Source: Acidobacteria bacterium RIFCSPLOWO2_12_FULL_67_14b
GTDB taxonomy: Bacteria; Acidobacteriota; Vicinamibacteria; Vicinamibacterales; UBA2999
Assembly: GCA_001768615.1 (NCBI GenBank)
Contig: MELE01000169.1
Span: 19,122 to 61,588 of the forward strand
DNA: 42,467 nucleotides
Direction of reading: 5' to 3'
A program made the position numbers and the translations under genes. This document shows positions 1-42,467 of the stretch, piece by piece. How positions within the stretch are numbered: position 1 is the first letter of the stretch; every line of letters starts with the position of its first letter. Below the pieces are notes generated by a model. That model was not told where the DNA came from. It saw only the letters and a list, made by a program, of their open reading frames with translations, and did not search any database.

Positions 1-993
1 GCGGCCCTTGGCCATCGCCTCGATCACGTCGAGCAGTTCGCTCGGCACGGCGAATGCCAGCGAGACCGTCTTGCCTTCGCCCGCCAGCTGCAGCGAATCG
101 ACCATCTGCTGCATGCCCGGCTTGGTGCCGGCCTGCATCTTGGCCACGGCCAGCACGCCGCGGATCACGTCGCGAAGATTCTGCGCCGACGTCTCGTCCT
201 TCGCCTCGGCCTTGATCATCCCGCTCACGCCGCCATTGACGTGGCCGGCGGCCGAGAACCAGGAGATGGCCGGGATGTGCTGCTGGATTTCGCTCGGCAG
301 CCCCGACTGGTTGGCAATGGCGTCGAAGCGGCCCACCGCCCACGCGTTGGCGCCATCGAGGTCATTCACGAGGGTCATCATCTCGTTGTTCGTCGAGACG
401 ATGTTCAGGTTGTTGCGGCGGGCATCGATGGCCGCGTGCACCATGTTCACGCTGCCAAACGCGATCAGGTCGGCTTCGACGAAGCCCACGGCCATATCGT
501 CGTGCGAGGGGTCGCTCGTGGCGTTGCCGTCGCGATGGGTGATGACGGTCTTGCCCTGGTAATCCGTGACCTCGGCGCCATGCTCGAGGGCCAGCGCTTC
601 GAGGCGCGACGCCTCGAACCGGCCGCGCGCGAGCAACAGGAACGCGCCCTCCGGGTTGTTGGCGAGATTGCCCCTCGGCATGACCGCGGCGACCACCGAG
701 TCGATGTCTTCTTCGAAGTTGAGCCCGGTCTTTTCCTCGAACTGGTTCTTGTCGTCGGACGAGGGCTCGAGCTCGCGGAACCGCTGGCGGAACTGCGAGT
801 TCATGACATCGCGGACGTTGGCGTAGGCCACGACCGCGGCGTCGGCCGGGACGTACTGGAGTTCGTCTGGACCCGCGGCGCTCGAAAACACCGATACCGG
901 CAAGCCCATGTACGAGGCCACCAGCCCCGTGCCCAGGCCAATCGCCAGAATCGCGCCCGAAACCGCCACGAAATAACGCGTCTTCTTCGACAT
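1..993 (-). CDS. membrane-anchored or secreted hypothetical protein (C-terminus beyond window)
   Basis: The frame stays open for 331 codons from the ATG at 993 to the window edge, so the C-terminus is missing. The start has a GGGAG ribosome site about 8 bases upstream. After MSKKTRYF a hydrophobic stretch (residues about 8-30) looks like an uncleaved signal or membrane anchor; the rest is soluble and probably periplasmic. Phrases such as YVPADAAVVAYANVRDVMNS and the overall layout resemble secreted DUF3352-like proteins that start with a statement of per-residue 'PADA' type, but this family match is from memory and weak. It lies downstream of two ABC exporter pairs on the same strand and has its own candidate promoter. 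Function is not known. Confidence 0.75.
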   Translation of the reverse strand, partial: MSKKTRYFVAVSGAILAIGLGTGLVASYMGLPVSVFSSAAGPDELQYVPADAAVVAYANVRDVMNSQFRQRFRELEPSSDDKNQFEEKTGLNFEEDIDSVVAAVMPRGNLANNPEGAFLLLARGRFEASRLEALALEHGAEVTDYQGKTVITHRDGNATSDPSHDDMAVGFVEADLIAFGSVNMVHAAIDARRNNLNIVSTNNEMMTLVNDLDGANAWAVGRFDAIANQSGLPSEIQQHIPAISWFSAAGHVNGGVSGMIKAEAKDETSAQNLRDVIRGVLAVAKMQAGTKPGMQQMVDSLQLAGEGKTVSLAFAVPSELLDVIEAMAKGR

Positions 994-1157
994 GCGGGTC
1001 TCCCTGCTTCAGTATACGAAACCCTCGGTATTGGCGTTCCCTTTCGCAGGTATTTCCCCACGACCGAAGGGAGCCCACGAGCGAGCATAGCGAGCGAGTC
1101 CCCACGAGCCGCCGAAGGCGGCGAGCTCACGAGGCCGGGCCCAGCCCGGGCCGAGCC
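994..1157. other. intergenic region with GC-rich inverted repeat
   Basis: This gap separates the ABC permease stop from the next start. Around 1131-1153 a GGCCGGGC / GCCCGGGCC inverted repeat could end transcription of the ABC operon, although no clear T-run follows. A phrase with repeated GAGCGAG words lies at about 1078-1100. No gene was seen. Confidence 0.35.
1011..1039 (-). promoter_or_regulatory. candidate promoter of the gene starting at 993
   Basis: On the minus strand GAACGC (1039-1034) and TATACT (1016-1011) are separated by 17 bp. The -10 box matches a sigma-70 type box well and the -35 box poorly. The same hexamers with the same spacing occur upstream of the ABC operon at 4896-4868, which supports both sites. 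Confidence 0.4.
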
Positions 1158-1967
1158 TCATTGTTCCAGCACGTACTCTTTGCGCTCCACCACCCGGGTC
1201 GCCAGGTAGAGAAACACGCCCAAATACGCAAAAAGCCAAGCCAAGCAGACCCCGACCGGCGGGGTTTCCCGGAACATCCCCTGTAGGAGGCTGGCCACCC
1301 CGTCTGAGGGCATCGCGTGGGGCACCAGAGCCTGGAGGTAGTAGGCGATCGTGAACTGCTTGAGGTAACCCGGAAGGGCCAGGACGACCTGCTCCCAGCC
1401 AAAGGCGAACAGGAGCCCGATGACCAGCGGGCGCTTGAAAAAGGCGCCCACGAAGGCAAAGACCCCGCCGTAGACCGCCAAGCCCAGGCCGAGCAGCCCC
1501 AGGTCCACGAGCAGGGAGCCGAAGGTGCCGGGCAGCTGCGAGAACGGGACGAGCACGAAGTACACAATCATCACCGACGGCAGCACCACGAGGGTCGTGC
1601 AGGCGAGGTAGGCCAGGTACTTCCCCACCAGGACCGCGCCCCGGGGAATGGGCCGCGTGAACAGGTAGGTGATCGTCTTGTCTTCGACCTCGTCGGCCAT
1701 CAGCGCCGTGCCGTAGAACACGCCCAGCACGGGGACGATGAAGCGGAGGAAGAGCATCCAGATCATCACGCCGAAAATGCCGAAGCCGGCGACGCGCTGG
1801 CCGTTGACGCGCAGCGCCGACATGCCGAAGATTTCGATCACCTTGACGATCGCGGCCAGCAGCACCGGGCCGCCGACGACCAGCGCCATGAAGATGGTGC
1901 GGCGCGACCACAGCATCTCGCCGAGCGACAGGTCGAATACCCGCCGCGACGCGTTCCAGAAGCTCAT
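1158..1967 (-). CDS. ABC-2 type transporter permease
   Basis: This 269-residue membrane protein has about six hydrophobic segments (for example residues 25-45, 65-90, 110-135 and 150-200) and ends with KEYVLEQ. The segment ADEVEDKTITYLFTRPI, with charged residues followed by 'LFTRPIPR', is typical of ABC-2 permeases that pair with CcmA/NosF-like ATPases. The ATPase gene ends just upstream. The chosen ATG at 1967 has AAAGG five bases before it; a GTG at 2003 overlapping the ATPase stop (GTGA) would add 12 residues and is a real alternative. Substrate is unknown; the context gives no cargo. Confidence 0.85.
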   Translation of the reverse strand: MSFWNASRRVFDLSLGEMLWSRRTIFMALVVGGPVLLAAIVKVIEIFGMSALRVNGQRVAGFGIFGVMIWMLFLRFIVPVLGVFYGTALMADEVEDKTITYLFTRPIPRGAVLVGKYLAYLACTTLVVLPSVMIVYFVLVPFSQLPGTFGSLLVDLGLLGLGLAVYGGVFAFVGAFFKRPLVIGLLFAFGWEQVVLALPGYLKQFTIAYYLQALVPHAMPSDGVASLLQGMFRETPPVGVCLAWLFAYLGVFLYLATRVVERKEYVLEQ

Positions 1968-1999
1968 GCGCCTTTTAATCTGCGTCAAATCTGTGGCCG

Positions 2000-2995
2000 T
2001 CACTGTTTCACCAGGAATTTGAAGACGGCCTGCAGGTTGTCGTCGGGGGACTGGACCTCGTCGATGCGGCCGGCCTCGCCCGACGCTGCCAGCTCGGTCA
2101 GCCGCGCGTAGAAATGATCGGGCCGCGAGGTCTCGACAATCACGGCGCCCGGCTCGAACGTCAGGCTGAGCACGTCGTCTTCGGCCATGAAGCGGCGCGC
2201 CAGCGCGCGGGGGTCGGCGCCGCGGACGAACACGGTGTGCGGATGCGTGTCGATCAGATCCCTGATCTGGTGGACGTTGCCTTCGGCGAGGATGCGCCCG
2301 TTGTTGATCAGGAGGATGTTGGAGGTCATCGCCTCGATTTCGTGCAGAATGTGGCTCGAGACGATGATGTGCTTGCCGGCGCGCGCCCAGTCCTTGATGA
2401 AGCGGATGGTCTTGCGGCGCATGATCGGGTCCATGCCGGTGAGCGGCTCGTCGAGGATCAGCAGCTCGGGGTCGTGCACGAGCGCCTGCGCGAGCTTGAC
2501 GCGCTGGCGCATGCCCTTGCTGTAGGCGCCGATCTTCTTGCCGGCCGCATCCATCAGGTCGACGCGATCCAGCGCGCGCTTTGCTGCCGCGTCGGCCTCG
2601 GCATCGTCGTAACCGTTCAGCCGAACGAGCGCGGTGATCCATTCGAGGCCGGTCATGCGGTCGTAGAAGGCGTCCTGTTCCGGGCAAAACCCGATCCGCG
2701 CAAACACCGGCGGATTGCCCCAGATTGGCTCGCCGAGCACCTGGATGATGCCCTGGCTCGGCTTGAGCTGTCCCGTCATCAACTTCATGAATGTGGACTT
2801 GCCGGCGCCGTTGGGCCCGAGCAGCCCGGTGATGCCGGGCGGAATCGACACGGTGACGTCATTCAGGCCGCTCACCTGCCCGTACCACTTGGATACGTGC
2901 TCCGCCCGCACGAGCGGATGCCCGTCAGCCGGCCTGCCCTGAGCGGAGTCGAAGCGAGCCCGGAGCCCGGCGGCCGGAATGGCGGTGTCCATCAT
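2000..2995 (-). CDS. ABC transporter ATP-binding protein (pair 2)
   Basis: This is a 331-residue ATPase that powers the permease encoded downstream. Walker A GPNGAGKST is at residues 60-68, the signature is YSKGMRQRVKLAQA, Walker B is LLILDEPLTGMDP and the H-loop is IVSSHIL. The C-terminal 90 residues form the small domain usual in ABC-2 exporters. Its start ATGATGA overlaps the stop of the preceding permease by four bases, so the genes are translationally coupled. Residues about 14-22 (RFDSAQGRP) are encoded by a CTGAGCGGAGTCGAAGC-type repeat word and look like an in-frame addition. It is clearly paralogous to the ATPase at 3834-4829. The substrate cannot be read from sequence. Confidence 0.93.
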   Translation of the reverse strand: MMDTAIPAAGLRARFDSAQGRPADGHPLVRAEHVSKWYGQVSGLNDVTVSIPPGITGLLGPNGAGKSTFMKLMTGQLKPSQGIIQVLGEPIWGNPPVFARIGFCPEQDAFYDRMTGLEWITALVRLNGYDDAEADAAAKRALDRVDLMDAAGKKIGAYSKGMRQRVKLAQALVHDPELLILDEPLTGMDPIMRRKTIRFIKDWARAGKHIIVSSHILHEIEAMTSNILLINNGRILAEGNVHQIRDLIDTHPHTVFVRGADPRALARRFMAEDDVLSLTFEPGAVIVETSRPDHFYARLTELAASGEAGRIDEVQSPDDNLQAVFKFLVKQ

Positions 2996-3831
2996 GTGAC
3001 GATCTCGACGCCCCGCACCCTGCGGTCGAGGATGAAGAGCGATCCCGCGATCAGGACGACGACGGTGACGGCGGCGATGGCGGGCGAGACCTGGTAGCGC
3101 GGCTCGAGGCGGAAGATCACATCGCCCAGCTGCTCCAGCGCGGCGCTCGGCGACAGCCACGCGAAGCTGCTCCGGCCCGTGATGCCGCGCAGCGCATTGA
3201 ACAGCGCGGTCGTGAAGAAGAACAAGCCCGCATACATCACCGCGACGAAGCGGCCCGACTTCGACATCGACGACAGTGCGAGCATCGTCGTCGAGGCCAC
3301 GAGCACCTGCGCCAACGAAAACAGGGTGATGGCGGGCAGCAGGTAGAGGTTGTTGCGGACGAAGGTGAAACTGCCGGCGAAGATAGCCTGCATCAGCAGC
3401 AGGCTGATCGCCGGCAGGAACGTCACGCCGACGAGGAAGATGAAGAGAATGGCGAGCTTGCCGGCGATGTACTCCGCGCGCGTCATCGGCTTCGACAAAT
3501 AGAGCTGGAGCGCATTGGCGCGGCGGTCGTTGGCAATGAGGCCGGCGCCGACGTAGATGGTCACGAAAAACACGAAGGCGCCCTGCTGATCGAGGAACTC
3601 GCGGAAGGTCTCGCCTTTGGGCGCGAGGAACGAGGCCTGCTGGAAATTGGCGGCCACGTAGATCTGGACGGCGCGGACCACGAACGGGGCCCACGCAAAC
3701 AGCATCAGGCCGATGAACTGGCGCTTGGAGACGATCGACATCACCCCGGCGCGCGTCATCACCTGCCAGGCCCGGCCCACCGCGGCGCGGGTGCCGCCGT
3801 AGCGACGGTAGCCTTGATCATGAATAGGCAT
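2992..3831 (-). CDS. ABC-2 type transporter permease (pair 1)
   Basis: This 279-residue integral membrane protein opens with a soluble segment MPIHDQGYRRYGGTR, then has about six membrane helices. Between helices it carries NDRRANALQLYLSKPMTRAE, the 'LS+P+(T/S)R' loop seen in ABC-2 permeases. It starts two bases after the stop of its ATPase and overlaps the next ATPase by four bases, so 4829 to 1158 reads as one operon of ATPase-permease-ATPase-permease. It may form one export complex with both ATPases or a separate one with the first. Cargo is unknown. Confidence 0.88.
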   Translation of the reverse strand: MPIHDQGYRRYGGTRAAVGRAWQVMTRAGVMSIVSKRQFIGLMLFAWAPFVVRAVQIYVAANFQQASFLAPKGETFREFLDQQGAFVFFVTIYVGAGLIANDRRANALQLYLSKPMTRAEYIAGKLAILFIFLVGVTFLPAISLLLMQAIFAGSFTFVRNNLYLLPAITLFSLAQVLVASTTMLALSSMSKSGRFVAVMYAGLFFFTTALFNALRGITGRSSFAWLSPSAALEQLGDVIFRLEPRYQVSPAIAAVTVVVLIAGSLFILDRRVRGVEIVT

Positions 3832-3833
3832 CG

Positions 3834-4829
3834 CTACACCTCACCCACGGCGCGGGCGAACACGTCCTCGAGCGTCGGCACGCTTGGACGCAGGTGCCGG
3901 ACCTGCACGCGCTCGCGCGCGGCCAGGTCGAACAGGATCTTCGCGCCCTCGTCGTCCACGCCCGGCACGAACACGCGCATCACATCGTCGCCGGTGTTCT
4001 TGACGTCGAAGCCGGAGGCTTTCATGACCTCGATGAAGGCCGCTTCGTCGCCCTTGACGCGCAGCTCGTAGACGCGGCCGGTGGTGCCCTTGAGCGCCTT
4101 GATCGGCCCGGCGGTGGCCACCGTGCCCTTGTCCATCACCACCACGTGATCGCAGGTGTACTCGACGTCGGGCAGCAGGTGCGACGAGAGGATCAGGTTG
4201 ACGTTCTTGTTGTGGGCGAGGTCGTGGATCAGCTCGAGCATCTCGTCGCGGCCCTTCGGGTCCATGCCGTTGGTCGGCTCATCGAGAAAGAGCAGGTCGG
4301 GATCGTGCACGATGGCCTGGGCCAGCTTGATGCGCTGCTTCATGCCCATGGAGTAGGTCTCGAGGTTGCGATAACGCGCTTCGCCCAGGCCGACGTAGTA
4401 GAGGACCTCGTGCGCGCGCTGCATGGCGTCGGTGGCCGGCAGGCCCGACAGCTGGCCGCAGTAGCCGACAAACGACACGGCGTTCATGCCGGGAATGTGC
4501 GAGTCGCTTTCCGGCATGTAGCCGATGCGCGCGCGAATCTCGAGCGGCGACCGCGCCACGTCCATGCCGAGCACGCGCATGCTGCCCTTGTCGGGCACAA
4601 CGAAGCCGAGCAGGGACTTGAGCAGCGTGCTCTTGCCGGCGCCGTTAGGGCCGAGCAGGCCGACCGCGCCGGGAAGAAAGGCCGCCGACACATCGTTGAG
4701 CGCCCAGTTTTTGCCGAAGCGGACGCTCAGGTGCTCGCACTCGACCACCGGCCCGGCGAACCGGGGCGCGGGCTGGCTTGGGGGAAACGCCCCGGCCTGG
4801 TCCGGGGGCGTGGGCTCGGTCTGCATCAT
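3834..4829 (-). CDS. ABC transporter ATP-binding protein (pair 1)
   Basis: This 331-residue ATPase is the first gene of the four-gene ABC operon. Walker A GPNGAGKST is at residues 60-68, the signature is YSMGMKQRIKLAQA, Walker B is LLFLDEPTNGMDP and the H-loop is ILSSHLLPDVE. The N-terminal 30 residues are proline-rich and probably disordered. The start is one of two adjacent ATG codons. Length, and the position of Walker A, match the paralogous ATPase at 2000-2995, so the operon probably arose by duplication of an ATPase/permease pair. A candidate promoter (TATACT) and a GC-rich hairpin lie in the leader. Confidence 0.93.
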   Translation of the reverse strand: MMQTEPTPPDQAGAFPPSQPAPRFAGPVVECEHLSVRFGKNWALNDVSAAFLPGAVGLLGPNGAGKSTLLKSLLGFVVPDKGSMRVLGMDVARSPLEIRARIGYMPESDSHIPGMNAVSFVGYCGQLSGLPATDAMQRAHEVLYYVGLGEARYRNLETYSMGMKQRIKLAQAIVHDPDLLFLDEPTNGMDPKGRDEMLELIHDLAHNKNVNLILSSHLLPDVEYTCDHVVVMDKGTVATAGPIKALKGTTGRVYELRVKGDEAAFIEVMKASGFDVKNTGDDVMRVFVPGVDDEGAKILFDLAARERVQVRHLRPSVPTLEDVFARAVGEV

Positions 4830-4842
4830 CAAGGGATCGTCG

Positions 4843-4862
4843 GGCGCCCCGTTAGGGGCGCC
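4843..4862. repeat. GGCGCCCC/GGGGCGCC hairpin in the leader of the ABC operon
   Basis: An 8-bp perfect inverted repeat with a four-base loop (GTTA) sits between the candidate -10 box and the ATPase start. It resembles the hairpins at 10721-10739 and 20319-20339, which carry the same GGGGYGCC core. It could be a repeat relic or a leader hairpin. Confidence 0.55.
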
Positions 4863-4867
4863 GCTTG

Positions 4868-4896
4868 AGTATACGCGCGGCAGGGTTAGAGCGTTC
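4868..4896 (-). promoter_or_regulatory. candidate promoter of the ABC operon
   Basis: GAACGC (4896-4891), a 17-bp spacer and TATACT (4873-4868) on the minus strand repeat the arrangement found at 1039-1011. The site overlaps the last codons and stop of the HD-domain gene, so the ABC operon would have its own promoter. No other regulatory element was recognised. Confidence 0.4.
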
Positions 4897-5458
4897 CGCG
4901 CAACCCGAGTGCGTCGGCCTGCAACCGCATGAATCCAATGACGTTGGTGACGTGCTGGTCGAGCGGCAGGCCCATCAGCTCGGCGCCGCGAATCAGGTGA
5001 TCGCGGGGCACCTGCCGGGCAAACGCCTTGTCCTTCATCCGTTTGATCACCGAGGACGCTTCGAGGTCGAGCACGCTCTTCGAGGGCCGCACGAGGGCGG
5101 CGGCCGTCACGAAGCCCGCCAGCTCGTCGCAGGCCACCAGCGCCTTCTCCACGGGCGACTCCGGCTGGATGCCCGTGATCTCGGAGGCATGCGACCGGAT
5201 CGCGCGCATGACCCACTCCGGATACCCGAGCGAGCGCAGATGTTCGCAGCCCTTGTTGGGATGATCGCCGAGCGTCGGATATTTTTCGTAGTCGAAGTCG
5301 TGAAGGAGCGCGACCACGGCCCACTCTTCCTCGTTGGCGCCCTGCTGGCGGGCGTAGCCGCGGACCGCGGCCTCGACCGCCAGCGCGTGCTTGCGGAGGC
5401 TTTCACTCTGGGTCCACTCGGTCAGCAGCTGCCAGGCAGCGTCGCGCGAAAGCGTCAT
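4886..5458 (-). CDS. HD-domain (HDIG-like) metal-dependent hydrolase
   Basis: This 190-residue protein has the HD-superfamily metal-binding pattern: H at LRKHALAVE (about residue 24), the pair HDFDYEKYP (about residue 53), H at GDHPNKGCEH and a C-terminal D in VACDELAGF. Family members hydrolyse phosphate monoesters or nucleotides, but this subgroup has no fixed substrate. Its ATG overlaps the stop of the Nudix gene by four bases (ATGA), so the two are translated together, which suggests a nucleotide clean-up function. The annotation of family is good; the substrate is open. Confidence 0.88.
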   Translation of the reverse strand: MTLSRDAAWQLLTEWTQSESLRKHALAVEAAVRGYARQQGANEEEWAVVALLHDFDYEKYPTLGDHPNKGCEHLRSLGYPEWVMRAIRSHASEITGIQPESPVEKALVACDELAGFVTAAALVRPSKSVLDLEASSVIKRMKDKAFARQVPRDHLIRGAELMGLPLDQHVTNVIGFMRLQADALGLRGTL

Positions 5459-5889
5459 GACGGAAAAGAATACTCCAAGCCCTTCCGGATCACCGCTGCC
5501 GCATGCGCGTTGACGCCGTAGGCGTCAAGCTCGGCGGCGGTGACCCAGGCGACCGCCTCGGCATCGGAGCCCGCCACGGGCTCGCCGTGGGGGCACTCGC
5601 ACACAAAATCGACGATCACGAAGTGGTAGCGGATGCGGCCGTCCGCGTCGCGATGCACGCGGTCGAAGGTCTCGATGATGGGGCCCGGATGGACGTCCAG
5701 GCCCGTCTCTTCCCTGAGTTCGCGGCGCACGCCGTCGGCGAGCGACTCGCCAAGGTTGAGCAGGCCGCCCGGGAGCGACCACTCCCCTTTCCGCGGCTCG
5801 TGGCCGCGCCGCACGATCAGCGCACGGCCGCCGCGGACCACCACGGCGCCGACACCGACCACGGGCTGCGCGGGGTATTCTCTGGCCAT
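5455..5889 (-). CDS. Nudix hydrolase
   Basis: The Nudix box is intact: GG-LLNLGESLADGVRREL followed by REETGL gives the G-x5-E-x7-REUxEExGU pattern. Nudix enzymes cut nucleoside diphosphates linked to another group; the substrate here is not evident. From ATG 5889 the protein is 144 residues and starts MAREYPAQPVVGVGAVVV, where the domain normally begins. A GTG at 5919 in the same frame would add ten residues; GATACT at 5909-5904 would be the -10 box if ATG 5889 is used. The stop overlaps the HD-domain gene. Confidence 0.9.
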   Translation of the reverse strand: MAREYPAQPVVGVGAVVVRGGRALIVRRGHEPRKGEWSLPGGLLNLGESLADGVRRELREETGLDVHPGPIIETFDRVHRDADGRIRYHFVIVDFVCECPHGEPVAGSDAEAVAWVTAAELDAYGVNAHAAAVIRKGLEYSFPS

Positions 5890-6053
5890 GAAATCCCACA
5901 CAGAGTATCTGACCTTCACGATTCCCGCGCGGAAGGTGATTGGGGAGTAAATGCATCACACGGAACCACGGAACCACACAAACCAGTTCTCCCTTTTTGA
6001 ATGAGAAGAATGTCTTCAGTGGTTCAGTGTTTCTGTGTTTCTGTGCGAGGCAT
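5890..6053. other. intergenic region with degenerate inverted words
   Basis: This gap between tsaD and the Nudix gene holds no gene. It has a left block of GGAACCAC words (5952-5980) and a right block of TTTCTGTG / GTGGTTCAG words (6018-6045), which are roughly inverted copies, with a short T/A-rich stretch between them. It may fold into a loose hairpin and serve as a terminator for tsaD. Confidence 0.35.
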
Positions 6054-7148
6054 TTAGAGGGGCAATGATGCCGCGGCGTTCAGATCCGCCGGCGCGATCC
6101 GCCCGGCGGCCAGTTGGCGCAGGCCCGCGGCCGCGATCATGGCCGCATTGTCGGTCGACAGCGCCAGGCTCGGGATGAACACCGGGATCTCGCTCCGCTC
6201 CGCCTTCGCCATGGCCTCGGAGCGCAGGCGCGAGTTGGCGGACACGCCGCCGGCGATGCCGACGGCGCGCGCGCCGTGCCAGCGCGCCGCTGCAAACGCC
6301 CGGTCGATCAGGGTCTCCACGACGCGGCGCTGAAAGCTCGCCGCCAGGTCGACGATCTCGCCGTGAGGCAAGGGCGCGGCGCCCAATTCGGCCTGGCGCC
6401 CTCGCACGTGTCGAAGCACCGCGGTCTTCAGCCCGCTGAAGCTGAAATCGAAGCGTCCGTCGCGTTCGGGCGCGTTGCGATCAGGATTGGTCAGGCGTGT
6501 CCCCGGCCACCGGATCGCCTGATCGTTGCCCTCGCGCGCCAGCATGTCGAGGATCGGTCCGCCGGGGTAGCCCAAGCCCAATAACTTGGCGACCTTGTCG
6601 TACGCTTCGCCCGCGGCATCATCGCGGGTGCGTCCCAGCAGCTGGTAGTCGCCTTCCCGCGCGATCAGGTAGAGGCTCGTGTGTCCGCCTGAGACCACCA
6701 GCACGACGGCCGGCAGCGGGATGCGGCCGTGCTCGAGCCAGATCGACTCGATGTGTCCGGCCAGGTGATTCACCGCGACCAGGGGCTTGCCGAGGGCCCA
6801 CGCCGCGGACTTGGCAAACGACACGCCGACCAGGAGCGAGCCGACCAGTCCGGGCCCCTGCGTGACCGCCAGCGCCCCCACGTCGCTCCAGCCCGCGCCC
6901 CCATCCGACAGCGCGCGCTCGACGACGCCGCAGATGTCGCGGACGTGTTGTCGCGACGCCAGCTCGGGCACCACGCCGCCCCATTCCCGATGGATCTCGA
7001 CCTGCGAGGCCACGACGTTCGATCGGATCCGCCACGGGCGCGCCGCGTGGCCCGTGTCTTCGACAAGAGCGGCGGCGGTTTCGTCGCACGAGGTCTCGAT
7101 GCCCAAGACGAGGGTTCCATACGAGGGTTCCGTACGAGGGTTCCTCAC
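6054..7148 (-). CDS. tsaD: tRNA N6-adenosine threonylcarbamoyltransferase TsaD
   Basis: TsaD transfers threonylcarbamoyl from TC-AMP to A37 of ANN-decoding tRNAs, working in the cytoplasm with TsaB and TsaE. The family signature is clear: [13 protein letters not shown] near the N-terminus, HLAGHIES and [11 protein letters not shown] for the metal-binding histidines, [28 protein letters not shown] and [10 protein letters not shown], then LSTDNAAMI with the last metal ligand. The frame begins at a GTG (7148) that overlaps the mtnA stop (GTGA) and gives 364 residues, longer than the usual 335-345. The first 14 residues are encoded by a 13-bp repeat array, so a TTG at 7106 (350 residues) may be the true start. 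Function is certain, start is not. Confidence 0.96.
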
Positions 7149-7172
7149 GAACGTTCCTCACGAAGGTTCGCA
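7108..7172. repeat. 13-bp tandem repeat array, five units
   Basis: Five consecutive 13-bp units start at 7108, 7121, 7134, 7147 and 7160. They follow ACGAGGGTTCCNT with the variants ACGAACGTTCCTC and ACGAAGGTTCGCA. The array covers the last codons and stop of mtnA and the first codons of tsaD. The same unit makes up the array at 34553-34695. The repeat appears to be a dispersed element, not a CRISPR, because there are no spacers. Confidence 0.85.
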
Positions 7173-8194
7173 AGTGTCTCGGCGAATGGCGGACGGAAGA
7201 TGCCGCGCTCGGTGATGATCGCGGTGATGAACCTGTGCGGCGTCACGTCGAAGGACGGGTTGCGCACCGGCGCGCCGTCTGGCGCCAGTTGGGTGTTGCC
7301 CACGTGCGTGACCTCGCGCCGGTCGCGCTCCTCGATCGGAATGGCCGAGCCGTCTGCGGTGGCCAGGTCGATCGTCGACCACGGCGCGGCGACGTAGAAC
7401 GGGATGCCGTGCTCCTTCGCGAGCACGGCGACGGGGTAGGTGCCGATCTTGTTGGCCGTGTCACCGTTGGCCGCAATGCGATCCGCGCCGACGACCACCA
7501 GGTCGATCTCGCCGGCCAGCATGATCGAGCCCGCCATGTTGTCGGTGATCACCGTGGTCTCGATGCCGTCCCGCATGAGCTCCCATGCGGTCAGCCGGGA
7601 GCCCTGCAGGAACGGGCGCGTTTCGTCGGCAAGCACGTGCACTTTTCGTCCGGCCTCGACCGCGCCGCGAATCACGCCGAGCGCCGTGCCGTAGCCGGCC
7701 GTGGCCAGGGCGCCGGCGTTGCAGTGCGTCAGGATGCGCGCCTCGGCCGGCACCAGCGTCGCGCCGTGCGCGCCAATCGATCGGCAACTGGCCACGTCTT
7801 CATCGTGAATGCGGTCGGCTTCCGCGCGGAGCCGCGCCCTCAGCTGATCGACCGACTCGCCCGCCAGCGCGCCTTCGGCGAACGATCGCTTCATCCGCTC
7901 GATCGCCCAGAACAGGTTGACCGCGGTCGGCCGCGTCGTCGCCAGCAGGTCGCACGTGCGCTGGAACTCGGTCGTGAACTGCTTGGTGCCCGTGGCCTTG
8001 CTGCGCGCAGCGCCGAGCGCGAGGCCCATGGCCGCGCAGACGCCGATCGCCGGCGCGCCGCGAATGACCATGGTCTTGATGGCCTTGGCCACGTCGTGGA
8101 CCGTCTTGCAGGTGACGTAGACCTCGTGGGCCGGCAGCTTGCGCTGATCGACCATCACGATGTTGTCTTCGTGCCAGGCGATGGTGGGGAGCAT
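7145..8194 (-). CDS. mtnA: methylthioribose-1-phosphate isomerase
   Basis: MtnA turns 5-methylthioribose-1-phosphate into methylthioribulose-1-phosphate in methionine salvage. The 349-residue protein has [27 protein letters not shown] with the catalytic Cys, [44 protein letters not shown] with the catalytic Asp, and SFDVTP near the C-terminus. Its last residues (LREERS) and stop are encoded by the 13-bp repeat array. It follows nucleoside phosphorylase genes, so it could also handle ribose-1-phosphate derivatives; the relative R15P isomerases of archaea act on ribose-1,5-bisphosphate. Family assignment is firm, sub-specificity is inferred. Confidence 0.94.
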
Positions 8195-8254
8195 TCAGAT
8201 GATCATATCCGGGCCCCGGGCTCCGGGCTCCGGACTCCGGACTCCGCGCTCCGG
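8195..8254. repeat. GGCTCCGG/GGACTCCG octamer repeats between cdd and mtnA
   Basis: Within this 60-bp gap, 8210-8251 holds about five near-copies of an 8-bp word (CGGGCTCC, CGGACTCC, CGCGCTCC). It is a simple-sequence stretch next to the cdd stop. No gene or clear terminator was seen. Confidence 0.5.
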
Positions 8255-8650
8255 CTACTTGAGCAGGCGACGGTCAAACGGCAATGGCAGTAAGTCTTTC
8301 ATCCGCAGCGTGGCCTTGATCTCCGTCAGGCTCGCCAGGATCACCTCGAGGTCGCCGCCAAACTCCCAGAGGATCTGACGGCACGCGCCGCAGGGGGGCG
8401 TCGGGGCGTCGGTGTCGGCGACGACGGCGATGCGCGTGAATCGCCGGTGGCCCTCGGAGATCGCCTTGAACACCGCCACGCGCTCGGCGCACACGGTGAG
8501 GCCGTAGGTGGCGTTCTCGACGTTGCAGCCCGTGATGATGGCGCCGTCGGCGGTTTCGAGCGCCGCCCCGACCTTGAAGCCCGAATAGTCGGCGGCGGCG
8601 CGCTCGCGCACGGCGCGGGCGGCGGCCACCAGGGCGTCAGAGCCGCCCAA
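8255..8650 (-). CDS. cdd: cytidine deaminase
   Basis: Cytidine deaminase converts cytidine and deoxycytidine to uridine and deoxyuridine. The 131-residue protein matches the small tetrameric family: CNVENATYGLTVCAER supplies the first zinc Cys and the catalytic Glu pattern, and PCGACRQ supplies the other two zinc Cys. N-terminal SGFKVGAAL is the family's usual substrate loop. The frame begins with TTG (8650), 14 bases inside the punA end; a GTG at 8629 would give 124 residues and is possible. It feeds uridine and deoxyuridine to the phosphorylases in the same operon. Confidence 0.95.
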   Translation of the reverse strand: MGGSDALVAAARAVRERAAADYSGFKVGAALETADGAIITGCNVENATYGLTVCAERVAVFKAISEGHRRFTRIAVVADTDAPTPPCGACRQILWEFGGDLEVILASLTEIKATLRMKDLLPLPFDRRLLK

Positions 8651-9455
8651 CGATCCCCTCCAGCAGCGCGATGAACTGGCCTTTCACCTGCTGCGTCGTT
8701 GCCATCACCTCTTCGTGCAGCAGCGGTTCGGGAAACACACCGGCCGCGGCGTTGCTGATGCACGAGATGCCGAGCACCTCCATGCCCATGTGACGCGCCA
8801 CGATGGCCTCCGGCGCGGTCGACATGCCCACGGCATCGGCGCCGAGCCTGCGGAACGCCCGAATCTCCGCCGGCGTTTCGTAGCTCGGACCGAGCACGGC
8901 GACGTAGACGCCGTGCTGAAGCGGCAGCTCGAGCGCGCGCGCCGTGTCGTCCGCCATCGCCCGCAGCTTCGGCGAGTAGACGTGCGTCATGTCCGGGAAC
9001 CGGACGCCGAAGCGCTCGTCGTTGGCGCCCACCAGCGGGTTGTGCCCCATCAGGTTGATGTGATCGTCGATCACCATCAGCGCCCCGCGCGAGCAGTTCG
9101 GCGAAATCCCACCCGCCGCGTTGGTCAGGACCACGCGCGGCACGCCCAGCCGTCCGAGGACGCGCATGGCGAACGTCACCGTGTGCAGGTCGTGGCCTTC
9201 GTAAACATGGACGCGTCCCGAGAGCGCGAGCACGCGCCGGCCGGCGACGGTGCCGCATACGAGCGTGCCGGCGTGACCGATCACGCTGGACGCCGGCCAG
9301 TGCGGGATGTCCGTGTACGGAATCGACCGCGCGTCGCCGACGCCGTTGGCGAAATCGCCCAGACCCGAGCCGAGCACGATGGCCACATCCGCGCCCGCGC
9401 AGCCGTGGCCGCGCAGCCAGTCGGCCGCTTCGGTAACGTGTTCGAAATAGCTCAC
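8637..9455 (-). CDS. punA: purine nucleoside phosphorylase (trimeric PNP family)
   Basis: This enzyme splits purine (deoxy)nucleosides with phosphate to give base and (deoxy)ribose-1-phosphate. The 272-residue protein carries VLGSGLGDFA, VIGHAG (phosphate site), GRVHVYEGHD, TNAAGGISP, GPSYETPAEIR with the purine-binding Glu, VGMSTAPEAIVA and SNAAAG with the purine-binding Asn. Those Glu and Asn residues favour 6-oxopurine PNP over methylthioadenosine phosphorylase. Start is a GTG overlapping the transporter stop (GTGA). The longer frame to 9788 is an unsupported extension. Its neighbours are a nucleoside transporter, cytidine deaminase and pyrimidine phosphorylase. Confidence 0.94.
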   Translation of the reverse strand: MSYFEHVTEAADWLRGHGCAGADVAIVLGSGLGDFANGVGDARSIPYTDIPHWPASSVIGHAGTLVCGTVAGRRVLALSGRVHVYEGHDLHTVTFAMRVLGRLGVPRVVLTNAAGGISPNCSRGALMVIDDHINLMGHNPLVGANDERFGVRFPDMTHVYSPKLRAMADDTARALELPLQHGVYVAVLGPSYETPAEIRAFRRLGADAVGMSTAPEAIVARHMGMEVLGISCISNAAAGVFPEPLLHEEVMATTQQVKGQFIALLEGIVGRL

Positions 9456-10717
9456 AGGAGGAAGCCTACGATGATCGCCGTGACGAAGTTGGCCAGCGTG
9501 CCCGCGAGCATCGCGCGCAGCCCGAGCCGCGCCAGGTCGCCGCGCCGCGTCGGCGCCAGCGCGCCGATGCCGCCGATCTGCATGCCGATGGACGCGAAGT
9601 TGGCGAAGCCGCACAGGGCGAACGTGGCGATCGTCACCGACCGCGGATCCAGCGCCTCCTTGATTCGCCCGAGCTCGGCGAACGCAATGAACTCGTTGAG
9701 CACCATGCGCGTGCCCAGGAGGTTGCCGATCGTCGCGGCGTCCTTCCACGGCACGCCGAGGCTCCACGCCACCGGGGCGAACACCCACCCGAAGATCATC
9801 TGCAGCGACAGGTCCGCCATGCCCAGGATCGCGTTGACCAGCGCAATCAGCGCCACGAACGAGATCAGCATGGCGCCGACGTTGAGCGCCAGGTGCAGGC
9901 CTTCGGCGGTGCCGCGCCCGGCGGCATCGATGATGTTGACGTCGGTCTTTTCGATCTCGAGCTTGACCGTGCCGCGGGTCTCGGGCGTTTCGGTTTCGGG
10001 CACGAACATCTTGGCCATCATCAGCGTGCCCGGCGCCGTCATGATCACGGCGGTCAGCAGGTGCTCGGCCTTGATGCCGAAGGCGATGTAGGCCGCCATG
10101 ATGCCGCCGGAGATATGCGCCATGCCGGCCGTCATCACCGTCATCAGTTCCGACTGCGTCATGCGCGCCAGGAACGGGCGGATGGTCAGCGGCGCCTCGG
10201 TCTGGCCCATGAAGATGCTGGCCGCGACGTTCAACGACTCCGCGCCGCTGGCCCCCATCACCTTGTTCATCACCACCGCGAACAGCCGCACGATGATCTG
10301 CATCACGCCGAGGTAATAGAGAATCGCGAACAGCGCCGCAATGAAGATGATGGTCGGCAGGATCTGGAAGGCGAAGATGACACCGTACTTCTCGACGCCC
10401 GCCTTCCCGAGCACCGGAAAGATGATTTCCGACCAGGCCGCGCGGTCGCCCAGCGGACCGAACACGAACCCGGAGCCGGCGACGGAATAGCCGAGGAGCT
10501 GGCGCATCTTCTCGCCCAGCGTTTCAAACAGCCACTTGCCCTGGGGGGTCTTGAGCACGAGCAGCGCGAACAGCACCTGCAGGCTGAGGCCCCAGGCCAC
10601 GACCCGCGGATTGATCGCTTTCCGATTGGTCGACAGCGCGTAGGCGAGGGCCAGGATCCCGACCAGCCCGATCAGCGGCTGCAGCCTGCTCACAATCTCC
10701 ACATGTCCCCCTACCAT
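9452..10717 (-). CDS. nupC: concentrative nucleoside transporter (NupC/CNT family)
   Basis: This 421-residue inner-membrane protein imports nucleosides with an ion gradient. It has about ten hydrophobic segments and the CNT hallmarks: GQTEAPLTIRPFLARMTQSE, then AGMAHISGGIMAAYIAFGI, GTRMVLNEFIAFAEL and ATFALCGFANFASIGMQIGG, with a final helix AGTLANFVTAIIVGFLL. It ends in overlap with punA and sits after deoA, which fits uptake followed by phosphorolysis. The start at ATG 10717 is taken as given; a GTG 12 bases in is also preceded by a GGGGGA stretch. Confidence 0.94.
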   Translation of the reverse strand: MVGGHVEIVSRLQPLIGLVGILALAYALSTNRKAINPRVVAWGLSLQVLFALLVLKTPQGKWLFETLGEKMRQLLGYSVAGSGFVFGPLGDRAAWSEIIFPVLGKAGVEKYGVIFAFQILPTIIFIAALFAILYYLGVMQIIVRLFAVVMNKVMGASGAESLNVAASIFMGQTEAPLTIRPFLARMTQSELMTVMTAGMAHISGGIMAAYIAFGIKAEHLLTAVIMTAPGTLMMAKMFVPETETPETRGTVKLEIEKTDVNIIDAAGRGTAEGLHLALNVGAMLISFVALIALVNAILGMADLSLQMIFGWVFAPVAWSLGVPWKDAATIGNLLGTRMVLNEFIAFAELGRIKEALDPRSVTIATFALCGFANFASIGMQIGGIGALAPTRRGDLARLGLRAMLAGTLANFVTAIIVGFLL

Positions 10718-10720
10718 CCA

Positions 10721-10739
10721 GCGCCCCTGAAAGGGGCGC
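10721..10739. repeat. GCGCCCCT/AGGGGCGC hairpin between deoA and nupC
   Basis: A perfect 8-bp stem with a three-base loop fills the 23-bp gap between the deoA stop and the nupC start. Together with the next bases it reads AAAGGGGCGCCCTAC; the same word with one T for C ends at 20343. It could modulate readthrough into nupC. Confidence 0.6.
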
Positions 10740-10740
10740 C

Positions 10741-12078
10741 CTACATTCCGGCCACGAACATCGTCTCGCCGTTCTCGTGCACCCAGCCCAGGATCAACGC
10801 TGGTTCCGGGACCGCCTGGTCTTCGATCACCGCCGCCTGCTTCGCCAGCGCCACCGCGGCGTCCAGCCGCGACGGGTCGTTGTAGCGCAACTCCATCAGT
10901 GTGTCGCCGGCGGTCACCGGTTCCCCGGGTTTCTTGCGCAACAGGATGCCGGCGGAGAGATCGACCGCGTCGCCCTTCTTGTCGCGGCCCGCGCCGAGCG
11001 CAACGGCGGCGCGGCCGATCAGCAGCGCATCGAGCGCCGTGACGTAGCCCGATCGCTCCGCCTTCAGGTGATACCCCAGCGCGGCTGCCGGCAGGCGGCC
11101 CGGATCATCGACCACCGCCGGATCGCCGCCCTGCCACTTGATCAGCAGCCGCAGCTTCTCGAGCGCCGCGCCCGACGCCAGGGCGGCCCGCACCTTGGCC
11201 TCGGCTTCGTCATCGCTCCTGGCCTTCTCGGCGAGACAGACCATGCGAGTCCCCAACCGGATGACCAGGGCCGTCAGGTCCGCCGGGCCATGGCCCTTCA
11301 ACACCTCGATGCACTCGGCGATCTCGACGGCGTTGCCGACGGCGCGTCCGAGCGGCACGTCCATGCGCGTGATGAACGCTTCGGTCCGTACCCCGGCCGT
11401 CGTGCCGATGCTGACCAGCGATCGCGCCAGCGCGCGCGCGTCGGCCGGCCGCTTCATGAACGCGCCGCGCCCGCACTTGACGTCGAGGACCAGCGCGTTG
11501 CTGCCTTCGGCCAGCTTCTTGCTCATCACCGACGAGGCGATCAGCGGCAGGCTCTCGACCGTGCCGGTCACGTCGCGCAGTGCGTAGAGCGCCTTATCGG
11601 CCGGCGCGATGGTGGCAGTCTGGCTGATCAGGCAGCACCCGACCTCGGCCAGCATCGTCTTGAATTCGTCGAGCGACAGCGCGACCCGGAAGCCGGGGAT
11701 GCTCTCGAGCTTGTCGAGCGTGCCGCCCGTGTGGCCGAGGCCGCGGCCCGACATCTTCGGCACCACCACGCCGCAGGCGGCGGCGACCGGCGCCAGCACG
11801 ATCGAGACCTTGTCGCCGACCCCGCCGGTACTGTGCTTGCCGACCTTGATGCCGGGAATATGATCGAGATTGACGTGCTCGCCCGAGCGCGACATCGCGT
11901 CGGTGAGCCACGCGGTCTCGACGGCGTTCATCCCCTTGAGCACAATCGCCATGAGGAGCGCCGAGGTCTGGTAGTCGGCCCACGACCCGTCGGTCACGCC
12001 GCCGACAAAACTGTCGATCGCCTCGCGAGAGAGGGCGTCGCCGTCGCGTTTTGCGCGAATGATGTCGACCGCTCGCAT
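10741..12078 (-). CDS. deoA: pyrimidine-nucleoside (thymidine) phosphorylase
   Basis: This 445-residue enzyme of the NP-II family splits thymidine or uridine with phosphate. It has the family signature around SGRGLGHTGGTLDKLESIPG, the phosphate loop KHSTGGVGDKVS, and VTGTVESLPLIASSVMSKK, with KCGRGAFMK near residue 205. Length matches DeoA/Pdp (430-445). It is the first gene of the minus-strand salvage operon, only 32 bp from the divergent HEAT gene. Broad pyrimidine specificity (Pdp) and strict thymidine phosphorylase (DeoA) cannot be told apart here, so the gene symbol is provisional. Confidence 0.94.
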   Translation of the reverse strand: MRAVDIIRAKRDGDALSREAIDSFVGGVTDGSWADYQTSALLMAIVLKGMNAVETAWLTDAMSRSGEHVNLDHIPGIKVGKHSTGGVGDKVSIVLAPVAAACGVVVPKMSGRGLGHTGGTLDKLESIPGFRVALSLDEFKTMLAEVGCCLISQTATIAPADKALYALRDVTGTVESLPLIASSVMSKKLAEGSNALVLDVKCGRGAFMKRPADARALARSLVSIGTTAGVRTEAFITRMDVPLGRAVGNAVEIAECIEVLKGHGPADLTALVIRLGTRMVCLAEKARSDDEAEAKVRAALASGAALEKLRLLIKWQGGDPAVVDDPGRLPAAALGYHLKAERSGYVTALDALLIGRAAVALGAGRDKKGDAVDLSAGILLRKKPGEPVTAGDTLMELRYNDPSRLDAAVALAKQAAVIEDQAVPEPALILGWVHENGETMFVAGM

Positions 12079-12110
12079 GGGGCGGTCGGCAGTATATCGT
12101 AGGTGTTCGC
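12079..12110. promoter_or_regulatory. 32-bp divergent spacer between deoA and the first HEAT gene
   Basis: The spacer must hold or abut the promoters of two divergent operons. AGTATATCG at 12091-12099 gives a TATACT-like box on the minus strand for deoA and TATATC on the plus strand. Leaders would be very short, so one or both transcripts may start inside the neighbouring gene. No operator was identified. Confidence 0.3.
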
Positions 12111-14330
12111 ATGGCCCAGCGAGCGGCCTCGGCCGCCGACATCACCAGGAACGCCGTGAACCTGGCCCGTGCCATCACGATCGGGCTGCGCGCCTGGGGT
12201 TTCTATCCGCCCGAGCACCCGGCCGTCGGGTTGGCCGTCGACAAGCTCGTGGCCGCCTCGGCCGAGGCCGCGTCGGGCGGGCTGTTCCAACTGGCGGTCA
12301 CGCCCCACGCCATCCTCGTCGACGGCCTGGCCATCGAGGCGCCCGACCTGTCGGTCAGCGAGTGCGCCGCGCTGCTCCACGACCGCGACATCCTGCAGTT
12401 GACGTTTGTCGCGGCGCCCGAAGACCCCGTGATCCGCTCGCTGCTGACGATGCTGTCGCTCGATCGCGACGTCCGGAGGTCCCAGGGCGGGCCCGCGGCG
12501 ATCTGGGCGGCCGAGGCGCAGACCTCGGTCTTGGTCGAGCAGATCGACTACCAGGAGATCCTCGAGCGCGACTTCGACGAGGGCGCCGCGCGCCGCGACG
12601 CCACCTGGAAGGCGATCGTCCGGTCCATCATCATGGGCCGCAAGACGTTCAGCGCCGAGGAGCAGCAGCGCCTCCTCGAGATCTCGCGCGACGTCGGCGC
12701 CATCGGCGAGCTCGCCAAAGACAGTAAGGAGCCGTTCTGCACCCCCGACGGCTCGCCGCTGCTCACAACGCAAGCGGCGACGATCCTCGCCGTCTACCGG
12801 CACATCGCCAAAACGGTCAACGCCCTCGAGCCCGAACGCGCGCAGGAGGTGATGCAGTCGCTGACCCTCGCCGCCTCCGGCCTCGACCCGGCCACGGCGT
12901 TCGAGTTGCTCCGCCAGGAGGAAAGCGGCGACGAGTCGATCCAGATCGTCAGCGCGCTCAAGCAGACCTTCGACGATCAACAGGTCGCCATGCTGCTGGC
13001 GCGTGCCATGGCCACGCCGGGCCATCCGACGACGCGGCTGGCGCAGGTGCTCGATACGATTGCGCCCGACGATGCGCGCAAGCGGCGCGTGCTGACGCTG
13101 GCCAAGCGCCTGATCAGCGAGCGCGACTTCGGCAACAAGCGGCCGATCGACGACATCCGCCAGTCGCTCGACGAGTTGCTGCTCAAGTACGACGAGTCGA
13201 CGTACGTGTCGGCCGAATACCGCCAGTCGATGGACCAGGCCGCCTCGCGCGCCGCGGAGCTGGCCGCGCGCGGCCTGCCCCCCGAGATCGACGCCTGGCT
13301 CGAGACCCTCGGTCACGACAGCGTCCGCCGCCTGTCGGGCCAGTTGCTGATGGACCTGCTGCGCAACGAGAGCAGCCCGGAACGCGCCGCCGAAACCGCG
13401 CGCGACATGAGCGCGTTCGTCGAAGAGCTCCTGCTGGCGGGCGCCTTTGCCGACGGCGTGCCGGTGATCCAAGAGCTGTCGGCGGGCGCCGTGCGCACGC
13501 CGCCGATGGCCCCCGACGCGTGCCGCCAGGCGATCGACACCGTCGGCCGCTCGACCGCCTTCGCCGAAGCGGCGTCGGCGATCGCCGAGTTGTCGGCGGC
13601 CGAGTTCGCGGTGTTCGACACCCTGGCGCGCGCCATCGGGCCCTCGGCGGCGCCCGGCCTGCTGGCCGCCTGCCAGCGCGAAGAGGGCGGCCTCGGCACG
13701 GACCGCGCCACGGCGCTGCTCGTCACCTTCGGCCCGCCGGCAATCCCGGTCCTGGCCGCGGCGGTGGAGGGCTCGAAGTGGTTCGTGCAGCGCGAAATCG
13801 CCCGCGTGCTCGGCCAGATCGGGACGCCGGCCGCGGTGCCGCCGCTGCAGGCCCTGCTCCGCCGCACGGATCTTCGCGTCATGCAGGCCGCAGTGGCGTC
13901 GCTCGCGCGCATCAACGACCCGTCGGCGGCGCGGGCGCTGCACATGGTCCTCAAAGCGACGACGGGCGAAGCCCGCGCGGCGGTGATCGCGGCGCTGGTC
14001 GGCCTCAAGGACGCGCGCGTGGTGCCGATGCTCGCGCGCGTGCTGAGCGACAGCGATCCGTTCGGCGAGGAGTTTCCCCTCGTGCTCGAAACGCTGGCCG
14101 CCCTGGCATCGATCCGCGACGACGGCGCGCTCAAGGAGATCGCCGCGATCGCGCGTCAGCGCCGATGGCTCGCCTGGGGACGGACCGGCCAGCTGCGCGA
14201 GGCCGCGCTCCGGGCCCTGGCGCGCATCGGCACGCCGAAGGCACGGCACGCGCTCGCCGATCTCGCAACGACGGGCGACTTCTTTCTGCGCCGGCTGGCG
14301 GCCGCGGCGGCCGCCAAGGGAGGACAGTGA
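12111..14330 (+). CDS. HEAT-repeat protein with shared N-terminal region (module copy 1)
   Basis: This 739-residue soluble protein has no signal peptide or membrane helix. Residues about 15-125 form a region shared with the next three proteins, with the motif FYPPEHPAV at 31-39, then IDYQEIL at about 145-151. The middle is helical and acidic. From about residue 535 to the end, repeated helix pairs of HEAT type are visible: AIPVLAAAVEG, QIGTPAAVPPLQALLRR and ARIGTPKARHALADLA. HEAT arrays bind proteins, so it may be a scaffold for its HD-GYP partner, which overlaps its stop by one base (TGATG). It is paralogous along its whole length to 15745-18021. Molecular function is not known. Confidence 0.85.
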   Translation: MAQRAASAADITRNAVNLARAITIGLRAWGFYPPEHPAVGLAVDKLVAASAEAASGGLFQLAVTPHAILVDGLAIEAPDLSVSECAALLHDRDILQLTFVAAPEDPVIRSLLTMLSLDRDVRRSQGGPAAIWAAEAQTSVLVEQIDYQEILERDFDEGAARRDATWKAIVRSIIMGRKTFSAEEQQRLLEISRDVGAIGELAKDSKEPFCTPDGSPLLTTQAATILAVYRHIAKTVNALEPERAQEVMQSLTLAASGLDPATAFELLRQEESGDESIQIVSALKQTFDDQQVAMLLARAMATPGHPTTRLAQVLDTIAPDDARKRRVLTLAKRLISERDFGNKRPIDDIRQSLDELLLKYDESTYVSAEYRQSMDQAASRAAELAARGLPPEIDAWLETLGHDSVRRLSGQLLMDLLRNESSPERAAETARDMSAFVEELLLAGAFADGVPVIQELSAGAVRTPPMAPDACRQAIDTVGRSTAFAEAASAIAELSAAEFAVFDTLARAIGPSAAPGLLAACQREEGGLGTDRATALLVTFGPPAIPVLAAAVEGSKWFVQREIARVLGQIGTPAAVPPLQALLRRTDLRVMQAAVASLARINDPSAARALHMVLKATTGEARAAVIAALVGLKDARVVPMLARVLSDSDPFGEEFPLVLETLAALASIRDDGALKEIAAIARQRRWLAWGRTGQLREAALRALARIGTPKARHALADLATTGDFFLRRLAAAAAAKGGQ

Positions 14331-15682
14331 TGGCGTTCTCTCCGGAAGATCTCGTGCGGCGTATCGGCGCGGCGGTCCGCGCCGCCGAACTCTACGCCCC
14401 CAGCCATCCGCTGGTGCAGCGGACGGCCGCCGGCCTGCACGCCGCCCTGCTGCCGGCCCTCGACGAGTCGCCGGCCGTGATCATCGGCTTCCTCGAAGAC
14501 GACGTCGTCGTGAACGACTTCCGCCTGCAGAGGGGCTCGGCGACGCTGGCCGGGCTGTTGCGCGACATGCGCGATCGGAAGATCGAGAAGATCACGTTCG
14601 GCCGCGGCGTCGAGATCAGCGAGGTCCGGGCGCTGATGGACGAGCTGGCCGATCGCATCTCCCGCACCGGCGTCGGCGACCGGCTGACGGCCCGCGGCAT
14701 CCGCCGCATCCAGGTCGGCAAGGTGGCGATCGAGGAAGAAGACGATTCGGAGGTCGGCCTCGCGGCGGCCAAGGAGGTCTATTCGAAGGCGGTCACGGGC
14801 GCCGAGACCATCTGGGGGGCCGTGAAGGCCGGCGGGCAGCCGGACCCCGCGGACGCGCGCGGCATCATCGACAGTCTCTCGCGTCTCGTCTACCAGGACC
14901 GCACCTCCCTGCTCGCGCTCACGGCGCTGAAGCGCTACGACAATTACACCTTCACGCACATGGTGAACGTGGCCGCGCTGTCGATGGCGATGGCGCGCTC
15001 GCTCGACCTCGAGGGGCCGATGCTGCGCGAGTTCGGCTTCGCCGCGCTGATGCACGACATCGGCAAGGTGAAAACGCCGCTCGAGATCCTGAACAAGCCC
15101 GACAAGCTGACCACCGAGGAGTTCACGATCATGAAGCTCCACGTCGTCGAGGGCGCGCACATCCTGCGGCGCACGCCCGAGACGCCGGCGCTGGCGCCGG
15201 TGGTCGCCTTCGAACATCACCTCAAGCAGGACCTCAGCGGCTACCCGGAGAACATCGGCTCGCGAAAGCTCAACCTGTGCACGATGGTCGTGAGCGTGGT
15301 CGACGTGTTCGACGCGCTGCGCAGCAATCGCGCCTACCGCGCGGGCATGGCGACCGATCGCATCCGCCACATCATGGCGCAGCAGGACGGCACGGCGTTC
15401 GATCGCGCGCTGCTCCGCCGGTTCGTCAACCTGATGGGCCTCTTCCCGGTTGGCACGCTCGTCCGGCTGAACACGGAGGAGGTCGGCGTGGTCACGCAGA
15501 CGCATCCCGAGGACCCGTTCCGCCCGCAGGTGAAGCTGATCCTCGACCGGAAGGGCGCGCCGTATGAGACGCCGCTCCTCACCAATACCTGGGATCGCGA
15601 CGATCGCGGGGAGTTCCCGCGGGACGTCATCGAGGCCGTCGACGGACAACAGGTGGGCATCGACCCGTTGGCCTATTTATAG
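14330..15682 (+). CDS. HD-GYP domain protein (module copy 1)
   Basis: HD-GYP proteins usually hydrolyse cyclic di-GMP. In this 450-residue protein the N-terminal ~110 residues are the shared region (LYAPSHPLVQ at 21-30). The C-terminal domain starts about residue 205 with YDNYTFTHMVNVA. The metal pair is H242-D243 (HDIGKVKTP), then LNKPDKLT, an HH at FEHH, and GYP at 304-306. The usual DG before the GYP is changed: the sequence reads HHLKQDLSGYP, so activity may be altered. It has no receiver domain; signal input is probably through the N-terminal region or the HEAT partner. Confidence 0.92.
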   Translation: MAFSPEDLVRRIGAAVRAAELYAPSHPLVQRTAAGLHAALLPALDESPAVIIGFLEDDVVVNDFRLQRGSATLAGLLRDMRDRKIEKITFGRGVEISEVRALMDELADRISRTGVGDRLTARGIRRIQVGKVAIEEEDDSEVGLAAAKEVYSKAVTGAETIWGAVKAGGQPDPADARGIIDSLSRLVYQDRTSLLALTALKRYDNYTFTHMVNVAALSMAMARSLDLEGPMLREFGFAALMHDIGKVKTPLEILNKPDKLTTEEFTIMKLHVVEGAHILRRTPETPALAPVVAFEHHLKQDLSGYPENIGSRKLNLCTMVVSVVDVFDALRSNRAYRAGMATDRIRHIMAQQDGTAFDRALLRRFVNLMGLFPVGTLVRLNTEEVGVVTQTHPEDPFRPQVKLILDRKGAPYETPLLTNTWDRDDRGEFPRDVIEAVDGQQVGIDPLAYL

Positions 15683-15729
15683 GGGTCAGACCCCCTCCAG
15701 AATTACGGCGTTGAGGGGGCCTGACCCCT
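15681..15729 (+). terminator. 17-bp hairpin after HD-GYP copy 1
   Basis: AGGGGTCAGACCCCCTC-type arms at 15681-15697 and 15713-15729 pair over 17 bp with one mismatch and a 15-base loop, starting in the HD-GYP stop codon. TTAAAATCT follows. It may end the first module's transcript, or be a GGGGTCAGACCCC repeat element. The second module starts 16 bp downstream. Confidence 0.5.
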
Positions 15730-15744
15730 TAAAATCTCTCATCA

Positions 15745-18021
15745 GTGTCGCAGCCGACTCCGCCCCCCGACCCGCTCGCGCCAGACGTGGCCGCACGCCT
15801 CGCGGAATTCGCGCGGGCCTGCAAGGCCGCCACACGCATCGTGTCGTTGTACCCGGAGAGCCATCCGTCCATACAGTTCGCGCTGTCGCGCATCGTCGAG
15901 GCCGGCAGGCAGGCGGTAACGAACGGGCCGTTCGCCATCACGGTGCTGCCGGACGGCCTGCTGGTCGGCGGACGTGGGCTGGCCAAGCCCGATCCGGCGG
16001 CGACCGAGCTCGCCGCGCTGCTCCACCTGCAGTTGATCGGCGAGATCACGTTGATGGACACGCTCGGGGCCGGCGAGTGGCACACGTTCCTGTCGCTGCT
16101 CGCCAAGACGCCCGAAGACGCGCGGGCCATGGGCGGGGTCGCCAAGGCCTGGGACGCGTCGGGCACCAAGGCGATCGCGCTGAAAGAGATCGACTATGCC
16201 GAAGTGCTGCGCGAGCGCGCGGGCGGCGGCGAGTCGGCGTCGTGGGATCGCATCCTGGCGACGCTGAGCGAGGAGCAGGGCGAAGGCGGCGTCCCGGGCC
16301 AGCCGGCCATGGCGAGCATGCTCGAAATGGCGAACGACCCGGGACGCCTCGTGCAGTTTGCCGAGAAGCTGCAGGAACACGGCCGCGCCGCGGGCGACGA
16401 CTCGATCCAGCAGCGCAAGTCGCTGCTGGAACTGATGCACGGCCTGGCGAACTACGCCGCGGAACGCAAGCCCGAAGAGCTCGACGCGGTGCTGAACAAG
16501 ATGGCGGGCGCGGCGGCGCAGATGTCACCGGACATGCTGCTCACGCTCATCACCGATCCGCCGCCGCTCGCCTCGTCGGGCGGCGGCGGCCAGCGCATGG
16601 ACCTGGGCGGCGAGCTGCAATCGCGCCTCACCGACGAGATGCTGGCCAAGTTCCTGGTCGACAACGTCGTCAAGGACGCCGGCGCGAGCAGCCGCCTGGC
16701 GGCGGCATTCCAGACCCTGGTGCCGGATCGGGATCGGCAGCAGAGCATCCTGGCCGCGGCCACCGAGCAGGCCGCGGCGATGTTCGGGCGGGATTCGGAA
16801 TTCCAGAAGGTGTGGTCGAGCTCAACCGAAATCCTGACGTCGTACTCCGACTCGCAGTTCGTGTCGGAAGACTACGCCCGCGAGCTGAGCCTCGCCCGCA
16901 GCCAGGCCGTGGACGTCGAGAAGATCGGCGACGACCCGCCCAATCGCATCCGGGCGTGGGTGTCGACCGTCAGCGACGACGAGATCCGGGCCCTCGATCA
17001 GCACCTGCTGCTCGACCTGCTGACCATCGAGGCGCGGCCGGAGGCGTGGGCCGGCGTGCTGGACGTGGCGGTGTCGAGTATCGAGCAGCTGGTGCTGGTC
17101 GGCGACATGACGCTGGCCTCCCAGCTGGTCGATTGCATTGTCGGCGTGGCGCGGCAGGAATCGTCGCCGTTTGCGGCGCATGCCGCGGCGGGAGTCACGC
17201 GGCTGGTGGACGGATCGCTGGTCCGCCACCTGGTGCTGTTCCTGCGCCAGGCCACCGACAACGAGGTGGGCCTCGCCAAGCAGATGTGTAAGACCGTCGG
17301 GCCGGCGCTGGTCGAGCCGCTGGCGGATGCGCTGGCGGCGGAAGACAACCCGCGGACGGTGCGGCGCCTGCGCGACATCCTGATCGGCTTCGGACCGGCG
17401 GCGCGTCAGTACGCCGACGAGCTGCGCAGCTCGCCGAATCCCGCGGTGCGGCGCGCCGCGGTCGATCTGCTTCGCGCGCTCGGCGGCGAAGCGGCGTTGC
17501 CGGACTTGCGCGGGCTGCTGGATGACGCCGACCCTCAGGTGCAACGCGAGGCGCTTCGGGCGATCGTTCAGATCGGCACCAACGAAGCGTACGAAGCGCT
17601 CGAACAGGCGCTCAAGAGCGGCGAGCCTCACACCCGGGAGGCCATCCTGCAGGCGCTGGGCGCGCTCCGCGACGAGCGGGCGGCACCGCTGTTCGTCTAC
17701 ATCCTCACGCACTCCGGGTACAAGGGCTCGCTCGAGACGGTCTACATCTCGTCGATCGAGTCGCTGGGCCGTGTCGCCAGCGATGAGCGGTCGGTGTCGA
17801 CGTTGACAGAGATCCTGCACCGGGGCGAATGGTATGCGCCGAACCGGACGGCGCGCATTCGCGCGGCGGCGGCGCGGGCGCTGCGCGCCATCGGCACGGC
17901 CAGCGCCGAGCGGACGTTGAACGAGGCGGTGTCGGGCGGGGCGGGCGGCGTGAAGCGCGCGGCCAGGGCGGCGCTGGCGGAACCGGCGCCGCCACGCACC
18001 GCGATGCGAAGGGCCAAATGA
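15745..18021 (+). CDS. HEAT-repeat protein with shared N-terminal region (module copy 2)
   Basis: This 758-residue protein is a paralogue of the gene at 12111-14330. It has the N-terminal region with LYPESHPSI at 35-43, the same IDYAEVL segment (about 150), and the related middle segment ending VSTVSDDEIRALDQHLLLDL. HEAT-type repeats fill residues about 530-750 (ALGGEAALPDLRGLLDD, IVQIGTNEAYEALEQALKS and others). The start is a GTG at 15745. It ends in a four-base overlap with the second HD-GYP gene. It carries no signal peptide or membrane segment, so it is cytoplasmic. A scaffold or sensor for the HD-GYP protein is the best guess. Confidence 0.85.
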   Translation: MSQPTPPPDPLAPDVAARLAEFARACKAATRIVSLYPESHPSIQFALSRIVEAGRQAVTNGPFAITVLPDGLLVGGRGLAKPDPAATELAALLHLQLIGEITLMDTLGAGEWHTFLSLLAKTPEDARAMGGVAKAWDASGTKAIALKEIDYAEVLRERAGGGESASWDRILATLSEEQGEGGVPGQPAMASMLEMANDPGRLVQFAEKLQEHGRAAGDDSIQQRKSLLELMHGLANYAAERKPEELDAVLNKMAGAAAQMSPDMLLTLITDPPPLASSGGGGQRMDLGGELQSRLTDEMLAKFLVDNVVKDAGASSRLAAAFQTLVPDRDRQQSILAAATEQAAAMFGRDSEFQKVWSSSTEILTSYSDSQFVSEDYARELSLARSQAVDVEKIGDDPPNRIRAWVSTVSDDEIRALDQHLLLDLLTIEARPEAWAGVLDVAVSSIEQLVLVGDMTLASQLVDCIVGVARQESSPFAAHAAAGVTRLVDGSLVRHLVLFLRQATDNEVGLAKQMCKTVGPALVEPLADALAAEDNPRTVRRLRDILIGFGPAARQYADELRSSPNPAVRRAAVDLLRALGGEAALPDLRGLLDDADPQVQREALRAIVQIGTNEAYEALEQALKSGEPHTREAILQALGALRDERAAPLFVYILTHSGYKGSLETVYISSIESLGRVASDERSVSTLTEILHRGEWYAPNRTARIRAAAARALRAIGTASAERTLNEAVSGGAGGVKRAARAALAEPAPPRTAMRRAK

Positions 18022-19415
18022 TGGATCCGGTCACGCGTCTTCGTGCGGCGGACGACTTCATGCGGCGGCTCGGGGCGGCCCTGCGTGGCGCGCAGTTGTA
18101 CGCGCCCTCGCACCCGCTGGTGCAGCGCGCGTTTGACGGCCTCAACGAAGCGATCACGCAATTGCTGGAGGATCAGCCGTCGATCGCGATCGGCATCATC
18201 GGCCAGGAGGTGATCGTCGGCGACCTCCCGCTGCCGCGCGCGGCGGAGTCGATGGGCGAGATGATGCGGCGTCTCAAGTCGCTCGGGATCGAGCGCATCG
18301 TCTTCGATCGCGGCGTGACGCCGGAGGAGCTCTCGACCCTGGCGCTCACCATAGCGCATCCCGAGCGACGGCCCGGGCAGGACGCGGCCGGAGTCGAGCC
18401 GAGTGATCCGCTTGGCGCGCTGAACTCGCTGCCGCACATCCGCGTCGGACGCATCCAGACGGAACAGCGCGTGGAGAAATCCGCCGCCGACGTGGCGACG
18501 ATCCGGCGGCTGTACGCCGACGCGTCCACCGTCGCCGGTTCGGTCTGGGAGACGGCCAAGACCGAGGGTACGCCGGATCCGAAAGCGGCCCGCGCGCTGA
18601 TCGATTCGCTGGCGCAGGCCGTGTCGGCCAATCGCACGGCGCTCATCGCCCTGACGGCGCTCAAGAACTACGACAACTACACGTTCACGCACATGGTGAA
18701 CGTCTCGATTCTGACGATGTCGCAGGCGCGAGCGCTGGGCATGGACGGCGCCCCGCTGCGCGAGCTCGGCCTCGCCGCGCTGATGCACGACATCGGCAAG
18801 GTGCGCACGCCGACCGAGATCCTCAACAAACCGGACAAGCTCACCGACGATGAGTTCACGATCATGCGGATGCACGTCGTCGACGGCGCCGAGATCCTGC
18901 GGCGGACGCCGGAGATGCCGGCGATTGCGCCGGTGATCGCCTTCGAGCATCACCTGCGCCTCGACGGCACCGGCTACCCGTTCAAAGTTGCGCGAACGGG
19001 CCTCAACGTCGGGACCATGCTCTGCAGTATCGCCGATGTCTACGATGCGATGCGGTCGCAGCGCTCCTACCAGCAGGCGTTTCCGTCGGACCGCATTCTC
19101 CAGGTGATGAAGCGCAACGACGGCCAGCAGTTCGATCAGCACCTGGTGCGGCGCTTCACGCAGCTGCTCGGCATCTATCCGCCGGGCAACCTGGTGCGGC
19201 TCGACACCGGCGCGCTCGCCGTCGTGCTGGCCGTGCACGCGCCCGATCCGTACAAGCCGCGCGTGAAGGTGATCATCACGCCCGGTGGCGAGCGGCTCGA
19301 GACGCCGTACGATCTGAGCCTGTGGGAAGTCCCGCCCGACTCGCAGGGGCCGAAGGCGGTGACGGCGCCGCTCGATCCCGCCGAGCACGGCATCGACCCG
19401 CTCACCTACCTGTAA
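18018..19415 (+). CDS. HD-GYP domain protein (module copy 2)
   Basis: This 465-residue protein repeats the layout of copy 1. Residues 1-110 are the shared region (LYAPSHPLVQ at 27-36), a linker with IRVGRIQTEQ follows, and the HD-GYP domain starts near YDNYTFTHMVNV. The metal pair is H257-D258 in HDIGKVRTP. FEHHLRLDGTGYP keeps the full HH-x3-DGxGYP motif, with GYP at 319-321, so this copy is more likely to be an active phosphodiesterase than copy 1. Start ATG overlaps the HEAT stop. Hydrolysis of c-di-GMP is inferred from the family. Confidence 0.93.
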   Translation: MMDPVTRLRAADDFMRRLGAALRGAQLYAPSHPLVQRAFDGLNEAITQLLEDQPSIAIGIIGQEVIVGDLPLPRAAESMGEMMRRLKSLGIERIVFDRGVTPEELSTLALTIAHPERRPGQDAAGVEPSDPLGALNSLPHIRVGRIQTEQRVEKSAADVATIRRLYADASTVAGSVWETAKTEGTPDPKAARALIDSLAQAVSANRTALIALTALKNYDNYTFTHMVNVSILTMSQARALGMDGAPLRELGLAALMHDIGKVRTPTEILNKPDKLTDDEFTIMRMHVVDGAEILRRTPEMPAIAPVIAFEHHLRLDGTGYPFKVARTGLNVGTMLCSIADVYDAMRSQRSYQQAFPSDRILQVMKRNDGQQFDQHLVRRFTQLLGIYPPGNLVRLDTGALAVVLAVHAPDPYKPRVKVIITPGGERLETPYDLSLWEVPPDSQGPKAVTAPLDPAEHGIDPLTYL

Positions 19416-19444
19416 CCGCGGCGCCCGTAGCGTAGAATCGGTCC

Positions 19445-19720
19445 GTGGACTTCTCGCGGCTCCCCGGCGGCGACCTCGTGGAACGCGGGCTCCGTGATCT
19501 GGCCGAGTCGCGCGACACCGAGGCCGCGGATCTCGTCCTGATTGGCGCTCCCCGCCTGCGGCGGCTGGGGCTGGAGGTGCCGCTGGATCGCTCGGCGGGC
19601 GCCGAACATCGGCTCTACCTCCGCCTGGCCGCCGAAGATTCCCGGACGGCCCATTCCCGCTACAACGCGTTGATACGCCGCCTCGTCAGCTTCGAGCGGG
19701 CCGCGGAATGCGCGGGCTGA
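19445..19720 (+). CDS. small protein paired with a DUF6036-type nucleotidyltransferase
   Basis: This 91-residue protein starts with GTG (MDFSRLPGGD). It is charged, helical and has no membrane segment. A conserved-looking tail, HSRYNALIRRLVSFERAAEC, is familiar from proteins that precede DUF6036 genes, though this comes from memory. It overlaps the nucleotidyltransferase by 13 bases, so the two are translationally coupled. It could be the antitoxin of a toxin-antitoxin pair, but that is inference from the layout. Confidence 0.75.
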   Translation: MDFSRLPGGDLVERGLRDLAESRDTEAADLVLIGAPRLRRLGLEVPLDRSAGAEHRLYLRLAAEDSRTAHSRYNALIRRLVSFERAAECAG

Positions 19721-20232
19721 GCACCCGCAGCCAGGTTGAGCGCTTCATGGCGGCGCTCGGGCGGGCCGTGCGCCAGCCGACGCGCGTGTACTTGACCGGA
19801 GGCGCCAGCGCCGTCCTGCTCGGATGGCGGGAGACGACCATCGACGTCGACCTCACCTTCATGCCAGAAGGGGACGAGGTGTTCCATGCCATTGCGCACC
19901 TCAAGGAGGAACTGGGGATCAACGTGGAGTTGGCATCGCCATCCCATTTCATTCCCGCGGTTCCGGGATGGGACACGCGGAGCGCCTTCATCGCGCAGGA
20001 GGGGCCGATATCCTTTTATCACTACGATTTCTATTCGCAGGCCCTGTCCAAGATCGAGCGCGGCCACGCGCAGGACCGCATGGACGTGGCCGCGATGCTG
20101 AAGGGTGGCGTCGTCGACGGGAGTCAGTTGCTCGCGCTCTTCGAGCTCATCGTCCCGGACCTGCATCGCTACCCGGCGATCGATCCCGAGTCGTTCCGAC
20201 GTTTGGTGGCAGAGGCACTGGAGCGGCGCTAA
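19708..20232 (+). CDS. DUF6036-type nucleotidyltransferase
   Basis: This 174-residue protein starts MRGLSTRSQVERF and contains YLTGGASAVLLGWRETTIDV followed by DLTF, the nucleotidyltransferase core with GG-S and the DxD pair (residues about 29-50). KIERGHAQDRMDVAAML is the usual C-terminal helix that contacts the nucleotide. Relatives (DUF6036, AbiEii and MNT-like) act as toxins that modify tRNA or a partner protein, or have unknown function. It overlaps a small upstream gene. The fold assignment is fairly safe, the toxin role is not. Confidence 0.85.
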   Translation: MRGLSTRSQVERFMAALGRAVRQPTRVYLTGGASAVLLGWRETTIDVDLTFMPEGDEVFHAIAHLKEELGINVELASPSHFIPAVPGWDTRSAFIAQEGPISFYHYDFYSQALSKIERGHAQDRMDVAAMLKGGVVDGSQLLALFELIVPDLHRYPAIDPESFRRLVAEALERR

Positions 20233-20318
20233 GTGAATGCGGCGAGGTCGTGTACGAAAGGCGATAACATTAAGGCCATGACGCCTTCGGGAACGCCGGC
20301 GCCCCATGAAGGATCGCC

Positions 20319-20339
20319 GGCACCCCATAAAGGGGTGCC
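20319..20339. repeat. GGCACCCC/GGGGTGCC hairpin before the subtilase
   Basis: An 8-bp stem with a five-base loop ends four bases before the chosen subtilase start. Like 10721-10739 it ends with AAAGGGGYGCCCTAC. A related, degenerate copy (GGCGCCCC) lies at 20298-20305. It may be part of the leader or a repeat relic. Confidence 0.6.
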
Positions 20340-20343
20340 CTAC

Positions 20344-21900
20344 ATGGTCGTAACCGTGGTCGCGGTCCTGGGCGTGTTCACGGCCATCGGGCAGGGCCAG
20401 GGCGGCCAGGCCATGCCCATCTCGCGGCAGATGATCCAGGAGGCCGCGCTCCCGCCGATCGATCGCGGGCTGCGCGATCAGGATCCGGCGCGGGCCGCGC
20501 GCACCAGCGGGCCGGGCCTTCGCGCCCGCGCCGATCGCACCGGCGCCACGCTGCCCTACGTGCGCGGATCGGTGATCGTCAAGTTCAAGCCAGGCACCGC
20601 GCGCAGCGCCGTTTCGATGGCCACCAGCCAGGTCGCGGGCGTGATGGCCGCGGACCGATCGAGCTTCGCCGACTTCGACATCGTCGACGTCCCGATGGAG
20701 AGCGACGTCGAGCAGGCGGCCGAGCTGCTGCGGGCGCGCCCCGACGTCGAGTACGCGCAGCCACGCTACCTCAATCACGCGATGACGCGGCCGAACGATC
20801 CGCTCTACACCAACCAGTGGAATTTCCCCGCGATCGACATGGAGCGCGCCTGGGACATCCAGCCCGGCGCCACCTCCGACATCATCGTCGCCGTGCTCGA
20901 CAGCGGTGTCGCGTTCCGATCGGGCACGATCCGCTACAACTCGCGCTTCTCGTTCCAGATGACCAGGAACGGCCCGACCTATCCGGCGCTGGGCACCGTC
21001 GACGTGCCGTTTTCCGCGGCGCCCGAATTGGGCGCCACCGGCTCGACGCGTTTCGTCGCGCCGCACGACTTCATCTGGGACGACGACCTGCCGGTGGACC
21101 TCGATTCGCACGGGACGCACGTCACGGGCACCATCGGCCAGCTCACCAACAACGGCGTCGGCGTCGCGGGCATGGCCTACAACGTCCGGATCATGCCGGT
21201 GAAGATCATCCAGGGCCTGTGGGACGAGATCTTCGACAGCCCCAACTCGGGCACCGACGACGTGGTGGCGCGCGGCATTCGCTATTCGGCCGACAACGGG
21301 GCCAAGGTGATCAACCTCAGCATCGGACGCAGTGAAGGCGGGCCGGCCCCCGTGGTGACCGCGGCGATCCGCGATGCGATCGGACGCGGCGTGTTCGTGG
21401 CCGTGGCGTCCGGCAACACGAAGGACAACGGCAACCAGCCGAACCGCCTGGGCGACGGCGCCACCGGCATCGACGGCATGATGGTGGTCGGCGCGGTGGG
21501 CCGCGGGCTCGAGGCGGCGTACTACTCGACCACGTCGGGGTCGGTCGAAATCGCCGCGCCCGGCGGCGATCAGCGGGCCGGGGGAAGCAGCGCCGGCATC
21601 CTGCAGCAGACGCTCGACCTCGATCTGCTCGAAACCTACGATCGGCCGGTCTCGCAGTACGGCCCGCCGCGCGCGGATTCGTTTGCCTACTACTACTTTC
21701 AAGGCACCTCGATGGCCACGCCGCACGTGTCGGGCTTTGCCGCCCTGCTGATGCAGCAGGGCATCACCAACCCGGCGGCCGTCGAAGCCGCGATCAAGCA
21801 GTTTGCCACCGACAAGGGCGCCACCGGGCGGGATGACACCTTTGGGTTTGGCCTGATCAACCCTCGTGCAACGCTGCGCGGCTTGGGCATTGCCAAGTAG
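20344..21900 (+). CDS. secreted S8 family (subtilisin-like) serine peptidase
   Basis: This 518-residue protein has the subtilase catalytic triad: D186 in AVLDSGVA, H256 in DSHGTHVTG and S456 in QGTSMATPH, with N of ASGN stabilising the oxyanion. Residues 1-25 (MVVTVVAVLGVFTAIG) look like a signal peptide. A segment from about 75-135 (GSVIVKFKPG ... LLRARPDVEYAQP) resembles an inhibitor I9-like propeptide. The ATG at 20344 is chosen because upstream in-frame codons run through the hairpin repeats; ATG 20278 would add 22 residues. It probably degrades proteins outside the cytoplasm. Confidence 0.92.
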   Translation: MVVTVVAVLGVFTAIGQGQGGQAMPISRQMIQEAALPPIDRGLRDQDPARAARTSGPGLRARADRTGATLPYVRGSVIVKFKPGTARSAVSMATSQVAGVMAADRSSFADFDIVDVPMESDVEQAAELLRARPDVEYAQPRYLNHAMTRPNDPLYTNQWNFPAIDMERAWDIQPGATSDIIVAVLDSGVAFRSGTIRYNSRFSFQMTRNGPTYPALGTVDVPFSAAPELGATGSTRFVAPHDFIWDDDLPVDLDSHGTHVTGTIGQLTNNGVGVAGMAYNVRIMPVKIIQGLWDEIFDSPNSGTDDVVARGIRYSADNGAKVINLSIGRSEGGPAPVVTAAIRDAIGRGVFVAVASGNTKDNGNQPNRLGDGATGIDGMMVVGAVGRGLEAAYYSTTSGSVEIAAPGGDQRAGGSSAGILQQTLDLDLLETYDRPVSQYGPPRADSFAYYYFQGTSMATPHVSGFAALLMQQGITNPAAVEAAIKQFATDKGATGRDDTFGFGLINPRATLRGLGIAK

Positions 21901-21910
21901 GACGCCGCCG

Positions 21911-22582
21911 ATGATGACGCGCGCGCCGCTCGCTCTCGCGCTTCTCGCGCTGTTGGCGTCGGCCGATCCGGCGGGCGCGCAGGCCAAACCGCGCCCGCGT
22001 CCGGCGCCGCAGTCGCGCAGCATCCAGATCGGCGGCTACGCGATGTTCGGCCAGTTCAACTTCGCAGCGATCGATACCTTCGACGCGGTGCTGGGCCGGA
22101 CGTCCGGCCCCATCTTCGGCGGCGGCGCCACGGTGGGCCTGCCGTTCGGCGGGCTGTTCGTCGACATCGGCGCGTGGCGATTCAAGCAGGACGGCGAGCG
22201 CGTGATCGTCGTCAACAACGAGGTGTTTCCGCTCGGCATTCCCTTGACGGTGACGATCATCCCCGTCGAGTACACCGCCGGATGGAAATTCCTGAGAGGC
22301 CGCAGCCGGCTCGTGCCGTACGTCGGCGCCGGGATGACCTCGTTCGGCTACAAGGAGACGTCGACGTTCGCCGGCGCGGGCGAAGACGTCGAGGATCGCT
22401 TCAACGGCTATCACGTCATGGGCGGCATCGAGTTCAAGGTCATGCGGTGGCTCGGGGTCGGCGGCGAGTTCGCGTGGACCACCATTCCCGACTCGATCGG
22501 CACGGGCGGCGTGTCGGAGACCTTCAACGAAACGGACCTGGGCGGCACCAGCTTCCGGGCCAGGATCACCATCGGCCGGTAA
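21911..22582 (+). CDS. outer-membrane beta-barrel-like protein
   Basis: This 223-residue protein has a clear signal peptide (MMTRAPLALALLALLASADP, then AGAQA). After a proline-rich stretch, alternating strands dominate: SIQIGGYAMFGQFNF, GGGATVGLPFGG, PVEYTAGWKFLRG, VPYVGAGMTSFGYK and SFRARITIGR, ending with an aromatic/polar pattern typical of 8-stranded barrels. The C-terminal residue is R, not F, so the canonical barrel signal is weak. It follows the subtilase by 10 bp and may be cotranscribed. Function unknown. Confidence 0.75.
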   Translation: MMTRAPLALALLALLASADPAGAQAKPRPRPAPQSRSIQIGGYAMFGQFNFAAIDTFDAVLGRTSGPIFGGGATVGLPFGGLFVDIGAWRFKQDGERVIVVNNEVFPLGIPLTVTIIPVEYTAGWKFLRGRSRLVPYVGAGMTSFGYKETSTFAGAGEDVEDRFNGYHVMGGIEFKVMRWLGVGGEFAWTTIPDSIGTGGVSETFNETDLGGTSFRARITIGR

Positions 22583-22597
22583 GGCGGCGACGGTCCC

Positions 22598-22960
22598 GTG
22601 ACCCCCTTCGAAAGAAGAGTCCTCACCATCGTCTCGCGCATTCCGCCGGGGCGTGTGGCGACGTACGGCGACGTGGCGAAGCTGGCGGGCAAGCCGCGCG
22701 CGGCGCGGGCGGTCGGCAACATCCTCCGGGAGGCCGACCGGCCGGGCCTGCCCTATCACCGCGTGATCGCCGCCGGCGGGCGCCTGGGCGGGTATACGAG
22801 CCTCGCCCTCAAGCGGTCGCTGCTGGCCGCCGAAGGCCTCACGGTCGTCCCGGGCCGGGTGGTCGGGTTCGCCCAGCGGCGTTGGCCCGCCTCCGCTCTC
22901 GAAGCGAGCTTCGGCGGGGTCCCGCCGAAGCGGCCTTCGGCCGCGAAGGCGGACAAATAG
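22598..22960 (+). CDS. alkyltransferase-like (ATL) protein, MGMT fold without the acceptor Cys
   Basis: This 120-residue protein has the DNA-binding half of O6-alkylguanine-DNA alkyltransferase: GRVATYGDVAKLAG, RAVGNIL (arginine finger region) and LPYHRVIAAGGRLGGY. In MGMT the motif is PCHRV, with Cys accepting the alkyl group. Here residue 53 is Tyr, so it cannot transfer alkyl groups and fits the ATL class (usually PWHRV), which binds O6-alkylguanine and recruits nucleotide excision repair. Start is GTG 22598, 15 bp after the barrel gene. The last ~20 residues (about 100-120) come from a repeat-like GC-rich tract. Confidence 0.85.
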   Translation: MTPFERRVLTIVSRIPPGRVATYGDVAKLAGKPRAARAVGNILREADRPGLPYHRVIAAGGRLGGYTSLALKRSLLAAEGLTVVPGRVVGFAQRRWPASALEASFGGVPPKRPSAAKADK

Positions 22961-23129
22961 ATCCGAACCGAATCGGCCTCTGGCACGTCTGTTTGGGCGT
23001 GGCCTGCGTGACCGTCAGATCAGTGTTATCAGTGTCATCCGCCGTCGCGCTACGCGCTTTGGCGGGACAAGTCTGCGGCTCTGGTTGGCCTGTCGGCGTC
23101 ATCTGCGGCCCCCATCAACCTCCCCAGTG
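22961..23129. other. intergenic region before the sigma factor
   Basis: The 169-bp gap holds no gene. It contains ATCAGTGTTATCAGTGTC words (23020-23037) and a GCTACGCGC...GGCGGGACAAG element (about 23049-23070) related to the tail of the ATL gene and to the anti-sigma insert at 24002-24053. A promoter for the sigma operon must lie here, but no box was convincing. Confidence 0.4.
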
Positions 23130-23735
23130 ATGCCGCCGTCTAACCCTTCAGGTGACGTGAAGAGCGCCGATCTCGAGCTGGTCGGGCGCATCCGCGCCGG
23201 CGACGGGACGGCCTTCGAGGTCCTGTACCGGCAGCACGCCACGCGGCTCTACAATCTGGCCAGCCGCATGACGGGCGCCCACGGAGAGGCCGACGACCTG
23301 CTGCAGGACATCTTCCTGCTGGCGTATCGAAAGCTGGGGAGCTTCCGGGGGGAATCGTCGCTGGGCACGTGGCTCTATCGGCTGGCGATGAACCACTGCC
23401 TGGATGTGCTGAGAAACCGGCAGACGCGAATGGGCCACCACACCGATTCGCTGGACGAACCGGACGCGATGCCGGTGGCGTCGCCGGTGCCGGTGCTGGG
23501 CGCGGTGAGCCGGATCGACCTGGAGCGGGCCATCGAGGCCCTGCCCCCTGCCTGCCGGGCAGCGTTCCTGCTCCACGACGTGGAAGGGTTCGGGCACCAG
23601 GAAGTCGGCGAGATGCTCGGGGTGTCGGAGGGCACGTCGAAGTCACAGGTGCACAAGGCACGGATGCGGATTCGATCCTATCTGGCGCACGGGTTGAAGA
23701 AGGTTGAGAGCCGAAAGCCGAGAGCTGAAAGCTGA
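23130..23735 (+). CDS. ECF-type RNA polymerase sigma factor
   Basis: This 201-residue protein has the sigma-2 core (YNLASRMTGAHGEADDLLQD with QDIFLLAYRKL, then SLGTWLYRLAMNHCLDVLR) and sigma-4 (AIEALPPACRAAFLLHDVEG followed by EVGEMLGVSEGTSKSQVHKA). Such sigma factors redirect RNA polymerase to stress promoters and are held by an anti-sigma factor, which is the next gene, six bases away. The last residues after AHGLKK (VESRKPRAES) are encoded by a CTGAAAG-type repeat. The regulon and signal are unknown. Confidence 0.94.
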   Translation: MPPSNPSGDVKSADLELVGRIRAGDGTAFEVLYRQHATRLYNLASRMTGAHGEADDLLQDIFLLAYRKLGSFRGESSLGTWLYRLAMNHCLDVLRNRQTRMGHHTDSLDEPDAMPVASPVPVLGAVSRIDLERAIEALPPACRAAFLLHDVEGFGHQEVGEMLGVSEGTSKSQVHKARMRIRSYLAHGLKKVESRKPRAES

Positions 23736-23741
23736 ACGCTG
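23703..23741. repeat. GAGAGCCGAAAGCC heptad-like repeat at the sigma/anti-sigma junction
   Basis: Short words (GAGAGCC GAAAGCC GAGAGCT GAAAGCT GAACGCT) run through the last codons of the sigma gene into the 6-bp gap. Each word is 7 bp. They are the reverse-complement relatives of the TTCAGCC heptads at 30977-31010, 32381-32416 and 38522-38552. Confidence 0.65.
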
Positions 23742-24515
23742 ATGAAATGTGAAGACCTCAACGAAGCCCTGGTCGACTTTGTCGACGGGCGTCTCGACGC
23801 CGTGAGCCAGCGGAACGTCGAGCGGCACCTCGAGGTCTGCGGCCAGTGCCGCGCGCTCGTGACCGACCTGCGCACCATTCGCGCGGCGGCGTTCATGCTG
23901 GACCGCCGCGAGCCGAGCGCGGCGACGTGGACCGCGCTGCAAGCCAAGGTCGCCGCCGAGCCCGCGCCAAAGGGACATCTGCTCGACATGAGCCTGGGTC
24001 GCCGACTTGTCCGCCGCAGCGAAAGCGGAGGCGGAAGCCTTGGCGGAGGCGTCCCGGTGTGGCTGGGTGCGGCGGCCGCGCTGATCCTCGCGACGGTGAT
24101 TGGCCTGCTGCCATTGGTGAACCGCGATCGCCAAGTCGATCCGGACGCGCCGACAGCGGCGGAGGCCCCGGCCGAGGTGACCGTGGAATCGGTCGCCGCC
24201 GAATTCGAGGCGGCCGAAAGGCACTACCAGAAGGCGATCGACGATCTGCAGACCATCGCCAAGGCCGACACCGGCGAGCTCGACCCCCAGGTCGCGGCCG
24301 TGTTGCAGAAGAACCTCTCGGTGATCGACCAGGCGATCAGCGAGAGCCGGGCGGCGCTCAAGTCGCAGCCGGCCAGCACCAACGCGCAAGACGGCCTGTT
24401 CGACGCGCTCAGGACCAAGGTGGCGCTGTTGCAGCAGACCGTGGAACTGATCAACGAAATGCGGAAGGGTAATCAAGCCGAGGCAGGGCGCCGGATCCAG
24501 ACCCTGTCGCAGTAG
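23742..24515 (+). CDS. zinc-finger anti-sigma factor
   Basis: This 257-residue protein starts with a zf-HC2 motif: MKCEDLNEALVDFVDGRL, then HLEVCGQCR, the H-x3-C-x2-C zinc site of anti-sigma domains (residues 30-37). A membrane helix follows (about 107-128: PVWLGAAAALILATVIGLL). The periplasmic part is mostly helical (QKAIDDLQTIAKADTGEL) and probably coiled. It follows the ECF sigma gene, so it should hold that sigma factor at the membrane. Residues about 88-103 (RLVRRSESGGGSLGGG) are encoded by a repeat-like GC-rich tract (24002-24053) and look like an in-frame insertion in the linker. Confidence 0.9.
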   Translation: MKCEDLNEALVDFVDGRLDAVSQRNVERHLEVCGQCRALVTDLRTIRAAAFMLDRREPSAATWTALQAKVAAEPAPKGHLLDMSLGRRLVRRSESGGGSLGGGVPVWLGAAAALILATVIGLLPLVNRDRQVDPDAPTAAEAPAEVTVESVAAEFEAAERHYQKAIDDLQTIAKADTGELDPQVAAVLQKNLSVIDQAISESRAALKSQPASTNAQDGLFDALRTKVALLQQTVELINEMRKGNQAEAGRRIQTLSQ

Positions 24516-24522
24516 ACCAACT

Positions 24523-25581
24523 ATGCGGATCAGACCTCTCACACGCTTGATCGCCGGCCTGGCGGTGCTCGCCACCGCCGCCCCGGCCATGGCCGCCGTC
24601 ACCGCGCGCGGCGCGGTGCCGGACGACAACCCGCGCGCGGGCTGGCTCGATCGGTACGCCGAAGTCCGGCAGGGACCCGAGCAGACCGACCGGGTCTCGC
24701 AGTCGTTCAAGGTCGGCGCCGACGGCTCACTCGATCTCACCGGCATCTCGGGGGACGTCCGTGTCACCGGCGGCGGCGGCACCGAGATCACGGTGGAAGC
24801 CACCAAGCGCGTGCGGCATCGCGATGCCGACCAGGCCCGGCGGCTGCTGAACGACCTGCGCGTCGACATGACCCACGTCGGCAGCCGTGTCGAGGTGCGG
24901 ACGATCTATCCGCGCAACCGCGGCGAACGCGGGATCTCGGCCCGCGTGGATTACGTGGTCTCGGTGCCCGCCGGCACCGCCGTGGCGGTGAAGTCCATCT
25001 CGGGCAACGTCCTCGTCACGAGCGTGCGCGGCGAAGTGCGGGCCGAAACCGTGAGCGGCGACGTCGAGGTCAGCGCCACGCCGAACGTCGCGGTGGCCAA
25101 GACCATCTCGGGGAACGTCACCGCCCGCGACATCGGCTCGGCCAACATGCTCTCGCTCGGCACGGTCAGCGGCACGGTGATCGCCACCGGCTTGAAGGTC
25201 CGCGCGCTCGACGCCGGGTCCGTCAGCGGCGACGTGCGGATCTCGGGCGTGCAGATCGAGCGCGTCGAGGCCAGGTCGGTCTCGGGCAACATCGAGTTCG
25301 ACTCGCCGTTGAGCAAGGGCGGCCGCTACGAGTTCACGTCGCATTCGGGCGACGTCCGGATTGCGCTGGTCGGCACGACCGGCTTCGAGCTCGACGCCGA
25401 CACCTTCAGCGGCAGCGTCCGCTCCGACCTGCCGGTCACCCTGCGCGGCATCGGGCAACCCGGCGACCGCCGCCGCGGCACCAGCAACCGGGCGATCCGC
25501 GGGTCGTACGGCGACGGCAGCGCCGTCCTCTCGGTCCGCAGCCACAGCGGCTCCGTCGTGATTACCCGTTCGACTCGGTAG
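24523..25581 (+). CDS. secreted DUF4097 family beta-helix/adhesin-like protein
   Basis: This 352-residue protein has a signal peptide (LIAGLAVLATAAPAMA). The body is a string of short strands with the repeated motif (I/V)SG(D/N)V, for example LTGISGDVRV, VKSISGNVLV, ETVSGDVEV, KTISGNVTA, GSVSGDVRI and RSVSGNIEF, which is the usual repeat of DUF4097. It lies seven bases after the anti-sigma gene. DUF4097 proteins often sit beside anti-sigma genes and are thought to act at the cell surface or as part of the envelope stress response; the exact role is not known. Confidence 0.9.
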   Translation: MRIRPLTRLIAGLAVLATAAPAMAAVTARGAVPDDNPRAGWLDRYAEVRQGPEQTDRVSQSFKVGADGSLDLTGISGDVRVTGGGGTEITVEATKRVRHRDADQARRLLNDLRVDMTHVGSRVEVRTIYPRNRGERGISARVDYVVSVPAGTAVAVKSISGNVLVTSVRGEVRAETVSGDVEVSATPNVAVAKTISGNVTARDIGSANMLSLGTVSGTVIATGLKVRALDAGSVSGDVRISGVQIERVEARSVSGNIEFDSPLSKGGRYEFTSHSGDVRIALVGTTGFELDADTFSGSVRSDLPVTLRGIGQPGDRRRGTSNRAIRGSYGDGSAVLSVRSHSGSVVITRSTR

Positions 25582-25603
25582 GAGCCGGGCTGCGCCCGGC
25601 TCC
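25581..25603 (+). terminator. GGAGCCGGGC/GCCCGGCTCC hairpin after the DUF4097 gene
   Basis: A perfect 10-bp stem with a TGC loop begins at the last base of the stop codon. It may terminate the sigma operon. The following bases lack a long T-run (CACCCTCGC), so a structural repeat is an alternative. Confidence 0.5.
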
Positions 25604-25793
25604 CACCCTCGCTCAGGGCAAAGCCCTACCGTACTTCAGCCCTCGCCTACCCTGTTCAGGTGCCAAAGGTGGCCTGCCATGAGGGAGATGCGGTCAGGTC
25701 AAGGCCTGACCTCATCGAGTCGAATGGCACTCTTCTGGCATAATAACCAGAGGAATGGTGGCGACGAGTGCGCCGCCAATGTGGAGGATACGC
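25604..25793. other. intergenic region before the small exported protein
   Basis: No gene was seen. It holds an imperfect palindrome GGTCAGGTCAAGGCCTGACC near 25693 and an AT-rich segment around 25738-25750 that may contain the promoter. GTGGAGGATACGC just before 25794 is the ribosome site of the next gene. Confidence 0.4.
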
Positions 25794-26234
25794 ATGAAGG
25801 TCAGATGGCTTGTCGCAATCCTTGCTGGCGCGTTGACCGCGGGCGCCGCGTCCGCGCAAACGGGCCAGGTCCCTGCCGGGGAGACCGCGCTCGGTTCCGT
25901 GCGTCTGCCGCGGAGCGTGATGGCCGACGGCAAGGCGTTGAAGGCCGGGACCTACCAGGTCCGCCTCACCTCCCAGGCGGCGATGCCCGCCGTACCGGGA
26001 CAACAGATGGAACGCTGGGTCGAGTTCGTGCAGGGCGGCAAGGTCGCCGGGCGCGAAGTCGTCAGCATCATCCCCGCCTCCGAAGTGAAGGACCTGCAGC
26101 CGGGTCCCGACGCCCCACCCTCGTCGCGGGCGGGGTCGAAGGTCGAGATGTTGAAGGGTAACGAGTACCTGCGGGTCTGGATCAACCGCGCCGGCGTGAA
26201 CTACCTGATTCACATGCCGCCGGCCGCGATGTAA
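25794..26234 (+). CDS. small exported protein of unknown function
   Basis: This 146-residue protein has a good signal peptide (MKVRWLVAILAGALTAGAAS, cut after ASA). The body is polar with strand-like patterns (VRLPRSVMADGKALKAGTYQ, then EVVSIIPASEVKDL) and ends VNYLIHMPPAAM. The start is at 25794 because GGAGG lies seven bases upstream; an in-frame codon at 25755 has no such site. It is convergent with the ribonuclease gene. No family was recognised. Confidence 0.75.
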   Translation: MKVRWLVAILAGALTAGAASAQTGQVPAGETALGSVRLPRSVMADGKALKAGTYQVRLTSQAAMPAVPGQQMERWVEFVQGGKVAGREVVSIIPASEVKDLQPGPDAPPSSRAGSKVEMLKGNEYLRVWINRAGVNYLIHMPPAAM

Positions 26235-26238
26235 GAGA

Positions 26239-26297
26239 CCCGAGGGCTTGAGACTTGAGGCTTGAGCAGGCCCCAAGTCTCAGGTCCCAAGCCTTCC
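26239..26297. terminator. inverted word block between convergent genes
   Basis: GGCTTGAGACTTGAGGCTTG-like words on the left and CAAGTCTCAGGTCCCAAGCC-like words on the right form an imperfect stem. It lies between the convergent ends of the exported protein and ribonuclease genes and may act in both directions. Confidence 0.4.
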
Positions 26298-26301
26298 AGA
26301 G

Positions 26302-27906
26302 TTACCCGCCGATCGACATCACGTCGAATTGCTCATGATGGAGATGGACATCCGGCTTGACGATGACGTCACGCCGGAGCATCTCCTTCAGGTCCTTGAG
26401 CACGCCGCGCTCCTCTTCCTGCAACGCCCTCGCGATGTCGGGGTTGACCCGTAGCAGCACGCCCGGGCCATCGAGGTCCGACCCCACCTTCCTCACCTCC
26501 GACAGGATCTCGTAGCACACCGTGGCACTCGACTTGATCGTGCCCGCGCCCGAGCAGTACGGGCACGGCTCGGTCAGCACGCGCTCCAGGCTCTGCTTGA
26601 CGCGCTTGCGCGTGACGATGACAAGGCCGAAGTCCGACACCTGGAGGGCCTTCGACGGCGCGCGATCCTTGCGCAGCTCCTGCTCGACCGCCCCGAATAC
26701 CTTCTGGCGGTTCTTCTTCTCCTCCATGTCGATGAAGTCGCAGACGATGATGCCGCCGAGGTCGCGCAGGCGGATCTGCCGGACGATCTCCTTGGCGGCC
26801 TCGAGGTTGGTCTTGATGATCGTGTCCTCGAGCCGGCCCGCGGTCTTCTTGCCGACGTAGCGCCCGGTGTTGACGTCGATCGCCACCAGCGCCTCGGTCT
26901 GGTTGATCACGATCGACCCGCCCGACTTGAGCCACACCTTGCTGCGCAGCGCCTTGTCGAGCTCGGCCTGCACGCCGTACTCCTCGAAGATCGGGAAGTC
27001 CTTGTCGTAGAGCTTCACCCGGGGCGCCAGCGCCGGCATGATGCGGCCGATGAACTCCAGCGCCCGCTGGTGCTCGACCGGATGATCGATGCGGATCGCC
27101 GAGTAGTCGTCGGTCAGCAGGTCGCGCAGCAGCTTCGCCACCAGGCTCGGCTCCTGGTAGACGGTCACCGGCGCGCGTTTCTGCTCGCCGCGCTGCCGCA
27201 TGTCGACCCAGATCTTGTAGAAGTAGTTCAGGTCGGCGAGGATGTCGTCCTTCGATCGGCTCGACGCCGCCGTCCGGATGATGACGCCGCCGCTGAAGTG
27301 ATGCTGCTCGCGGAATTCGCGGACGATGCCGCGCAGGCGGGCCCGCTCGTCGCGGCTGTCGATCTTACGCGAGATGCCGATGTGATCCACGGTCGGCATG
27401 AACACGAGGAAGCGCCCCGGCAGCGTGACGTGGCACGTGAGGCGGGCGCCCTTGGTGCCCAGCGGCTCCTTGGCCACTTGGACGATGACGTCCTGGCCCT
27501 CCTTGAGCAGCTCCTCGATCTTGGGCTCCGGCGCGCGCTCCTTGCCCTCGTCGCGGTCGCGGCCGCGGCCCCGCCCGCGGCGTTCCGGCGGCGCGCCGGG
27601 CGCGGCCGGGCTGTCGCCGCCGTTGGCCGCCGCCTCGGCGGCCGGCGCCTCGTCGTCATCCTTGTCGTACTCGTCGACGTCGGCGATCACGTCCGAGACG
27701 TAGAGGAAGCCGTCGCGTTCGAGACCGATGTCGACGAACGACGACTGCATGCCGGGCAGCACCTTCGAGACCCGGCCCTTGTAGACGTTACCGACGACGC
27801 CGCGGTTCTGCTCGCGCTCGACGAACAATTCGGCGAGCTGGTCGTCCTCGAGAATGGCCACACGCGTTTCGTGACCATTGGAGGAAATGATCATTTCCTT
27901 GTTCAT
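26302..27906 (-). CDS. rng: ribonuclease E/G
   Basis: RNase G/E cuts single-stranded RNA with a 5'-monophosphate and matures 16S rRNA. The 534-residue protein starts MNKEMIISSNGHETRVA, then an S1-like domain with GNVYKGRVSKVLPGMQSSFV. The catalytic Asp pair is visible in VAIDVNTG and VCDFIDM; the zinc-link is CPYC; and LRDLGGIIVCDFIDMEEKK is the family's strongest motif. Residues about 75-125 (DVDEYDKDDDEAPAAEAAAN, then an Arg-rich RRGRGRGRDRDE) are a disordered insert in the S1 domain. It follows rodA, like the mre-rng cluster of E. coli. Short C-terminus means no degradosome scaffold. Confidence 0.94.
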   Translation of the reverse strand: MNKEMIISSNGHETRVAILEDDQLAELFVEREQNRGVVGNVYKGRVSKVLPGMQSSFVDIGLERDGFLYVSDVIADVDEYDKDDDEAPAAEAAANGGDSPAAPGAPPERRGRGRGRDRDEGKERAPEPKIEELLKEGQDVIVQVAKEPLGTKGARLTCHVTLPGRFLVFMPTVDHIGISRKIDSRDERARLRGIVREFREQHHFSGGVIIRTAASSRSKDDILADLNYFYKIWVDMRQRGEQKRAPVTVYQEPSLVAKLLRDLLTDDYSAIRIDHPVEHQRALEFIGRIMPALAPRVKLYDKDFPIFEEYGVQAELDKALRSKVWLKSGGSIVINQTEALVAIDVNTGRYVGKKTAGRLEDTIIKTNLEAAKEIVRQIRLRDLGGIIVCDFIDMEEKKNRQKVFGAVEQELRKDRAPSKALQVSDFGLVIVTRKRVKQSLERVLTEPCPYCSGAGTIKSSATVCYEILSEVRKVGSDLDGPGVLLRVNPDIARALQEEERGVLKDLKEMLRRDVIVKPDVHLHHEQFDVMSIGG

Positions 27907-27989
27907 GTTTTTTGGGGGCCGGTCGGGCTGGTGGGGCCGGTCAGGCCGGTGGAGTTACCCGCCCGACCCGCCCCACCCGCCTTCCCCGC
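27907..27989. other. GC-rich spacer between rodA and rng
   Basis: The spacer is a run of GGCCGGTCGGG and CCCGCCCGACCC words which are loosely inverted to one another. No gene or clear terminator was seen; rng may be cotranscribed with rodA. Confidence 0.4.
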
Positions 27990-29075
27990 CTAATTAGTGA
28001 ATCGTCGCATTCGCACGTTGAGGATGAGCCCGAACCCCGCGAGCGTCGCGATCATGGAGGAGCCGCCGTAACTCATGAGCGGCAGCGTGAGCCCCTTGAC
28101 CGGCGCCAGACCCGCCGACATGGTGATGTTGTAGATGACCTGGAACGTAAACGACGACAGCACGCCCAGGACGAGATAGGCGCCGAGGCGGTCCTTGGCC
28201 AGCCGGGCCGCATCGAGCGCGCGCACAATCACGAAGAGGTACAACCCGAGCGCGACGAGCACCCCGACCAGGCCCTGCTCTTCGGCGAGCACCGAAAAGA
28301 TGAAGTCGTTGTGCGCGACGGGAAGGAAGCGCAGCTGACCCTGCGTGCCCTCCATGAATCCCTTGCCCCAGACGCCGCCGGAGCCGACGGTAATGCGGGC
28401 CTGAATCTGCTGGTAGCCGGCGCCGCGGGCGTCCTGCGCCGGATCGAGGAAGGTGGAAATGCGCTCGCGCTGGTAGTCCTGCAGCGCGAATTTGTAGGCG
28501 GCGGGCGCCGCGAGCACGGCGACCAGGACCCCGGCGTAGATGTACTTCATCGGCATGCCGGCGACGAAGGCGACCACCAGCAGGATCGGCAGCAGCGTGA
28601 CGGCGGTGCCCAGATCGGGCTGCCGGGCGATGATCAGCAGCGGCACCGCGGTCAGCGCCGCCGCGATCAGCAGATCGTTGTTGGTGAGCGCGGGACGCCG
28701 GCTTTCGCCGAGCATCTTCGCCAGCATGAGCGCCAGCGTCGCCTTGGCGAATTCCGAGGGCTGGAGGTTGAAGGCGCCGAGATCGATCCAGCGGCGCGAT
28801 CCGCCACGGACGGCGCCGAAGAACAGCACGCCGATCAGGGCGGCGACCATCGCCAGGTAGATCCAATGCGACTTGTCGGCGAGCGACCGGTAGTCGACCA
28901 TCAGGCACACGGCCATCGCCATCAGGCCGATGCCGAGGGCGTAGACCTGCGTCCAGTAGACGCCGCCCGCCCCGCCGGTCGTGCTGTAGATCATCACCAG
29001 GCCGATCGCGCAAATCACGAGCACCGCGCCGATCAGCAGCCAGTCGATATGGAAGTAGAGCCGCCGCTCGAACAT
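27990..29075 (-). CDS. rodA: rod shape-determining glycosyltransferase RodA
   Basis: RodA (SEDS family) polymerises glycan strands of peptidoglycan with PBP2 during elongation. The 361-residue protein has about ten membrane helices. Family marks are RGGSRRWIDLGAFNLQPSE, ARQPDLGTAV with the key Asp region, ITVGSGGVWGKGF with the SEDS loop, LPVAHNDFIFSVLAEE and SAGLAPVKGLTLPLMSYGGS. Start at ATG 29075 overlaps the PBP2 stop by one base. The long frame to 30878 is a chance extension. Confidence 0.96.
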   Translation of the reverse strand: MFERRLYFHIDWLLIGAVLVICAIGLVMIYSTTGGAGGVYWTQVYALGIGLMAMAVCLMVDYRSLADKSHWIYLAMVAALIGVLFFGAVRGGSRRWIDLGAFNLQPSEFAKATLALMLAKMLGESRRPALTNNDLLIAAALTAVPLLIIARQPDLGTAVTLLPILLVVAFVAGMPMKYIYAGVLVAVLAAPAAYKFALQDYQRERISTFLDPAQDARGAGYQQIQARITVGSGGVWGKGFMEGTQGQLRFLPVAHNDFIFSVLAEEQGLVGVLVALGLYLFVIVRALDAARLAKDRLGAYLVLGVLSSFTFQVIYNITMSAGLAPVKGLTLPLMSYGGSSMIATLAGFGLILNVRMRRFTN

Positions 29076-30973
29076 CAGCGCGCTCCCGTGGCGGGGCCGG
29101 CGATCGTAGCGACGCGGGCCGGCGCGGCCGGCGCGGGCGCCGGCTTCGGAATGGTCAGCACCGGCAGCGGCAGGCCGTCGCGCTGCGCGAAGTAGGTCTC
29201 GATCACGTGCCGGGCGATCATCGCGCCCTCCGAGCCGTGCTCGGCGTGCTCGGCGAAGATCACGCCGGCGATCTCGGGGTTGTCGCGCGGCGCCATGAAG
29301 ACGAACCAGCCATGGTCGCGCAGGTCTTTCTCGGAGCCGCGCGCCCGTTCCTTGCCCTGGAGCGAAATCACCTGCGCCGTGCCGGTCTTGCCAGCGACGT
29401 CGCGGCCGGCAATCATCGCCCGCCGCGCGGTGCCGGCGCCGTTCACCGCCATCCACAGCCCGTCGTGGACGGCCGACACGGTTTCGGGCTTCAGCAGGAA
29501 CGGCGCAAACGGCGAGGGCGGGCGCGCGACCGGCTGCCAGCCGTTGCCTTCGTCGAACGCCTGCACCAGCCGCGGCACCATGCGGTTGCCGCCGTTGGCG
29601 ATCGTCGCCATCGTTACGGCCAGCGCCATCGGCGTCACGTCGACCATGCCCTGGCCGATCGCCACCGAGATGGTGTCGCCGGCGTACCACTTCTCGTTGA
29701 AGCGCTTGCGCTTCCACTCCTGCGACGGGACGATGCTCTCGACTTCGTTGGGCAGGTCGATGCCGCTCTTGCCGGCCAGGCCCAGCTTCTCGCCCCACTT
29801 GTGGATGCGATCGATGCCCAGCATGTCGCCCACGGTGTAGAAGTAGGTATTGCACGACCGCTCGAGGGCATGCCGCAGGTCGACGAAACCGTGCTTGCCG
29901 AGGCACTGGAAGAAGCGGCCGTAGAACGTGCCGCCGCCCGGGCAGTAGATCTGGCGTTCGGGCGAGATCACGCCCTCCTCGAGCGCCGCCGTCGCGATCA
30001 GGATCTTGAACGTCGACCCCGGCGAGTAGCGGCCCTGGATGGCGCGATTCTGCAGCGGCCGCAGCTTGTCGGTGTTCAGGTGACTCCACGTCGCGCGATC
30101 GATGCCGGTGGCAAAGTCGTTCGGATCGAACGCGGGCAGGCTCGTCAGCGTCAGCACGTCGCCGCTCTTCGGCTCCATGACGATCGCCGATCCCCAGCGG
30201 CCGTAGGCGCGGAACGCGTCTTCCGCCGCCTTCTGCATCGCGTAGTTGATCGTCAACTGGACGCGGCGCCCCTGTACGGGCGGCACTTCGTCGAGCGTGC
30301 GGATCTCGCGCCCGACGCTGTTGACGACCACGCGCCGCGCGCCGTCTTCGCCCATCAGCAGCTTGTTGTAGACGCGCTCGATGCCGAACTGCCCCACGAT
30401 CGATCCGGTGGCCACGTGGTCCGACGCCAGCTGATCCTCGCTGGCCTCCCCGACGTAGCCGATCAGGTGCGCGGCCATCGCCTGGTCGGGATACTGGCGC
30501 GTCGGCACTTCCTGGACGAGCACGTCCGGCAGCTCGAAATCGAGGCGGCGGGCCGTGACCGCCGCCACCTGCGCGAGCGTGGCGTCCTGCAGCACGACAA
30601 TCGGCTGGTAGCGCGGCTCGCGGCGATGCCGATCGACGATGTCGCGGACGAACTTCTCGTCGACGCCGGTGACGCTCGCCAGCACGCGAATCGTGCGATC
30701 GAGGTCCTTCGTGTGTTCGCGGACGATGGAGATGTTGAAGGAGTTGCGGTTCTCGACCAGGAGCCGGCCGGTGCGATCGTAGATGATCCCGCGCGGCGCC
30801 CGCAACGTCAGCGTGCGCTGGTGGTTGTTCTCCGCCATCTCGCGGAACTTGGTGTGCTGAACGACCTGGAAGAACCAAAAGCCGCCCGCCAGCAGGCCAA
30901 ACGCCGCCGCCACCGCCACGCGGAGGATGGTGAGACGGAGGTGCAGTCGCCGCCGATCTTCGGCAATCGCCAT
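29075..30973 (-). CDS. mrdA: penicillin-binding protein 2 (peptidoglycan transpeptidase)
   Basis: PBP2 cross-links peptidoglycan in the elongasome. The 632-residue protein has a cytoplasmic tail, a membrane helix (about 16-36), a PBP dimer domain (LRAPRGIIYDRTGRLLVENR) and a transpeptidase domain. The active Ser is S320 in YSPGSTFK (SxxK, K323), SCN is the second motif in ALERSCNTYFY, and KTG is 529-531 in GKTGTAQV. It overlaps rodA by one base, so PBP2 and RodA are made together. The Pro/Ala-rich C-terminus (about 610-632) is disordered. Confidence 0.96.
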   Translation of the reverse strand: MAIAEDRRRLHLRLTILRVAVAAAFGLLAGGFWFFQVVQHTKFREMAENNHQRTLTLRAPRGIIYDRTGRLLVENRNSFNISIVREHTKDLDRTIRVLASVTGVDEKFVRDIVDRHRREPRYQPIVVLQDATLAQVAAVTARRLDFELPDVLVQEVPTRQYPDQAMAAHLIGYVGEASEDQLASDHVATGSIVGQFGIERVYNKLLMGEDGARRVVVNSVGREIRTLDEVPPVQGRRVQLTINYAMQKAAEDAFRAYGRWGSAIVMEPKSGDVLTLTSLPAFDPNDFATGIDRATWSHLNTDKLRPLQNRAIQGRYSPGSTFKILIATAALEEGVISPERQIYCPGGGTFYGRFFQCLGKHGFVDLRHALERSCNTYFYTVGDMLGIDRIHKWGEKLGLAGKSGIDLPNEVESIVPSQEWKRKRFNEKWYAGDTISVAIGQGMVDVTPMALAVTMATIANGGNRMVPRLVQAFDEGNGWQPVARPPSPFAPFLLKPETVSAVHDGLWMAVNGAGTARRAMIAGRDVAGKTGTAQVISLQGKERARGSEKDLRDHGWFVFMAPRDNPEIAGVIFAEHAEHGSEGAMIARHVIETYFAQRDGLPLPVLTIPKPAPAPAAPARVATIAGPATGAR

Positions 30974-30976
30974 ATG

Positions 30977-31010
30977 TCAGCTCTCGGCTTTCAGCCTTCA
31001 GCCTTCAGCC
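30977..31010. repeat. TTCAGCC heptad repeat between mreD and mrdA
   Basis: TCAGCTC, TCGGCTT, TCAGCCT, TCAGCCT and TCAGCC follow each other at 7-bp spacing, filling most of the 52-bp gap. Other heptad arrays occur at 23703-23741, 32381-32416 and 38522-38552. Confidence 0.7.
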
Positions 31011-31025
31011 GTCTGTAACTTGCCA

Positions 31026-31532
31026 TTATCGTTTGAGAGGGCGCCCGGCGCGGCGCCTGGCCATGAACCCGGGGAGCCATTCGATCACCTGAAACCCCAC
31101 GACCCCGACAAACCCGTTCCCGAGGGCCTGGCCGACCACGGCGGGCACCGGCGCCGGGAACTGCCGCAGATCCAGCAACACATAGAGCCCCATGAAGATA
31201 GCGGCGTGCAAGGCGGTAGTCAGCAGGAGCAGGACGAACCTCGGCAGCGGGCCCGTGAGGATGAACTGGGTGCCCAGCACCCCTGCCAGGAAGCCCACCA
31301 GGGTCTTGGCCAGCCCGCCGATCCCGACGATCCCGCTCGACAGGGAGTCCTGGATGAGCCCCGCCACGCTGCCGGCCAGCAGCCCGGTCACCGGCCCGGA
31401 CTTGAGCGCGATGTACACCACGACGATCAGCACCAGGTCGATCGCCGCGGTCCCGCGGATCACCAGCCCGGCGAGCGTCGTCTGCAAGGCCAGCGCGACG
31501 AGAATGGCCGCCAGCGCGGCGGCGGTCTTCAC
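31026..31532 (-). CDS. mreD: rod shape-determining protein MreD
   Basis: MreD is a membrane component of the Rod complex. This 168-residue protein has five hydrophobic segments and the usual features: IDLVLIVVVYIALKSGPVTG in the first helices and GLIQDSLSSGIVGIGGLAKT in the middle loop. Start is GTG 31532, overlapping the mreC stop (GTGA). It is between mreC and mrdA in the cell-shape operon, as in most rods. The upstream frame extension to 32186 is a chance open frame. Confidence 0.92.
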   Translation of the reverse strand: MKTAAALAAILVALALQTTLAGLVIRGTAAIDLVLIVVVYIALKSGPVTGLLAGSVAGLIQDSLSSGIVGIGGLAKTLVGFLAGVLGTQFILTGPLPRFVLLLLTTALHAAIFMGLYVLLDLRQFPAPVPAVVGQALGNGFVGVVGFQVIEWLPGFMARRRAGRPLKR

Positions 31533-32374
31533 TCGCCACCCTCGGGCACCGCGCGAGAGGCCGGAAGGGTCCGCACCACGAGCACTTCTTCGAGCCGCGA
31601 AAAATCCACGGCCGGCCGGACCGTGATCTCGTGGTACTGCCCGAGCCCGCGATCGACGTGATCGATCGTACCGATGACAAACCCCTTGGGATAGATCCCG
31701 TCGATGCCGGAGGTCACGACCAGGTCGCCCGTCTTCACGTCGGCGGTGCCCGGCACGTACTCCATGCGCAGCGACCCGTCGCCGAAGCCGACCACCACGC
31801 CCTGCACGCGCGTGCGCTCGATCAGCGCGCCGGCCGCCGCGTTGCGATCGATCAGCAGCTGGACCTTCGCGGCGCGTCCGCTCGGCAGGATCACGCGGCC
31901 CACCACGCCGGCCGGCGAAATCACCGCCATGTCGGTCTGCAGCCCGTGCGACGAGCCCTTGTCGATCGTGACCGTGCGGAACTCCGGGCTCGCCGCGGCG
32001 GCAATCACCTCGGCCGCGGTGGTGTCGAGCCCGGCGCGCTCGCGCAGCTCCAGGAGCTGGCGCAGGTTGTCGGTGCGTTGCGCCTCGGCGCGCTCCTCCT
32101 GCAGGCGGATCTGCAGGGTCTGCATCTCCTGCTTGAGCGCGGTGTTCTCCGCTTCCACGTGTTGCAGGGCGATGTACCCGGACCACACGCCGCGCACGCC
32201 GCCGACCAGCGCCATGGTGGCGCGCTGGACCTCCGAGAACGATCCGAACGTGACCACCTGCAGCACCGGGAGCCCCGAGGCCGTGTTGACCTGCGCCGAG
32301 ATCAGGACGACGTGCAGCAGGATGGCGGCGCCCAGCAGGACGCCGGGCCGTTGTCTGATGTCGGCAAGTGCCAT
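31529..32374 (-). CDS. mreC: rod shape-determining protein MreC
   Basis: MreC is a periplasmic scaffold that activates PBP2 and RodA. The 281-residue protein has one N-terminal membrane helix (about 10-30), a coiled coil (about 74-115: AENTALKQEMQTLQIRLQEE), then the beta domain with DKGSSHGLQTDMAVISPAGV, VQLLIDRNAAAGALIERTR and GDLVVTSGIDGIYPKGFVIG, the typical MreC motifs. It follows mreB after a 42-bp gap filled with a heptad repeat. Confidence 0.95.
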   Translation of the reverse strand: MALADIRQRPGVLLGAAILLHVVLISAQVNTASGLPVLQVVTFGSFSEVQRATMALVGGVRGVWSGYIALQHVEAENTALKQEMQTLQIRLQEERAEAQRTDNLRQLLELRERAGLDTTAAEVIAAAASPEFRTVTIDKGSSHGLQTDMAVISPAGVVGRVILPSGRAAKVQLLIDRNAAAGALIERTRVQGVVVGFGDGSLRMEYVPGTADVKTGDLVVTSGIDGIYPKGFVIGTIDHVDRGLGQYHEITVRPAVDFSRLEEVLVVRTLPASRAVPEGGE

Positions 32375-32380
32375 GAAACA

Positions 32381-32416
32381 GCCTTCAGCCTTCAGCCTTC
32401 AGCCTTCGGCCATCAG
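32381..32416. repeat. TTCAGCC heptad repeat between mreB and mreC
   Basis: About four exact heptads (GCCTTCA) plus a diverged fifth (CTTCGGC) fill nearly the whole 42-bp spacer between the mreB stop and the mreC start. Confidence 0.75.
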
Positions 32417-33442
<1,026 letters not shown>

Positions 33443-33471
33443 TGTGTGTAGAACCGTGCTATCCCGCCCGG

Positions 33472-34524
33472 CTAGTCGGCCTGGGCGATGCGAACCCCGT
33501 TTTTGCCCGAATCCTTGACTTGGTACATCGCCATATCGGCCGCACGTACCAACTCTTCAGCAGAAGCCGCCACATCGGGCAATGTGGCCACCCCGACCGA
33601 CGCCGTGAGCCGCAGGCTCAACCCGCTCCCCGCCAGGAATGGATGGGCCGCCAGCCGCTCACGCACGCGGTCTCCTACCGCCGCAGCACCTTCAGAACCG
33701 GTGTCGGGGAGGATGAGCGCAAATTCATCGCCACCAAACCGCGCCACCACGTCCGTTTCACGCGCGCAGCGGCGAATCACGGCCGCCGCTTCCACCAGGG
33801 CCGTGCTGCCGGCCTGGTGGCCGTGATTGTCGTTGATGCCCTTGAAGCCATCGAGGTCCAGGAACAACAGCGACAACGGGCGACCCGACCGCGAGGCGCG
33901 CTTGGCCTCGCGACGCAGCACCTGATTCAAGTACCGCGAGTTGTAGAGCTGCGTCAGGTCGTCGGTCACCGACAACGCTTCCGACCGCCGGAGCCGCAAG
34001 GCGTTGTCGAGCGCCTGCGCCGGCCCTTCGAGCACCACGCCGAGAGACTGGCCCACCGCCGGCGTGATGTGCGGCGGCTGCGACGAGGCCTGACGCTCCG
34101 CGACCACGAGCGCCGCGACGGTTTGCGCGCGACAGCGCAGCGGCCAGCCGAGCACCGCGCCCGCGGCGCCCGTCGCGCGCGGATCCTTGCGCAGATCCGC
34201 CGTCGCGAGCTCGCGGCCGTGGCCCATGACCCAGCGCGCCACGCCGGTCGCAACCGGCGTCAGCGCCGGCCCCATACCGCGTGACGACAAGACAACGACT
34301 TGGCCGTCGAGATCGGCCGCAAACACACCGCACGCCGACGCCTTGAACCACTCGTCGGCAAGTTCCACGACCAGCCCGCCGATGGTTTCCGGATCGAGCG
34401 TGTCGTGTACGGCGCGTAGCAGGGCGAGCGCCGTCTCAGGCCGTTCGAGTCGGCCTTTGAGCGCTCGCTGGCTGCGACGCAGGCGGGCGGCCAGATCCGG
34501 ACGGCGAGAACCGCCGTAAGTCAT
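33472..34524 (-). CDS. GAF-GGDEF diguanylate cyclase
   Basis: Diguanylate cyclases make cyclic di-GMP from two GTP. The 350-residue cytoplasmic protein has an N-terminal GAF-like sensor (about 30-170: [20 protein letters not shown]) and a C-terminal GGDEF domain. The active site GGDEF is at 264-268, with [17 protein letters not shown] at the domain start. RETD, five residues before GGDEF, is the inhibitory I-site, so product feedback is likely. It shares strand with, and precedes, mreB by 29 bp. Ligand for the GAF domain unknown. Confidence 0.94.
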
Positions 34525-34552
34525 TCAACTGACTGAATATATCACGTTCCGG
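34525..34552. promoter_or_regulatory. AT-rich segment upstream of the diguanylate cyclase
   Basis: CTGAATATATCACG (34533-34546) is the only AT-rich segment between the divergent genes and reads TGATATATTCAG on the minus strand, a plausible -10 region for the cyclase. No matching -35 box was found, because the repeat array starts here. Confidence 0.3.
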
Positions 34553-34695
34553 ACGATGGTTCCTCACGGAGGTTCTCCACGAAGGTTCCTCCCGCGGGTT
34601 CTCCACAGAGGTTCCATACGCACAGAACCTCTGTAGAACCTCCGTAGAACCCTCGTGGGGAACCTCCGTGAGGAACCCCCGTGAAGAACCTTCGT
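34553..34695. repeat. inverted array of 13-bp repeats between divergent genes
   Basis: The left arm has five units in one direction (34553, 34566, 34579, 34592 and 34605; e.g. ACGAAGGTTCCTC). The right arm (34622-34695) has six units in the other direction, of 13, 11, 11, 13, 13 and 13 bp (e.g. GAAGAACCTTCGT). The arms can pair into a long hairpin. The unit is the same as in the mtnA/tsaD array. It fills most of the 205-bp spacer of the diguanylate cyclase and ppiD genes, where promoters should be. Confidence 0.85.
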
Positions 34696-34729
34696 GCTAC
34701 GATTCGAGTTTCCCAGAGGGTTTTGACCG

Positions 34730-36652
34730 ATGACGATGCTGGACCAGATGCGGCGACACAAGGGCTGGCTCAAGTGGAGCCTGGCGCTGGTCGTCCTGAC
34801 CTTCGTGGTCTTCTACATCCCCGATTTTCTCACGACCAACACCGGCGCCGCCCCCAGCGAAGTGCTGGCCGAAGTCGAGGGCCAGCCGATTACCGTGGGC
34901 ACCTTCACGCGCCGCTACAACGCGCAGATCAATGCCTACCGCAACGCGTACGGCGGGCAGATGAACGATCAGCTGCTCAAGCAGCTCGGCATCGATCGCC
35001 AGATCCTGAACCAGCTCATCGACGAGGAAGCCATGGTCGCCGAATCGCGCAAGCAGGGCATCACCGTGACCGACGTCGAAATCCGCCAGCGCATCCTCGC
35101 GCTCCCCGGCTTCCAGGAGAACGGCAAGTTCGTCGGCGAACAGCGCTATCGCCAGATCCTGCAGTTCCAGAATCCGCCGATGACCACGGCCGACTTCGAG
35201 GCGAGCCTGCGGCGCGCGCTGCAGATCGAGAAGCTGCGCTCCGCGATCACCGGGTGGATGTCGATCAGCGACAAGGACGTGGCCGACGAGTTCACCAGGC
35301 GCAACGAAAAGGTCAAGCTCGACGTCGTGCCGATCACGCCGCAGGCCTTCAAGTCGCAGGTCACCGTCACCGACGCGGAGCTCGCCGCCTTCTTCGAGAA
35401 GGCCAAGGACAAGTACCGCATCGGCGAGAAGCGCAAGGCCAGGTACGCCGTCATCAACGTCGACCAGGTGCGCCAGACGATCACGGTGCCCGAGGCCGAC
35501 ATCACCGCGTTCTATCAGCAGAACATGCCGCAGTACCAGACGCCGGCGCAGGTCCGCGCCAGCCACATCCTCTTCAAGCTCGAAGGCAAGGATGAAAAGG
35601 CCGTCCAGGCCCTCGCCGAGGAGGTGTTGAAGAAGGCCCAGGCGCCCGGCGCGGATTTCGCCGCCCTCGCCAAGCAGTACTCCGAAGACGACTCCAACAA
35701 CACGAACGGCGGCGACCTCGACTACTTCGGCCGCGGCCGCATGGTGGCCGAGTTCGAGCAGGCCGCCTTCAGCATGAAGGCCGGCGAGATCAGCAACCTG
35801 GTCAAGACCGCGTTCGGCTTCCACATCATCAAGGTCGTCGACAGCAAGCCCGACACGACGCGCCCGCTCGCCGAGGTGCGCACCGAAATCGAGGATCAAC
35901 TCAAGTGGCAGAAGGCGCAGGCCGAGGCCGAGCGCATCGCCAAGTCGCTCGAAGCCACCACCAAGACGCCGGCCGACCTCGAGAAGCTGGCCACGAGCCG
36001 CGGCCTTCCGGTGATCGAGGCCGGCCTGTTCCTCGCCGAGGAAGCCGTCGGCGGCCTGGGCCCGCAGCCCGAGTTGTCGCAGCGGCTGTTCGCCAGCAAG
36101 GAAGGTGAGGTCACGCCGGCCATGCGCGTGGCGGCGGGCTGGGTGTTTGCCACGGTCACGGGGCGGCAGGACTCCTACGTGCCCAAGATCGATGAAGTGA
36201 AGGCCAGGGTCCGCGACGACCTGGTGGGCGACAAGGCCGCGGAGCTCGCGAAAGCGCGCGCCACGGCGATCGCCAGCGACCTGAAAGGCGCGAAGGATTT
36301 TGCGGCGGCGGCCAAGCGGGCGGGTCTGGAAGTGAAGACCACCGAGCTCATCGCACGCGGCGCCGCGATTGCCGACCTCGGTATCAGCGAGGCGGTCGAC
36401 GCGGCCGCGTTTGCACTGCCCCAGGGCGGCGTCAGCGACGCCATCTCGACGCCGACGGGCACCGCGATTGTTCGCGTCGTCGAGCGCGTCGACGTCACGC
36501 CCGCGGAGATCGAAGGCGGCCGGGATCAGCTCCGCGACGAGCTGGTCAACCAGCGCCGCGACAAGTTCTTCGGCGCCTACATGCAGAAAGCGAAGCAGGG
36601 CCTGACGATCAACATCCGCCAGGACACGCTCGCCCGCGTCGTCGGCATCTAA
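34730..36652 (+). CDS. ppiD: PpiD/SurA-like peptidyl-prolyl isomerase (periplasmic foldase)
   Basis: This 640-residue protein is an inner-membrane-anchored chaperone. A membrane helix is at about 15-32 (LKWSLALVVLTFVVFYIPDF). A SurA_N-like chaperone region follows (VLAEVEGQPITVGTFTRRYN to about 240). A parvulin domain (about 274-370) has QVRASHILFKLEGKDEKA, NGGDLDYFGRGRMVAEF and TAFGFHIIKVVD. A second, degenerate rotamase-like segment follows. This is the layout of E. coli PpiD. It should help fold proteins leaving the Sec channel. The gene name is by layout. Confidence 0.92.
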   Translation: MTMLDQMRRHKGWLKWSLALVVLTFVVFYIPDFLTTNTGAAPSEVLAEVEGQPITVGTFTRRYNAQINAYRNAYGGQMNDQLLKQLGIDRQILNQLIDEEAMVAESRKQGITVTDVEIRQRILALPGFQENGKFVGEQRYRQILQFQNPPMTTADFEASLRRALQIEKLRSAITGWMSISDKDVADEFTRRNEKVKLDVVPITPQAFKSQVTVTDAELAAFFEKAKDKYRIGEKRKARYAVINVDQVRQTITVPEADITAFYQQNMPQYQTPAQVRASHILFKLEGKDEKAVQALAEEVLKKAQAPGADFAALAKQYSEDDSNNTNGGDLDYFGRGRMVAEFEQAAFSMKAGEISNLVKTAFGFHIIKVVDSKPDTTRPLAEVRTEIEDQLKWQKAQAEAERIAKSLEATTKTPADLEKLATSRGLPVIEAGLFLAEEAVGGLGPQPELSQRLFASKEGEVTPAMRVAAGWVFATVTGRQDSYVPKIDEVKARVRDDLVGDKAAELAKARATAIASDLKGAKDFAAAAKRAGLEVKTTELIARGAAIADLGISEAVDAAAFALPQGGVSDAISTPTGTAIVRVVERVDVTPAEIEGGRDQLRDELVNQRRDKFFGAYMQKAKQGLTINIRQDTLARVVGI

Positions 36653-36707
36653 GCCCAGCGCGCACTTCGATTGGCGTATCAGCTGACAGCCACAGCCATT
36701 CACGTCC

Positions 36708-38465
36708 TCATCGCACGAACACGTATGGCATGTGCGCGAGGACCTGGCCCGATCGGAAGAGGCGCGAGGGCGCGAGCAAGGCCGCGAGCGCGCGCCTCTC
36801 GCGCGGCCCGAGCAGCTGGATAATCGCCTCCGACGTGGAGGCGTCCGCCATGCGGCCCACAGGCGACTGGAGCTCCTCGGCCAGTACTTCGTAGAAGCTC
36901 CGCCGCGGCGGATAGATCAGCAGTTGGACTTCCTCATCGGCCGGGATCCGCGCGCGCTGCTTCGCGAGGCCGATGGCTGTGTACAGACCGCCCAGCTGGT
37001 CGACGAGGCCCAGCTCGCGCGCCTGCTCGCCGGTCCAGACACGGCCCTGCGCCACTTCGTCCACCTTCTCCGGCGCCATGTGGCGGGCCGCCGCCGTGCG
37101 CTCCACGAACTGGTCGTACACGACCTGCATCGCCTCCTGGATCTTCGCGCGCTCGTCGGCCGTGAATCGTCGATCGGGCGAGTTCATCTGGGCGCGCTTG
37201 CCGGAGCTGGTGGCCTCGAGGTTCGCGCCAATCTTGTCGAGCGTGCCCGTGGTCACGAACTTCCCGGTGTAGACGCCGATGGACCCGGTCAGCGTGCCGG
37301 GTTGCGCGACGATGGCGTCGCCGGCCAGGGCGATGTAATAGCCGCCCGACGCCGCCAGGTCCGACATCGAGACGATGAGGGGCCGATCGTTCTCGCGCGA
37401 GATCGACAGCTCACGCCAGATGACGTCCGACGCCGTCGACGACCCGCCGGGGCTGTCGACGCGGAGCACGATCGCCTTGACCGCGTCGTTGGCGCGGGCC
37501 TCGCGGATGTACTCCACGAGGGAATCGGACCCGATGACGGGCCCGTTGACCGGATCGTACCCGCTGTGGCCGGAGTTGATCGTGCCGACGACGTTGATCA
37601 CGGCGATGGTTGCGCCCCGGCGGACGCCGGCCGCGTTCCACGACACCGCCGCGTAGTCTTCCGCGTCGATGTGGTCCTCGCCGGCGAGGTCGTCGTGCAG
37701 GTCGTCCAGTTCGTCTTCGTACGCCACATCGTCGATCAGGCCAACGCGCAAGGCCTCGACCGGCTGGAACGGGCCCTGATCGATCAGTGCCCGCACCTCG
37801 TCTTCGCGCTTCTGGCGGCCGTCGGCGATGCCGCGCACGAGCTGCTGGTACTGGCTGCGGTTGAGCGATTCGCTCATCTCGCGATGCGCGGGCGAGAAGG
37901 ACTTCTCGAGATACGTGTTGACCGCCGTCTTGTAGTCGCCGACGTGCAGGAAGTCGGGATAGGTGCCGATCCAGTCGAAGGTGCCGCGCAGGAACACCTC
38001 GTAGCTGGCAATGCCGGTCAGGTCGAGGGATGCCGACGGCAGCAGGTAGACGCGATCGGCAACCGAGGCGAGGTAGTACTCGCGGTCGCCGGCGTACTCC
38101 AGCCACGCATACACGTACTTGCCGCTGCCCTTGAAATCGTCGATCGCGTCGCGCAGCTCCTGGACACGGGCCCAGAAGGGCGAATCGAGGCTGCCCGGCT
38201 TGAGCAGGATGCCGGCGATGCGCGTGTCGGCCTTGGCCTTCCGGATGAGCTCGACGTAGGCGCGGATGCTCAGCTCGTCGCCCGCCCCGAACACGACGTC
38301 GGGCAGCACCTCCGGCAGGTCGCCGTGGGGCCGCAGGACCAGGGTGGTATGGGCCCCGACCGGCGGTTCGGCGCCGACGGCGAGATACAAGACCAGCATC
38401 GCCGCGGCCGAGGCCAGCGCCGCGACCAGCAGGAACCCGAACACGAACCCGACACCACGCTTCAC
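36708..38465 (-). CDS. sppA: signal peptide peptidase SppA (67 kDa type)
   Basis: SppA degrades cleaved signal peptides at the inner membrane. The 585-residue protein has an N-terminal membrane helix (about 7-29) and two repeated protease domains. The catalytic Lys is K179 in GDYKTAVN, the Ser is S373 in LAASGGYY; both match E. coli SppA (K209, S409). The N-terminal half has GTFDWIGTYP, the C-terminal half has RVDSPGGSSTASDVIWREL and TGSIGVYTGKF. Start is a GTG only eight bases from a TATACT box, so the transcript may lack a leader. Confidence 0.95.
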   Translation of the reverse strand: MKRGVGFVFGFLLVAALASAAAMLVLYLAVGAEPPVGAHTTLVLRPHGDLPEVLPDVVFGAGDELSIRAYVELIRKAKADTRIAGILLKPGSLDSPFWARVQELRDAIDDFKGSGKYVYAWLEYAGDREYYLASVADRVYLLPSASLDLTGIASYEVFLRGTFDWIGTYPDFLHVGDYKTAVNTYLEKSFSPAHREMSESLNRSQYQQLVRGIADGRQKREDEVRALIDQGPFQPVEALRVGLIDDVAYEDELDDLHDDLAGEDHIDAEDYAAVSWNAAGVRRGATIAVINVVGTINSGHSGYDPVNGPVIGSDSLVEYIREARANDAVKAIVLRVDSPGGSSTASDVIWRELSISRENDRPLIVSMSDLAASGGYYIALAGDAIVAQPGTLTGSIGVYTGKFVTTGTLDKIGANLEATSSGKRAQMNSPDRRFTADERAKIQEAMQVVYDQFVERTAAARHMAPEKVDEVAQGRVWTGEQARELGLVDQLGGLYTAIGLAKQRARIPADEEVQLLIYPPRRSFYEVLAEELQSPVGRMADASTSEAIIQLLGPRERRALAALLAPSRLFRSGQVLAHMPYVFVR

Positions 38466-38472
38466 ACGATCA

Positions 38473-38478
38473 AGTATA
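38473..38478 (-). promoter_or_regulatory. TATACT -10 box close to the sppA start
   Basis: The hexamer (38478-38473, minus) ends eight bases before the sppA GTG, so the transcript would start near the start codon. No matching -35 box was seen at 17 bp (CTCTGC). The next gene upstream ends at 38582, so a promoter here makes sense. Confidence 0.35.
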
Positions 38479-38521
38479 GACCCGCTCTATGATCGGCAGA
38501 GCGCAGCGATGCCCCAGCCGA

Positions 38522-38552
38522 AGACTGAAGGCCGAAGGCTGAAGGCCGAAAA
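38522..38552. repeat. CTGAAGG heptad repeat between sppA and the response regulator
   Basis: AAGACTGAAGGCCGAAGGCTGAAGGCCGAAA-type text (words of 7 bp) lies in the 116-bp gap. It is the complement of the TTCAGCC heptads at 30977-31010 and 32381-32416. Confidence 0.65.
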
Positions 38553-38581
38553 CCCCCAGCGGCACGAAGTGCCGGCTGGGA
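38551..38581 (-). terminator. hairpin with T-run after the response regulator
   Basis: Read on the minus strand, CCCAGCCGGCAC, loop TTC, GTGCCGCTGGG (one bulge) is followed by GGTTTTCGG. The stop of the response regulator is next to the stem. The T-run is short, but the position and structure fit an intrinsic terminator. Confidence 0.6.
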
Positions 38582-39391
38582 TCAGGGGTTGATCGAGCCG
38601 AACAGGACCAGACGTGCGGCCTCGCGGAGCCCGCGGGCCGTAAACGGTTTCTCGAGGAAGGCGGCGCCCTCTTCGAGCTCGGCGCGATTCTCGAACAGCA
38701 TGTCGCTGAAGCCCGTCTGATACAGCACCTTCACCGCCGGGAAGCGCTGGCGCACGTGATCGGCCAGCTCGCGGCCCTGCATGTCGGGCATCGCGTAGTC
38801 GGTCACGAGCAGGTCGACGCCGCCTTCACGATCGCTGAGCTTCTCGATGATCTCGGGGCCGCCGCCGGCCATCACCAGCTCGTAGTTCTCGCGCTGCAGG
38901 ATGCGCGCCAGCACGTCGAGCATCATCGGGTCGTCGTCGACCACGGCCACGATCTTCTTGAGGCCAAGCGGTTTCAGATCGGTCTGCGGCGGCTTGGGCC
39001 GCGAGTCGTCTTTGCCGGACGACAGCAGCGGATTCGAGCTGAGCGGGATGTCGGGAATCGGCATCAGGCCGGGCGCGTCGGCCTTCGGCGACGCCTCGGT
39101 CCTGGCCGGCGCCTGCTCTCCGGCGGCGGCCGGCTTGGGCGGGACCGGGGGCAAATCGACGTTGAACGCGTGCGGCAATTCACCGTGACCCACGGCGCCC
39201 CACAACTGATTCAGCAACCGCTGCGGCAGTCCGAGGTCGACGCCGGCCACGAGCACCTCGGTGCACAGCGATTCCAACTCGCGAATGCGCGCGAGCAACT
39301 CCTGCTGATCCTGATGTTTGTCCACAATCTTCGAGGCTGACCAGACTCGGGCACCCGCGCCGTCCTGACCGCCGAAAAAGCTCACACCCAT
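38582..39391 (-). CDS. single-receiver response regulator with N-terminal extension
   Basis: The C-terminal ~120 residues of this 269-residue protein form a receiver domain: acidic pair in AVVDDDPMMLDVLAR, phospho-Asp D198 in LLVTDYAMPDMQGRE, Thr in LYQTGFSD and Lys in AAFLEKPFTARGL. There is no output domain after it. The first ~150 residues are helical at the start (LLARIRELESLC) and then Pro/Ala-rich and probably disordered (VPPKPAAAGEQAPARTEASP). The start at ATG 39391 gives a sensible N-terminus; ATG 39526 is less likely. The partner kinase is not in this window. Confidence 0.88.
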   Translation of the reverse strand: MGVSFFGGQDGAGARVWSASKIVDKHQDQQELLARIRELESLCTEVLVAGVDLGLPQRLLNQLWGAVGHGELPHAFNVDLPPVPPKPAAAGEQAPARTEASPKADAPGLMPIPDIPLSSNPLLSSGKDDSRPKPPQTDLKPLGLKKIVAVVDDDPMMLDVLARILQRENYELVMAGGGPEIIEKLSDREGGVDLLVTDYAMPDMQGRELADHVRQRFPAVKVLYQTGFSDMLFENRAELEEGAAFLEKPFTARGLREAARLVLFGSINP

Positions 39392-39712
39392 ACTATCCTG
39401 CTGCTCCGTGTCCCGCACAGACCCGCACATGGGCGCGCACGCCTCGATCGGCGCCCCTTTCCGGGTGATTCCATCGAAAACCAGCCATTCTGCTGACCCT
39501 CCCATCACAACTCCTCCTCCTGCCACACCTGTAGTTCAGGAGTCGTGCCATGGAACCAGCCCGGCTGTGCCAAAGTCTTCAGTTGTAATAGACGGCCACG
39601 GCTCGTCAAAATTCTCACGGCCTGCATAAAGAATTCTGCGGCCGCGCTTGAACGTCCTTGTGTTGGCATCGAACCGTCCCGATAATCGGGCGAGTTTCCC
39701 CTCAGCACCAGC
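39392..39712. other. intergenic region before the second sigma factor
   Basis: This 321-bp gap has lower GC than its surroundings and no convincing gene; a minus-strand open frame is antisense to the sigma gene and is rejected. A candidate promoter for the sigma gene is TTGTGT (39658-39663), 17 bp, GATAAT (39681-39686), ending 26 bp before the sigma start. Confidence 0.45.
39658..39686 (+). promoter_or_regulatory. candidate promoter for the sigma/zinc-finger operon
   Basis: TTGTGT and GATAAT with a 17-bp spacer lie upstream of the sigma gene start at 39713. The boxes are moderate matches to the sigma-70 consensus. No operator was recognised. Confidence 0.35.
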
Positions 39713-40546
39713 GTGGATTATCAACGGCTGCTCCTTGACCATCTTCAATTGGTCGATCAGATCGTACGGACGACCGGGCGCCGCCGTCATCTGGCGCCCA
39801 GTGAGCTTGACGATTTCGCCAGCTTCGTGCGGCTGCACCTGATCGAACAGGATTACGCGATCCTCCGGAAGTTCCAGCAACGCAGCAGTTTATGGACCTA
39901 CCTGGCGGCCGTGATCGAGCGGCTGTCGCTCGACTACTGTGCGGAAAAATGGGGGCGCTGGCGCCCGTCCGCCGCGGCCGAACGCCAAGGCGTCCCCGGC
40001 GTGCTGCTCGAGCGGATGGTCGCGCGCGACGGCCACACCCTCGAGGAGGCGATCGGGATCATCGCGACCAACCACACCTTGGGCGTCAGTCGCGCCGACC
40101 TGTTGAAGATATGGGAACAGTTGCCCGCCCGGGTCCGCATGGCGGAGGTGGGCGAAGAGGCCGCAGCGGCGATGCCATCTCCGGAGACTTCGGAGCAGAA
40201 CATCGAGGATGCGGAGTTGCGAGAGAACATCGGGCGACTCGAACGCGCATTGCAGGCAGCGCTGGCACAGTGTTCAGCGCAGGAGCGCGTCCTGCTCGCG
40301 CTTCGTTTCGATCAGGAGCTCTCGATGGTGCAGATTGCGAAGTTGACAGGGGCGTCGGTCCCGACGCTTCATCGGCGTCTCGACAAGGCCGTGCAGCAAC
40401 TGCGCCTGTCCTTGGCGGGCTCCGGCCTCGATCGGAGGGAGATTGTGTCGCTGATCGGCCACCCGTCCATTGCCCTCTCGCCTCTGCTGCGGACCGAGGT
40501 TGAGAAATTTTTGGGGCCTGTCCGTCTATTCAAACGAGATGGTTAG
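39713..40546 (+). CDS. sigma-70 family RNA polymerase sigma factor (ECF-like)
   Basis: This 277-residue protein starts with GTG. A region-2-like part has ILRKFQQRSSLWTYLAAVIE and LDYCAEKWGRWRPS (about 50-85), and region 4 has CSAQERVLLALRFDQELS and IAKLTGASVPTLHRRLDKAV (about 190-225). The WGRWRPS phrase is known from sigma factors paired with zinc-finger and repeat proteins in Acidobacteria and relatives. The next gene starts within a few bases and carries a zf-HC2 anti-sigma motif, so it should regulate this sigma factor. Target genes are unknown. Confidence 0.87.
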   Translation: MDYQRLLLDHLQLVDQIVRTTGRRRHLAPSELDDFASFVRLHLIEQDYAILRKFQQRSSLWTYLAAVIERLSLDYCAEKWGRWRPSAAAERQGVPGVLLERMVARDGHTLEEAIGIIATNHTLGVSRADLLKIWEQLPARVRMAEVGEEAAAAMPSPETSEQNIEDAELRENIGRLERALQAALAQCSAQERVLLALRFDQELSMVQIAKLTGASVPTLHRRLDKAVQQLRLSLAGSGLDRREIVSLIGHPSIALSPLLRTEVEKFLGPVRLFKRDG

Positions 40547-40550
40547 CACG

Positions 40551-42467
40551 ATGAATGGTTGCCTGGAGCCGGAAGTTCTGGCGGCTTATGTCGACCAGGG
40601 CTTGAGTCTGGCTGAACGAGCTCGAGTGGAAGGCCATCTTGCCTCGTGCCCGCACTGCGTCGCAATGGCGGCCGGGGTCGTGCGAACGGTCGAGGAGGTA
40701 TCAGCGTTGCTGCCCGTCGCCGATGCCGCGGAGGAGGCCACTCCCCGCGTGGATCGTCGAACCCTGGTGGGCATGCTGACCGCCGCGGCTGCCGTGCTCG
40801 CCGTTCTGGTCGTGCCCTCGATGGTGAGGCCATGGCTGGATCGCGACACGGGGCTCGTGAATCTTGCCGACACTGTCGGAGGCGAACGATCGGTCCTTGG
40901 CCGGCTGACCGGGGGGTTCCCGCATGCCCCACTGGGTGTGCCATCTGCTGGGGGGCAGGGTGGCCGAGCCGCCAAGGCCGATCGGATCGTCTTGAGTGCC
41001 GGCAAGATTCGCGAGTCTTTCGGCGAACGTGAAACGCCGTCGCGCCTGCACGCGCTGGGCGTGCAGCAACTGCTCGCCGGCCGCTACGACGATGCGGCGC
41101 AGTCGCTGCTGGCGGCGGCCCGTGAACAACCGTACAACGCGCGATACCTGAGCGACGTGTCGGCCGTGCAGTTGGAGCGGGCGCGGATTGGCCTGCGGCC
41201 CGACGACCTGCCGCGGGCCCTGGCGTCGGCGGATCGTGCGCGCCGTCTCGATCCGTCGTTGCGCGAGGCGTGGTTCAATCGCGCGCTGGCGGCCACGGCT
41301 CTGTCGCTCAACGACCAGGCGAAGCAGGCGTGGACCGAGTATCTGGCGCGCGACAGCGCGTCGCCGTGGGCCGCTGAGGCGCGGACGCGGCTGAACGAGT
41401 TGGCGAAGCCGACGCCGGCCGCGGCCTGGGCCGGGATTGCGCAGCAGCTCGAGGGCGAGATTACGAGCGAGCTTGCGGACGCCGCCGTACGGGCGCAGAT
41501 GACCGAAGCAAGGGAGTTCATTGAAACCGACCTGCTGCCCAAATGGGCCGCAGCCGTTGAATCAGGACGGAATGGGTTGCCCGAACTCGAACGAGTCAGG
41601 CTCATCGCCGATGCGTTCCAGCGCCTTGCGGGTGACGCGCTGTACGTCGATGCGGTGGCAGCAATCGACCGTGCCGAAGCCCGGGGGGCGACGGCCATCG
41701 CACAACTCGCGCGCGCCCATCGGGATTACGCCGCTGCGGCGACCATGTTTGTCGAAGACCGAATCGACGATGCCGCGCCAGCCCTGAAATCCGCGGGAGA
41801 TGCGTTCAACACATCGAACAGCCCATTCGCGCACCGCGTTGCTCTCGACCTCGGGGCCGTTGCTTACTATCGCGGTAGAGCGGACGAAGCGACTGAGGTG
41901 CTGACCGAATTGCAGCGGCGGGCGCGCGACTTGAACTACCCGCATATCGGTGCACGCGTCACTTGGCAGCTGGGTCTGATCGCATTTGCGCAGGGGCGTC
42001 TTGGAGATGCGCAAGCGCGCTATGAAGAGACGCTTGCCGAGTACGAGCGTATCGGCGACGCCGAACAGATTGCGGCAGCGCACAACTTGCTGGCGAGCCT
42101 TCTTGGTTATTTGGGCGACGAAGCGCTCGCGTGGAAACACCGAGAGGCGGCATTGCCCATCCTCGCCATCAGCCGGTCTCCACGCTTGACCTATGGCGTT
42201 CTCGTCGGAGCGGCAGCAGCCGTCAGGAGGCAGGATGCGGAGACGGCACTCATCTTCCAGGATGCGGTCATTCAAAACGCGCGTTCGTCGGGACGTCTCG
42301 TTGGCGTCGCGGAGTCGTTGAGTCAGCGCGCCGAGATCCTGCTTACCTTGGGCCGTAGGCCTCAGGCGGCGACCAGCCTCGATGAGGCCCGGACGGCCCT
42401 CGAAAGTATCCCCGACGCTTCATTCCGTCGGCGCATGGAAGTGTCGGTGTTGTCGGCCGAGAGCATT
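40551..42467 (+). CDS. zinc-finger membrane protein with TPR repeats (C-terminus beyond window)
   Basis: The frame is open for 639 codons to the window edge. The N-terminus is a zf-HC2 anti-sigma motif: CLEPEVLAAYVDQG, then HLASCPHC. A membrane helix follows (about 68-90, TLVGMLTAAAAVLAVLVVP). The rest is helical with TPR-like units (for example ALGVQQLLAGRYDDAAQSLL, VAYYRGRADEATEVLTEL, GLIAFAQGRLGDAQARYEET, HNLLASLLGYLGDEALAWKH). In related proteins this layout can end with a CHAT caspase-like peptidase, but the end is not visible. ATG 40539, 12 bases upstream, is an alternative start. It probably senses or transduces a signal to the sigma factor. Confidence 0.85.
   Translation, partial: MNGCLEPEVLAAYVDQGLSLAERARVEGHLASCPHCVAMAAGVVRTVEEVSALLPVADAAEEATPRVDRRTLVGMLTAAAAVLAVLVVPSMVRPWLDRDTGLVNLADTVGGERSVLGRLTGGFPHAPLGVPSAGGQGGRAAKADRIVLSAGKIRESFGERETPSRLHALGVQQLLAGRYDDAAQSLLAAAREQPYNARYLSDVSAVQLERARIGLRPDDLPRALASADRARRLDPSLREAWFNRALAATALSLNDQAKQAWTEYLARDSASPWAAEARTRLNELAKPTPAAAWAGIAQQLEGEITSELADAAVRAQMTEAREFIETDLLPKWAAAVESGRNGLPELERVRLIADAFQRLAGDALYVDAVAAIDRAEARGATAIAQLARAHRDYAAAATMFVEDRIDDAAPALKSAGDAFNTSNSPFAHRVALDLGAVAYYRGRADEATEVLTELQRRARDLNYPHIGARVTWQLGLIAFAQGRLGDAQARYEETLAEYERIGDAEQIAAAHNLLASLLGYLGDEALAWKHREAALPILAISRSPRLTYGVLVGAAAAVRRQDAETALIFQDAVIQNARSSGRLVGVAESLSQRAEILLTLGRRPQAATSLDEARTALESIPDASFRRRMEVSVLSAESI

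Follow-up and report, generated by a model that had tools for sequence, protein, structure and literature searches.

The window, a stretch of 42,467 nucleotides, contains four genes at 12111-19415, all on the plus strand, in the order HEAT, HD-GYP, HEAT, HD-GYP. HEAT1 (12111..14330, 739 aa) consists of an N-terminal domain shared by all four proteins (12129..12575, residues 7-155 as aligned) and HEAT repeats (Pfam HEAT_2, 3.7e-18), with the best HEAT_2 stretch at 13746..13997 (residues 546-629). It overlaps HDG1 (14330..15682, 450 aa) by 1 bp in the sequence TGATG. HDG1 carries the shared domain at 14330..14764 (residues 1-145 as aligned) and an HD-GYP catalytic domain with the motifs HDIGK and HHLKQDLSGYP at 14942..15412 (HD_5, 4.1e-19). 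The second pair begins with HEAT2 (15745..18021, 758 aa, GTG start; HEAT_2, 1.4e-32), whose shared domain occupies 15745..16224 (residues 1-160) and whose best HEAT_2 stretch lies at 17416..17643 (residues 558-633). A 4-bp overlap joins it to HDG2 (18018..19415, 465 aa; HD_5, 9.1e-24), with the shared domain at 18018..18467 (residues 1-150) and the catalytic domain, containing HDIGK and HHLRLDGTGYP, at 18684..19145. These coordinates agree with the alternating quartet and the two overlaps described in the first-pass annotation. Between the pairs lies a REP-like inverted repeat, GGGGTCAGACCCC (15682..15728, no strand assigned), which is probably unrelated to the module. A promoter scan found no sigma-70-like site, and terminator-like matches were at background level (3 versus 2.6 in shuffled sequence).

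The shared domain is marked by a nine-residue Y-x3-HP motif that starts at residues 31, 21, 35 and 27 of HEAT1, HDG1, HEAT2 and HDG2, respectively, exactly where it had been annotated (Y32, H36 and P37; Y22, H26 and P27; Y36, H40 and P41; Y28, H32 and P33). Pairwise BLASTP of the N-terminal regions was no more than suggestive, with E-values of 1e-4 for HEAT2/HDG2 and 0.026 for HEAT1/HDG1. Profile-profile comparison gave E-values of 2e-11 for HEAT1/HDG1 (score 70.7, maximum of 19.0 in 100 column shuffles) and 4.5e-9 for HEAT2/HDG2 (57.8 against 25.7), so that the two sides match each other well above shuffled columns. AlphaFold models of the HDG2 and HEAT2 domains, built from separate alignments (pLDDT 91.6 and 96.2), share the core order helix-helix-strand-strand-helix-strand-helix-helix-strand; the HDG2 model has in addition a short strand and one split helix, and that of HEAT2 has additional short helices. 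The two folds are thus related, and one homologous domain opens all four proteins, as had been claimed from alignment by eye. In both models the motif Tyr and His lie in the turn that connects helix 1 to helix 2. Their conservation is 0.99 and 0.98 in 96 HEAT-side rows and 1.0 and 0.95 in 96 HDG-side rows. These figures are fairer than the invariance seen in alignments A2, made without four HD-GYP-side rows (L142, L162, L163, L169), and A3, made without twelve HEAT-side rows (L140, L146, L175 and L176 twice each; L145, L159, L162, L171), which is overstated because several of the omitted rows lack the motif His.

The domain is uncatalogued. Known Pfam domains considered for a match included DUF3391 and DUF3369. 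Pfam gave no match in the shared region of the window proteins, and in a scan of 43 domain members no family matched more than two of them among the 25 of 27 families listed; the best weak scores were those of YABBY (E 0.081, two members) and UbiD (E 0.0051, a single member). A PDB sequence search with the domain returned nothing significant. Foldseek against the PDB gave best E-values of 0.40 and 0.61, with none at or below 0.001, which does not by itself prove a new fold.

HDG1 and HDG2 match HD_5 with 69.4 and 84.5 bits (Pfam cut-off 27.2) and also match the HD model. Pfam found neither a receiver nor a GAF domain in them, consistent with their initial description as HD-GYP proteins devoid of a receiver. 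Neither protein has lost any of the seven metal ligands (H...HD...H...HH...D), the lysine of the HD motif or the GYP triad. We compared 86 HD-GYP rows, in which two genes are represented twice (L162/L092, L163/L091) and one row, L137, is truncated. All seven ligands are present in 80 rows, and five complete rows have lost one or more (L127, L128, L145, L171, L173); the triad residues G, Y and P are kept in 79, 80 and 82 rows. The acidic residue that defines the trinuclear (E/D-T-G) subgroup, at the position of PmGH E185, is found in 0/86 rows, and 76 rows have Tyr there. Because Tyr replaces this ligand (YTF), a dinuclear site is predicted. The glutamate of the full HHExxDGxGYP motif is likewise found in 0/86 rows, one of which has a gap. 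HDG1-type proteins read HHLKQDLSGYP (20/20 rows), whereas DGxGYP is kept in the HDG2 type (33/33). As the HHE glutamate is absent and HDG1 has DLSGYP, the substrate may differ or the activity may be low. Judged by these residues, the domain belongs to the HD-GYP class with a divergent rather than a canonical loop. The proteins probably destroy a cyclic-dinucleotide signal.

HEAT1 and HEAT2 match HEAT_2 with 66 and 112.2 bits (Pfam cut-off 27.7) and also match HEAT_PBS; the best stretches are in the C-terminal third of each protein. In 89 of 96 pairs the upstream partner matches our custom HEAT model. Seven fall below it (L127, L167, L207, L209, L211, L212, L213); of the three examined with Pfam, L127 and L207 gave sub-threshold HEAT_2 matches and L167 gave no match at all. 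The HEAT part resembles HEAT-repeat adaptors of the CpcE/NblB type weakly (32-42 bits versus cut-offs of 300 and 330), but the window proteins differ from these in having an extra N-terminal domain and an enzyme partner. An anti-phage defence reading was dropped, as the best PADLOC match (3e-8) covered brief HEAT or HD segments within far longer models and HDG2 had none.

Among structurally known enzymes, HDG2 matches PmGH (4mcw, E 4.1e-31) and V-cGAP3 (5z7c, E 1.2e-22) best. Both resemble it in HD_5, the metal ligands and the GYP triad. The window proteins differ from them in the N-terminal domain, the HEAT partner gene, the replaced HHE glutamate and the lack of any receiver or GAF domain found. 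Tyr in place of E185 (YTF) is shared with the Y/F subgroup as described in the excerpted text of PMC4159591; unlike that subgroup, the window proteins have HHL instead of HHE and are coupled to a HEAT gene. PmxA of Myxococcus xanthus is likewise an HD-GYP enzyme, one of unusual specificity that shows its highest activity with 3',3'-cGAMP according to the available portions of PMC8844925 and PMC8177086, but the legend of its locus, by which alone we compared it, names FecR and LysM neighbours and no HEAT. That no named system with this layout was known at the outset is in line with our search of literature listings, which found neither such a system nor a published description of one.

The HEAT proteins are paralogous (E 2e-44, 25% identity over 734 columns), and so are the HD-GYP proteins (E 3e-148, 47% identity over 454 columns), as the first-pass annotation had it. 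The proposed tandem duplication of a two-gene module is upheld by both trees, one calculated without rows L137, L162 and L163, the other a quick tree from which seven rows of five loci (L047, L050, L072, L078, L089) were removed by hand. A duplication in the Acidobacteriota lineage that copied the pair as a unit gave rise to the quartet. Among 20 chosen loci of the family, ten have the quartet, nine only pair 2 and one only pair 1, and the pair is thus a unit of gain and loss. For 53 thinned pairs, the distances among HEAT-side domains correlate with those among HDG-side domains (r = 0.78), a value reached in 0/2000 permutations. This correlation and the adjacency speak for co-inheritance, not for contact.

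In its own genome the domain is found in these four proteins only (135/135 candidates scored). Elsewhere it is present in 105/297 sampled genomes of Acidobacteriota, the window's phylum, in 96/247 of the phylum of a Pelobacter locus and in 50/145 of that of an Omnitrophota locus, i.e. in more than a third of the genomes of each sample, the majority being without it. A second genome draw largely overlapped the Pelobacter-phylum sample and was excluded from these counts. By match spacing alone, at least 38/297, 43/247 and 21/145 genomes, respectively, have a pair; paired matches make up 94/150 and 100/150 of those listed for the first two samples and 42/80 in the complete Omnitrophota list. These counts are lower bounds because in many genomes they cover part of the first-look candidates, and only matches listed.

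In the fetched loci, 96/100 domain-bearing HD-GYP genes sit directly after a domain-bearing partner, so that the adjacency expected from the initial description is the rule. Neither of the two outcomes named there as refuting the idea, unrelated N-terminal folds or HEAT and HD-GYP genes that are never neighbours, was thus observed. HEAT/HD-GYP pairs also occur in loci of other phyla, three in all. The count omits L128, L146 and L147-L156 (near copies or repeats). The loci were chosen and not random, one set consisting of lone matches on purpose and another mostly of pairs; 53 of the 96 pairs stem from loci retrieved by way of HEAT2 or HDG2 relatives, and at least one locus was retrieved twice (L059/L076). 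The pairs of five distant genomes are not an independent sample, since they were found through an HD-GYP relative. Pairing in loci fetched through domain matches is 43/47. Of the four unpaired HD-GYP genes, L161 lies at a contig edge, the partner gene of L145 is broken, and L192 and L219 have a masked flank. A 4-bp start/stop overlap is the nearest in-frame start in 53/96 pairs, a count that favours short distances because it takes the start nearest to the partner's stop. Conversely, 37/133 domain genes of other kinds have no HD-GYP gene following them, some due to contig ends or broken frames. The first 40 neighbour clusters listed contain no consistent partner beyond the pair. Flanking genes recur within Acidobacteriota, and signalling genes occur near some pairs only.

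The module's initially annotated scope, the gene pairs, was borne out but proved too narrow, as the domain extends to other phyla and to GGDEF, PilZ and histidine kinase proteins. It is found in proteins of the architecture GGDEF-AAA_16-N-(N)-HEAT, where N is the shared domain, and in one N-HEAT-cNMP-PilZ protein, whose PilZ score is at its cut-off. It also heads PAS-histidine kinases with no HD-GYP partner and occurs on lone HEAT proteins in several lineages. Hence, pairing may not be its dedicated role. The window's own genome has 11 GGDEF and 3 PilZ matches. In some single chains two shared domains adjoin, and in the copies read Ser takes the place of the motif His. Such chains are compatible with a domain working in twos. 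Their use as a Rosetta stone failed, as the scores do not separate a HEAT-type from an HD-GYP-type copy; with neither copy distinctly HEAT-like or HD-GYP-like, these chains are not a clean fusion of the pair. A 23,632-aa open frame in G615 was dropped because it crosses masked bases.

That the same uncatalogued domain begins both proteins suggests that they work together. With moderate confidence we favour a model in which the two proteins form a complex and the HEAT partner, acting through the shared domain, places or regulates an HD-GYP phosphodiesterase with a dinuclear site. The genes of each pair would encode both subunits of a single signalling complex: upstream a putative HEAT-repeat scaffold, downstream a predicted dinuclear (tyrosine-type) phosphodiesterase that would linearise a cyclic dinucleotide, with c-di-GMP as the likeliest candidate. 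The homologous domains at both N-termini would join them, and the HEAT solenoid may deliver an input or place the enzyme at a target, making hydrolysis local or conditional. The window would then encode two such complexes in tandem. We infer the contact between the partners, the substrate and the control by the HEAT partner, as well as two points proposed in the first-pass annotation, the like-like nature of the contact and the reading of a signal by the HEAT protein. What we observed is that the domain is shared, that the genes are paired in loci of three phyla, that the pair was duplicated, that the metal sites of the window proteins are intact and that GGDEF, HD-GYP, PilZ and kinase proteins carry the domain.

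The domain could instead be a sensor and not a dimer interface, the partners binding the same ligand or surface and acting in one pathway without a stable heteromer. Its presence on PAS-histidine kinases and lone HEAT proteins is as expected of a general input domain, and the near-invariant Tyr and His at the helix 1/2 turn may form a ligand site or a mere helix-hairpin cap. We think this unlikely given that the domain recurs on two adjacent genes in 96/100 cases and that two copies adjoin in single chains, with Ser for His in the copies read. Lone HEAT proteins in several lineages would also fit an adjacency that reflects operon history only, with independent regulators having an old duplicated domain in common. 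However, adjacency is kept in loci of three phyla, often with the 4-bp overlap, and the pair is duplicated and lost as a unit, which makes such a history very improbable.

A separate doubt concerns the substrate, which may be other than c-di-GMP (e.g. 3',3'-cGAMP), or one paralogue may be a regulatory receptor and not an enzyme. The missing HHE glutamate (0/86 rows) and the split between HDG1 (HHLKQDLSGYP, 20/20) and HDG2 (DGxGYP, 33/33) point that way, whereas both window proteins retain all seven metal ligands together with the HD lysine and the GYP triad. Furthermore, substitutions in the GYP and base-binding residues of PmGH did not substantially lower its activity, as reported in the excerpted text of PMC4159591. 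We regard a different substrate or a receptor role as rather doubtful.

Returning to the two-protein complex, a persistent question is how a cell keeps its many c-di-GMP enzymes from interfering with one another; one answer that has been proposed is to separate them in space by building them into complexes (PMC8844925, in the portion available). An enzyme and a HEAT scaffold encoded side by side with the same domain make this question directly testable. The domain also gives a handle on many proteins recognised so far by a HEAT repeat or an HD-GYP domain alone. Tentatively, the Y-x3-HP domain might be a new docking domain that serves cyclic-dinucleotide signalling across phyla, linking HEAT scaffolds to HD-GYP enzymes in trans and to GGDEF-AAA or PilZ modules in the same chain. 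If so, it would allow bacteria to assemble local c-di-GMP complexes in a modular fashion.

The four genes lie on the forward strand as two pairs: HEAT1 (12111-14330) with HDG1 (14330-15682), and HEAT2 (15745-18021) with HDG2 (18018-19415), each pair encoding a HEAT-repeat and an HD-GYP protein. A divergent pyrimidine nucleoside phosphorylase gene is found 32 bases from the HEAT1 start. The strongest Pfam HEAT stretches fall in the C-terminal third of both HEAT proteins (residues 546-629 of HEAT1 and 558-633 of HEAT2). The paralogy claimed in the first-pass annotation was borne out by pairwise comparison, with 25% identity over a full-length match for HEAT1 and HEAT2 and 47% identity for HDG1 and HDG2. 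A REP-like palindrome GGGGTCAGACCCC and its inverted near copy (15682-15728) separate HDG1 from HEAT2; GGGGTCAGACCCCY has 12 exact copies in the genome versus none for the reversed control.

The N-terminal regions of the HEAT and HD-GYP proteins, which carry the Y-x3-HP motif, are homologous. Single-sequence BLASTP gave only hints of this (E-values of 1e-4 and 0.026), but separately built profiles matched with E-values of 2e-11 for HEAT1/HDG1, 1.6e-9 for both HEAT1/HDG2 and HEAT2/HDG1, and 4.5e-9 for HEAT2/HDG2, and column shuffles and a reversed profile scored far lower. A Pelobacter HEAT profile matched a Pelobacter/Omnitrophota HD-GYP profile with an E-value of 1.2e-8, whereas, counter to homology, the three-row Pelobacter HEAT profile reached only 0.00074 against HDG1 and 0.012 against HDG2. 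AlphaFold models of the HD-GYP-side and HEAT-side domains (mean pLDDT of 91.6 from 61 rows and 96.2 from 74 rows, respectively) have an identical core order of elements, and the motif maps to the turn joining helices 1 and 2. Its Tyr and His are invariant across 43 aligned members and retained at 95 to 100% in 96 pairs. The common N-terminus proposed for all four proteins thus stands. A Pfam scan of the domain gave no consistent family, a PDB sequence search no significant relative (best E-value of 0.038), and a Foldseek search with the models nothing significant.

In an 83-row tree, HDG1 (20 rows) and HDG2 (33 rows) form sister clades with a support of 100/99, and HEAT1 (19 rows) and HEAT2 (29 rows) are likewise sisters in a 71-row tree (SH-aLRT of 97), in agreement with the suggested tandem duplication. 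The nearest relatives of the HD-GYP clades, loci L135, L136 and L174 (join support of 93/66), also lie near HEAT1 and HEAT2, in an open fork. With parallel sister clades on the two trees and the same loci close to both, duplication of the whole pair in one piece is the most likely origin. Among 20 chosen family loci, ten contain the quartet (counting L060, where the contig ends before HDG2, and L053), nine pair 2 only and one pair 1 only. In L053, pair 2 is whole and HEAT1 and HDG1 are broken into overlapping frames by decay or assembly error.

Alignment with the reference HD-GYP structure PmGH (4mcw) showed all seven metal ligands in 80 of 86 rows, both window proteins included, and by this measure their metal site is intact. 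The position of PmGH E185 is Tyr in 76 of the 86 rows, which a passage in PMC4159591 gives as a trait of the second HD-GYP subgroup. The HHE glutamate position is occupied by Leu (70), Arg (7), Ile (4), Met (4) or a gap (1). The substrate loop reads HHLKQDLSGYP in 20/20 HDG1 rows and HHLxxDGxGYP in 33/33 HDG2 rows; this divergence suggests that the two differ in specificity or rate. At two loci (L127, L128), HD-GYP partners without GYP and with lost metal ligands still lie beside a domain-bearing gene, and are possibly non-enzymatic versions. The substrate is probably c-di-GMP, although the proteins may act on a different one. The window also encodes a 350-aa GGDEF protein (33472-34524, reverse strand), and a PilZ match lies on the same contig, some 0.6 kb before the window begins. 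According to a review (PMC8177086), dinuclear HD-GYPs hydrolyze in one step only, so c-di-GMP, if it is what these enzymes act on, would be expected to yield pGpG.

The domain profile matches 105/297 genomes of the window's phylum; for the phyla to which a Pelobacter and an Omnitrophota locus belong, the figures are 96/247 and 50/145. Phyla are named here according to record titles and the taxonomy attached to them. In the window's own genome, the domain occurs in just these four proteins (135/135 candidates scored). In the fetched loci, 96 of 100 domain-bearing HD-GYP genes lie directly downstream of a domain-bearing partner (43/47 among loci reached via domain hits), confirming the neighborhood conservation, and 89 of these 96 partner proteins match our HEAT model. 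Five distant genomes, which had been reached via an HD-GYP relative, were inspected and each contains the adjacent pair, with two pairs each in G331 and G334. When the nearest in-frame HD-GYP start is taken, a choice favoring short distances, 53/96 pairs show a 4-bp overlap between that start and the stop of the partner gene. This adjacency may be mere operon history; the distances among HEAT-side and HD-GYP-side domains correlate with r of 0.78 (53 pairs).

The domain is also found in N-PAS-HisKA-HATPase kinases (L186, L216, L217, L218, L221) and in GGDEF-AAA_16-N-N-HEAT proteins, roughly 1430-1460 aa long, that open with GGDEF (L140, L146, L195, L196, L198; assigned by Pfam in L140, L195 and L198 only). 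One N domain was detected in the same GGDEF-AAA_16 type in L214 (Pfam) and in L215 and L220 (our GGDEF model). The motif His is Ser in the two-domain chains read (L140, L146, L175 and the first copy of L176). L197 encodes N-HEAT-cNMP_binding-PilZ in an open-ended gene, with PilZ just at the cut-off. Of two lone N-HEAT genes, that of L131 has an HD-domain gene directly upstream and a HisKA kinase downstream (Pfam), and that of L133 has flanking genes that begin alike, judged by their starts. Eight loci outside the window's family have a third, small HEAT-repeat gene (188-267 aa) convergent with the HD-GYP gene, with a spacing that ranges from a 31-base gap to a 58-base overlap: L162 (2855-3445), L163 (5909-6712), L199 (2690-3283), L222 (785-1351), L223 (4768-5439), L224 (710-1324), L225 (468-1052) and L226 (4875-5450). 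Pfam covered four of these eight, and a search of all eight proteins for the N-terminal domain gave no match.

Judged by their listings, no papers on HD-GYP, HEAT repeats, c-di-GMP and Acidobacteria described such a module; for HEAT variants combined with HD-GYP this covers 20 of 86 papers, none of which counted HD-GYP. The shared N domain may be a sensor; the simplest account is that the HEAT and HD-GYP proteins would form a heteromer through it, in which the HEAT solenoid would serve as the control or address part.
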